From Cephalotus follicularis (lineage: Eukaryota; Streptophyta; Magnoliopsida; Oxalidales; Cephalotaceae), in contig BDDD01000061.1 in the NCBI GenBank assembly GCA_001972305.1, positions 766,510 to 830,509 of the forward strand: a DNA stretch of 64,000 nucleotides, read 5' to 3'. Made by a program: the position numbers and the translations under genes. Positions 1 to 64,000 of this stretch are shown here, one piece after another. Under the pieces are notes generated by a model that was given only the letters and a program-made list of their open reading frames with translations, made no database searches and was not told the origin of the DNA. Each line of letters opens with the position of its first letter. The first letter of the stretch is position 1.

Positions 1-1248
1 AATATTGATTAAGTAAGATCAAGTAAATGTGTTTCCACAAAATGCAAGATCCACCTAACTGATATTTGATTTTATAAATTTTCACCAAGGCTTAATATGT
101 CCAACATATTTATGTACTAGTCATTATCGGGCAGGGACCCCATAAAATCTTTGTTAAAATCAGAGGTGTTCATAAATGACCGAAATACCCCTAGGGTTCG
201 GTTTAGCCATTCTAAGCGATCCTAGATCAATTTAAATGCTTTCGAAATAATATCTAATATTATTCAGATGGAAAAATTAATCTAATTAATTTTCCCATAA
301 TCTATCACACACCTCATTAACTCTAGATTTTCTAAGTCGTCAGTTCACGTGTACTATAATCCCTTGTCATGCTTGGCCCCGATTGAGGTCTAGGGTAAGG
401 ATATGTGTCAACCCTAGATAATACCTCAATGGCTAAAATATCTGATCATTACTAGGACCTTTGGCAAACTCTCTAGAAATCTAATTTCCAGTCTACCTCA
501 ACCTTGGCTAAGGATTTCATAAGTCCAAAGTATAATCAGATCAAAATAGAGCCGATTACCTTCGCTCAGGTGTGACAATCCCATATTTCGCACTCACTTA
601 CATTTGTATAGATTCGATCATACCCAAAGACCACCCGTTTGCCAGCCCTGCTCAAGGACTGGGTAAGGTGGAGATCAAAGCATAATCGTCTCCATACAAT
701 ATAGAGCAGTAGCTCAGGTCTAAGGATCATATGAGTTTGAGAACTCGCTAAATGATGATCACTTATACACAACCACAACAAGTAGGAGCCACTGCTGACA
801 CGAGAATAGCGACTATCCAAACAGTGTCTCCTACGCGGGTTCTGTTCAGTGTACACGCTCCCAGCGCGCACCCTGTATTTGCCCTAGTGTCCAACACAGA
901 TGGTAGTGAGAGAATCCATTCTCCAATTCCATGAGAAGGAAACATACGCGCAAGTCTATCCGGTTCACTAATGCCCACAAAGTGAACCTATGACTTGGAA
1001 CTAATTCGACATAAGGAATAAGGTAACCAATCTCACAGCCTCCATGCTAGGCATCCAACCTTATGTCAGGGCATCACAAGGGTAAGCGGGTATATAATAA
1101 ACTACTTCAATTAAGTGATAAAACACAAGTGATATAGCCATAACAAAATTAGCACACATCATATATACAAGGAATAAGATTGTTTCATACAAGATAAGAT
1201 ATAATATGACAACCCATCTAATGGCTTGTTGGGTCACTATATCTAACA
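1..1248 (-). mobile_element. Ty1/copia LTR, family A, cut by window edge
   Basis: The right end reads (minus strand) TGTTAGAT, the family A LTR start. The sequence matches the two other A LTRs at 57138-59367 and 61030-63289 over its whole length. No purine tract or pol sequence lies beyond 1248; the sequence there belongs to a D gypsy LTR, so this is probably a solo LTR or an element end inserted into D. The far end and target duplication lie outside the window. Fossil. Confidence 0.85.
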
Positions 1249-2820
1249 GAACGTGCCTTGCCCCAACTGGGACGGGGAAAAACCATCTCCCCTGCTCAAC
1301 AAAACAAGGCAGAGGTGAAAGAGGAGACGTCAGAGCTACCAACTCAATGACTGACCTCAAGGAAAGAAGATAAACAACATTTTATATATAAAAACATGCC
1401 AAGGATCCAAGGATCATCAAAAGATCAACTCTAAGGATCAAAAATTCTCAAGGGGACGACTGGTACTGTATCAATCACATGCAGATTCCACACACGCACA
1501 TGCACAATCAAACTCACACACTTCCATAGTCGGAACCACCTCGGCAGCTTAAATAACAACTCCGTTGACATTCTATCAACGCGGTCATGGGTTACAGGAT
1601 TGAACACATCCCTCGTATACTCAATATAGATACCCACTTCTAGAGCACCGCATGAACATCGGTAGAAGGGATACGCAAGCTCTCCTTCCCCGACAATCAT
1701 ACGTTAGTGCACCTCACTACATGAACCTCGATCGAGGGGCTACACAAGCCCACCCCCGTCGGTAATCACGAGCTCAGCACTACACTAGGTGAACCTTGAT
1801 CAAGGCCCTACCTCATCGGTAATCACATATCGTTAGTATCGTCCAAGGGGCCCGCGAATCACCGCTCAGCTCTACCCTTGACAAGAAAGACAGAGGAGAA
1901 TCTCGGCTCAGAGGTAAGTGTATCACCACTTAAACCATCTCGTGCCGACAATCTCATGCATAACCAAGTAACCAGCTCCCAGTAACCAGTATCCAAGGAC
2001 AACAACACATGATATCGAATAAAGCATGAATACTTAAACATAAGGGGAAATAACAAGTTCAACCCAGGCGTTGAGCCATCAGCTTGGAAACAACAGTATT
2101 CACATGCAATATCAACAAGATGACAGGCGAAGAAATCCTAGTCAAAGGTAATATCATGAAAGGGTATAAAATCAATAAACTCTCAATTATCAATTGATAG
2201 AAAGGAGAACATCCCACTCACTAGTATCAACAGCTTCCTCAGCTAGCTCCCTTGTTGTGCGGACTCCGTGCCTAGATCTTCCTCTGCAAGACCAACACAC
2301 AACAACGCTTAGCTACCGTGAACAACATCTCTAAAGCTATGCAAGAACCACAAACACCAATGAAAACCAAGGCGAAGTGCCTCCTTGGCCTTAAGATCGT
2401 GCTTGTAACAACCATGCGACGCACCAAAACAAACTGAGGAGAACTCTTACCTGCCAAACGCGTAGACGAGTAAAGAAAGTTCCAACCTCAGACAGCGCTC
2501 AAAGCTTCAGAAGAAAGATGAAGATGAAGATGAAAGATGAAGGCTCACTCTCCCCAAACACTTCTTCTAGCGTGAGATGATGGACATGATATGTGCCGAA
2601 GTCAACTATTAAGCTTCCTAAGCAAGCTTTGCACATTTCCCAACACCAACTAAACAACTATTATAACTTAACCCATATCAAACATTAGGCCTCTACCAAG
2701 CCCACACCAAACCTTCACTACCCAAAGAAGTGAAGCCCAAGCCAACCACAACCAGGGAGAAAAAAAAAATTCCCCCAAGCCCAAACATCAATTTACCCAA
2801 AATTAATGCGGGCCGTTACA
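1249..2820 (-). mobile_element. Ty3/gypsy LTR, family D, minus-strand copy (5' part)
   Basis: Read on the minus strand the LTR starts at 2820 with TGTAACGGCCCGC, a typical plant gypsy LTR start. It then matches the plus-strand D copies around 20783-22080, including the stretch near 'gttgttgtgtgttg'. The A LTR interrupts it at 1248. It sits head to head against another D LTR that begins at 2821, so it looks like a D copy inserted into a D copy. It has no open frame of note. Confidence 0.75.
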
Positions 2821-3376
2821 TCATGCATGTTCCTCGGAGATATGCTGATGGTGTAGCTAAGTTGTTGTGTGTTGGTCTTGTAGAAGAAGATCCAGGCACG
2901 GAGTCCGCACAGCAAGGAAGCTAATCATAAGTTTTACATTATTGTGAGTGGGATCTCTCCTTTCTGTCAATTGATACTGAGAGTATGTTTAATATGACTT
3001 TTTCTTGATATTATCTTTGACCAGGATCTTTTCTCCTGTTGTATTGTTGATTATTGCATGTTGATACTGTTTTTTGAGCAGATATGCTCTACATCTAGGT
3101 TAATGTGTTTTCCCTTGTTGTTGTAGTATTTCATGCTTCCTGATATCATGTGTTGCTCTCGGATACTGGTTACTGGTATGCTCGGATATATATGTATGAG
3201 ACTCATTATGTCTGATGGAGGAGTGGGCATTCAATCCCAATTCCATTCAGCAGTTTCATTGTCTATGATGAGTTGTTGGGTGTGACTGTACCTGGGTTCC
3301 ATACCTGGATCTACTCATTTCATTGGTCTATGGCGAAATGTTCTGTGAGGGCAGCCGATGGATCCGTTACATCTTT
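2821..3376 (+). mobile_element. D 5' LTR, piece 1
   Basis: Matches the D 3' LTR from about 20980 onward (the 'gttgttgtgtgttg' and 'gtgagtgggat' stretches). It ends at the TCTTT target duplication of the solo LTR at 3377. Confidence 0.7.
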
Positions 3377-4077
3377 TGTAACACCCCCGACAGTGGGAAT
3401 GCTTATAGGTACAAAATCAGAACAACATAACAGAACATAATACTGAGCTTTATTCAAAACGAATGTGGTGGTCTGAACATAAACTAGAACATAACATAGT
3501 ATGAAAACTTTAACTTAACCAAAACCAAATTCTGAAATCATAAACCGAAAACATAACATTGTTCAAAGGACTGGCCCAAACACGACCACAATACTAATGA
3601 AAACATAACCGGATCAAACTCCTAGGTGATCCTCCAATAAGGGTAACATCTCTCTCACAAATTCCCATGATGCTCCTGAAAACCTGCCACATGGAAACAA
3701 AAACGCGGCTGAGCAAACCTCAGTATGAATAAGGAATATAAAACAGTTAACGGACATTTAACAAATATCTTAACTTTAAAATCAGAAAATAAAACAATTA
3801 AATATTCTACAATAATGTAAAGCAGAATATTTAAATGAAACAGTTATAAAATCTTCATAACCTTCCGAAAAGCATATAATCAAAATTTTCATAACTTTAT
3901 CTGATTTCATAATTCCATAACAAAGATCTGAAGTGTATATATATAAATATGCAAGGGGTTCGCGAGGCCCACATGCTCTGACAGAAAGACGTGTACGACA
4001 CTACAAATCAATCCTCTGAATCTGACAATAACTACAGTCGACTCAAACGCCTCAAAAGGATCCATACCCTACCCTCA

Positions 4078-4102
4078 ATATATATATATATATATATATA
4101 TA
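4078..4102. repeat. (AT)n microsatellite
   Basis: Uninterrupted AT dinucleotide run inside the solo gypsy LTR. Confidence 0.95.
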
Positions 4103-4714
4103 AAGAGACGTCGTAGACCGATCACACCGCCATGGTAGGTGTCATGTCCTCTGTGCCAATGAACATTCCTATGAGACCTCAGAGGAAAGTTTTTTTCTGT
4201 ATGTAATTATGCTAAAATATTGTTTGTTCTAAAACAATTTAAAAACATAATTATATATGTATACTGTCTCAAGACATATATGAAATTATTTAATAAGTAT
4301 CACATCATACTTTCGTACTTGAAAATGACATATCCGAAATCATAATCTTATATGTATCCGAAAATTTAACATACTTCCGAAAGTGGAAGCCATGTCCATT
4401 TAACATATTTTTGATAGTGAAAATCATGCACATATTATAAAATCAGTAATATTAACCTTAGTAATAAAACAGATTTTATTCAAATAAAACTGAATATCCG
4501 GCAACAAAAAATCCATTTCAATAAAATCAGAGATAGCCAAGAAACAAGAAATATCCATACCTTAACCAATCAAAAACTAAACAAATCCAAATTCGAAACA
4601 AAAGCAAAAAAGAAGTACTCTAATCTCTACCATGGATGATATCAATACCCTAATCAAATTAATCCAAGCATTACCACAATGTACAAGACAAAAATATCAA
4701 ACTGCCAGAACAAA

Positions 4715-4985
4715 GCGTCAACGTGCAAACAAAAGCGTCGGCGTGCATGTCAAAAGCGTTGGCGCTTAACATAGGCGTTGACGGTTTTGACACAGCAATA
4801 ACCAAGATATAAAATAAAGCGTCGAAGAACAATACAGTAAAACATGACATAAGCATCGACGTTTAAGCCATAAGTGTCGACGATTAAACAAAATAGTCGA
4901 CGATTAGACACACGCAAGGCGTTTAACAACTGTTTTAACACACACAGGCGTCGACACTTACGATAGGCGTCGACGCTTAATGTCT
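4715..4985. repeat. GTCGAC-motif array (gypsy solo LTR, first block)
   Basis: About ten copies of a GCGTCGACGC-like palindrome, many with TG or CA in place of CG, spaced roughly 20-35 bp apart. The arms and linkers resemble those in unrelated LTR families in this window. Confidence 0.85.
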
Positions 4986-5779
4986 AAAACATGAAAAACA
5001 CAGTACTGGACTAGTTGAAAAACCGTGAACAAATCCAATTTTCTTTAAACACAAGTCATAAACAACAATATTTAGGTTCAGAAACATAGCTTATAAGTCT
5101 GTAAACATCAGTATATACATATATCTATGCATGAACATATACCATATACAAGATACACATACATATGAACAACCTTGAAGGTAATATTTTCTAACATCAT
5201 AACAGTTTGCATAGATGAATAAAATCTAGTTTTTCTTTAACTTTTAATCTCAAAACATTAGCATGAAAGTTCTAAAATGTGACCTCCATGGTTGTAAAAA
5301 TACCATTATAACATTTCAAATAAACATAGATATATAGATTATAGGTTGATCATAGTAACAACAATTTTTGAAATATATTTTCTGGTTTTACTCATTCTTG
5401 AACAGATTTTGTATATGACAAGATATAACCATGTTTTTTAACAATCTATAATCCTATAGTTTGCAAAACAGAGATGAAATGGTAACAATGAAAACAGTAG
5501 TATGACATACCTTCAAATAACGCAATAGATGATGAGAGAATGCAAGAAAATGGTTGCCGATTTTGAGAAGGAAATGCAGGTGCAGTGTCTATTAAAAGAT
5601 AAAAGAAATCCTAGTTTTAATGGCTAAAATGTGTAGACTAATGACAGAAATCTGAGGATTAAAACATTTCCAAATGAGTAAAAATGCATCCAGCTAAAAA
5701 GGAAATCAGATAACCCACTTTGGGAAAGAATCCTTCTTTCCAAAAACAAAGCACCGTCCAAGAAAAAATGGAAACTTGA

Positions 5780-5925
5780 CTTAAGCGTCGACGGTAAAGG
5801 TAAGGTGTCGACGCTTACACCTTTAAAAACTAAAAACGCCGATGTCTAAAGTTATGGTCGTTAACGTGTTCCACAATGCCAAAGCGTCGACATTTCTGAT
5901 GAAGGCGTCGATGCTTATCACCCAG
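5780..5925. repeat. GTCGAC-motif array (gypsy solo LTR, second block)
   Basis: About six motif copies, including AAGCGTCGACGG and GTGTCGACGCTT, close to the U3 end of the minus-strand LTR. Confidence 0.85.
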
Positions 5926-5996
5926 AAAACAATAACCAGAAGACATAAGCACAAAAAATAACTATAAACATGTAAGCATAGAAACGGGATATTACA

Positions 5997-7461
5997 TCTT
6001 TGGTCAGGCCATGATTGAGCGCTCAGACACGAGATTGCCGACCTGAGATGGTCTGAGTGGTGATTCTTTCACCTCTGGGTCAAAGTTATCCTCTGTCATT
6101 TCAACAAGGGTGGAGCTAAGCGGTGATTCACGGGCCCCTTGGTTGATGTTGCATTATGTGATTTCTGATGATGGAGGGCCCCCTCGATTGAGGTTCATGT
6201 GATGTAGTACTAGGAATTACGTGATTGCTGACAAGGGAGGGCTTGCATGTAGTTTGGTACACCCAACGTGTGATTGCCGACAAAGGAGTGCTTGCGTAGC
6301 CCTTCCATCGATGTTCATACAGTGCTCTGGAAGTAGGTATGTATATACGTATATGAGGGATGTGTACACTCCTGTAGCCCATGATGTGGCTGATGTGGTT
6401 CCAGCGGAGCTGTTACTTGTGTTGGCCGAGGTGGTTCCAACAGTGGAGTTGTGTGAGTTTGATGTGTGTATGAATGTGTGGCATGTGTGCATGTGATTGA
6501 TACAGTACCAGTAGTCCTCTGATCATTTGTGATCCTTGGAGTCTTGATCATTGGCGATCCTCTGATATATGACTTCTCGGCAAATTATGTATCTTTGCTG
6601 TTGTTACTTTCTTCATTGAGATTAGTCATTGAGTGTTACTCTGACGTTATTTCTCCTTGTTATCATATACCCTTGATCTATGCATATTCATCTCTTGATT
6701 GTTTTATTGAGAAGTGTTATATGTTGTGTCCTTGGCCCTGTTGGGACAGGGCATGAGTCGATCGTTTAACACCCTATGGTCGTGGTGTGCTCGAGAAGTT
6801 TCCTTGCTCTCACTCACTAGTCAGTTAGACTAATCCCCTCTCAGTTTTTGTGCAGAGGAAGCAAGGGTTCAGAGTTCTTGAGATCCACAAAGTTAAAGCG
6901 CATTTGGGAAGAGGTAGACGTTGGTGCAAGCACCTTAGGATGGCTCCTCGGCCATGTCCGACCTTCATGCAATTTGGGGAACTTTTGGGGGGTTTTTGTA
7001 TAGATTCTTCATGTTATTCTTGGGAATCCCTAAGCCCTATAATAGATGATAACCTATACTGTATTTCACCTATGGTTTTTATATGTTTTCGTCTGCTTGG
7101 GGATGCTCGACATTTTGATGTTATGCCTTGTGTTGTATATGAGATCCTTAGGATGTTTTACGATGATGTTGTTTTATCCCATGCAGTGATAATCCCGTGG
7201 TGTCAAGTTAGACAAGATGCCAGAGGACCCGGTAGGCCCTACTTGGCATAGGCTAGATCTCCTCGGTCTTTAGCAAACCAAATCCCTAGGTGAAGGTAGT
7301 ATAGTTGGTGGGAACCTTATCCTCGGACATGAGGTGTCCTTGGACGTAAGGCGTCCTCGGGCGTAGGTCGCAGATGTTAAGTGATAGTTGACCCTTTCCT
7401 TAGTTTTGCCTGACCTCCTGACCCCTAATCAATGAAATTCCTTAAGATGTTTTGATGCCTG
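5997..7461 (+). mobile_element. D 5' LTR, piece 2
   Basis: Resumes D immediately after the solo LTR and matches 21330-22830 (for example 'gatggtctgagtggtgat' and 'cgatcctctgatatat'). It stops at the TGTTGG end of copia E. Short open frames here (such as 6221-6496 and 6850-7251) have no recognisable domain and are probably chance. Confidence 0.75.
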
Positions 7462-9841
7462 TGTTGGAACCCGGGAGGGGTCCCGGTCGATTTTGGGTCT
7501 AGGATGCAAATGTGTATAATTTTAATTTTTCAAAAACACCAAGACTGCAAGTCAAGGTTCACAATTACATCTTACTACCAAAATCTATGCGCCTAGGATC
7601 CCCGTTTAATATTCAATCGAACAAAAGAAAACAGTCAATCATACATCCACTTAACCGAAACAAATTTGGTAATCATTAAAAACATAAGATTAGGAACATA
7701 CCAACGTTGGCGGCTCCATCACTTTTCCGCTACACGCTTGCCCAAGAAACTGCCGGTTACCGGCTCCACTGTCGGTTTCCTGCCAGTCTACGAAAACTTC
7801 AACCAAGACACCAACGGACTCCAAAAAATTTGCTCAACTCGTTTCTGGAGGAGACGCGCCGGGAGTCCCTCCAGAAGGCGGCGAACAGCGGCGGTGACTC
7901 ACTGAGTTCGGACTCAGTGTGACTCGGTCAATGTGACATTGACCGGCGATGACATATGTGGACTTCCACACCCCAATAAACCCACTGGTGGCCAAGACTC
8001 GCCGTGACTCGTGCTGAAACGCCAAGTCACAACATACAGTGAGTCGACTCAGCAGAGTCGACTCAACTAAACGAATCTGGCCATAAACACACCAGAAAAT
8101 GCCGGGAAAAGCCTAAACTAGGGTCAAGGTGGGTAAAGCCAAAGGTTGGCTCCACCTACGGCGACTGTCGGCTGCGTAAGAGACGCCTGCAGTGGGAAGA
8201 CGCAAAACGCGTCTGGCCAAACAAAAAGAGACAGAGAAGAGAAAAATGGGAGAGAAAAAGAGAGAGGCTTACCGTGGATGAAAGCCGGCCTCTTTCCCCA
8301 GCCACCGACGTCCCCACGTCGTCTTCTCCGGTCAGGTAGCGCGCTCCAGGCACTAACGCATGCGTAGCGTGCGTCTCTCTCCTTTTCCGCGTGGTGTGTC
8401 AATTTTTGACTTAGTCAAAAATTGTTTTGTCTCTTTCTATATATTATAAACATAAGTACCCCGCATATGTTAAACATACTCCCACTATGGTTTCTCTTAA
8501 TATATCAATTTGATAATACGGTGGTAAATTTAAATAAATAAATAAACCACTAATGCCAAATTAATATATACTAGTTAAAACTAGATTTTCCGCCAAGCTA
8601 TCATGTGTGTAGCATGCATCACTTTTCCAATAATCAGGTGGGACCCGAAAGCCCGGTTTGAATCTAGTACGACTACACATTTCTCATAACAACCCATGAG
8701 TTATGGTATGACTATCCCAATAGTCCCCGACTATTAAAAAATCATGAGTGTGAATCCCATCACCCCCTGGATCCGTAGAATCAACTACGTCTATAAGTCG
8801 ACATCCGGTTAAACATGTACTTTATCCAATCAATGGCATATGTGTCATGTATCCTACATCATACTTGGCTCCGACTGCGACCTAGGGTTCAGAATAATGT
8901 CACCCCTAGGTAAAGTTACGATAACTATAAATTTACGTACGCATCAAGACTTTCGGCAAACCTCCTCAAAAACCCTGTTTCCAGTCTGCATATACCTGAT
9001 CAGGGTTTTATGAGTCTGAACGGACATAAATAATATAGTGCCGATCACCCTACATACGGGTGTGACTATCCCTTAGTTCGAACTCACCCATACATCTCAA
9101 TGAAGCTCCCACGAGGCCGAAAGACAACCCTTTTGCCAGCACGTGGCTAGTGCTGGGGAAGGCGGAAATCAAAGCCAAGCAGTTAGAACACAATGCATGC
9201 CAGACACTCAGGTCTAACGATACAACGTAGCTCCACGAATGGTCTACCAGTCACCATAGATTATACACTACCAAGACTATAGGAATCCTATTGACATATG
9301 TATGACTTTCCAAATAGGGTTCCTATGGTGGGTATGTTCAGTCTCATGCTCCTTAACACGAACCCCGCATTATGCTTTAGGATAAATCGAAATGGTAATG
9401 AGATAATCCATCCTCCACTAAACTCGGGAGCAATCATAATACGTCAAGTCTTTACGGTTCATCTATTGCCCTAAGAAAGTGAACCTCTGACTTGGAATGT
9501 TCTGTTAGAAGGGAGTATGGATCTCATTCTCATAACCTCTCAGGCATGAGATCCAACCCCTCGAACGACAGGGCACTATATGTGTACTGGGATGACATGG
9601 TGATCACCCAAACCATTTAAGATGGTTTGGGATATACATATAGCGGGTTGCCATTGTTGATTGAATATGCACTATAAAACACAAAAAGGAATTCATATTG
9701 TATAAATAGAGAGTGTAATATACACACATGCCGTAGCCCGTGGCTTAAAGAGATATCTCCAGTTAAGGAGTGCATCTCATACAAACATATATATTTATGC
9801 AGCGCCACCTCGTGGCATGCAGGGACACCCCTAATCTAACA
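7462..9841 (-). mobile_element. 3' LTR of copia E
   Basis: The 2380-bp LTR has ends TGTTAGATTAG and GGGTTCCAACA on the element strand. The segment about 7978-8066 carries a GAGTCGACTC module that is also seen in gypsy LTR H. The frames at 7666-7922 and 8124-8402 are antisense or chance. LTR phrases near 9060-9240 resemble family A, which suggests related clades. Confidence 0.9.
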
Positions 9842-9854
9842 ATCTCCCACTTGG
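9842..9854 (-). other. Polypurine tract of E
   Basis: CCAAGTGGGAGAT on the minus strand, directly next to the 3' LTR. This is the standard plus-strand primer of plant copia elements. Confidence 0.85.
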
Positions 9855-12800
9855 CCCTCAAGACACGAAGACATTTAGCCTAAGCCAATCGCAATTCCGT
9901 TGTCGCTTAAGTACTACTAATGCTCATGGCATTGGTCAATGGGTCTGCATAATTTGGTACCGTTGCAAATCTCTCTAGGATAATGTTTCCTCTATATACG
10001 ATCTCATGAATCATATAAAATAATGACACCGTTGCTTAAGTTTAGAGCGGTAATGAGACTGGGTTCCATAGCCTGTGCAAAGGCCCACCTATCTTCATCA
10101 ATCTACATAACTGGACGAACGATAGATGAAACTACATGAAGTTCCGCAATGAACTTCGCTACCAAATAGAAACTTTTCAGTATCGTAGGTTATAACATAC
10201 TCTTATTGCATGGTTGAGTCAACAGTATCCCACTGTTGTAGACTCTTCCAACTCACACATCACCTTCGTTCAGGACAATCACTTATCCTGATACGATGTC
10301 GTGATCATCTAGATCACAGATGAAATCATAGATAACAAAACTCTTATTAAAATCACTATCTTCTCCAGATGTCAAGAAGAAATCCTGAGTCACTCTCAGA
10401 TCTTTTTGACAATTCCCAGTGCCTCTCACAGGGATTGGACCGATAATCGACTAGCCAGACCCTTAGGCTTGTACGATGTTAGGCCTGAGACAAAGTATGA
10501 TATTGCATGATGTAGCCTATAGCCGAAGCTTAAGGTAACCTACTTATGAAACACTTTCCTCTGACGTCTCTTTCAACATCCTCTTTGAAAGATGAATTCC
10601 TCGGCTAATTGGCAGTAAGCCAAACACGAAATTCAGAAGTCCATACCATATCAGCATCCTGCTGATGTACTTGCTTTGGGAAAGTCCAAACAACCTACTT
10701 GATCTACTCTTAAGATCTTCATTCTCAAAACGTAGGAAGTCTCTCCCAAATCCTTTTGGAGAAGTTCTTGGTTAATTGTACTATAACATGCCTACAACAT
10801 TACCAATGTGTAGAATGTCATCTATGTACAATACTAAGAAAGTTATACCTGGGATATCCTATTTCCGGTAGACATAAGGCATAGCATCATTTTTTATAAA
10901 ATCAAAAACAGATGTTTCAGCTACGGGATGCTTGTATAAGGTCATACACAAACCTTAGGAGTTAGCACACACTCTGTGCTAATGTTGCTTGGATGTAAAC
11001 CTCTCTAGTTTGGGACATTAAGATGTCCTCTTCAAGATAGTCCTTTTTTAAGGTTATCTTGACATAGATATGCCATTTGTTATATCCATAATGAGTGGAA
11101 ATTACAAGAATTATCCGAATGGACTTAATCATTACGATTTAAAGGTTTTAACCTTTTCCATTAACGCCTATTTTCCTCTTGAAGATCTATATGCAACCAT
11201 TGGACAACCCGCCTATGGGAGCATTAACCAAGTTCCATACTCGGTTGACGTATATGGCGTCCATTTCGGATTTCATGACTCCCAGCCATGCCTAGAAAAT
11301 AGTGCTCTTCACTGTTTCCTTTGTAGCTGACAGGCTCGTCATCATCGATGACTTCAGATTTATCAGTGCCTTTTGCGAGAAAACCATATTTCTCAGACGC
11401 TATTGAAATCTTGCCTGATCTCCTTTCACGAGGAGTGCCTTACTGAGATCCCTTCTCAGGTTGGGATCCTTTCCCAAATCTTGTCTTTAGAGGGTTCCAT
11501 CTATAATTCCTCATCGTCCTGTGGGCTTTCACCAGATAATAACTCACTTAGTTATACCTTACTCCCACTGCTTCCCGTAAACAGGTATTCCCCTTTCGAG
11601 GAATTTTGCAGTACGCGAAACAAATATCATTTGTTTGCTAGGATGGTTGAAATGAAATCCTAAGCACTTCTTAGGATATCCCACAAAACTGGAAATGATT
11701 CGCTCGTGCCTCCAGCTTAGAAGGTTTTTGCCTTCTTACAAAAGCTGGACAGCTCTTAACCCTCTTGGTTTAGGCTGGGTTTCCTCCTATTTAATATCTT
11801 GAAAGATATGGAGAGGACGGATTTCATAGGAATCTGGATTAGGATGTATGATGCCGCTGCAATGCATAATCCCAGAAGGAGATAAGAAGATGAATAAAAG
11901 GAATAATGGATTTGACATATTCACAAATGTCAATTTCCTCCATTTGGAAACATCATCACAGTATGGTCTTCCAGAAAGGATCCATTGAGAGAGAATTCTG
12001 TTATCTCTCAGATAACCCAAGAATTCTGCAAACAGGTATTCGCTTCCTCTATCAGAGCGTAATGCTCTAATAGGTTTACCTGTTTGCATTTCTACTTCAT
12101 ATCTAAATCTCTTAACTCTTTCAAAAGATTCAGATTTGTGTTTCAACCGAAACGCTTACCAAAACAGTGACGAATCCCAGTATGAAGGTAATGAAGTAGT
12201 GAAAACCTACACTTGCATTATCTGACATTATACCACAAATGTCAGTATGTATATATTAAAATATGTCCACTACCTTATCTCCATCCTTGAAGAAAAGAGA
12301 TTTGGTCAGTACACCAATCAAACATGTACACGTTGGAAGGGACTCCCCGTCCTGGATGTCCAAAAGTCCATCCTTAACCAAGCTTGTTTATCTAGCCTCG
12401 CTAGAATGACCTAATCAACAATGCAAAAGCTTGTGAAGGGTGTATATCATATCTCTCATAGTCTTTTATTATTAATTCCTTGCTTAATAGCTAATGCTAT
12501 TGTTTGATTAGTATTTAAGAATTAAAACTCATTATCTAGTTAATCAGTACAAACTGATACACAACCAGAAAATAATAGCCACTATCCATTTGTAATAAAT
12601 AAAAAGCTCTCAGCTTTACAAAATATACATTGGATATGCTAATCAAAGTTTAGAACAAAAGTTCTTTACAATGTTTACAAGAGTTTAGTCTATATACAAA
12701 ATCCACATTGCTTTATACATACAAATCAAAATATCCTACAACATAAAAGTAGATCCTCGATCTTCGTGTCATAGGTCCATTGCATCCTCAGTTCCCAGCT

Positions 12801-14984
12801 GCCTAGCTCCTCTTAGCGTCTACAAAGAGTTACAAATGTTAGCGTCTACAAAGAGTTACAAATGTTAGTCTCACAACCTGAGTACACAACCCAAATTGAA
12901 CTTACATTGTAAGCTAAATGGAATATAAAAAATATGATGGTACCTAACCCCGAGGTAACATCTGCAATGGAAGCAAGAAATTGTTCGCAATTCCTCTTCC
13001 AGTATCCTAACTTCCCACATAGAAGCAGGAAATCTCCTTAATAAGCTGTTTAATCCTCTAATGAATGGCATCCACAAACCACGTGAAGTGGTTCCTTTTC
13101 TTTCTTCCTTATAGGCTCCTTGCCCTTTGGAACTGGATCCTCTCGATCCATCTCTCCCTGAGGTTGTTCCAGAAGAATGAATAAGTATTACAGATTGTTT
13201 TGATCCAGACTGGTCCAAAACTACATTATCAGCCCACAACTGTATGCCAGAAAACTCTTCAAGTTGTATCAACATGGCACATAAGGTCTGTGAAGAAATA
13301 CACAACAATTGCCAGTTTGGCATCAAGGCAACACTCGCCATGTATTGAGGCCTATGATCGTCGTCCCACCACTTAGCCACCCCGACCTTGTCATGGTCAG
13401 ATGCATTGATCTCTAATGTGGGGGGTATCTCGGTCATGACATGAGAAACTCTCATGCTGGTGAGAAGCATGCGCAACCATTCAAAGAACGTGGATTATGT
13501 CTCTTAAGAAAAAAAACATGCCAAAATAACAGTGTTGTCTGCCATTTGAGCATATAGAATATGTTATCTAACAACCTATTAGAAGAAACAAGAAATTTAT
13601 TTAGCAGATTATTCAATTTTATGTTATTACCATAATTCTTGGTCTTTAGTAATTATGGCTCCTCCCACTCTTCTAATCGTATCTCACACCTCCATGTGGA
13701 ATTCGGGAAGCACCCGCTTCCTAGTAGGGATCAGAATCTATCCCGCATATTATGATCCCAGCTGTAGGCATGCAAACCATAATACCGAATAGGTAGGCAT
13801 TTTAGCATCAAGTTTGCATTAGGGTCTCGCCCTTGAAATGCAACATCCGATACAAATTCAGCCTCACGACCCATACAATCCTCAGCTTTGGCTGCGATAA
13901 TAGTATAAACTCGGTATAAGTTAGACCCACTACCCTCAAAGAAATTAACCAGTTTTGATATTCATCGGGAGGTTGATTATAAATGCCAAAACTTAGTTAT
14001 TTCCTCCTAGTGCTACCCCAGCACTGAAATTTAGTAGAAATGGTCATACGGGGGACCTCATCTGAGCTGTGATATCCCCAATATATCCATACTAGTAAAC
14101 GAAGGCGTGGAAGGCCAACAACAGGACACCCTCGTGTCCCACCGCTTATGGACTTATTATTTCACAATTTGGAGGAATTTGAGGTCTCATCAAATTTTAA
14201 ATTACCAAAGCCGTTTATTAAATCAATTTTAATCTTCCTATCCATTTGGAACGGCTTATTATGGGTGACGTGTTTGGATTGTTTGTAAAAAATAAACATC
14301 CATCTCATGCATCCTATGATCCACATAGAAATAAAAATGGTCTGGCTAGGGATTAAATCTATGAGTGATCACACGAGCGTATGTGATCACTCGGTCTACT
14401 AGGTGAACTATTCAAAACTACTTTATTACAAAATGCACCATGCATACATGGCCTTCACTTGGTCATGCAATTTCCTTGATCTCCTTCTACAAGCTCCTTT
14501 GTGATTCTTCTCTTCTTTTATTTACAAAAATGAAATTTTTACAAAATACATTTAAAAAATAAAGAATAGAATACAAATGGAGGGAGAGAGAAAATTACAC
14601 AAAAAGGAAAAATGGTGCTCACAGGCAACCATATTACAGACCAAATAAAGCAATTTAAACCATCCACAAAAGAAACCAAAAGCTAGGTTCAATCCCATTA
14701 CCTACCATCATGCATAAGACATTTAAATCTATATCCACAATAGAAATAAATAAACACAAGATATTTAAATTTCTGATGACCACTCGAAATAATCCCAAGA
14801 TAACCGATATTCCAATAAAACTCGCACTAAATTATTTAAAATCTAGTTTCCCTCGATTTAAGAAAAACTTAATTTTATAAAACAACAATGGGAATGGAAT
14901 TAGATTAGAATCTCAGCTACTTTAATCATTCCAAAATAGTCACCAAAAATCAAAATCGAAGTCCAATTGATATTAAAACGGATC
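9855..14984 (-). pseudogene. Decayed gag-pol region of copia E
   Basis: On the minus strand, in order from the primer site: an AT-rich leader (about 14080-14980); gag-like remains near 12871-13476; an integrase remnant in 11787-12146 with the phrase GKPIRALRSDRGSEYL; a reverse transcriptase remnant near 10790-10850 whose translation resembles the copia YVDDIL motif; and RNase H traces next to the purine tract. These parts fit the copia order (integrase before reverse transcriptase). The region is heavily broken and cannot encode a working polyprotein. A 26-bp exact duplication lies at about 12815-12866. Confidence 0.7.
12815..12866. repeat. 26-bp direct tandem duplication
   Basis: The unit AGCGTCTACAAAGAGTTACA plus ATGTT occurs twice in succession inside the decayed E internal region. 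Confidence 0.85.
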
Positions 14985-14996
14985 GCTCTGACACCA
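14985..14996 (-). other. Primer binding site of E
   Basis: TGGTGTCAGAGC on the minus strand, two bases inside the 5' LTR. It is close to the initiator-Met tRNA complement used by plant copia elements. Confidence 0.85.
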
Positions 14997-14998
14997 CT

Positions 14999-15582
14999 TG
15001 TTGGAACCCGGGAGGGGTCCCGGTCGATTTTGGGTCTAGGATGCAACTGTGTATAATTTCAATTTTTCAAAAACACCAATACTGCAAATCAAGGTTCACA
15101 ATTACATCTTACTACCAAAATCTATGCTTCTAGGATCCCCGTTTAATATTCAATCGAACAAAAGAAAATAGTCAAGCATACATCTACTTAACCGAAACCA
15201 ATTCGGCAAACATTAAAAACATAAGATTAGGAACCATACCAACGTTGGTGACTCCGTCTCTTTGCCGCTACACGCTTGCCCAAGCAATTGCAGGTTACCG
15301 GCTCCACTGCGGGTTTTCGGCCAGTCCACGAAAACTTCAACCAAGACACCAACGGACTCCAAAAAAACTGCTCAACTCGTTTCTGGAGGAGACGCACCGG
15401 GAAGTGCTCTGGAAGGCGGCGAACAGCGGCGAAGACTCACTGATTTCGGACTCAATGTGATTTGGTCAATGCGTCATTGACCGACGATGACATATGTGGA
15501 CGTTAACACCCCAATAAACCCACTGGTGGCCAAGATTCGCCGTGACTCGGGCAGAAACGCCAAGTCACAGCGTACAGTGTAG
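14999..15582 (-). mobile_element. Partial 5' LTR of copia E
   Basis: Begins TGTTGGAACCCGGG, exactly like the 3' LTR at 7462, and follows it for about 580 bp before D sequence resumes at 15583. Confidence 0.88.
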
Positions 15583-16270
15583 TTCGAGTGTTGTTGGGAC
15601 CTCGGGTGGTTGTCCCAGGCACTTGGCGTTTGTCTCTGGGCCCTTGTGTTGATCCCAGGCTTAGCCTTTTGTTAAGTGTTGTCATCCAATGAGGACATGC
15701 CCAAGGATGGTTCATCCTGGGAAGGCATGTCTTAGGATGGGGCACAGGCTTGGCCTATGTTACGATATGCTGTGGTTGCATCCCCTGCCCGGGACCCCAA
15801 GCAAGATGTAGTGTTGTGTCCTCTGCCCTGGCTCCCTTCCCTGAAATGTTCCCTTTAGTGGAACGGTGCGTTTGGGCAATGGGTGTGGTGCGCTTTCCCT
15901 TTAGTTAAACGGTGTGTTTGCTAAGTGGGTGTTGCGTTTGTTCCCTTTAGTTAAATGGTGCATTTGCTAGGTGGGTGTTGTGCGCATTTCTCTTAGTTAA
16001 ACGGTGATCTTTGGGGACAGTTTAATTAAGGGTTCTTTTACGGTTTTACCCTTCCTTCTTTTCTCTCCCTGCTTGGGCATTTCTCGTTTTACGCTCTGGG
16101 TGCGTTTGGACTGGGGAGCGCGGCTCTCCTCGGCAGTGTGTTTTAATGTCTGCCCTAGCCTTAGCGTTAGCCGTGGTGTTTATTGGGTTTTGGTTAGGGA
16201 TCTAGGTGAGGGATCCTTCCACTTTGCATGACCGTCCTCGGGCGGGGGTGCTCGGGAATGGGGCGTGTCA
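15583..16270 (+). mobile_element. D 5' LTR, piece 3 (3' end of LTR)
   Basis: Starts at TGTAGTTCGAGTG, matching 22886, and ends GGGCGTGTCA at 16270 just before a primer site. The last ~290 bp match 32092-32387, the end of the 3' LTR. Confidence 0.82.
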
Positions 16271-16277
16271 GCTTTCT

Positions 16278-16289
16278 TGGTATCAGAGA
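16278..16289 (+). other. Primer binding site of D
   Basis: TGGTATCAGAGA, complementary to the 3' end of initiator-Met tRNA, 7 bp after the LTR end. It fixes the plus orientation of D. Confidence 0.88.
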
Positions 16290-16399
16290 GACCGATTTAG
16301 TTTCCTTGTGTTTTCTTTGGAGACTTTTGGGGGTATGCATGCATTGCATTTCGTGTAGTACACATGTTAGTAATGTCCTAACCTTGCGTGTGAAGGTAG

Positions 16400-16654
16400 A
16401 TGGTGCCTCCGCGTCAAGCTAGAGGAAGTGGCGTGGGTAGAGGACGAGGGGTCTCCCCAGCCAGAGGACATGGTCAGGGTAGAGGAAGAGAGACCTCCCT
16501 ACCACATGTGGATCAAGAACTACCTCCTGTTGGACCTGGTGTGCAGGCTAACCCTGGAGTGGTTGAACAAGAGACTAGACAAGCTGTGGCAGCTGAGGTC
16601 CTGGCAGCGCAGTCAGAAGCGCATGTACCTCCTCCGATTGGTATAGGTGGTTAA
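16400..16654 (+). pseudogene. gag N-terminus of gypsy D
   Basis: The frame begins MVPPRQARGSGVGRGRG about 110 bp after the primer site. Such Arg/Gly-rich gag starts are common in plant gypsy elements. The following DNA (WMQF in another frame) also looks like gag, and the region is soon interrupted by copia F at 16686. No zinc knuckle, protease or pol of this element is seen in the window. Fossil fragment, not a working gene. Confidence 0.6.
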
Positions 16655-16685
16655 GCAGAGTGGATGCAGTTTGCTACGATGATAG

Positions 16686-18006
16686 TGAAATAAAACACTC
16701 TTGCAATATACAAGAGGGGGGCTGAATTGAATATTGAAGTAAATATGGAAATTTAAAAAACTTTGAAAGTAAATAGACAAGGAAAGAAAAACTTCTCCGA
16801 TATTTAGAGTGGTTCGGTTAACTCTTGCCTACATCCACTTTTCCCAAGGGAGCTCCTTGAGTTTCCACTAACTCGATTTGATTAAGGCAGCAAATCGTTA
16901 CACCTCACAATTTCGTGATTGACCTCAATCACAAGACTTTGACCTCTAAGCCTTACAGGATTCTCCTCTTTTACAAGTAATATGAAAGTGTTTACAAGAA
17001 CCTCTTAAATAGGTTGATATGAATAAATATAGCTCACAAAATGAAACACTCAGATACACTCAAAGAATTAAGCTTAGAAGCCTTGTTGAACAATGTAGAG
17101 CACTTTGAGCTTTTTGCACACTAGAAAGCTTGAATAGGATTTCTCTTGATGTTGTGTAATTGATGTAGATAATTCTGAATTGTTGTCATTCTTCTGAGGT
17201 TTCATGCTTCCTTTTATAGCCAGAAAAGATTTGTAGCCGTTGCTTAATTTGTGGAAGCTTTTGATTTAAAAATGTGAGTTGCAATTATTGAATTTTTATC
17301 TCTGCTGGTATAAAGACGTCGACTTCTGTACCAAAGGCGTCGATGTCTTTCAGTTGGTAGCCGTTATAAGTGGTTAAACTAGCCGTTCCAGGTTTCCCGG
17401 GTGTTGTTCACTTGAAAAGGCATCGACTTCTTTTGAAAGGCGTCGATGTCTTTTCTGGGAAATCTCCAGGTCTTGAAGCTTTGAGTGTCACGTCGATCTC
17501 TTCCTTGGAGTCGATGCTTTTTCTGGGAATTTGCAGGTTTCTCTGTAAATGGCGTCGATCTCTATTTAAAGGCGTCGATGTCTTTTGCTTTGACGTCGAT
17601 GTCTTTTGTTTAAGGATCGATGTCTTTGATTGCAATTTCATACAGTAGCTTCTGTCTTAGAAAATGACTAAAAGCGTCGATGTTATCTTGGAAGTAGTCG
17701 ATGCCATCTTGAAAGTAGTCGACGTCTTTTGGAAGTAGTCGATGTCTTTTGGTACGGACGTCGATGTCATAACTGGAAGGACGATGTCTTCTTTGTAAGT
17801 AATCCTGCACTAAAGACGTCGATGCTATTTTAAAAGAGTCGACTTCTTTCGTACGGACGTCGATGGTTTTCCTTGATAATCGACTTCTTTTTCTGCAGAT
17901 GGTATATTGCTTTGATTTTGAACTTGTAATTCCTTGCACATCAAGTAAACTTGTTAAATGCAAATATGTTATCATCAAAACAAGGATTGAGACTAAATCG
18001 TCAACA
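16686..18006 (-). mobile_element. 3' LTR of SIRE-type element F
   Basis: About 1321 bp, starting TGTTGACGATTTAG on the minus strand next to the purine tract. The left end is placed at TGAAATAAAACAC by the TG/CA rule, so it is less certain. It contains the densest GTCGAC-motif array of the window. Confidence 0.78.
17310..17890. repeat. GTCGAC-motif array in F LTR
   Basis: About twenty GTCGAC/GTCGAT motif copies in 575 bp, separated by linkers such as TTCTTT and TCTTTTG. Most variants differ by CG to TG or CA. Confidence 0.9.
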
Positions 18007-18020
18007 ATCTCCCCCTTTTT
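18007..18020 (-). other. Polypurine tract of F
   Basis: AAAAAGGGGGAGAT on the minus strand, immediately upstream of the LTR, followed outward by the TTTGTCATCATC phrase common in SIRE-type elements. Confidence 0.85.
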
Positions 18021-18698
18021 GATGATGACAAAAATTTGCTCAAAAGGCATGAATTATAAGTTAAATCAATTGAAAGAAATATACGTGAATATCAAAAAAA
18101 AATAAGGTTGCAATATTAGTAAGCATTATATAAGTTGCAATATCAGAGACAAAGTGTTGAGCCTTTCTCTCAAAAACGTAAGTGACATTTCTCCGAAAAC
18201 ATAATTCTTTTGAGTTCTCCCCATTAGCATTTCTCCGCAGACATACAAACATTAAATCTTTTGAGCCATAAACATTTCTCCCCCTTTTTTGTAACATCAA
18301 AAAGGTTCTACACAGGCAGAAAAAATATTAGCTCCCCCTTACTAATAGCAAGGGTTAAAAGAGTATGAATAATGCAAATCTCATAAAGCCTCATAATATC
18401 GGCAATGAAAAAATTGAGAAGACATAATCATTCAATGCAATTATATCAGAAAATCATTCATGTAATTGTAAACACAATTCATAAAACACAATCATAAACA
18501 CAATTTGCATAAACATTAAAATCAAACTTTGTTCATTACAAGAAAATGAACTCAAAGGTTCATAACAACATCAAAACCAAAAACAGCAACACAAATTAGA
18601 AGCAGAAACAACAACAAAAAACATCAAGATTCAGCAGGAGAGGAGACATCGGATCCGGATTCGTCGCCCGAAGTTTCTTCAAATTGATCAATGGTCTT

Positions 18699-19940
18699 CT
18701 ATTCGGCGAGCTTCCTTTCCATTCTTTTTAAACGCCTCTTTGTGACTTTTAAGTCATAGAAGATGGTGTTATCAATGTGTCGGAAGTCCGAATGAATATT
18801 CCTTTGATCCCCCTCCAATCGACCGAGCCGAGTGTTGATTTCTTTAAATGAGGCATCCATGGCAGCAAATTTAGCTTGCATAAACTCCATCATGCGGTCA
18901 TAATCAGTGGAGGATGATGTTCCTTGTGCATGAGGCTGAGCAGGGGCAGGGGCAGTTTGTGCAGGGGCAGATTGTTCCCAAGGAGGGTTGTCCTCTTGCT
19001 CCTCCCTTGCAATTCTTGGAGCTTGATCCGCTCTAGGGCAATACATCCAGATTCCTTGCTCCTTCTTCCATCCCATACGATTTAACGTGCTTTTGTTGTA
19101 CGTATCTTCCTTCTTCAATTTCGTAGAGATCTCTCCTTCAAGTGGAATGTGACAATGTAGGAAGACAAGGGTAAGAATGGATCCGTAAGGGAGAATGGAT
19201 TTCTTCTGAGAAAATGCTCTTACCATTGTCTTGAGTATTAAGAGAGGAAAACAAAACTCGATTTTCGATAGGATGCACCACATAATGAAAACTTGCATCC
19301 TAGACAATTTGGCATACCCTCCACCGGTGGGTAGAATTTGATGCACGATGAGATGGTGGAGAAGTCTATGATCAACAGATAAACGGTTAGTGGTCAGAGC
19401 CATGTTTGGATGAATGTTTGGATCATTGGGATACAAAATTGATAGAATTTGGTTATGGTGAAAACCCTCAACCTCCGGCCATTTTTTATGTTCAAAGACA
19501 TAAATACCGGTGTATGGAATGTGAAGGATAGAAGCTAGAATCCTAGCATCTAGATATATCCGTTGGCCTTTAACAACTGAGGTGATGGCAAATTCCTCGT
19601 TTTGAGCCGAAACCATTTTTAGGTTAGAATAAAAATCTTTAACCAATTTTATGTAGAAAGGGTTAGAGATTTGAATTAAAGGGAGAAGATGTAGGTCATC
19701 TAACCATGAAACGAATGAGAATTCGGAAGAACAGAAATCGAAATCAATGTTTCTGCCTCCCATAACTCGTTTTTCAACAAAACTTACACTTCTAATAGGG
19801 ACAGGCTCATGTGATGAGGAATCAGAATGAGAAGACTCAGAGGAGGATTCCCTAAGCCCTAATCTCTGCTTCTTAGCAGATTTCTTGGGTTGAGAAGACG
19901 AGGCAGCCTTCTTTTTGGCTGTTTGCTTTGTCCTCGGCAT
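18699..19940 (-). CDS. Extra ORF of SIRE-type copia with histone H3-like N-terminus
   Basis: Open frame of 413 residues from the Met at 19940; the frame stays open upstream to a Met at 19991 (430 residues). I prefer the inner Met because a G lies at -3 and the product then begins MPRTKQTAKKKAASSSQ, matching the H3 tail (ARTKQTARKS) at RTKQTA. Next come a Lys-rich stretch, a Ser/Glu-rich stretch (about residues 30-45), and a globular region (about 60-300) resembling the 'putative plant transposon protein' domain found in SIRE and similar extra ORFs, with phrases such as LTNRLSVDHRLLHHLI. A Pro/Ala/Gln linker follows, then a C-terminal coiled coil (about 345-413). The position downstream of RNase H and before the 3' LTR fits the env-like ORF slot. 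I see no signal peptide or membrane segment. The basic N-terminus suggests a nuclear protein. Its function is unknown. Confidence 0.75.
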   Translation of the reverse strand: MPRTKQTAKKKAASSSQPKKSAKKQRLGLRESSSESSHSDSSSHEPVPIRSVSFVEKRVMGGRNIDFDFCSSEFSFVSWLDDLHLLPLIQISNPFYIKLVKDFYSNLKMVSAQNEEFAITSVVKGQRIYLDARILASILHIPYTGIYVFEHKKWPEVEGFHHNQILSILYPNDPNIHPNMALTTNRLSVDHRLLHHLIVHQILPTGGGYAKLSRMQVFIMWCILSKIEFCFPLLILKTMVRAFSQKKSILPYGSILTLVFLHCHIPLEGEISTKLKKEDTYNKSTLNRMGWKKEQGIWMYCPRADQAPRIAREEQEDNPPWEQSAPAQTAPAPAQPHAQGTSSSTDYDRMMEFMQAKFAAMDASFKEINTRLGRLEGDQRNIHSDFRHIDNTIFYDLKVTKRRLKRMERKLAE

Positions 19941-20144
19941 TTCTACAAACAGGTTGTGAGCACAAGGGGAAAAACACACAGATTGACACAAACAGAGAAT
20001 TGGACAGACGAAAAACGGTGTTTGAGGATAGAGAAGAGATATGAGAGTGATTTACGATCAACTAGAAAGATTTTTGAAGAAAAATAAAGTGATAGAAAAT
20101 TTTTTGAAAACACAGAATAGAGAGGGAAAGTGGAGAATGAACAA

Positions 20145-20430
20145 AAAGTCGACTTTTTATGGAGAAGTCGAGTTTCTGATGAAAAGACGTCGACGTTTTT
20201 CTAAAAGAAGTCGACGTGATCTTTAAATTTAGCTGTAAAAACGGTGCGTTTTAAAAGGCATCGACGCACTTGAGAAATAAGTCGATGTGTTTTAGAGAAA
20301 CACATAGGGATCGACGTTTTTCAAAAGGAGTAGACGGCATTTTCATAAGATACAAGTTTTTCCAGAGAAGAAGTCGACTCTGTTTTGCAAAGCATACAAA
20401 ATTCCAGAAAAGGAGTCGACGTTTTTCAAA
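20145..20430. repeat. GTCGAC-motif array upstream of the F extra ORF
   Basis: About ten copies (AAGTCGACTT, ACGTCGACGT, GCATCGACGC and variants) between the RNase H tail and the extra ORF. Here the array is in internal, not LTR, sequence. Confidence 0.85.
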
Positions 20431-20582
20431 ACATAACAGAAAAACAAGCCAAAAAAAAACAGAACAAATAACAAAAAAAATCATCATATCAAATATTCAT
20501 TCGATCAATCATATCATTCAAACATAATACATATCATTCAAGTTCACATAAACCTAATTCTCTTCTAAACTTAGAAAAAGAA

Positions 20583-20785
20583 TTCTCATCTAAGGGTTTG
20601 GTGAAGATATCCGCAATTTTGGAAGACCTTTAACAAGGTCATGTTTCAAAATTTTTGCAATTGTTCTCATACTTACATGTCCAAGTCTTCTATGCCACAT
20701 CCAACTATCTTCATTTAAGGATACAAGGCATTTTACATTTTGGTTTTGAAGGTCATTTAAATTAATAACATAAACATTGCCTTCT
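20583..20785 (-). pseudogene. Remnant of copia F pol
   Basis: The minus-strand frame contains WMWHRRLGHVSMRTIAKI, the GAG-pre-integrase signature of copia pol. Nearby DNA translates to IADIFTKPLDE, the usual C-terminus of copia RNase H. It is a small remnant only; the bulk of integrase and reverse transcriptase is not seen. Confidence 0.75.
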
Positions 20786-23125
20786 TCATCCTTCTTCTGA
20801 AGCTTTGAGCTTTTTTTGAGGTTGGAACTTTCTTTCACCCATCTACAGGTTTAGCAGGTGAGTGTCCTCCTCAGTACATTTTTGTACGTCGCATGGTTGG
20901 TGCAGGCACGACCCTTGAAGCTGAGGAAGAGCTTCTCCTTGGTTTTCATGGTTGTATGTGGTTCTTGCATAGCTTCAGAGATGTTGTTCATGGTAGCTAT
21001 GCGTTGTTGTGTGTTGATCTTGCAGAGGAAGATCTAGGCTCGTAGCCGCGCAACAAAGGAGCTAGCTGAGGAAACTGTTGATACTAGTGAGTGGGATGTT
21101 CTTCTTTCTATCAATTGATAACTGAGAGTTTGTTTTTTATATGCCCTTCCATGGTATTATCTTGACTAGGACTTCTTCTCCTGTCATCTTGTTGATATTG
21201 CATGTGAATACTACTTTGGCTAGGTTGGACTTGTTGTTTCCCCTTTCTTGTTGAGTATTCATGCTTTATTTGATATCATGTGTTGTTGTCCTTGGATATT
21301 GGTTACTGGGTGCTAGTTACTTGGCTTTGTATGAGATTCGAGGCATGAGATGGTCTAAGTGGTGATACACTTACCTCTGAGCCAAGGTTCTCCTCTGTTA
21401 TATCGTCAAGGGTGGAGCTGAACGGTGATTCGCGGGCCCCTTGGACGATATTAACACTATGTGATTGCCAACGAGGTAGCTTCTCGATCGCGGTTCACCT
21501 GGTGTAGTGTTGAGCTCGTGATTGCCGACGGGGGTGGGCTTGCGTAGCCCCTCGATCGAGGTTCATGTAGTGAGGTGCACCAACGTATGATTTGTCGGGG
21601 GAGGAGTGCTTGCGTAGCTCTTCTACCGATGTTCATGCGGTGCTCTGGAAGTGGGTATCTATATTGAGTATATGAGGGATGTGTTCAATCACGTGGCCCA
21701 TGACCGCGTTGATAGAACGTCAACGGAGTTTGCTATGTATGCTTGCGAGGTGGTTCCGGCTATGGAAGTGTGTGAGTCATTTGTGCATGTGCGTGTGTGG
21801 AATGTGCTTGTGATTGATACAGAACCAGTAGTCCCCTTGAGAATTGTTGATCCTTAGAGTTGATCTTTTGTTGATCCTTGGATCCTTGGCATGTTCTGAT
21901 ATATAAACTGTTGTTTATCTTCTTTCCTTGAGGTCAGTCATTGAGTTGGTAGCTCTGATGTCTCCTCGGACTTTCTTTTTCATTGTTATCCTTGTGTATT
22001 TTCACCCTTGCCTTGTTTTGTTGAGCAGTGGTTATGGGTTGTCCTCGGCCCAGTTGGGGCAGGGCACGTTCACCTTGACTCTTGGCACCACGGTGGAAGT
22101 GGGTCGCCCAGGATACTCCTTGATCTTACTCACTAGTCAGTTGGACTAATCCCCTCTTAGTTTTGTGTGCAGAGAGAGCGGGGTAGTAGTGTTCTTGAGA
22201 TCCACTAAGGACAGCTTGTTGAGAGAGGTAGACGCTGGACGCAGCACCTTAGGATGGCTCCTAGGCCTCGGACACCTTCATGCATTTACGGACATTCTTG
22301 GGGTTTTTGTATAGATTTTGTTGATATCTATACCTTTTAAAACCTTTCTTTGTAAACTTGTGTTTAAACTTTTGGATGTTGTGTCCTCGGTAGTTTTCTC
22401 GGGACCGTGTATGAAATCATTTTTTTTATATGCTTCTTGTTTGTGCTGTTCTCTCAGCCCTGGCGCTGTTTTTACTTAGTGTTTGGGTGTGCAGGGACGA
22501 CGTGTAAGTTCGGGGGTTGTGGGACCTTGGGCAGGGGAGCAGGTCTTCCCAGCCCTGGCCTTGGTGAAACTGCAGTGTTTCTCCTCGGGCCTTTCGTTCG
22601 TGGCACCTCTGCTGAGATGCCGGGGGAAGGGGTGGCTTGATCACGGTTGGCCAAACCTTTAGGTTGACTTCGTAGCTCAGGTTGGTTAACCCTAAGCTGC
22701 AGTCTGGTGGCGTCCCCGGGTGTTGTTCTTGGGCATGCCGTAAGCGTTAAGTGGAGGTAAGCAGTTTTCTTTAGTTTTGCCCGACCTCCCGACCTCAGAC
22801 CAGCTCAGTCCCTAGAGATGTTTTGGTGGGTGAGCCCTGGTGGATCCCCTGGGTTCCTGGCCGGGGTGAGATGTAATCTCCTTAGTGTAGTTCGAGTGTT
22901 GGTGGGACCTCGGGTGGTTGTCCCAGGCGCTTGGCGTTTGTCCCCAGGCTTAGCCTTTTGTTAAGTGTTGTCGTCCAATGAGGACGTGCCCGAGGATGGT
23001 TCATCCTGGGAAGGCATGTCTTAGGATGGGGCGTAGGCCTGGCCTATGTTACGTTATGCTGTGTTGGCATCCCCTGCCCGGGACCCCAGGCAAGATGTAG
23101 TGTTGCGTCCCCTGCCCTGGCTCCC
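20783..23125 (+). mobile_element. D 3' LTR, piece 1
   Basis: Matches the minus-strand D copy (1249-2500) from the TTCTTCTGAAGCTTTGAGC stretch onward, and the D 5' LTR pieces 2821-7461 and 15583-15846. It has no convincing coding frame; 21651-21857 and 22407-22640 are chance frames in LTR DNA. Chromovirus G follows. Confidence 0.78.
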
Positions 23126-24219
23126 TTCCCTGGCTGCGTGCCTGATCCCTCATCATCGGGCATTTACTCAGCATGTGATCTTGTGAACCACATCTCAAAC
23201 ACTTCCCCATCCTTTTCCAGCATTCGGCCTCATCATGATTCTGACGGCCGCAAAAAGGTACATCCACTAGCATTCTGTTGACTGTTACGGCCAGGTGTCC
23301 TTGATCGGTTGCATCGAGAACCACCTTGCTCCTTGTTATCGGACTTGTTTGACCTAGCAAGATTATTGCTTCCCTGCCCTTGCGACTGTACGGCCCTCGA
23401 TTGAGTAGCTCGAGACCGTTCTGTCCTCCTCTCATTAGCATCTTCCTCAAGAATCATCGCCCTCTCAGCAACTTCAACAAAAGAAGTCAGCTGCAACATC
23501 AACAATTTGAATCTGATATCTGGTCGAAGGCCTTTTAGGAACCTTCGAATCATCCGTGACTCTCCCTCCACAAGATATGGCGTGTGTCTGGCCAGCTCTA
23601 CAAATCTGGTCTGGTATTGAGCTACCGTCATGTCTCCTTGACGTAACTCCATCAGCTCTGTCTCCCATCTTTCACGCTCTATCTGCGGTACATAACCATC
23701 CAGGAACTCGGACTGAAATCTGTCCCAAGTTCTGTTGAGTCCACGGGCCTCCCATTTCGCTTCTGTCCTCTCCCACCAGTAAGTAGCTTCGCCCCACAGG
23801 CGGTATACAACAAAACTGAGCTTCTGCTCATCTGTACAGTCCAGAGCAGTAAATATCTTCTCTAGATCTCTAATCCATCGCTCAGCAGCAGTAGCATTCA
23901 GCTCATCATTAAAGGTCGGAGGATTCCGTCGCATGAACCGCTCCAGATCTCGGCCAAATCCACCTGCATGACAAGCATCCGGTGCTGGCTGGTATGCCCG
24001 GTTAGCCTCATACATTTGTCAGATCTGTTCCATGTTGGCCGCATTCGACTGCATCTGCTATCGGAAAAGATCAGCCAGATTGTCAAAATTACTTCTCTCA
24101 TCATGGACTGGAGGAACATTCACTCCTTCATTCATGTGCGGAATATTTTCGGGTACTGGCGGAGCATTGAATCTGTCGTCGGCTCTACGGCTTCCTCTTC
24201 GTCCTCTTCTTGGATCCAT
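23126..24219 (-). pseudogene. gag (N-terminal and middle part) of chromovirus G
   Basis: Starts MDPRRGRRGSRR on the minus strand about 90 bp from the primer site. It continues with the retrotransposon gag domain (phrases RWIRDLEKIFTALDCTDEQK, YWWER, MTVAQYQTRFVELARHTPYL, MIRRFLKGLRPDIRFKL), then a basic region and a zinc-knuckle stretch (CRNGQ-type H and C residues near 23150-23230). Gag packages the element RNA in cytoplasmic particles. This copy is not intact. Its right half repeats 29997-30306 almost exactly. Confidence 0.82.
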
Positions 24220-24306
24220 TTAGTTTCCTATATGGAATGACAAAATCATTAGGAAACATTTCACTAATTTCCGAGAAACTTATCCCAGCTAGCATATATG
24301 GAATAT

Positions 24307-24318
24307 GCTCTGATACCA
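24307..24318 (-). other. Primer binding site of G
   Basis: TGGTATCAGAGC on the minus strand, three bases from the LTR end GGGTGTGACA: an exact initiator-Met tRNA complement. Confidence 0.92.
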
Positions 24319-25664
24319 TGCTGTCACACCCCGTTATTTCAATACCATCAATTGACAAGCATATATGGTGATATCAGTATTAAACATACATTCCAGCATT
24401 TCATTCAATAGAATATAACAATATGCGGAATCAGTCCATAAACCAGAATATAAAAATACAACCATCCGCACGCATCCCATACTACGTGCAGTACAAGATA
24501 AAATATTATCCTTAACATAAGGAATACAACAAGAAAACGAGGTATGATTCGTTCGTTCATTACAAAAATACAATTCATCATAAGAAATATAACAACCTTA
24601 AAACGATAAAAGAAGCTCTCCAAGCTTCAACAGCAAGCTCCGAACGTCCTAGTTCAATCTGTAATTGTAGGGGTGAGCCATTGTCCTCACTTGGCTAAGT
24701 AGGAAGATAATGTATGCTGAAGAATATATGAATGCAATATGTATGACAGTTTGTATCAAAATAATGTTTCAGTGGACCAATTATATAAGCAGTCATGCCA
24801 AGTGGCCATAAACAGTACATTTGCAAAGATACCGCACAAGGGTACAATCAATTCATTCAGTGGTTGGGTGTCACATGTCGCTAACTCCTAGCACCAACTG
24901 TGCACCACCTAACTATCACCCTATACACCGAGGATGATAGAACAGGTAACAATTACTACCAGCGTTGGCAGGTAGTTTAACAGTAATTTCTGCAATTGCA
25001 GACAGTGGGGTGATACTCTGGCCAGCTCCTGGCACCCAGGATCACATCCATAGTCAGTGATATCCTCCATCACTAAACTACGGCAGTAAACATAGACAAT
25101 CAATTCAATCAGTACAATCAGTAATAATATTACATATATAATCAATATGCAATATCAAGCGTTTTCTTTAGAATCATATAACATTTCAGTAATCGTACAT
25201 CTCATGTGAGGAAACGATATCAGTACAGTGTTGGTTTCCAATTCGGAAACAAACAGTAGGTACCTCTCATATAGGAGGAAAATCAGTAGTTATCTTTAAA
25301 CAATAAGTGTTCTTTTGAAATTGATAGTAAATATCATAATTTTGGTACAAAGCCCATAAATGGTTTCAATCCTTAAATTATCAGTGATAGTGGTGTTAGT
25401 AGCACCAAACAGTATATACTAACATAGTAGTATATTCGGGAACATTAATCAAAGCAGTAATTCTTGTAAATAATAATGCTTCATTTGAAAATGGTGTTTA
25501 AACCGTAACATTGTGCATATAGCACATAGTCTCATTCGATCAGTGAAATATCAGTAGTAATGATGTTAAATAACATCAAACAGTATATACTATATGATGG
25601 TAGCATATACAAATCAATAGCACTGTAAAACAGTAGCAATTCAATCAGTTGTTGTGTAATTTCT

Positions 25665-25795
25665 GCCCAGACAGTCGACTGCCTTCAAGAACCAGTCGAC
25701 TGTTGGGTTGTGTAGTCGACTGCTAGGCTTTGCCAGTCGACTGGATCAATTGTGTAGTCGACTGTTTTCCATAACAGTCGCCTGTTTTTGCCCAG
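25665..25795. repeat. AGTCGACTG array, block 1 (G LTR)
   Basis: About six copies of CAGTCGACTG, the same GTCGAC core as elsewhere but with A/T-rather than C/G-flanked arms. Confidence 0.88.
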
Positions 25796-26809
25796 AATGC
25801 AGGCAGAACAGTGTAAATGCAGTACAATTCAATGCCAATCAATTCCAATGCAAGTAGAAATTAACATACATGAAATGCATGAACATATCTTCCAAAACAT
25901 AACACTACCCCTACCTCAATTTTCTATCCCAAGATCAATTGAGTGATCTTTCTCTTTAAAGCTTCCAAAGCCTTTTCCAAGCTTTCACCAACAATTCTTT
26001 TAATCTCAGCAGTTCAATCTATGCATGTTTATAGACACATGCATCAGTTACAGATGGTTCAGTAACCTTATGACAATTCCAATCAATACTAGTTTTAGTC
26101 ACTAGTTCCTTAAGCTTCCTACCATCTCCCCTTTACCCCATCTTAAGCAAAATGTCCAACTATATCAATTCAGTGTCTTTAAAAATGAGGACAGGAGATG
26201 TGTGTGTTTACACTTTAAGGAAATCAGTAGCTTATCATGGCAACTAATAACAACTACACTCTAATTAGATATCAATCCTTCTCATACTTGAACCAAAGTT
26301 ACATTCCATTTTAATTTCCATAATCCTAGAAGATACTAACCAATCATGATAACAGAAGATTAAGCATTCTCCTAGACCTTACTGTCAATTTACAACAACA
26401 CAGGGAGTTCGAATTGAACTTACCAGGAGAAGTCACAAGCTTGAGTTCCTTGTTCACTCACTCTTAAAGTTTCCAACTTCAAGTATGCAATTCCAATTCT
26501 CCAGCAATTCCCCAATCTTTTCACAGTTTTTCTAACACTCATAAAACAACCTCAACAGTTGATATAAGCCCTTTGATTTCGCCAGATTCTTAACTCCCCT
26601 TTTTCCCACATTTCTTCTCTCTCACATGCACTTGTCTCTTACTCTTTTCTCTTCTCAAATTTGCAGGTGGCAGCTCTGCAAGATGCAGAGCACATGCAAG
26701 GGTTCTCTCTGCATGTCATGGCAGCTGGTGCATGCCCACGCCACCTGTCCCATTGCATGCCACTCCCATTTCTGTTTCACCCCTGCACAGACACCTGTTT
26801 CTGTCGAAT

Positions 26810-26895
26810 TTCAAGTCGACTGCCTTATGTGGACAGTCGACTGCCACGCCACGAATCATCCCAGTCGACTGTTGCCCTGTGACTGTCAACTGTGG
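26810..26895. repeat. AGTCGACTG array, block 2 (G LTR)
   Basis: About four AGTCGACTG-like copies near the U3 start of the minus-strand LTR. Confidence 0.85.
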
Positions 26896-27065
26896 AGGCT
26901 GATTAAATAGGCTTACTTAGGTTATTTGACCCATTTACACATTAACTCATTCTTGGCATAAAAGTAAGGCATATAACACATTAATTGGACAATTAATTCA
27001 ATTAAAATGTATATTATTATAACAATGAAAATCAATATACATTAATTGAATTTGCAGTCATTACA

Positions 27066-27083
27066 TTCCTCCCTCCTTAAAGG
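27066..27083 (-). other. Polypurine tract of G
   Basis: CCTTTAAGGAGGGAGGAA on the minus strand, abutting the LTR start TGTAATGAC. Confidence 0.9.
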
Positions 27084-27111
27084 AAATTCGTCCTCGAATT
27101 TAGCTCTTACA

Positions 27112-27633
27112 TCACATCTCTAAAAGGTGGGGAAAAGTCTCCCTCATTTCTTCCTCACGCTCCCACGTAGCCTCCTCCGCTCCGTGAAAACGCCATAACA
27201 CCTTGACCATAGGAATGGTCTTGTTCCTCAGAACCTTTTCTATGCGATCCATTATCCTCGTTGGCCTTTCTTCATATGTCAATCTCGGGCTAATGAATCC
27301 AGGGTCATAGCTCAAAATGTGAGATGGGTCGGATACGTATTTCCGTAACATGGAAACATGAAATACGTTGTGTACGTCCGACAAGCTAGGCGGTAGTGCA
27401 ATCTGGTATGCTACCTCCCCCACTCTCTCCAGTATCTCGTAAGGTCCAATGTACCTCGGAGCTAACTTCCCTTTAAGGGCAAAATGGTATATCCCCTTCG
27501 AAGGCGAGATCTTCAGGAAAACATGATCTCCCTTCTCAAATTCTAGCTTCCTTCTCTTGCTGTCGGCGTAACTCTTCTGCCGACTCTGTGCAGCTAGCAG
27601 TCTCTTCTTGATCCTCTCTGATAGGTCAAACAT
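27112..27633 (-). pseudogene. Integrase C-terminus and chromodomain of G
   Basis: 173-residue open frame. It contains the integrase C-terminal segment (KGDHVFLKISPSKG, APRYIGPYEILERVGEVAYQ, HNVFHVSMLRKY) followed by a chromodomain-like end (about 120-170: VLRNKTIPMVKVLWR, EEATWEREEEMRETFP). In chromoviruses this tail targets insertion to marked chromatin. It lies just upstream of the purine tract, as expected. It is part of a broken pol and not a separate gene. Confidence 0.88.
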
Positions 27634-28499
27634 CGCACTACATATTCAGCAATTTCTCTCTTCATGCCACTCCACCAGTAGTTCTTCTTCAGGTCGTGCC
27701 ACATCTTGGAACTTCCTGGGTGAACACTGTACCTCGATTTGTGAGCTTGTTGCAGTAGCTCACTCTTGATACTCTCATCATCCGGAACACATATCCTTCC
27801 TTGGAACCTCAGTATGCCATCAGTATGAACGGAGAACTCAGAATCAGTGTCAAGGTTCTCACAGATACTCCACAAATCGGCATCACTATACTGAGCAGTC
27901 AAAATACGCTCGAGAAGTTCCGGTTGTGCCCTCATACTCGCCACAATCACTCCTCGGGAAACCATGAATGGATTCCATCTCTGAAATTCCTCCAATAGAT
28001 TCCACTGCGAAACCATAGCTCCAGCAATCATTGCCTTGCGACGCAGCGCATCAGCCACTACATTTGCCTTTCCCGGGTGGTATTGTATATTGCAATTGTA
28101 GTCATTGAAGAACTCCACCCATCGCCTCTGTCTCATGTTGAGCTCCTTCTGGGAAAACAAATATTTCAAGCTTTTATGGTCAGTAAATATTTCAAACTGA
28201 GCCCCATAAAGATAGTGCCTCCATTTCTGTAAAGCAAATACTATGGCTGCCAGTTCCAGATCGTGTACGGGATAGTTTTCCTCGTACGGCTTCAACTTCC
28301 TCGATGCGTATGCAATCACCCTACCATGTTGCATCAGAACGCATCCCAGTCCCTTCCCAGAAGCATCAGCGTAGACAGTAAATCCCTCATTAACCTCCGG
28401 TAATGCCAACACTGGAGCCGAAATTAACCGACTCTTCAACTCCTGGAAACTTGCCTCGCAAGACTCATCCCACACAAAGCTTGACTTCTTCTGAGTCAA
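27594..28499 (-). pseudogene. RNase H and integrase N-terminus of G
   Basis: 301-residue open frame. RNase H phrases are [50 protein letters not shown] and [14 protein letters not shown]. Then comes the zinc-binding N-terminal part of integrase ([35 protein letters not shown]). RNase H degrades the RNA strand during reverse transcription. The family and position are clear. The pol of this copy is not complete. Confidence 0.9.
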
Positions 28500-29735
28500 C
28501 TATGTCAGTGGTGTAGCCAGCTTTGAGAATCCCTCGATGAATCTGCGGTAATAGCCAGCCAACCCCAAGAAACTATGCACCTCCGTAACGTTCCTCGGTT
28601 GGGGCCAATCAACAATGCTTTCAATCTTTGAAGGATCCACTGACAATCCTTTACTCGACACTATGTGTCCTAGGAACGTCACATGATCCAGCCAAAATTC
28701 GCACTTGCTGAATTTGGCATACAGTTGTTCTTTCCGTAAAATCTGCAACACAATCTGCAAGTGCTGCATGTGTTCCTCAACACTCTCTGAGTAGATCAGG
28801 ATGTCGTCTAAGAATATCACCACAAACTGATCAAGATAAGGTTGGAACACTTTGTTCATCAGACACATAAAGGCTGCAGGAGCATTCGTCAAACCAAACG
28901 GCAATATCAGGAATTCGTAGTGCCCATATCTGGTTTGAAACGCAGTCTTCTCTACATCACCTTCTCGGATCCTCAACTGATGATAGCCTGTTCTTAGGTC
29001 AAGCTTGGAGAACACAGTTGAGCCCTGCAATTGATCGAATAACTCCTCAATATGTGGCAGAGGATACTTGTTCTTCACCGTCACTTGATTCAGCAACCTG
29101 TAATCAATGCATAGCCGCATTGATCCATCCTTCTTCTTTACGAATAAGACCGGTGATCCCCATGGTGACACACTCGGTCTAATAAAGCCTTTGTCAAGAT
29201 AGTCCTGCAGTTGAACCTTCAACTCCTTTAGTTCAGCAAGAGCCATTCGGTATGGTGCTTTGGATATCAGAGCAGTCCCAGGCTGTAGTTCAATGCTGAA
29301 CTCTATATCTCTCTCCGGTGGCAGTGAAGTGAGATCATCTGGAAATACATCAGGAAAATCACATACAACTGGAACTTGCTCTATACTAGGCGTACCTTTC
29401 GTATGATCAATCACATACGCCAAATAGCCTTCACACCCTTGCTTGAGATACTTCTGTGCTCGGGTATATGAGATGATCGGAGCAGTAACATTCTTCTCTC
29501 CGATAAACTTGTACTCCGTCCCATCTTGCAGATAGAATGTCATCACCTTGTTGTAGCAATCAACACAAGCATGATGAGCATATAGCCAATCCATCCCCAA
29601 GATTACGTCAAACTCCCGGATGGATAACACTATCAGGTCAGCGGAAAATTCAATCCCAGCTAACACGATTTCACAGTCCTTCATAACAGTGTCAGATAAG
29701 AGACAAGTACCCGCAGGAGTACTCACTTCTAACAC
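28500..29735 (-). pseudogene. Protease C-terminus and reverse transcriptase of G
   Basis: 411-residue open frame. The protease tail ([15 protein letters not shown], about 50-65) is followed by the reverse transcriptase (about 140-411) with [54 protein letters not shown] and the catalytic FLDDILIYS. The N-terminal half of RNase H follows in the next frame. The sequence is typical of Tekay/Del chromoviruses. This is the best-preserved reverse transcriptase of the window, but the element as a whole is broken. Confidence 0.92.
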
Positions 29736-29744
29736 ATATGGCAG

Positions 29745-30306
29745 TCAAGAAGTAACACCATGCAACTTGCGAGCAAAACTAGATGCAATAAAAGAATGTG
29801 TCGCACCAGGGTCAATCAATACATGAGCTAATATGCCAGATATATAAATAGTACCTCCCACAACAGTAGTAGATTCTGGCACATCATCATTAGATAAGGT
29901 GTAGACCCTACCTTTCATGATCCCTTTTCCGGTGTCCTTCCGCGGTTGAGCTGCCGCAGCACTACCACTAGCACCAGCACTCCCCTGTTGGCTGCGTGCC
30001 TGATCCCTCATCATCGGGCATTTACTCAGCATGTGATCTTGTGAACCACATCTCAAACACTTACCCATCCTTTTCCAGCATTCGGCCTCATCATGATTCT
30101 GACGGCCGTAAAAAGGTACATCCACTAGCATTCTGTTGACTGTTACGGCCAGGTGTCCTTGATCGGTTGCGTCGAGAACCACCTTGCCCCTTTTTATCGG
30201 ACTTGTTTGACCTAGCAAGATTATTGCTTCCCTGCCCTTGCGACTGTACGACCCTCGATTGAGTAGCTCGAGACCGTTCTGTCCTCCTCTCATTAGCATC
30301 TTCCTC
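29745..30306 (-). pseudogene. gag C-terminus and protease of G
   Basis: 187-residue frame. A zinc knuckle (CLRCGSQDHMLSKCP) and a Gly/Ala-rich linker precede the protease core around GATHSFIASSFARKL. The first ~310 bp match the other gag copy at 23126-23450 nearly base for base. On its right it adjoins the partial LTR. Confidence 0.88.
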
Positions 30307-30694
30307 AATCAGTAGTTATCTTTAAACAATAAGTGTTCTTTTGAAATTGATAGTAAATATCATAATTTTGGTACAAAGCCCATAAATGGTTTCAATCTTT
30401 AAATTATCAGTAATAGTGGTGTTAGTAGCACCAAACAGTATATGCTAACATAGTGGTATATTCTAGAACATTAATCAAAGCAGTAATTCTTGTAAATAAT
30501 AATGCTTCATTTGAAAATGGTGTTTAAACCGTAACATTGTGCATATAGCACATAGTCTCATTCGATCAATGAAATATCAGTAGTAATGATGTTAAATAAC
30601 ATCAAATAGTATATACTATATGATGGTAGCATATACAAATCAATAGCAATGCAAAACAGTAGCAATTCAATCAGTTGTTGTGCAATTTCTGCCC

Positions 30695-30810
30695 AGACAG
30701 TCGACTGCCTTCAAGAACCAATTGACTGTTGGGTTGTGTAGTCGACTGCTAGGCTTTGCCAGTCGACTAGATCAATTGTGTAGTCGACTGTTTTCCATAA
30801 CAGTCGATTG
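30695..30810. repeat. AGTCGACTG array (second G LTR, block 1)
   Basis: About six CAGTCGACTG-like copies, collinear with 25665-25795. Individual sites differ between the two LTRs, showing where copies decay. Confidence 0.88.
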
Positions 30811-31837
30811 TTTTTGCCCAGAATGCAGGCAGAACAGTGTAAATGCAGTACAATTCAATGCCAATCAATTCCATTGCAAGTAGAAATTAACATACATGAA
30901 ATGCATGAACATATCTTCCAAAACATAACACTACCCCTACCTCAATTTGCTATCCCAAGATCAATTGAGTGATCTTTCTCTTTAAAGCTTCCAAAGCCTT
31001 TTCCAAGCTTTCACCAACAATTCTTTTAATCTCAGCAGTTCAATCTATGCATGTTTATAGACACATGCATCAGTTACAGATGGTTCAGTAACCTTATGAC
31101 AATTCCAATCAATACTAGTTTTAGTCACTAGTTCCTTAAGCTTCCTACCATCTCCCCTTTACCCCATCTTAAGCAAAATGTCCAACTATATCAATTCAGT
31201 GTCTTTAAAAATGAGGACAGGAGATGTGTGTGTTTATACTTTAAGGAAATCAGTAGCTTATCATGGCAACTAATAACAACTACACTCTAATTAGATATCA
31301 ATCCTTCTCATACTTGAACCAAAGTTACATTCCATTTTAATTTCCATAATCCTAGAAGATACTAACCAATCATGATAACAGAAGATTAAGCATTCTCCTA
31401 GACCTTACTGTCAATTTACAACAACACAGGGAGTTCGAATTGAACTTACCAGGAGAAGTCACAAGCTTGAGTTCCTTGTTCACTCACTCTTAAAGTTTCC
31501 AACTTCAAGTATGCAATTCCAATTCTCCAGCAGTTCCCCAATCTTTTCACAGTGTTTCTAACACTCATAAAACAACCTCAACAGTTGATATAAGCCCTTT
31601 GATTTCGCCAGATTCTTAACTCCCCTTTTTCCCACATTTCTTCTCTCTCACATGCACTTGTCTCTTACTCTTTTCTCTTCTCAAATTTGCAGGTGGCAGG
31701 TCTGCAAGATGCAGAGCACATGCAAGGGTTCTCTCTGCATGTCATGGCAGCTGGTGCATGCCCACGCCACCTGTCCCATTGCATGCCACTCCCATTTCTG
31801 TTTCACCCCTGCACAGACACCTGTGTCTGTTGAATTT

Positions 31838-31922
31838 CCAGTCGACTGCCTTATGTGGACAGTCTACTGCCACGCCACGAATCATCCCAGTCGACTGTTG
31901 CCCTTTGATAGTCGACTATGGA
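31838..31922. repeat. AGTCGACTG array (second G LTR, block 2)
   Basis: About four copies, collinear with 26810-26895. Confidence 0.85.
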
Positions 31923-32091
31923 GGCTGATTAAATAGGCTTACTTAGGTTATTTGACCCATTTACACATTAACTCATTCTTGGCATACAAGTAAGGCATAT
32001 AACACATTAATTGGACAATTAATTCAATTAAAATGTATATTATTATAACAATGAAAATCAATATACATTAATTGAATTTGCTGTCATTACA

Positions 32092-32387
32092 TGTTGTGCG
32101 CGTTTCTCTTAGTTAAACGGTGAGTTTTAGGGACAGTTTAAGTAAGGGTTCTTTTGCGGTTTTAGCCTTCCTTCTTTTCTCTTCCCTGCTCGGGCATTTC
32201 TCGTTTTATGCCCTGGGTGCGTTTGGCCTGGGGAGCGCGGCTCTCCTCGTCAGTGTGTTTTAACACCTGCCCTGGCCTTAGCGCTAGCCTTGGTGTTTTT
32301 TGGGTTTTGGTTAGGGATCCAGGTGGGGGATCCTTCCACATGGCATGACCGTCCTCGGGCGGGGGTTCTCGGGAACGAGGCGTGTCA
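32092..32387 (+). mobile_element. D 3' LTR, piece 2 (LTR end)
   Basis: Matches 15977-16270 and ends CGTGTCA at 32387. No primer site follows, in keeping with a 3' LTR. Confidence 0.82.
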
Positions 32388-32689
32388 TAGGAACCAAGAA
32401 CAAGCTTCAATATATGGTAGAAAACTTCTCTACCTAAATATGTTTATGATTTAAACTTATATGCACATGTATAAACTGATTGGATAAATTAACTGAATTG
32501 GTATGCTAGGGTTTATAAATAGAAACAGAGGTTTTTAAAATGAAAATGGATAGATTTGAAGGAATGAAAATGGTTTTAATGGCTTACGGATGGTTATAAT
32601 AACTTGTATTGAATTGAAATTGAAAGGAATTTGAAGAAAATATTCAAGTTTCAAAAGTTTGATATAAGAACCCTAAGTAGTGTTGCTCG

Positions 32690-32815
32690 AAGCGTCGACG
32701 CCTGGTGCGGGGGAGTCACCGCTTAGAGTTCTTTTTAAAAGAAAATGGCCTTCCAACTGCTGACGCTTAGCCTTTCTTTTGTAGCGTCTAGCTAGGCGGT
32801 GCCGCTTAAGCTTTG
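32690..32815. repeat. GTCGAC-motif block in LTR I
   Basis: AAGCGTCGACGCC plus degenerate GACGCTT, GCGTCTAGC and GCCGCTT copies upstream of the TATA box. Confidence 0.7.
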
Positions 32816-33163
32816 AAAAATGATTTCTAAACCTACTAACAACCTTAACAGACCACACTTAACCTAATTGTCTACTCTTAAGCACAAACTGTCGATTCCC
32901 AGATCTCAGGGGTCATCGATTATTTCCTTTGGGTATTGGGCCGGCAATATTTCCTTTGGATTGGGCCGAATATGGGCCGAATTTGTTTAAAGGAGAAACA
33001 GAAAATTGGGCTTGAAATGTTTATTATTGTTGTTGTTGGGCTGGAAATGGAATCAAGAGAGAAAAAAAGGGAAGTGTGGGCCGACCAGCATGTTTATTAG
33101 CCCACATTTGCAAGGAATGGTAATGAATTGTCTGGGAAATTCCAGAGTCTTCCACTGGGTGCC

Positions 33164-33171
33164 TATAAAAA
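33164..33171 (+). promoter_or_regulatory. Probable TATA box of LTR I
   Basis: TATAAAAA following CTGGGTGCC, with a purine-rich stretch just downstream, about 350 bp 3' of the GTCGAC block. Prediction from sequence only. Confidence 0.5.
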
Positions 33172-33924
33172 GGAAAGAGGAGTGACTGGGACGGTTGTTG
33201 GCATTTTGGGAGAGAAAGAGACAAAGAGATGGGAGTTCTCTGGAGACTTCTTGTCTCCTTCTTCCCACTCTCTTTTAATCCCCTCATCTCCAACTTTGAA
33301 AGAAACCTAGAAAACAAAGGAAGAACCAGTGGAGGAAGGAGCTTAGTGCCAAGGCGAAGGAGAAATTGTAGCAGTTGAGCAGAGCAAGGAAGGTGTACAG
33401 CAGATTCGTCAAAATTACGGTAGGATCTACTTCCTACTCAGAGCCTTTACTCCTAATGTGTATTGTTATGAATACTGTGATGCTGAGTTTGCTCATGCTA
33501 GAGTGCGGCGAATGTTATAAGAAGTAGTTGTACCTCTCAATGGAGGAAAATCAGTAAATCATTTGACAATAAGTTTTCATTATGAAAACAATAAGAAGAA
33601 AATCCATATTTGTGCTTATAGCACTAGTTGGTTCAATCATCAATATTAAGTGTAACAATAGCATTTATGAACACTTAATAGCTATACAGTATCAATAGCA
33701 GCATCATTAGACAGTAGCAGAACAATCACAATTCAAGGGATCAACCAAGATGTTAGTATACCCTAATCATTCTTGCACAACTCTCGCAAGGAGTGCATAA
33801 GTTGTTTACTTTCTGTAATGTATCTACATAAGGCCAGGATTGACTTTTACAATCATCCCATGTGGAGGCCAGGGTAATTACATGTCACTTAGGCCTAAAC
33901 AACAGCTAATATCAGTAATTTGTC

Positions 33925-34040
33925 ACTTAACAATCGGCTGTTCATAAGAATAGCCGGCTGTTTTCATTAAGCAGTCGACTGTTTCTCCTTAACAATCGGC
34001 TGTTTACATTGAGCAGTCGACTGTTAAGTTAAACAGTCGA
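33925..34040. repeat. AGTCGACTG/ATCGGCTG array, block 1 (G')
   Basis: About six copies such as AACAATCGGCTG and AGCAGTCGACTG, spaced about 20 bp. Confidence 0.85.
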
Positions 34041-34954
34041 CTGTTTTTGTCCAGAAACATCAGGCAACAGTTTAATCAAAGCAGAGTATGCATGTACAAT
34101 GTTCAATTCAATCCAATTAATAACATCCAATCACAGAAAAATTATCCAGACATGATATACATATCATATCTTCTAAAACATGTCAATACCCCTACCTCAA
34201 ATGCTATCCCGAAATCAAATTGAGTTGATTTCTCTCTTTAGTGTCCAATGCTCTTTCACTCCAACAATCCTCCAATCTCAGTAATTAATCTATACAATTG
34301 CAGGTTTATAGGTATATGCATCAAAACCAGTAAGTTTTATTTGTTATCTAATCATGATAACAACTATAATCCAATCAATAGCTTATCATAATTTCCTAAG
34401 CTTCTAATCCCACTTTTAACCAATTCTCCAACTCCTTACAATTCCTACTATAGAGACATGTTAATAGTAGATATACAACTGTAATCAGTAGGTTATATCT
34501 AACTATTAGCCATAACAACAGCCAGTGAGCTCGAATTAGAGACTTACCAGGAAGAATCAAGCTTTAACTTCCACTTTGAACTCAAACCTTCAACATGCAT
34601 TCCAAGACTTCCTTCAGCAAGAGTTTCTCTATTTTCTCAGTGATTTCTAACACTCACATTCAACTCTCACAGCTGATATAGAGGTTTTAAAAACCTTAGA
34701 ACTCGTCAGATCCCATTAATTCAACCTTCTCCTTTCTCTCTCTCTCTCTCTCACATGCACATTTCTTTCTTTTGTTCTTTCTCACCTGTTTTTGCAGGTT
34801 GCAGGTCTGCAGGTCTGCAGAAGGAATAGAGAACATGCAAGACATCACCCTTGCATGTTGATACAGCTGGTGGCATGCATACAACACCTGTCCATTGCAT
34901 GCCACACCTCTGCTCTGTCTCGCGCCATGCACAGACACTTTTCCTGTGCTTTAC

Positions 34955-35090
34955 CAGTCGACTGTATTTACTTGGCAATCGACTGTCCACTCCACGAATC
35001 AACCAGTCGACTGTTCCCCTGAGACTGTCAGCTGTTCATCCATAAACTAGGCAGTCGACTATTACCCTGTGACAGTCGGCTATAGGTGGC
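34955..35090. repeat. AGTCGACTG array, block 2 (G')
   Basis: About six copies (CCAGTCGACTG, GGCAATCGACTG, GACAGTCGGCT) near the U3 end of the minus-strand LTR. Confidence 0.85.
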
Positions 35091-35239
35091 TGATTTTGGT
35101 TACTTAAGTTTATTCTCTCAATTAAAACCATAATCGCAATTCATATAATAATTGGACATTAAAATTCAATGTAAGTGCATATTTTATTCATCAAGAGTAC
35201 AATATACACGAATTGCAAAGTGTGGTTATTACACCTGCC

Positions 35240-35612
35240 CTCGAACAGTGCATCCACTGCATTCTTGATGTGCCGAGCTCTCCATTGTAGACGTCTTGAG
35301 GGTGCGTCCACTGCAAGCCCGGCGTGCTGAGCTCTCCATTGTAGACGTCTTGAGCGTGCATCCACTGCATGTCTGACATGTCGAGCTCTCCATTGTAGAC
35401 GTCTTGAGCGTGCGTCCACCGCATGCCTGACGTGTCGAGCTCTCCATTGTAGACATCTTGAGCATGCGTCCACCGCATACCCGATGTGCCGAGCTCTCCA
35501 TTGTAGATGTCTTGAGCGTTCGTCCACTGCATGCCCGACGTGCCGAGCTCTCCATCGTAGACTTCTTGAGCGTGTGTCCACTGCATGCCCGATGTCCTGA
35601 GCTCTCCACCGA
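35240..35612. repeat. 54-bp minisatellite, about 7 copies
   Basis: GAGCTCTCC recurs at 35275, 35329, 35383, 35437, 35491, 35545 and 35599, exactly 54 bp apart. Because 54 is 18 codons, three overlapping minus-strand frames of 126-142 codons stay open. They are repetitive (18-residue units such as ARSRRLQWRARHVRHAVD) and I regard them as chance. The array abuts the G' LTR start and may be its 3' untranslated internal region. Confidence 0.95.
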
Positions 35613-36055
35613 TGCTCACCCGAGCTCTCGATTGATGGTGCCCGAGCTCACTTCATATACGCGTCCAAGAAGAGAAGACGCTCAAGTGTGGGAATGCATG
35701 CGTGCGAGATGGCTCCCAATAATGTCATGCATGCGTCCCGAGCATGCATGAGTCCTAGTGTACTAAGATGGCATCTAAGCATCCATAGCTCACTTCTGTA
35801 TGCATTTCTAGCATGCTACACGTTGTACCCAAGCGCTATAGCATGCGTCCCAAGCATGTATACCTTGCGCCCGAGAAGGAAATGTATGGTTAAGTGAATA
35901 GAGATGTAACTGTAGGAGTATTAATAAATGTAGTGTAATGTAATGAAAGGAAGGCAGACCTCACAGTAAAATGTTAATGTAGTGTTATTGAAATGTTAAT
36001 ACAGTGCTAATGTAGTGTAATGAAATGTAATGTAGTGTAGTGTAATGTAATGTAC
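35613..36055. other. Unassigned low-complexity stretch
   Basis: Degenerate continuation of the minisatellite vocabulary (GAGCTC, GCATGCGTCC), then an AATGTAGTGTAATGTAATG-like AT/GT-rich stretch. I see no gene. Confidence 0.5.
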
Positions 36056-36292
36056 TGGGTCACCACCGAGATGAGCCCTACGGGGATCACCACCGAGATG
36101 AGCCCTACGGGGATCACCATTGAGATGAACCCTACGGGGGTCACCACCAAGATGAACCAGGAAAGCTATCGCGCGAGATGAACTAATGGGTCACTAATTG
36201 AGCTGAACTAGGAGGGTCACCAGGCGAATAGCATACAGGGATCACCGACTGAGATGAGCCTATGAGGATCACCGATCGAGATGAGCCATGAA
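36056..36292. repeat. 27-bp degenerate tandem array
   Basis: Units of the type GGATCACCACCGAGATGAGC; the first three starts (36061, 36088, 36115) are 27 bp apart. Later units are more diverged. About eight units. Confidence 0.85.
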
Positions 36293-36535
36293 TGTTAAAT
36301 GAATGTTACTGTATAGTGTATTAGTACTAAGGTTTTGTGAATGTTTAGGTTCCTCTCCTCTGCCTATAATGCCTAGAGCGCGTATATTGCTCTTCCTAAA
36401 GGTGGGGAATCCAAGGAACCGGTTTGCCTAAAATGAAATTTTTATTCCTGCCCCGGCTCCTCTGCCTTCCACGTCTGGAGTGGGCCTACAGCTCCTCCCT
36501 AGGTAGGGGATGCCGAGGAAAAATGTAAATGATTG
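36293..36535. other. LTR I continuation, no gene
   Basis: A pyrimidine-rich and GC-rich stretch with two related blocks (CTCTGCC...GGTGGGGAATCC and CTCTGCC...GGTAGGGGATGCC). Probably the R region of LTR I. Confidence 0.4.
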
Positions 36536-36540
36536 ATAAT

Positions 36541-36986
36541 TGTTGGCCTTTGCCACCCCGATTATCTGTTTATCACATGTTATTTTGATGATTAACAAAC
36601 GTATATTACTTCTATGCATAAATTCCTTAAGTTATAAATGCATTTACTCACTTTATCTTGTGTCCAAAGTTGTGCCAAGGCTGTATATGCAGGTACAGGC
36701 AATTCCAGCCGGCTGAAGCAAATTCCAGCCGACTGCATTGCGAAAGTTTGTTGGAGCTCGGTTGGAGTTCCAAGCCCGGATTGGGGCATTCTAGTGAACA
36801 CTCAAGGGGAGGCCTTGAGGAGTGGACGTAGGCGGTTTGCCGAACCACTATAAATCTGTTTGCACCTTCTAAACTCTACACTCTTTACTTTCCGCATTGT
36901 GTGGTTGTGCATTTATTTTTAATTGGTGGTATAATTGCTAGATTAATTTTTATAAGTCTATTCACCCCCCCTCTAGACTTCCAACA
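36541..36986 (+). mobile_element. Solo copia LTR (446 bp) with target duplication ATAAT
   Basis: Begins TGTTGGCC, ends CTTCCAACA, and is flanked by exact ATAAT repeats (36536-36540 and 36987-36991). The phrases TTTTGATGATTAACAAAC near the start and TTCACCCCCCCTCTAGAC near the end are typical of SIRE/Maximus-like LTRs. It contains CCAGCCGGCTG and CCAGCCGACTG (36706-36735), again a CGACTG-type motif pair. No genes. Confidence 0.92.
36849..36855 (+). promoter_or_regulatory. TATA box of the solo copia LTR
   Basis: TATAAAT preceded by GAACCAC, about 120 bp after the motif pair. Predicted transcription start about 30 bp downstream. Confidence 0.6.
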
Positions 36987-36991
36987 ATAAT

Positions 36992-37447
36992 GATACTGTT
37001 AATGTCATGAATGCTTGTACTGTATGGATTGGTTATATATTGCATCTTTCATTGTATACATGCTGCATTGCACTCCACATATGCATGGGTAGTAGTTCCT
37101 ACACAACCAGTGGTTGCTGACCCATTGCATTGTTATGTAATGGGTCAGGTACAGGTGGAGCCACGTAAGAAGCATAAGATTGAAGTAATGAGTAAGTCTC
37201 CTCCTTCCAGTTGCAGTTCGATGACCCAAGAGCATAACGATATTTTATATTGTTTTGTGGCCTACTGGATTGTGGCAGAGCTATTATGAACAGTATTTGT
37301 ATACATTGGGTTTAATCCACAAAAGTGACATTTTATTGGATTTTCTGTATGCATTATTGTGTTATAAATTGTCTTAATTTATTGCACTGAATATTGGTAA
37401 TGAATGGTACTGTGTAGCGTACCAGGCCTTGGGGTTTGGGGCGTTAC
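36992..37447 (+). mobile_element. End of Ty3/gypsy LTR I
   Basis: Ends GGGGCGTTACA at 37447. The stretch 37020-37150 matches LTR H at 41380-41500, including a stem-loop TGACCCATT/AATGGGTCA (37118-37147). No primer site was recognised downstream, so this may be a solo or 3' LTR. Confidence 0.65.
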
Positions 37448-38743
37448 AGGTAACAACTAGGTTTCTTCATACATTTTCAAGATGACATAGTAAGGGTAAG
37501 GGAGAGTCTATAGAGGTGTTCATCATAGAGTGAACTTTGAACTTCTAGTCAAGTATGCTAGGAGTCGATCTTGAATCAATTGATCCTTTTGCTAGAGTTA
37601 CTCATTGTACGTGATTGGTTGATCTCCTATCAGTCTATCGATAGGAAACCAATTCTATTCGAGCTCCTATCGGTCTACCGATAGGCAACTGATGTATAAA
37701 CCTTGAGTTTGTGCTGCCTTCAGTTGGTTGATAGAGTGACTGATTGATACCACGGGCACACAGTGATTCCCTAGTCGGGTTCGCTTCCTAACCACCCAGA
37801 TTAGATATCCATTGCCTAGTGGTTAATGATATCTTCACTGGCTGTTATTGACTTTGATTGTTTGATTGACTTCAACCATAGGTGCTAAGCGATTTCTAAT
37901 TGGGCCGGCCATAAGAGGACTTTATGTCTGTCTGTTACCCCTGATATGTCTTCACCGCCTATTGACTTATACTATGGACATGTACTTGACTTGTATTGAT
38001 TTGATTTGATTATTTATAATATAGGTTTCTATTAGAGCTACCTAGTGACCCTAGTCAGGATATGAGATGACCGATTTACCATCTACTTTCCCTGATTGGA
38101 TCGTCACCAGCCTTTGCCAGTATTACTTGACTTATTCCCCTTCGGTGGCACTTACCACTGTGAACATGCTTGATGGTACCTACCGTCACGTACACGATGA
38201 CTCCTAATCATTTTAGGATAAACTTGGTGGCACTTAACACCACGTATGTACATGAGTGCCTCTTACCACCGTGTATGTGCTCAGATGGCACTTACCACTG
38301 AGTAGGCTCTTAGCTGGCACTTACCGCTAAGCAGGATGAGTAGGTTTAATATATTGATTTGAATCTACTGGGCTGGTCTAGTCGTCCACTCTACAAGTCT
38401 ACTCTCCAGGGGTTTAATTGACATTCTACTTAACTTGACCTGTACATATATGAGGTCACACGCTCTATAGGATTCACTTGATTTGATTAGATTTTATCAG
38501 AGTGTTTTCACACTCTACTATTGATTACTATTGATTGTTTGCTAGATGATTAATAAGACTTATATAAGATCCCACTCCTATACACTGGTATGGGACGATT
38601 GTACATGACTGGTAGATCGAAACTAGCATTCATGCTTCTTATATACCATGCATTATTATTGTACACTTGATACTTGTTAATGTTCACTCGCACATTTATA
38701 TCAAACTGCATGCATGTATATAACATAATCTCACATGGGGATA
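37448..38743 (+). repeat. Unassigned repeat, probably another gypsy LTR fragment
   Basis: About 1.3 kb without coding frames. It has short internal repeats: CCTATCGGTCTACCGATAGG-like inverted pairs (37627-37685) and five diverged 'GGCACTTACCACTG' units (38147-38330). Such vocabulary is common in R regions of plant gypsy LTRs. LTR H interrupts it at 38744. Confidence 0.4.
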
Positions 38744-39949
38744 TGTAATGCCCTGAATTTAAATAAAAAAGGAGAAAGAATTTCGGGCCCATAAAGCGCC
38801 CGTATGAAGGAAAAGGGAGAGTGAGGGCTAACGGGAGATGCAGGGAGAGAGAGGGATGGCGCCGGAGAAGGAAGAGTCTTCGGGCATGGCACGAGGCGCA
38901 AGGAAGGGGGAGCTCGTCGGTCGAAGCCTTCACTATCAACGGTAAGCCCTTGCTTTTTCTCCTCCTTTCTCTTTCTTTCTTCTTCTTCTCTACCGTCACT
39001 GCCGCTCACCGTCCATCACCATTATCATCATGGCTGGAGCTGGTCTCTGTCTAGAAGGTCAACTCTGCCCATTGTGATGATAGTTGAGGGTTTTTTTCGT
39101 CAGAATCAGCTGGATTTCAGTTGCTGAGTCGACTAAGCGAGTTCGGCTCACTGTCACGTGTGGCCGACGTTTGGCGCTGAGTCATGGCGAGTCTCGGTCA
39201 CCAATGGGTTGATTGAAGGTTTTTGAGGCCGGTTGTGGCATGACCAGAGCTCCAGCGAGGTGAACCCGCGATGATTATCCGTGAGTCTCGGGTGTAGACC
39301 CCTAGAGCAGAAGGTTTTATGGCATTTTTATGAAGTGGTCAAAGTTGTTGAAGTCTAACGAGTCAACTTAGTGAGTTAGACTCACTACCGACCATGATAG
39401 CGCGTTCTGCGGTGAGTCATGACGAGTCTTCGACAGCATTGTGTAGATCGGCCAATGTGGACCCTGTTGGTGGTGCAGCCTGAACCCGGTGTGCTGGCCG
39501 GAATCTAACCGGAGCTCCGGTGGCGCACAGTATTTGCTACCTTTGTGTAGGTCGTAACGAAAGTGTGATATTCATGCAGTGTACAAGGGCTAGCCCATGA
39601 TAGTTCTTGCAGTGATACTAAGAGAACAGATGGAGCAAGAAGAGCTATGTTCTCGAGATGGCAACAAGTGGAGCTGAAAGAAGAACCAAATTCAGTTCAA
39701 CAGCAAATGGAAATGAACGATAATAGAATATGCAAGTTCAACAATTGAGGTAGGTTATACTATTTGCACTGTATTCATGCATTTTAATGAATTGTGTGAA
39801 CTATACTAAGTGATTGATTGCGAAGACTGTGTTACTGGGAACTGGGTGTATGTTTATAAACTGTGTTACTAGGATTGAAACGGATTTCATGGATTTTGGA
39901 CATGGTTCCACTAATTATGAACTGTTTTCCAAACTACTATTTCTGTCAA

Positions 39950-40160
39950 AATCGTCGACGCTTTATACTTATGCTTTCTAAAACCGTCAACGCTTTATAC
40001 TCATGCTTTCTAAAACCGTCGACGCTTCCATGCTTTTAATGTTAAACTTGTCGATGCTTTGTGTTTTGGTTTTTTAAACAAGTCGACGCTTCCATGCTTT
40101 TAACGTTAAATTAGTCGATGCTTTGTGTTTTGGTTTTTTTAAACAAGTCGACGCTTAGTG
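39950..40160. repeat. GTCGAC-motif array in LTR H
   Basis: Seven copies (CGTCGACGCTT, CGTCAACGCTT, GTCGATGCTTTG). Two ~62-bp direct repeats carry pairs of motifs (from about 40022 and 40084). Confidence 0.9.
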
Positions 40161-40825
40161 CCCTGTTGGCCGAAATTCCACTATTTCTTACTATTTTTAA
40201 TTTTAAATTGTTTCTTTTCTAAATGGATTCCATAGAAAGCCTCCATAATGCCTTGTAACCTATGGAATTCATCGTTTAACCCGTTTAATCTCCAAATCAA
40301 GTTTCAAAGTGATTCCTTGAAGAAAATTCAATAAAAGGGAGTTTTATACAAATGGTTTTCAAGAATGGTTAGGATAGTTCCTTTGGGACATTTGGACGCG
40401 GATATCCTAATTGGACTTCCTCTCCATTGTTTTACAAACTTCAATAGGGGCCAACAACTGTTACTGAATACTGTTATAGAAAACCGTTACTGAAAATTGT
40501 TTTATAACTGTTTTGACGGATATGGATCTTACTTGATCCTTTAGGTCCCTATCATTTCTACAGTAATACTATTACAGGCACAGGTACTGTATGATTACTG
40601 TTATGATTACTACTATTTGAGACTGTACGGGATAACCCATTCATAATCTTCATTTCCGTCATGAAGTATTATGGGTGTTTGGCCACACCTCACCGTTAAT
40701 CCTCCCTTTTTGTGACCTACGGGAGTTACCGCCTGAGGGATAGATACTGTTACTATTACTGATACTGTTAATCCTCCCTTCTGAGTGACCTACGAGACTC
40801 ATCGTATTAGGGATGGATACTGTTA

Positions 40826-41035
40826 CTGTTACTGAGAGCTCTACTGTTTCTAGCTGGCGGATACTGTTACTCTTACTGTTACTAAGAGCTCTACTGTTAC
40901 TGGCTGGCGGATACGGTTACTATTACTGAGAGCTCTACTATTATTGGCATACGGATACTGTTACTGTTACTGTTACTATTACTGAGAGCTCTACTGTTAC
41001 TGGCTACAACCTTCGGGTCTAGCAGTACTATTACT
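40826..41035. repeat. Variable tandem repeat in LTR H
   Basis: GAGCTCTACT recurs at 40836, 40886, 40930 and 40986, with (ACTGTT)n filling of varying length. Confidence 0.85.
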
Positions 41036-41629
41036 GGATGGTACCTTCGGGTCTAGCACTATTGTACTTTTTGTGGCCAGTGTTATCCCATGCTCCACGT
41101 GGCTATGACACAGAGGGTGTATAGATGGTGGGGGTACTATATCGGGCCGCATAGGCAGAGAAGTACTTGACCCTAAGGATTGTTTGTTCCCATGTACTGT
41201 TATTGACTGTTTATTGAGTGTCTATAGGCCTATGGCCTTGGATGTGATTAGGACTAGCAAGGTATACCCCGCTTAGGGACTGTTGGTATATCGAAGCTGT
41301 CCGCAACTGTCAATCATGCATTTAATATTCCATGAATACTGTTACACTATTATACTATACACTGTACATTGCTACACTACCACACTGTTATACAGATGCA
41401 TGCATTGCATACTGGTATACTGTTGCATACATAGCATATAGTATACCTACCCGACTATATGTCGCTGACCCATTTCATTGTAATGGAATGGGTTAGGCAT
41501 AGGATATGAACTACAATGAATTAGACTGTGACAGATGGATTTCTTTAGCAGATTATGGATAATAACTAGATCTTATAAATGGTTTTGTTTATGGATGCTT
41601 ATATGAATTGTATAAGTTGTTTATAAGAG

Positions 41630-41654
41630 TATATATATATATATATATATATAT
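41630..41654. repeat. (AT)n microsatellite
   Basis: Pure TA run inside LTR H; a second, shorter one lies at 41998-42015. Confidence 0.95.
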
Positions 41655-42166
41655 CTAAATTGTTCGGGTTTATAAAACTTGACATGTGTAAGAGACAATC
41701 TAAGATACTAGAGACAATATAGAGACATGTTTTATTTCAGCTATCGACCTGCCAACATGTGGTAGTGCTTATGATATGTGTGTTGATGTATTGGGTATGG
41801 ATGTCTTCATCACTTGAGATATTAGAATGATGTAATTATGAGTTAAGTTGTGGCTGCTGAGGGCTGAGCCTATTGATAAACTGTTGATTCCTCCTTCGGG
41901 AGTGTTGATATATAAAATGTGTTTTCCTTTACAAGGGGCATAGGTCCAATAAACGGATACTACATGCCCGATTTTTGGGAAATTATAAGAGTTAAGAATA
42001 TATATATATATATATGAATGATTATTCCGCTTGCATGACTTTGATTTAAAGTTTTAAATTTATAGCACTTTTTGGAGCGTGATTAATATGATACGAATGG
42101 ATTAAATAGACGTTATATCATGTGTCAAGTCGTGGGGGTTTCCTCACGGTTCGAGGCATGACAGCT

Positions 42167-42178
42167 TGGTATTAGAGA
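42167..42178 (+). other. Primer binding site of H
   Basis: TGGTATTAGAGA, one base off the initiator-Met tRNA complement, three bases after the LTR end. Confidence 0.8.
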
Positions 42179-42365
42179 CTGCCTATGCTAGATACGCCAG
42201 GATAGGGTCATTGGCTGTTGGAAATTGAAAAGGATTTATTGAAATAAAGAGCTATTTGGAGTTATTTGGAGTTGCGAAATAATAATAAGTGTTATGTTGA
42301 GTTTCTTGGGGTTATGGTCATGAAAAATCGATAGCTGATTCTTTTGTCTCTTATACAAGGTATAT

Positions 42366-42399
42366 ATGGAAGGTAAAAGGAGCGGAGCTACCAAGGGCA
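42366..42399 (+). pseudogene. gag start of gypsy H
   Basis: A short frame begins MEGKRSGATKG about 190 bp after the primer site, then the CACTA element starts. The call rests on position and basic composition only; nothing more of H is present. Confidence 0.4.
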
Positions 42400-42416
42400 C
42401 ACCATAAGAAAATTGA

Positions 42417-42628
42417 CTTTTTGAAACGCCCCCTTTTGAAACGGTCGTGGGTGCCGTTTCAAAAAGGCAAGCTTTTGAAACGGCATTTATTTGTCGTTTC
42501 AAAAAGCCATAACTATTTGAAACGGTAGATCATGTGCCATTTCAAATGCTTGCCTTTTTGAAACGGTATTAATCTACCTTTTCAAATAGTTATGGCTTTT
42601 TGAAATGGTAGATTAATTCCGTTTCAAA
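42417..42628. repeat. CACTA subterminal repeat array
   Basis: About eleven TTTGAAACGG or CCGTTTCAAA units in about 210 bp, some with one change, in alternating orientations. In En/Spm such units bind the TnpA-type protein; that role is inferred here. Confidence 0.88.
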
Positions 42629-44731
42629 AGGTCAGTTATAATATTAGCCGCTAGCCTCTGTAATTGATTAATTTATGTTTTCTCTCTCCCATCCGAAACT
42701 GAAGACGACGAAATTCTCAATCTCCCACTTCGTTCGGCAATCGCTGCAGCTCTCCGGTCTCCAATCTTTGTCTCTCCCCCTCACTTTCTCTCTCTATTTC
42801 TGTCACACCGACCAATGCCAACGCCATTGACCAACGCCAACACCAACCGTTTGACAACCATCAGTAACCACTACCACTGACCAACGCCAACACTCTAGGT
42901 ATTCCATTTTTTTTATTTGTTTTTTATTTAATTTTTCCATATTTGGCCAATTTAGGGTTTAGTTTTGAATTCTCTATTTATGTTTTGTGAAAATCCAGAT
43001 TATCATGAGTATTCCAAATTGTTTACATTGTGTATTAAGTGTTTAATTGAGTATGTGACTTGTTCAATTCATTTTTGTTTCATTTTTGTCAAGAATTTTG
43101 AAGGGTTTTTTTTTTAATTGTTATTAAAGCCCAAAATTTTTTCATAAAATCCTTGGGAATTGTGTTAAACATGTTTAAAAAATACTTGTAAACATGCTTT
43201 GGTCATGTTTATGGGTTTTGATGATGTTTTTCTGGGTTTGGTTGAATATGGGATGGATTTGAGATTGAATTTTAGTGTTTTCTATAGACTTTCTTGACTG
43301 TTTGTCACCTAATAGTTGACTCACAATCGACAATAGTTAGTGTCAATTGAGTAATAGTCAATATGTTTATATATAGTCTAGAGTTGAACTTCATGACATG
43401 TAAATAATTCGATTTTCACTTTTATATTTCTCTATGTTTTCATAAACATCATATATGAATTTCTTTACTTTAATTAGCTATTATGTAATGCTTGACCATA
43501 GGATTACAACATGTAAGGTTTTTTATCTTTATGACTTCATCATTTCTGTGAGGCTAGTTGTTTTAGGGGAGAGTAAACACACTATCTTCGAGGTTCGTTG
43601 TTTTAGGGGAAAGTAAACACACTGTAATAGCAAACAACCCAGTGTCATTGTGGGATTATATTTCTTGAGGCTGTACAACGTAATAACATATGCTTCATTC
43701 CAATCTTTAACAAGGTTAATCAATCATACATAGTGTTAAATCATTTCTTTAAACTTCTACCCATCAAAACATACATTATGCCAACCAATTGCAAAATTTC
43801 AGTTACTGTAATTGAAGCATGTTTATGACTCTTTTAAATATGAAATTTATAAGTCTATCAAAACTTGAAATCAACACAAAGACATTATTTCATAAATACA
43901 TATATATTAGTCTCTGACTTCAATTTACCCTCTCCAAAATGCTAAATGATTGTGAAGGGGAGGCCATGACCTCCTGTAAATAAAAACTACAGGATATTCG
44001 CACAACAACCATGTAGTTAAATATCCTAAGAAATATCAATAACTCTAGTGTAAGAAATGATATATTAGTTCTTGGTTTTGAGCATTATAGTCCTTTTTGT
44101 TATATTTATTTCTACTAACATGGAGAAGTGTCTCTCTGTCTCTCTCTCTAGTGTATGAAATGATATTGTTAAATTTAGAGTTAATATTTTTTTATTAGCT
44201 TATTGTTTCTAAAGTATCTAGCAATACCTGAAATCGGGAGAAAGAAATATAACTGTCATTAATGATTGACATAGATTTTGATCATTAGTTATACAAAATT
44301 TATGGGTTAAAGCGTTAGTTGTGTGTGTGTGTGAATCTTGTCAAATACAGTAGCATAGAAACCTACAAAATGAAAAATAGGTACAGATATAGGTTTAGAA
44401 AAAGGGAATAACACCTCAAAGAGAAGGCAATTAGATAAAAACTCAGTAATGCAAGGCGACACTAATTTGGAATTTGTTGATGATTAATTACGGTGGCCTG
44501 CCATAGAACTTTCAAGGGTTTTTGTACGAATTGCCTATCAAAATCCTATATTCATGATTGTGTAGTCCAATTCAATGGAATGTTAGTGAAATCCTACATT
44601 CAATGTCATAATTAGTGCTCTTGTGCATTGCATAAAATTGTCGATAAAAACAAAATGTAAATCAGTTTATGCATGTCTAATTGTTACTATTTGTGTTTTT
44701 GTTGTTAGGGATCAAAAGTCATAAGATAGAG
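42629..44731 (+). promoter_or_regulatory. CACTA promoter, 5' leader and probable leader intron
   Basis: A C/T-rich leader (42650-42898) contains three repeats of 'CCAACGCCA'. A plausible 5' splice site is CTAG/GTATTCC (about 42898) and a 3' site is TTTGTTGTTAG/GG (44709), with the transposase ATG 23 bp later. The 1.8-kb AT-rich region between has no coding frame. The intron is an inference from splice consensus and spacing. Confidence 0.45.
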
Positions 44732-46267
44732 ATGAATAAGAGTTCGATTGATTTACGTAGAATAAATCCAAGAGCATATGTTGAAGGGGTTATAATGTTT
44801 TTGAACTTTGCATATATGAATAAAAATCAGGACGAATTTATCCATTCCCCATGTATCAAATGTGCTAATCGTTATTATCATGGTAGAGATACTGTCAATG
44901 AGCATTTAATACTAGATGGTTTTCTAACAAGTTATAAGAAATGGACAAGACATGGTAAAGGTAATATTGGAAATACAGTTAATGTGAGCGATGCTATGGT
45001 TGTGGATCATAATACCGTAGATGATGTACATGTTGAATCAACTTTGGGAGCTAATATGATAGAAATGGTACGCGAGGGAATAGGGATTCCAAAAGTAGAA
45101 GGAAATATGGTTGACAATGAAGAACCAGAACTGGACACTATTGTGGGATCTGATGAAGATAGTGCAAAGTTTTTAAAACTTTTAAAAGATGCAGAAATGA
45201 AGTTGTTCCTAAATTGTAAGGAGTTCACAACACTATCATTTACCGTTGAACTATTACACTTAAAGGTGCTTAATGGATAGACAAATAAGTCTTTTACTAT
45301 GTTGTTGCAATTCTTGCAAAAAGTTTGGCGCGATGCAAAGATTCCAACGTCATACTATCAGGCTAACAAGATGACTTCAGAGTTAGGGTTCAAGTATGAA
45401 ACATGGGATGCATGTCCTAATAGTTGTATGTTGTTTCGTAATGAGACCGTAGATCTTAAAAAGTGTGACATTTGTAATGCTTCAACATATAAACAAGTAT
45501 ATGGTGATAGTGACACAAATAATGCGAGTAAGGACTTAAAGATAGCTGTTAAAAAAGTGAGGTACTTACCAATGAAGCAGATATCGTAGAGATATTTTTG
45601 GTCAACAAAAACTGCTCCCCTCATGAGATGGCATTCAGAGGAACGCATTGATGACGGTGTCATGAGGCATCCTGCAGATTCTTTTGCATGGAAAAAATTT
45701 GATGAATGAAATCCAATATTCACAAGTGACAGTCAGAATGTTAGGCTCGGTTTAGCAAGTGATGGGTTCAATCCGTTCGGCAATATGTCCATCGCTCATA
45801 GTACTTGGCCTGTGGTTGTCATACCGTATACCCATGGTTATGCATGAAACAACCACATTTCATTGTGCCTATGCTTATCGATGGTCCTAACAGACCAGGA
45901 AATAAGATTGATGTGTACTTGCAGCCACTAATTGAAGAGTTAAATGAGTTATGGAAGGACGGGATAACTACTTAAGATGCATCAAGGAAGGAGATGTTTA
46001 AATTGCATACAGCTCTATTATGGACTGTAATGACCAGAATTTTCATTAGAGATATTAATTATGGAAATATGATTTGTATTTTGAGGTTGACGAATATTTC
46101 AAGGGACCCGTGATATGACCCTAACCCTCATGGGGTTTGGGGGTTCCACTCCCCGGTGAGCGGAAGGGGGGTCCCGCTGCCTGGATAGTGGGCAGGGACT
46201 CGGGGGCAGCGCCCCTGGAAGAAAATCGAAATTGGCTATTTGTATATGTGGTGGAAATGGAAGAAAG

Positions 46268-46615
46268 TTGGCTAAAGCGTCGATGGTGTGCGGTTAAGCG
46301 GCAACGCTTTGGACTTCAATCGTCAACGCTTAGACCCCTTCTGACACCGGTTAAAACCAGTAAGTGTTCAATTTGGACAAATTCCGCTAACCGACGACGC
46401 TTAGATGAAAGCGGCGACGCTTGGTGCAACTGATGACGCTCCAAATGTAAGCTTCAACGCTTTGAAGTCAAGCATTGAGGTTGACCTGGACCAAACTTAA
46501 AGCGGCGACGCTTTGTAGGAAAGCGTCAGCGCTTTAGTTGAGGAGGAAGTTGATGAACTCAGAACAAGCCCGTAAGCGGCGACGCTTAGAAAAGAAGCAC
46601 CGACGCTTTGAGTTG
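46268..46615. repeat. GCGTCGACGC-like array in solo gypsy LTR
   Basis: About eleven copies, mostly AAGCGGCGACGCTT or GCGTCAACGCTT. The same outer arms AAGCG...CGCTT as in other families but often GGCGAC at the core. Confidence 0.88.
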
Positions 46616-46825
46616 CATACCAGTTGACAAAGTCTGACTTGTTGTCCTTTTGTGAGTTAAAATCATTAATTTAAGGACAAGTGTCATTCCAGGGTTTAAG
46701 GAAGCCAGATATTTTATGTTTAGATGCCAAGTATCACAATTTCATTGGAGGATTTAAGGCACATGGGCAACTATGTGTGATGACTCATGGGAAAGAGAGG
46801 GAGACTTGCTCCTCAAGCAACCAGC

Positions 46826-46837
46826 CTATTTATAGGC
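46826..46837 (+). promoter_or_regulatory. Probable TATA element of solo gypsy LTR
   Basis: CTATTTATAGGC, about 210 bp downstream of the motif array; the array is thus in U3. Confidence 0.5.
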
Positions 46838-48430
46838 AATGAGGGATGAATTCAGTCATTTTGGCTGAAGAAAGGAAGAGTTTTCTGCTGGGAATAAGTG
46901 GAGAATTCGTCAAGAAAAAGAGATAAAGGAATTCTAAAGCATTGTAAGTAAATTCCATACCCATTTTTATCCAAGTTCCTCTGTTTTACTTCCAAATTAT
47001 GTAGCAGATTGTTTTATTCATATCTTGCTCAATTCTTGATGAATTTTCAAATGGTTTAATGTTTTAGAAACTTTCAGATGTCTACTTTAACTGTTATGTT
47101 TAGTACAACTTGAAATTCTGTCAAATGCTTGATGAAAAGTCTTGTTTCATTTTACTGCTCCTTTACTGCTAAAACAGGGAACCAGCCACTTTAAAAATTC
47201 ATAACAGATTCGATTCCCAACCAATTTTTATGAACTTGAGCTTCCTGAATTCATGAAGATGTCTAATTTAATGTTTCTGTTTTAATTTTCCCTGAAAGTT
47301 CTTATTTCTTAATGAAATTCTAGATTTAGAAATGCTATGCAAAACTGTTTATGAATGCTTTGAGTTATGTACTCAAAATGATGAGAAATGTTTTATGAAA
47401 TGATGAAATGAACCACCCTTGGATTGTGATCCAAATGGAATGAATCCGAGATGGATTATGATGGAGCGTATAGTGATCACGGACATGCATGTGATGTAAG
47501 GATAGTAATCGGTGAGTGCACAATGCCCCGGTGAAGAGGTGTGAAAGGGTTCATTAAGGTTTTTTTGACTTCCATGTTTATGAAATGTTCTAGTTACGAA
47601 TTTTGACTAGAAAAGTGATATGTTTTATGAAATGTTCTAGTTATATGTGTTTACTAGAAAAAGGTTATGATGAAATGTGTTTACAATAAAAACACCTTAC
47701 TGAGCTATTTTGAGCTCATTCCTTTCAATGTTTGTTTTCAAATAAAATGTTTTCAGGAAAGGATTGAATGGAGAATGTGAGCTTTAGAGGAAGCTCATAT
47801 GAAGGAATTTTGAAAGGAAAATGTACTATGCAATAGTGTTTGCATAAAAATGCTTTTGATATGTAATAGGACGATGTTTTTCCGTTGTATTATATGCTTA
47901 TGAAAAAGGATGATCCTGTGTAACTGTATATATGAATAATATTGATTATGATGTCTTTAGATAAGATGAATATGTTGAAGATGGAATTCAAGGTTACGTA
48001 TTATGTTGAGTTTTATGAGCTTTATGATGTATGATAGCACTAGACGAGTATAGTAAAGGATGTAAGAGTTTCACACCCAACGTAGTGCACTGACTCCTCG
48101 AGATTCGCTTTGAGCATCTAGCGGACTCGGATCGGGGACGTTACATGGACGATCAATGACTTTCCGGCATACGGAGACTTGTCTGGATGGAGCACAAAAA
48201 GAAAATTTGCTTGTCCTCCTTGCAACATGAATCCTAACTCTTTATGGTTGTACCATAGTGGTAAGTGGTATTACCCTGGCCATCATCCATTCTTGTCCAG
48301 GAATCATAAGTTTCGAAGAGATAGAGGATCATTTTTTGAACAAAAGGTTGATATGATGCAACAACCACACGTGTTGTCCGATGAAGAATTGTTGCAACAA
48401 TTAAGGGACATTGACATGGAAACGATATAT

Positions 48431-48893
48431 AAGAAGGATGATCCTACCACTTTTCGAGAGGCTGCTACATCCAGAGAATCGAGCAAGTGGATGACTGCCA
48501 TGACAGAAGAGATGGAGTCCCTACAAAAAAACCGCACTTGGGATTTGGTGGAGCTTCCCAAGGATAAGAAAGCTATTGGCTGCAAGTGGGTGTTTTGCAA
48601 GAAGGAAGAGATATCAGAAAAGGAGGGGGGAAGATTCAAAGCTGGCTTGTTGAGAAAGGGTATTCACAGAAAGAGGGGGTTGACTACAATGAAATTTTCT
48701 CTCCAGTTGTGAAGCACACTTCTATTCGGTTCATTTTAGGGATGGTGGCTATGAAGACTATGGAACTTGAACAGCTTGATGTGAAGACTGCATTTCTCCA
48801 AGGCACACTTGAGGAGGACATCGATATGCAGCAACCTGATGGGTTTAAAGAACCCATCAAGGAGTGACTTATGTGTAAGCTGAAGAAGTCGAT
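48431..48893 (+). pseudogene. Copia C reverse transcriptase, left half
   Basis: The phrases DPTTFREAATSRESSKWMTAM, EMESLQKNRTWDLVELPKD, IGCKWVFCKKE and LDVKTAFLQGTLEEDIDMQQ are the N-terminal half of a copia reverse transcriptase. The left edge is fused to the CACTA transposase; the right edge is cut by copia B at the KLKKS/YGLKQ position. The other half is at 60577. Fossil, broken several times. Confidence 0.88.
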
Positions 48894-50653
48894 TGTTAGA
48901 GATGAAGTGCTGCAAGCCAGTGCTGAGCTTGTATTTACTTTATCTTGTATAAACGATTTATAGATTCAATAAAGATGTTTATGTTTTATCAATGGCTATG
49001 AGTTCGTTTCATTAATACATGCTTAATTAATTGTAAATGAATGTCCTAGGAATAAAGTTAGAGAACCAAGTTCATGATGAGATCATGATGTGAGAGTTGG
49101 AATCTCGGTATACTTTATTTCAAATCTTCCTGGTCATAGGATTGACACTCAGGGCATGATAAATCCGGATAAACCAGCACGTACTGTCAGATCGATATGC
49201 AGAGGGTGACTGATCTCATACTCACTCGCATGGATGATGCTATGACAACTACGTGGGTGCTTGTTTAACGAGTTCACTGAAGGTGACTGTTGATAGAATT
49301 TCTGTATGGAGTTTTACTTACATGTCAGACAAATTCTAGTTTTACAGCAGTGCATGTGGTCCTTGGACATGAGCTGTCACTAGATGTCTTGTGCATAGGG
49401 TATTGTGTTTTGATGATGCTTAAATTCATATTCTATGAAGTGTATACAGGCATTAGTTGGACATAGTACGCCTATGTATGGAGGCATGTGAACTGGCCAC
49501 AATGAATCCTTTACTTCTAGTAAATGAAGATTATGCTTAGGATGATTTTCGTTAGCGATTAAATGCATGACCAGCTAGCCACGATATCAAGAGTGTGATA
49601 TCATTGGTTGAATATTAGAGGGGCACCTCTAATATTATTTAGGCTAATGAAAGATAGTCACGAGGTTAAAGATTAAATGATTGGGGTCTAACATAATCCG
49701 TACCCTAGATTTAATTAGAGCATTGTCAATGGAGGGACTATACGTGCATGTACCTGTAAAAAGTAGTTCGCAAATGATTCATATTACAGGGGTCGTTATG
49801 CATTGCTAGATGTCGATGTCGACCAGTAGGATGCCCGAGATTAAATTGATAAAGTAATCTTGAAAGAAAAAGAATTAAAAGAGTTCTAATTCGATATATT
49901 CAAGAGAATATTTTTTATGTCATAATAAATATTTAATTGGATAATTGTGAGTGTCACAATATTAATCCTACGGCCAGCGTAATAGTGAACCCATAGGGTC
50001 ACACACAATACGGGCTAATATTTCCAACACGTGATAAGAGAAAAGTAATTGGGATATTATTTCCTAATTATATTTAATGAGATTAAATATATAAATATAT
50101 TTAATGAGATTAAATATATTAAATAAAGGAAGAGATTTAAAAGGAAAAGGATTACTTTTAAGATAAATGGGTGGTTTAATAGGATATTGTGTTTAAACAT
50201 GATTAGTCTAGCAACTAATATATAAACACATCTCCCTATTCACAATTAAGACTTTTGCCCTATTTAGCAAAACCCTAGCCGCCTCTCTCTTTCTCTCTCT
50301 CATACAATCAAGAGTTGGTAGCTTGTGAAGCTTTTCGTGTTGGAGATTGAAGCTTGGTGTGGATACCTTGGAGGCTTTCTATACTTGGATGCTAGAACCG
50401 TTTAATAGGTTCAACAAGTAGCTGTGCTTTTGGAAGCAATAAGACTCATTGGAAGAAGGAAGGAGCCGCTACATTCATGTCAGTAATTCCGCCTGCTCCT
50501 CCTTATTGTTTTATATCTAACTATATATGTGTGCTCAAAAGATCCTGGAAACAAACCATATGGCCTAATATTCATGAGATGATCACACAATATATATATT
50601 AGGGTTTTATGCATCTAGATATTTTATTGCTAAATCGCCATAAGGTTCCAACA
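48894..50653 (+). mobile_element. 5' LTR of copia B
   Basis: 1760 bp, from TGTTAGAGATG to GGTTCCAACA. An AATAAAG poly(A)-like signal lies near 48969. It contains no array of the GTCGAC motif; in B that array is in the leader. Confidence 0.93.
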
Positions 50654-50656
50654 AAA

Positions 50657-50668
50657 TGGTATCAGAGA
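50657..50668 (+). other. Primer binding site of B
   Basis: TGGTATCAGAGA, three bases after the 5' LTR: initiator-Met tRNA complement. Confidence 0.92.
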
Positions 50669-50784
50669 CGGATTTGCTGCATATATGTAGTTAGAAACAT
50701 GTTTGTTGATGATATGCTTGAATTGTTTGGGTTTAATCCGTGAGACGGAAGCATGGGATGCAAACTGGCGATTCCCTGCAATCG

Positions 50785-51240
50785 AGAAAGCATCAACGCC
50801 TTCGAGAAAAGCGTCGACGTCCACGCGCGATACCACTGCAGAATCGCACGTAGACACGTAAAGCGTCGACGGCTTTGAGAAAAGCATCGACATTTTAGCG
50901 CTAAAGCGCCGACACTTTTGAGAAAAGCGTCGACACTTATGGCGTTAAAACTGCGCCTTTGTTCGACTAAAGCGTCGATGCTTGAGGAAGCGTCGACGCT
51001 TACGTTGTTGAGCGCTAACGTTTTTGACGCTTTTGTAGCAAAGCGCAAAAGAACAGCGCCAAGCATTGACGCCTACGCAGAAAAAGTTTGACGCTTTGAG
51101 AAAACACGTCAACGCTTATGCGTATAACACAGCGCCATAAGTCGACAAAAGAGTCGACGCTTAAGGAAGCGTCAACACAAGCGTTGACGCTTGACCCATG
51201 AACGTCGATGCTTTGTCTTAAAGCGTCGATGCTCTGGCGT
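50785..51240. repeat. GTCGAC-motif array in B leader
   Basis: About eighteen motif copies (AAGCGTCGACGC, GCGTCAACGC, GCATCGACAT), linked by TTTGAGAAAAGCG-like spacers. Located after the primer site, so part of the genomic RNA leader and not of the LTR. Confidence 0.9.
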
Positions 51241-51833
51241 TAAAATACGGAAATGAGTTTTCTTCAATTGCCCAATCAATTGTCTATATTTTTAGAAATA
51301 TATCTATCAAGTTTATTTGTTGATTCAATGAGATTGAATATGCATGATGGTATGGCTATGGAATTGTCCTAGTTTGTCTTATTTTATTCATGTGTTGAAT
51401 GTATGTTTTTATTTTTCATTTTTTTCGGGTTGTAATATTTTAGAGACTTGCATGTCTCTCTTCTCTCTCTTAATTTGTATCTACAATTCTTCTTCGCCTC
51501 CTTGTAACTCCCCTTGATTTATTTCAAGGTTTCTATAGTTTATAGTTGGTTTATGTAATTGAAGAGCGAGCGTCGCAGCGGAAGCAAGTTGGAGGAGAAC
51601 GATGATATTACAGGACTCATGCATGTATGGGAGCGAATGTATGATTGTAAAACATATCTATGAATGAGACCAGCATCTTGTTTGAGAGTCAAACAAGTTG
51701 CAGTAGTAAAAGTCCATAACCTGTCAGTAGTTGTTATTATGTATGTGATACATGTCTAAATTTTGCTCTTAAGGTTCCAACGGCCTCTCCATATTATGTC
51801 ATATACCTGTAATTTGATTAATAAAGGTTTGGC

Positions 51834-51868
<35 letters not shown>
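51834..51868. repeat. (TAA)n microsatellite
   Basis: About eleven TAA units in the B leader. Confidence 0.95.
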
Positions 51869-51962
51869 TTTATATTATTATTCCTCAATTATACCATGAT
51901 ATCAAGTTAAAGCGAAACGGGTACAAGAGAGTGTTTGCTCGTTGCCTTCTGCCATTACAACT

Positions 51963-52392
51963 TATATAGATGCTTTGGAAATTGTAAGTGTTTTGGCCCC
52001 CGTCAAGGCTTGCTTTTTCTAGGGACATCTATATGAGTTGGACATGAGATGTACATACAAATGAATTTTGAAAGTGAATGTTTTGGCCCCCGTCAATATT
52101 CACATTCGTTGATTCATTGTGTGTTGGATGGTAGGTTAAACTTGACTGGAATACATATGACGTTTTTGCCCCCGTCAAGGTCTTGTGTAGACTAGAGGCA
52201 AAAGCGATGATCGGGAATCATGCTATTGTATGGTTGGCAAGAGTTTGCCTAACTACAAGATTCAGTATAGCGTTTTGGCCCCCATCAAGGTTATACTGAA
52301 TATGTTGTTGCACACTGATCCCCGCTCAGAAATTAGATCCATGAGCCTTGGATTGTTATTACTCGTCTCCCATAATATTTGAGGGTTATGGG
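51963..52392 (+). ncRNA. Array of hairpins with a constant loop motif in B leader
   Basis: The motif TTTTGGCCCCCGTCAAGG occurs four times (51991, 52081, 52163, 52273). Each copy is enclosed by inverted repeats of different sequence: ATATAGATG/CATCTATAT (51964-51972 with 52026-52034), GTGAAT/ATTCAC plus AATGAAT/ATTCATT (52074, 52098, 52060, 52112), TACATATGAC/GTCTTGTGTA (52152, 52180, one wobble and one mismatch), and ATTCAGTATA/TATACTGAAT (52260-52269 with 52292-52301). A further hairpin CCCATAA/TTATGGG follows at 52369-52392. It is a structured leader just before gag. The pairing is seen directly; the RNA role (packaging, dimer formation or translation) is inference. Confidence 0.7.
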
Positions 52393-52491
52393 ATTCACGT
52401 AAAACAGTGGGAGCTTGAGAGGAAAAACACCTAAAAGATTAAAGACCAAATCTTTATGGTTATAAACATTTAAATTGAATTTATCTTAATA

Positions 52492-53469
52492 TTGTGTTTA
52501 TTTTATATCTGCAGAAATTGCCCCCTCACTGTAATTCTTGAGAAGAATCAGTTGACAGGTCCAAATTATGTGGACTGGCTTCGAAATGTCAAAATAGTTT
52601 TGAATTCCGACATAGATTATGTCTTAGAGGCCCCTATGCCAGCACTGGCTACTGAAGATGTCACAATCGAAGATCATGCCATTTACAAGAAATGGGTGGC
52701 TAATGAAAACAAAGTCAGAAGCTACTTAATGGCATCGATGAGCAATGCCCTACAAGTCTAGCATGAATCGATGCGAGACTCTAAGGAAATTCTCCTACAT
52801 CTCCGCGAACTATACGGAGAGACTAGTATGAATACTCGGTTCCAGCTCACTGCTGAGCTGTATGGCACTAAAATGGCTAAAGGATCTTTTGTTAATGATC
52901 ATGTGCTTAAGATGATCAATGCGATTGAACGTCTTGCTGCTCTTGGCATCATTCAGGATGGTGAATTAAGCACAGATCTGATCCTTCATTCGCTTCCACC
53001 TTCCTTCTCTAGTTTCATCACCAATTTTAACATGAATAGGATATAAGCTACTCTGCCTGATCTTCTAAACATGTTGAGAGAAGCCGAAGTGAACATGAAT
53101 AAGGGTAAGGCGCCAGTCATGATGGTAGGGCAGTCCTGTAGGCCCAAGAGGAAGGGAAAGTCAAACCTTGAGAAGGGAAAGACTAAAAATGGGACGATAC
53201 CACCACGACCGACATCTTTCATACCAGCAAAAGCCAGACCACATAATCAAACAAACCAGCAAGCTGTCGCTACACCGGACACTGTCACAAGAGTTACACT
53301 TGCTGAGGAGTCTGCCTTAGAAGCTCCTGCTAAGGGACTGTGCTTCCACTGTGGGAAGCCAGGATATTGGAAAAGGAACTGTGGGACATTCCTTAGATCA
53401 ATTGGAAAAGGTATGCCCTATTTGTCTTATATAGAGGTGAATATGAATATTTTTGATTCATCTTCCTAG
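52492..53469 (+). pseudogene. gag of copia B
   Basis: The phrases LTGPNYVDWLRNVKIVLNSD, YGETSMNTRFQLTAELYGTK and LHSLPPSFSSFITNFNMN are the copia gag (UBN2-type) domain. A zinc knuckle, CFHCGKPGYWKRNC, lies at about 53340-53385. A Lys-rich linker lies between. The copy is broken but recognisable end to end. Confidence 0.88.
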
Positions 53470-56400
53470 ATTTTAGACAACAAATGTGGTACTCACATAT
53501 GTTCTAATTTACAGGCCCTCACGGACCGAAGAAACCTTGAGAAGGGTGAGGGAGATCTACGGCTTGCGGATGGTTCCGTCATTGAAGCCATAGCTATAGC
53601 ATCAGTTTATATTTTGTTGCCTTCGGGCCAGAGTTTAGAACTCAAACATTGTGTTTATTCGCCTCACATTTTGTGAAATATTATTTCTATTCCAGCATTA
53701 GATGCTGAAGGTTTTCATATTATTTTTAAAGACAAGTGTTGTTCTATTTTATTTAATAATATGATTTATGAAAAATGTTTCCTTCATGATGGATTATATA
53801 TATTAAGTAAACATGAGACTATTTTCAATATGCAAAAAGACAATAAAAGAAAGAGAGATGAAGTTAATCAATCCTACCTATGGCATTGCAGACTTGGTCA
53901 TATAAGTGAGAAAAGAGTCCACGGGTTGATCTCGGATGGATACTTTGATTTTTCAATGTATCAACCGCTTCCAACTTGTGAACCCTATCTTAAAGGTAAA
54001 ATGACCGAATCTCTCTTCACAGGAAAAGGGGAAAGGACCCCAGAACTACTAGGTTTAGTACGTACTATTGTATGTGGGCCGATGACAGTTGATGCCAGAG
54101 GTGGATAGTCCTACTTTATAACCTTTATGGATGATCATTGTCATTTCAGTTATTTGTACCTTATGTGACACAAATCTGAAGCCTTTGAAAAGTTCAAAGA
54201 ATTCAGACATGAAGTAGAGAAACAGATTGGTAAAAGTCTGAAAACTCTTCGATCAAATCGAGGTGGTGAGTATCTCTCCACCGAGTTTTTAACTTATCTC
54301 AAAGATAATGGGATTATCTCTCAGTAGACCCCTCCAGGAACACCACAGCATAATGGTGTGTCTGAAAGGAGGAATCGCACTTTGCTAGGCATGCTACGTA
54401 GCATGATGAGCAATGTTGGATTTCCACTGTCTTTCTGGGGTTATGCTTTAGAGACTGATGTTCTCTTATTGAACAGGATTCCAACGAAATGTGCTCCCAA
54501 GACCTCATAGGAGATATGGAATGGGAAGAAACCCAATCTTAGTTACCTAAGGATGTGGGGCTGCCCTTCATATGTCAAGCAGGCAGTAGCAGATAAATTG
54601 GAATCTAGGTCCATTAAATGTAAACTTGCGGGATATCCTAAAGAAACACGAGGATATTACTTCTATTATCCACCTGACAACAATGTGTTTGTAGCTAGGC
54701 ATGCTACTTTTATCGAGAAGGACTTCCTGTTGGAAGACAGTAGTGGGAGTATGATAGAATTAGATGAACGATCTAAAGAACCACAAGTAGAGGGCCTATC
54801 CAATCCTGTTCAAATTGATGTTCCTGAAATGTCAGCTATCACAGATACACAACCTCTACGTAGAACTACCCAATTACCTAGGGAACCTGAGAGATACTAT
54901 GGTAGTTTTCTCGTTGAAGGTACCCAATAGGTGTATTTCATGAATGATGATCCGGTAAGATACAAAGAATCCATATGCGATATGGACTCGGAGAAATGGC
55001 TCAAAGCCACGAATTCCAAAATGGAATCCATGTACTCCAATCAAGTTTGGGATCTAGTGGATGCACCCGAAGGGGTTAAATCCTTAGGTTGCAAATGGAT
55101 TTTCAAAAGGAAACTTGGGGATGATGGAAAGGTGAAGACATTCAAAGCTAGGCTCGTAGCCAAAGGTTACAATCAACGGGAAGGGATTGATTATGAGGAA
55201 ACTTTCTTTCATGTAGCCATGCTTAAATCCATTCAGATTTTACTTGCTATAGCTGCACATTTTGACTATGAGATATGGAAAATGGATGTGAAAACTGCTT
55301 TTCTTAATGGAAACATTGATGAAGACATTTATAGGACTCAACCTGAGGGTTTCATATCCACTGGTCAGGACCAGAAAGTGTGCAAGCTTCATAAATCCAT
55401 TTATGGACTAAAGCAAGCTTAGAGAAGTTGGAACATCCGATTCGATGAGACAATCAAAGAGTTTGATTTCATTAAGAATCTAGATGAACCATGTGTGTAT
55501 AAAATGGTTAGTGGGAGCTCCGTGACTTTCCTGGTCTTGTACGTTGATGACATACTCCTTATAGGGAATGATTTGATCATGTTGTCAAACATAAAGGCCT
55601 AGTTATCTACAGTTTTCTCCATGAAAGACTTGGGAGAAGCTTCCTATATCCTCAGAATAAAGGTCTATAGAGATAGATCAAGAAGGATGATAGGGTTGTC
55701 CCAGTCTTTGTACATTGATAGAGTGCTTAAGATGTTTAGCTTGGAAAATTCCAAGAGAGGTTATCTACCTCTATGTCATGGAATTTCACTTTCTAAACAG
55801 ATATCTCCCAAGACAGCTGAAGAAAAACAAAGGATGATGCACATTCCATATGCTTCAGCAATTGGAAGCGTCATGTATGCTATGCTTTGCACTAGACCAG
55901 ATATCGCCTATGCTGTAAGTGTTACAAGAATATATTAGTCAGATCCAGATGAGAGTCACTGGAAGGCTGTCAAAGATATCCTCAAGTACCTTAACAGGAC
56001 TAAGGATTTTTTCTTAATGTATGGAGGAAAAGGTTTGAAGATTAAGGGTTTTACTGACTCTAATTTTCAAACAGAAGTGGATGATTCAAAATCAACATCG
56101 GGGTTTGTGTTCACCTTGAATGGTGGAGCAGTGAGCTGGAAGAGTTCCAAGCAGCCTACCACTGCGGATTCAGTGACTGAAGCTAAATACATTGCGGCAT
56201 CGGAAGTTTCCAAGGAAGGTGTATGGATGAAGAAGTTCATCGAAGATTTGGGTGTAGTTCCTAACATTGAAGATCCAGTATCTTTATACTATGATAACAA
56301 TGGAGCGATAGCGCAATCCAAGGAGCCTAGATCGTACTCAAAGTTTAAGCACATTCTAAGGCACTTTCACCTTATACCTGAGATCTTTGATCGTGGAGAT

Positions 56401-56502
56401 ATAAAAGTGAAACGATTCCAAGTGAAGACAATATTGCAGACCCGCTTACTAAGGCACTATCAAAGGCGGTCTTTGATAGACACCTTGATGCTATGGGTGT
56501 GA
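53470..56502 (+). pseudogene. pol of copia B
   Basis: In order: protease remnant (about 53470-53600), GAG-pre-integrase with LWHCRLGHISEKRVHGLI (about 53870-53950), integrase core (about 54000-54510), integrase C-terminus (54553-54930: MWGCPSYVKQ, YPKETRGYYFYYP), reverse transcriptase (about 54931-55620: LGCKWIFKRKLG, FKARLVAKGYNQREGIDYEE, MDVKTAFLNGNIDEDI, CKLHKSIYGLKQA, VLYVDDILLIGND), and RNase H (about 55940-56470: FTDSNFQTEVDDSKSTSGFV, VSWKSSKQPTTADSVTEAKY, YYDNNGAIAQSKEP). This is the canonical Ty1/copia order. The reading frame has several breaks, so it is a fossil. Confidence 0.92.
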
Positions 56503-56530
56503 GGCACTGTAGCAACTGGCTGTAGCAATT

Positions 56531-56540
56531 AGTGGGAGAT
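56531..56540 (+). other. Polypurine tract of B
   Basis: AGTGGGAGAT immediately before the 3' LTR start TGTTAGAG. Confidence 0.92.
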
Positions 56541-57137
56541 TGTTAGAGATGAACTGCTGCAAGCCAGTGCTAGGCTTGTATTTACTTTATCTTGTATAAA
56601 TGATTTATATATTCAATAAAGATGTTTATATTTTATCAATGGCTATGAGTTCGTTTCATTAACACATGCTTAATTAATTGTAAATGAATGTCCTGGAATA
56701 AAGTTAGAGAACCAAGTTCATTATGAGATCATGATGTGAGAGTTGGAATCTCGATATACTTTATTTCGAATATTCCTGGTCATAGGATTGACACTCAGGG
56801 CATGATCAATCCGGATAGACCAGCAAGTACTGTCAGATCGATAAGTAGAGGGTGATTGATCTCACACTCACTCTCATGGATGATGCCATGACAACTACGT
56901 GGGTGCTCATTTAACGAGTTCACTAAAGGTGACTGTTGATAGAATATCTGTATGGAGTTTTACTTACATGTCAGACAGAATTCTAGTTTTACAGCAGATC
57001 ATGTGGTCCTTGGACAAGAGCCGTCACTCGATGTCTTGTGCAGAGGGTATTGTGTTTTGATGATGCTTAAATACATATACTATGAACTGTATACAGGCAT
57101 TAGTGGGACATAGTACGCTTATGTATGGAGGCATGTG

Positions 57138-59367
57138 TGTTAGATGTAGTGACCCGACAAGCCAGTGGATGGACTGTCGTTTTATATCTATTTTTTGTAT
57201 GAAACAATCTTATTCCTTATATATATGATGTGTACTGATTTGTTATGGCAATATCACTTGTGTTTTATCACTTAATTGAAGTAGTTTATTATTTAACTGC
57301 TTACACTTGTGATGCCCTGACATAAGGTTGGATGCCTAGCATGGAGGCTGTGAGATAGGTTACCTTATTCCTTATGTCAAATTAGTTCCAAGTCATAGGT
57401 TCATTTTGTGGGCAATAGTGAACCGGACAGACTTGCGTGTATGTTGCCTGCTCATGGAATTGGAGGATGGATTCTCTCACTACCATCTGTGTTGCACACT
57501 AGGGAAAATATGGGGTGCGCGCTGGGAGCGTGTACACTGAACAGGACCCGCATAGGGGATACTGTTTGGATAGTCGCTATTCTCATGTCAGAAGTGACTC
57601 CTACTTGTTGCGGTTGTGTATAAGTGATGATCACTTAGAGAGTTCTCAAACTCATCTGATCCTTAGACTTGAGCGACTGCTCTATATTGTTTGGAGATGG
57701 TTATGCTTTGATCTCCACCTTACCCAGTCCTTACGCAGAGTTGGCAATCGGGTGGTCTTTGGGTATGATCGAATCTATACGAATATAAGTTAGTGCGCAA
57801 TATGGGATTGTCACACATGAGCGAAGGTGATCGGCTCTATTATGATCTGATTATACTTTGGACTTCTGAAATCCTTGGCCAAGGTTGAGGTAGACTGGAA
57901 ATTAGATTTCCAGAGAGTTTACCAAAAGTCCTAGTAATGATCAGATATTTTAGCCATTGAGGTATTATCTATGGTTGACACATATCCTTATCCTAGACAT
58001 CAATCGGGGCCAAGCATGACAAGGGATTATAGTACACGTGAACCGACGACTTAGAAAATCTAGGGTTATTGAGGTGTATAATAAATTATATGAAAATTAA
58101 TTAGATTAATTTTTCCATCTGGATAATATTAGATATTATTCCGATAGCATTTAAATTGGTCAAGGACTATTTAGAATGGCTAAACCGAACCCTAGGGTTA
58201 TTTCAGTAATTTATGAACACCTCCGGTTTTAACCAAGATTTTATAGGGTCCCTGCCCAATAATGATTGGATCTTTTATATGTTGGACATATTAAGTCTTG
58301 GTGTCATATATCGGTTATGTGGATTTTGCATTTTATGGAAACACATTTGTTTGATCTTACTTAATCAATATTCGAAGGGTACTTGATATTACTAAAGGAG
58401 TTAGACTCCAATTACCTCACCTGCCAGGAAAAGCGTCGACGCCTTCTGGGAAAGGCGTCGAGCGTTATTTTGTTTTTAGCGTCGACGCCTTTTGGGAAGT
58501 GTCAACGCTTAACACTTGTAAAGACGTCGATGTCTTTTAGAAAGCGTCGACATTTTTAGTGCCATATTACATAAGCGTCGATGTCTTTTGGAAAGCATCG
58601 ATGTGTTTTGAGCGAGACGTGCAGCCTGAGCATGAAGTCACTTCGTGCGCACGTTTTCTCTCTCATCTCCAGTAGCCATCTCCCGTTCTTGCATGTTATG
58701 GGAACGTGGGGATCATGGCCACAGACTCTCTTGGAGTGAGGACCATGATCCTAAGAAAATGGGAGAGTCGGAGAGAGAAGAAAGAGGCAAGTGATAAGTT
58801 TTTCTGCAGAAAAACTTTAAGGGGTGAGATAGGTGTTTTTATGCAAGTATCTCTCTCTGCAGATAGTGAGTTTCCTTCTCTATGATATACACTAAGCAAG
58901 TGCTTATCTAGGGTGGATTGATTTTGACATCTTTGATCAATATCAATTTACTTTTTCTAAGCTTTGTGAGATAGAGAGAGAGTGAAAAGAAACTGTGTGT
59001 TTGTTTCCTTCATTGCTGGACAGTAGCTGTTCTTGCTTAGAGCAGCAGCATAACAACTTGGAGTACAACGGAGGAGGAGTCTTCGCAAGCTTGAAGTGGA
59101 AAAGACGAAGGAGCCTTCACCCATTGGTATATCCCTTTACCTCCTTTGTTTCACCTTGTTTGTATGTCAACATTGAATGTAATGGTGACATCTTTTCAAT
59201 TAAGTGTTGATGTGGTGGTCCATGTGGCCTGTGGTCATGCCATAAAAGGAATGTTTTTGTCGTTGTTGGGTGATCTTCCGCTGCCATGATTGCTTGTTTG
59301 TTTTGTTCTACACCCTACACACCTTTGTCCTTTTACGGCATAGGAATTGGTTAATCCGATTCCAACA
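57138..59367 (+). mobile_element. Solo copia LTR, family A, target duplication ATGTG
   Basis: The 2230-bp unit begins TGTTAGATGT and ends GATTCCAACA. ATGTG is repeated exactly at 57133-57137 and 59368-59372. Removing it in thought restores the B LTR alignment with 49480-49560. It contains a GTCGAC array (58430-58615) and a ~92-codon frame (57515-57793) that is also open in the other two A LTRs. Confidence 0.96.
58430..58615. repeat. GTCGAC-motif array in solo A LTR
   Basis: Eight copies. The first two form a perfect 10-bp stem TCGACGCCTT/AAGGCGTCGA with a 6-base loop (58436-58461). Confidence 0.92.
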
Positions 59368-60576
59368 ATGTGAACTGACAATAATGAATCCATTGCTTCT
59401 AGTAAAAGAAGATTATGCTCAAGATGATTTTCATTAGCGATTAAACGCCTGGCTAGGCTAGCCACGATATCAAGAGTGTGATATCATTGGCTGAATATTA
59501 GAGGAGCACCTCTAATATTATTTAGGCTAATGAAAGATAGTCACGAGGTTAAAGATTAAATTATTGGAGTCTGACATAATCCGTACCCTAGATTTAATTA
59601 GAGCATGGTCAATGGAGGGATTATACGTGCATGTACCTATAAAAAGTGGTTCGTAAATTATTCATATTACCTAGGGGTCGTTATGCATTACTAGATGTCG
59701 ATGTCGACCAGTAGGATGCCCGAGATTAAATTAATAAATTAATCTTGAAAGAAAAAGAATTAAAAGAGTTTTAATTCGATATATTCAAGAGAATATTTTT
59801 TATGTGATAATAAATTTTTAATTGGATAATTATGAGCGTCACAATATTAATCCTACGACCAGCGTTAATAGTGAACTCATAGGGTCACACACAATGCGGG
59901 CTAATATTTCCAACACGTGATGAGAGAAAAATAATTGGGATATTATTTCCTAATTATATTTAATGAGATTAAATATATAAATATATAAATATATTTAATG
60001 AGATTAAATATATATAAATATATTTAATGAGATTAATTATATTAAAGAAAGGAAGATATTTAAAAGGAAAGGGATTCCTTTTAAGATAAATGGCTGGTTT
60101 AATAGGAGATTGTGTTTAAACAGGGTTAGTCTAGCAGCTAATATATAAACACATCTCCCTATTCACAATTAACACTTTTGCTCTATTTAGCAAAACCCTA
60201 GCCGCCTCTCTCTTTCTCTCTCTCATACAATCAAGAGTTGATAGCTTGTGAAGCTTTTCGTTTTGGAGATTAAAGCTTGTTGTGGATACCTTGGAGGCTT
60301 TCTATACTTGGAAGATAGAACCTTTTAATAAGTTCAACAAGTAGTTGTGCTTTTGGAAGCAATAAGACTCATTGGAAGAAGGAAGGAGCCGCTCCATTCA
60401 TGTGAGTAATTTCGCCTACTCCTCGCTATTGTTTTATATCTAACTATATATGTATGCTCAAAAGATCCTGGAAACGAACCATATAGCTTGATATTCATGA
60501 GATGATCACACAATATATATATTAGGGTTTTATGCATCTAGATATTTTATTCCTAAATCGCCATAAGGTTCCAACA

Positions 60577-61029
60577 GCTTTATGGTCTCAAGCAGTCCCC
60601 ACGACAATGGTATAGACGCTTTGACACATTTATGATATCGCATGGGTATAGTCACAGTGAGTATGATTGTTGCATTTATTTTAAATTGTTGAAGGATGGC
60701 TCTTATATTTATCTGACACTGTATGTGGACGACATGTTGATTGCTTCTAGTAGTTCTTCTGAGATTTCCAGGTTGAAAAAGATGTTGAGTAGGGAATTCG
60801 AGATGAAGGACATTGGGGATGCTAGAAAAGTCCTTGGTATGGAAATTTATCAAGATCGTCAGAAAGGGAAGCTATGGGTAACTCAGAGTGGGTATGTGAA
60901 GAAGGTTCTTGACAGATTCAGCATGTCTTAGGCCAAAGCAGTCAGAACGCCATTACCCTTTCGTTTTTGATTGTCGAAGAATGATTGCCCGAAGACTTTA
61001 GAGGAGAGATAGTACATGTCACATGTGCC
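60577..61029 (+). pseudogene. Copia C reverse transcriptase, right half
   Basis: Resumes at LYGLKQSPRQWYRRFDTFM, with YIYLTLYVDDMLIASSS (catalytic motif), FEMKDIGDARKVLGMEIYQD and LWVTQSGYVKKVLDRFSMS, then the first residues toward RNase H. It ends at the A element starting at 61030. With 48431-48893 it is the host gene of the B insertion. Broken. Confidence 0.9.
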
Positions 61030-61610
61030 TGTTGGAAACGGCTTAACCAATACTTATGCAATAAATGGACTAAGGTCTGTAGGGTGTAGAACAAAACTTA
61101 AACATACAAACATGGCAGTGGAAGAACACCCAACAAAAGAAAGACAGTCCATTATGGCATGACCACAAGCCACATGGATCACCACATCAACACTTTAATT
61201 GAAAAGATGTCACAATTGCATTCAATGGTGACATGCTAGCAAAGTAATAAGAGAGAGAGGCAAAGGGATATACAAAAGGGTGTTGGCTCCTCCTTTCTTT
61301 GCCGGTTCAAGCTTGAGAAGACTCCCTCAAATGCTTCCAAAGTCCCTGGTCCAGCAACTGCTCCCAACCAGCAAGAACACAATAAAACCAGGTTATGTTT
61401 TTCACTCTCTCTTCTTCACAATGCTCACAAAGGGTGCATTGGTGTTGACAAGGGTTGTCAATGTCAATCCACCCCAGATAAGCTACAATGCTTGGTGTAT
61501 AATCACATAAACAATGCCAACAGAACAAGAGAACACACTCCTATTTTGCCCAGTAAAAAACCTTTTTTTAAAATGCTCTCCTGGAATGCCTTATACCAGC
61601 CCCATTTCTC

Positions 61611-61615
61611 TCTCT

Positions 61616-61650
<35 letters not shown>
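61611..61650. repeat. (TC)n microsatellite in A LTR
   Basis: CTCTCTC run of about 40 bp, following a C/T-rich stretch. Confidence 0.95.
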
Positions 61651-61653
<3 letters not shown>

Positions 61654-61829
61654 TGCTCAACCTCACCTCCACTACTTGATCATGTTCCTCCCTCTAAGGG
61701 ATCATGGAACCATGATCTGATAACATGATTTCCATCATGCTAAGTGGGGAGAAAACCATTGGTAGTGGGAGGTAGTGGGAGAGAGAAAACATGTGCACGA
61801 TTTTTTCCACCTAGGGAACCCACGTCGCG

Positions 61830-61985
61830 CACTAAGCGTCGACGCCTTCCAATAAGCGTCGATGCTCATATGTAATAACACTATACGTTTCACGTGTTAA
61901 GCGTCTATGCTTTCCTAGAAGGCGTCGACGCTTTGTCTAATGTTACGCGTCGACGCTCTCCCAAAAGGCGTCGACGCTTAGAAAG
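61830..61985. repeat. GTCGAC-motif array in A LTR
   Basis: Six copies (AAGCGTCGACGCC, GCGTCGATGC, GCGTCTATGC, GGCGTCGACGC), collinear with the array of the solo A LTR, though linkers and copy number differ. Confidence 0.9.
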
Positions 61986-63301
61986 GCTGATTAGGCAAAT
62001 AGAGTCTATCTCTTAAATGAGTCTAACTCATTTTATCCCTTCTAATATTGATTAAGTAAGATGAAGTAAATGTGTTTCCACAAAATGCAAGATCCACTTA
62101 ACCGATATTTGATTTTATAATTTTTCATTAAGACTTAATATGTCCAACATATTTATGTACTAAGCATTATTGAGCAGGGACCCTATAAAATCTTGGTTCA
62201 AATCGGAGGTGTTCATAAATTACTGAAATACCCCTAGGGTCCGGTTTAGCCATTATAAATGGTTCAAGACCAAATTAAATGCTCTCAGAATAATATCTAA
62301 TATTATCCATAAGGAAAATTAATCTAATTATTTTTCCCATAATTTATTACATACCTCTTTAACCCTAGATTTTCTAAGTCGTCGGTTCACGTGTACTATA
62401 ATCCTTTGTCATGCTTGGCCCAGATTGAGGTCTAGGGTAAGGATATGTGTCAACCCTAGATAATACCTCAATGGCTAAAATATCTGATCATTACTAGGAC
62501 CTTTGGTAAACTCTCCGAAAATCTAATTTCCAGTATACCTCAACCTTGGCCCTGAATTTCATAAGTCCAAAGTATAATCAGATCATAATAGAGCTGATCA
62601 CCTTCGCTCAGGTGTAACAATCCCATATTGCGCACTCACTTATATTCGTATAGATTCGATCATACCCAAAGACCATCCGATTGCCAGCCCTTCGCAAGGA
62701 CTGGGTAAGGTGGAGATCAAAGCATAATCGTCTCCATACAATATAGAGCAGTCGTTCAGGTCTAAGGATCAGACGAGTTTGAGAACTCGCTAAGTGATCA
62801 TCACTTATACACAACCGCAACAAGTAGGAGTCACTACTGACACAAGAATAGCAACTATCCAAATAGTGTCTCCTACGCGGGTCCAGTTCAGTGTACACGC
62901 TCCCAACGCGCACCCCATATTTGCCCTAGTGTCCAACACAGATGGTAGTGAGAGAATCCATTTTCCAATTCCATTAGCAGGCAACATACGCGCAAGTCTA
63001 TCCGTTCACTAATGCCCACAAAGTGAACCTATGACTTCGAACTAATTTGACATAAGGAATAAGGTAACCAATCTCACAGCCTCCATGCTAGGCATCCAAT
63101 CTTATGTCAGGGCATCACAAGTGTAAGCAGGTAAATAATAAACTACTTCAATTAAGTGATAAAACACAAGTGATATAGCCATAACAAATTAGCACGCATC
63201 ATATATATAAGGAAAAATAAGTGTTTCATACAAGAATAGATATAAAACGGCAGTCCATCCAATGGCTTGTCGGGTCACGACATCTAACAATCTCCCACTT
63301 G

Positions 63302-63771
63302 ACCCTCAAGCCATGAACTCCTATAGCCTAGACCCATCGTCCCACGATGATGCTCCAGAGCCTTGGTGCCAATTGCCTTGGTCAGTGGATCTGTTGTGTT
63401 CTCCTCTGAGGAGACCCTCTCAAGCTGAATATCTCCCCTACCAATAATCTCTCAGATCAAATGATAGTGTCACTCGATGTGTTTGGATCGTTGGTGAGAC
63501 TGCGATTCCTTGGCTTGTGCTACAGCCCCATTATTATCGCAGTATATTACAACCGAATTAATAATGGGAGGAACAACTCCTAATTCAGTAATGAACTTGC
63601 GCATCCATACACTCTCCTTGGTGGTATCTGAGGCTGCTATGTACTCGGCGTCTGTGGTAGAATCTGCAATAGTCCCTTGCTTTGAACTGTGCCAGCTCAC
63701 AGCTACACCATTAAGTACAAAAACGTACCCAGAGACAGATTTGTGATCATTCGGATCACTATCAAAACTGG
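63302..63771 (-). pseudogene. RNase H of copia A
   Basis: Phrases on the minus strand are [40 protein letters not shown] and [20 protein letters not shown], the C-terminal half of copia RNase H, about 170 bp from the purine tract. The rest of pol is cut off by the LTR at 63772 and the window edge. Confidence 0.9.
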
Positions 63772-64000
63772 TGTAACGCCCGGTATTTTCCTGAATGTAA
63801 CATTTCGATTTGTGATGTAATCATTAAACTTGATTTAAAGTGAATATTGAGTTTTTGAACTCAAAGTATGCTTAAAACCCTAGTTATAGTCTTGGAATTG
63901 GAATGTGTATGTTAAAGTTGAAACGGCAACGTTCTGTGAAGAAGACATCGACGTCTTTTGGAAAGACGTCGACTCCTTTGGGAGCCAGGGCACACGTGAA
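63772..64000 (+). mobile_element. Ty3/gypsy LTR start, cut by window edge
   Basis: Begins TGTAACGCCCGG inside the RNase H of copia A. It carries GTCGAC motifs at 63940-63975 (ACATCGACGTC, ACGTCGACTCC). The remainder is outside the window. Confidence 0.7.

Follow-up and report, generated by a model that had tools for sequence, protein, structure and literature searches.

We found that the leader of an old, broken Ty1/copia element in Cephalotus follicularis contains an array of four hairpins built to one design. Variation among copies of the element shows that selection acting on the sense RNA upheld the predicted structure during the active time of the family. Comparison with related copia families of the same genome shows that predicted hairpins of this design recur there, with a loop that is family-specific and largely uniform along the array. 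We put at about even chances the proposal of a sense-strand RNA domain, belonging to a plant copia clade, whose family-specific loop would be read by the element's own Gag for packaging of the genomic RNA.

The element lies on the plus strand of the window, the whole 64,000-nt stretch of C. follicularis DNA that we analyzed (Table 1). Its LTRs have TG..CA ends, a tRNA-iMet type primer site (TGGTATCAGAG, which we take to fit tRNA-iMet) and a polypurine tract stand at the LTR junctions, and the reverse transcriptase (RT) is of copia type (RVT_2 match, E 2.9e-44), all as expected of a Ty1/copia element. From the position of the primer site the leader is about 1.85 kb long. Self-BLAST aligned the 5' LTR with 56538-57137 at 93.8% identity over 601 and with 59368-60576 at 90.8% over 1209, and a copy whose LTRs are 91-94% identical is old. 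No target site duplication was seen (TCGAT before the 5' LTR versus GCTTT after the 3' LTR); given the age of the element and the insertion in its 3' LTR, this does not exclude Ty1/copia. The CCHC knuckle of gag, found by eye, is CFHCGKPGYWKRNC, and the gag relatives of highest identity (75-90%) are C. follicularis proteins; matches to this type of gag in other plants include Punica, Hevea, Citrus, and Ananas. The last pol piece, RNase H by its position, had no Pfam match. RT pieces of a second copia element lie at 48428-48894 and 60602-61045, and the element studied here appears to sit within that RT and to split it.

Table 1. Features of the copia element and of its hairpin array, in window positions.
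Feature	Position	Strand	Basis and remarks
5' LTR (TGTTAG...CCAACA)	48894-50653	+	self-BLAST; ends inspected
Primer binding site TGGTATCAGAG	50657-50667	+	sequence
Hairpin H1	51961-52037	+	motif core 51990-52008; fold; kept in family copies
Hairpin H2	52053-52124	+	motif core 52080-52098; fold; kept in family copies
Hairpin H3	52152-52189	+	motif core 52162-52180; register common with the other three
Linker CTAGAGGCAAA	52192-52202	+	after H3; sequence
Hairpin H4	52243-52315	+	core stem 52260-52301; motif core 52272-52290; fold
Splice-acceptor-like TATATCTGCAG	52504-52514	+	directly before gag start position
gag, broken	52531-53469	+	in-frame start gone; two in-frame stops
pol pieces, broken	54553-56502	+	SH3_retrovirus and RVT_2 by Pfam
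Polypurine tract AGTGGGAG	56531-56538	+	sequence
3' LTR	56541-60576	+	LTR split at about 57138-59367 by another insertion

The leader holds four copies of a 19-nt motif, each enclosed by its own stem. Counted from the first T of TTTTGG, the copies start at 51991, 52081, 52163, and 52273 (steps of about 90, 82, and 110 nt), and they differ from TTTTGGCCCCCGTCAAGG at 0, 2, 1, and 1 positions; elsewhere in the window a single place comes within five mismatches, having five. The pattern GCCCCCGTCAA-N60..90-GCCCCCGTCAA occurs at two places in the window and at none in 100 shuffles. The 12-mer GGCCCCCGTCAA at up to two mismatches occurs at four places, a number equaled by 8 of 100 shuffles. The motif count alone is unremarkable, and what is striking is the tandem arrangement together with the stems. 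Read on the opposite strand, GGCCCCCGTCAA corresponds to a universal stretch of 16S rRNA; since the sister families examined have other motifs, we take this likeness as chance.

All four hairpins have a single ungapped geometry of variable outer stem, 3x1 internal loop, 5-bp inner stem, and CCCC loop. Read from the loop outward, the window hairpins consist of CCCC, the inner stem TTGGC/GTCAA, the internal loop (GTT versus G or T), and an outer stem specific to each copy. An earlier note on this DNA had described four motif copies, each with its own differing stem, and this was confirmed. It had also taken the motif as one open loop, which does not stand: TTGGC and GTCAA pair, and only CCCC is left as loop. 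In a gap-free alignment of 42 columns, 62 of 72 pair cells (86.1%) are standard in one fixed register, and sliding the 3' partners by 1-3 columns reduces this to 25-43%. Changes on both sides are found at 12 of the 18 pairs across the four hairpins. When only the six outer pairs closest to the motif are counted in each hairpin, 23 of 24 cells are standard, a level reached by 0 of 4000 flank shuffles at any of nine registers; in the unshuffled sequence, shifted registers gave at most 15 of 24. A covariance model built from these hairpins scored its own members at 48.8-53.7 bits and the next match in the window at 16.5 bits (E 0.13). The hairpin structure is well supported. As to position, the array does stand before gag, by about 0.2 kb, as had been noted; it also follows the primer site, but 1.3 kb downstream of it.

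The region 51900-52490, whose folding the earlier note had proposed as a check, folded at -189 kcal/mol (z -7.4), an energy that none of 100 shuffles reached. When 30-nt flanks were shuffled around a fixed motif, the z scores of H1 to H4 were -7.3, -4.2, -1.7, and -4.5; with 20-nt flanks they were -2.4, -3.0, -1.6, and -4.6. Taken alone, H3 is the weakest (28 of 400 shuffles equally low). The 90-nt slice at 51961 was the most plus-biased among 1066 slices of the window (-35.8 versus -14.5 kcal/mol) and had the third lowest plus-strand z, the values at 42541 and 33961 being lower than that of H1. The folds of GTCGAC repeats in an earlier part of the leader are as good as that of the array, and low folding energy by itself is no proof.

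Other structured places were seen in the window. The segment 42541-42630 has a very strong fold on the minus strand (z -14.4, the lowest value in the window) and overlaps a 42-nt tandem repeat. Palindrome repeats like AAGCGTCGACGCTT, found in the early leader (50782-51240) and also at 4712, 17416-17790, 39948-40156, 58425-58498, and 63942, fold stably on both strands and look like a separate dispersed motif. Folding of the whole leader region gave a further hairpin (CCCATAA with TTATGGG) downstream of H4, at about 52360-52392, which lacks the motif. An Rfam search of 48000-61000 at E up to 1 gave no match in the array. It returned two miRNA matches, both below threshold and both outside the array, and miRNA precursors were rejected; one of them, to MIR1319 at 58432-58554 (30.9 bits; gathering threshold, 116.6), lies in a GTCGAC-type repeat of the nested insertion.

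The exact 18-mer GTTTTGGCCCCCGTCAAG occurs 2,582 times in the C. follicularis genome, and its reversed control occurs twice. We assembled 65 arrays with 252 motif copies from the eight best-match loci and the first-listed GTTTTGGCCCCCGTCAAG places, a sample that is not random. At least five of the six outer pairs are kept in 244 of the 252 copies. After exclusion from further counts of six copies with stem identity below 70%, which keep 1 to 4 of the six pairs, the figure is 244 of 246, with all six pairs kept in 207 of 246. Among hairpins at 70-85% stem identity, 108 of 109 keep at least five pairs. H1 to H4 are present in order in 55 of the 65 arrays, three hairpins in eight, and one in two. 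In three arrays (L078, L092, and L108) one inter-hairpin distance is 4 to 12 bases shorter, and the four hairpins still have five or six of six pairs; in L105, where a distance is 16 shorter, H3 keeps four. In-register pairing in the family copies was 80.9% for H1, 92.1% for H2, 80.6% for H3 (n = 62), and 96.0% for H4 (n = 64), against slide-control maxima of 57.6, 42.3, 58.9, and 37.5%, respectively.

The stem mismatches in the window hairpins are eight G-U and no A-C, which indicates the sense RNA. To read the variation among family copies, we took as our premise that elements decay freely after insertion, so that rare variants represent mutation and common variants represent what active lineages tolerated; variants shared by descent were counted once per site. 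Copies were close enough for ungapped comparison in 36 of 59 cases for H1, 60 of 61 for H2, and all for H3 and H4. Common single stem changes (at least 15%) keep pairing in 18 cases and break it in 5, whereas rare ones (below 5%) keep it in 24 and break it in 82 (Fisher, 8e-7), these and the following p values being rough because the sites are linked. The same table for the antisense strand, again as kept/broken, was 8/15 for common and 22/84 for rare changes (p 0.18). Transitions from Watson-Crick pairs gave G-U and A-C in ratios of 21/19 among rare variants, 12/6 at 5-15%, and 12/2 among common ones (p 0.013). The contrast between keeping and breaking was weaker on transitions alone (p 0.009, or 0.054 when only those from Watson-Crick pairs were counted).

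Cells changed on both sides within the family were paired in 24 cases and unpaired in 13, the largest being pair 22 of H2, which goes from A-U to G-C in eight copies. The earlier note had proposed covariation across family copies as a test, and this was borne out in part: strict double changes are few within the window's family, where the signal is mostly wobble-preserving change, and the strong covariation lies between the four hairpins and between families. Its broader claim of selection on RNA structure is supported for the sense strand by the flank shuffles, the register slides, the contrast of common with rare variants, and the inner-stem covariation described below.

We extended the comparison to related families through a gag query from another Cephalotus family (P0200). 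We scored 150 of its 14,008 candidates and examined the leaders of 70 of those 150, all from the C. follicularis genome. Many of the first 30 leaders have repeats at about -520, -430, -345, and -235 before gag, with other motifs; a stricter loop-blind repeat test against shuffles was passed in 7 of the 30 only. A structure scan that ignored the loop, so strict that just one of the window's own four hairpins passes it, gave 87 matches in 46 of the 70 leaders and none in 210 shuffled leaders. Loops were identical in 37 of 53 match pairs within a leader (50 within one mismatch) and in 593 of 3688 pairs between leaders; the maximum number of same-loop pairs in 5000 permutations was 22.

Hairpins with the family's own loop stood at 161 of 232 places in the 58 leaders that were assigned to a family, compared with 16 of 696 in shuffled leaders, 11 of which were the three-base TCA. 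By family, the counts were 34 of 52 in A (CCCC), 53 of 68 in B (CACA or CCACA), 8 of 8 in C (TAAA), 11 of 20 in D (CAAA), 16 of 28 in D2 (CAAA), 34 of 48 in E (TCA), and 5 of 8 in F (CCTA); since the motif or loop was used in part to assign families, these counts show agreement along the array and are not an independent classification. Loops of other families occupied 18 array places in total, 8 of them TCA in family B (8 of 68 places). The longer loop of family B, CCACA, is that of its H2, and H4 of family D was found at 0 of 5 places by the exact-loop test. Twelve of the 70 leaders have no family assignment; among them, L123, L169, L174, and L177 have loops that are decayed or related.

The inner stem varies around the loop. 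Compared with TTGGC(CCCC)GTCAA in the window, we found TTGAG(CACA)CTCAA in L131, TTGGC(TAAA)GCCAA in L138, TTGGG(TAAA)CCCAA in L151, and TTACG(TCA)CGTAA in L136. Two different inner stems occur in L118, TTGAC(CAAA)GTCAA and TTGCC(CAAA)GGCAA, and in L126, TTGTG(CCTA)CATAA and TTGCG(CCTA)CGTAA. Thus, inner-stem changes are compensated even among the hairpins of one element while the loop stays constant. To measure this covariation, we chose hairpins by loop, TT/AA frame, and outer stem, disregarding the three middle inner pairs. These pairs were standard in 301 of 333 cases and, over 45 distinct combinations, in 114 of 135, against a mean of 79 and a maximum of 97 in 5000 shuffles of the inner pairs. 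With at most two mismatches, the linker CTAGAGGCAAA recurs in all 32 of the other leaders from families A, B, and C, and further leaders match it in part. Therefore, the platform is homologous and not reinvented, at least in families A, B, and C.

A gag tree provided a check independent of the loop-aided family assignment. It contained the window and 26 of the first 30 loci; L113, L117, L132, and L134, which have no loop, were omitted, and L123 was labeled CAAA. The loop labels required 7 changes (the minimum for six labels is 5) compared with 13.2 when shuffled, and 0 of 200 shuffles were as low. Loop type, as predicted from the leaders, follows the gag tree. CCCC, CACA, and TAAA fall within one strongly supported clade, and CCTA with four of the five TCA elements within another. 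The order inside the clades is poorly resolved: CACA forms one group in only 32% of bootstrap trees, and TCA and CCTA are mixed within their clade. The fifth TCA element, L124, is placed elsewhere on a long branch. CAAA is spread over several deep branches and may be the old loop state.

What could such an array do? Conserved stem-loops under selection and a place in the leader before gag are two marks of a packaging signal, and both are found here. A loop that is uniform along the array on freely drifting stems is expected if a protein reads it several times per RNA. The loop differs among families that inhabit a single nucleus, and it tracks gag, which makes Gag of the same family the first candidate as reader. 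We propose that four hairpins of one design, with a 3-5-nt loop and at set distances before gag, would let a trans-acting factor, evolving together with the family, read each loop repeatedly on a single RNA; the likeliest such factor would be the element's own Gag, through its zinc-knuckle region. The stems would present the loops and the loop would be the tag, by which the genomic RNA of the element would be picked for packaging among many co-resident copia RNAs. More tentatively, we suggest that the loop may be a family password: the platform would be kept while the loop is switched array-wide in step with Gag. A given Gag would then pack its own RNA and not serve rival or parasitic families.

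The window's leader has 52 ATG triplets before gag, and these together with the acceptor-like site suggest that gag is perhaps made from an RNA other than the one that keeps the array. In that case the array would be a label of genomic RNA, comparable to the psi of retroviruses, which is located behind the major splice donor. A version of this idea, compatible with the packaging explanation, is that the array lies inside a leader intron that ends just before gag and would be kept by unspliced genomic RNA only. Many family copies have, by eye, a pyrimidine-rich stretch and a TATATCT(G/A)CAG-like sequence before the gag ATG, and YAG stands shortly before the ATG in 44 of the 70 related leaders versus 15% in shuffles. 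The sole GTRAGY of the window's leader, GTAAGT at 51984-51989, is within the H1 stem, and by column counts family copies read GTRAGT at this donor-like position. Moreover, according to the available text on the element BARE, its gag RNA is spliced and the RNA that it packages is unspliced (PMC3735527). On the other side, the acceptor is not intact everywhere (exact TGCAG in 15 of 60 copies, TACAG in many others, no AG in some), the H1 donor is preceded by TT and not AG, the leader also has two GTATGT sites, and H1 of the other families showed no donor in common. Taken together, these data leave the intron a somewhat doubtful possibility. A start codon spliced in from H1 was dropped, since by eye most family copies have an ATG directly before gag.

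Stems kept for a host factor or for a role in translation could look much like these. The chief rival is still control of translation: the hairpins would bring ribosomes to gag past the long leader by shunting or internal entry. The length of the leader, its many ATG triplets, and the end of the array shortly before gag all fit this, and structured leaders with upstream ORFs are used by plant pararetroviruses according to the available text of PMC5902531. It would leave unexplained why loops agree within families and differ between them, and the splice-acceptor-like site offers an alternative way round the leader; we therefore consider it unlikely. A host RNA-binding or export factor, for example, a KH protein for CCCC, might instead dock on the loops for nuclear export or stability. 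Four single-stranded loops, some of them C-rich, are consistent with this, but a single factor would not favor the different loops of the sister families (CCCC, CACA, TAAA, CAAA, TCA, and CCTA), and we regard such a role as quite improbable.

The earlier note had also proposed loop-loop pairing through GGCC, as in a kissing-loop dimer site. GGCC is present in three of the window's four motifs, but it falls largely inside the inner stem and is broken in H3; because the loops CACA, CAAA, TAAA, TCA, and CCTA are not self-complementary, kissing through GGCC is very improbable. DNA-level palindromes, whether transcription-factor sites or a by-product of duplication, deserve almost no weight: inverted repeats are present and palindromic motifs are described for some plant copia LTRs (Sirevirus; available text of PMC2829016), but stem variation is G-U on the sense strand and not A-C, the four stems have a register and not a sequence in common, and loop and inner stem are not simply copied, as families C and D2 each combine a single loop with different inner stems. 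We also rejected pairing between the loop and a distant GGGG of the element, as its best run was 6 and shuffles gave 6 to 10.

Stem-loops in the leader are already known as packaging or dimer signals in retroviruses and Ty1. The psi of murine leukemia virus has several stem-loops with a common GACG tetraloop. As in retroviral psi, the array has several leader hairpins before gag with a common loop and variable stems; psi loops are presumably recognized by Gag or by one another. Unlike psi, this candidate signal belongs to a plant copia element, its four hairpins follow one bulged design at 1.3 kb from the primer site, and its loop is family-specific and not self-complementary.

Ty1 of yeast is likewise a copia-type element with a Gag-bound 5' RNA region, a cis-acting region that includes a pseudoknot, kissing loops, and Gag sites that are not precisely defined (PMC4974528). 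That region lies within a few hundred nucleotides of the 5' end and has a pseudoknot, and the available text of this review describes no array of hairpins with equal loops. For BARE, also a plant copia element, dimerization and packaging signals and distinct RNA pools are reported, packaged and translated RNAs being separate and one of them spliced; the available text describes no array of hairpins with a common loop (PMC3735527). Sireviruses resemble our element in having conserved symmetrical repeats in copia noncoding regions, but theirs, in the available text, are palindromes that have a CGG-CCG core and occur in LTRs and upstream of env, while ours are leader RNA hairpins with variable stems and no such core (PMC2829016). 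Our search of open-licence papers in PMC, as far as their available text goes, found no description of such an array; one paper returned, on enod40 RNA, is unrelated to it (PMC10578108). What appears new, against this open-licence literature, is the four-hairpin platform in plant copia elements, with a loop largely uniform within families and different between them.

We also searched other organisms. In viral contigs the motif scan found 0 places and the double-motif scan 1, a GC-rich place with no sign of hairpins; the scan of prokaryote genomes found 29 stretches. The hairpin model gave one match on these 30 loci, at E 0.48 and to the apical part only, and protein-led scans of viral contigs and phage records found no relative. 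In PLSDB, gag had no match, and the leader had weak, chance-like matches only. Two small "plasmids" from rhizosphere soil that are filed there under Streptomycetaceae names, of Kitasatospora (L031, NZ_CP115454.1) and Streptomyces (L032, NZ_CP115302.1), contain copia pol of plant type, its RT being 72% identical, and are probably plant DNA in bacterial assemblies; the hairpin had no match better than E 0.2 in them.

Little is known of how plant LTR retrotransposons choose their RNA, and even for Ty1 and Ty3, according to the available text of a review of these elements, neither the sequences needed for packaging nor the sites of Gag have a clear definition (PMC4974528). Here, evolution has made natural swaps, with one platform and six loop types, each with its own Gag. 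A domain so sharply defined opens the specificity of Gag for RNA in plant retrotransposons to direct tests, and any plant genome can be searched for the pattern. If the password reading is true, it would be a code of self and non-self recognition between selfish elements, written in a loop of 3-5 nt.
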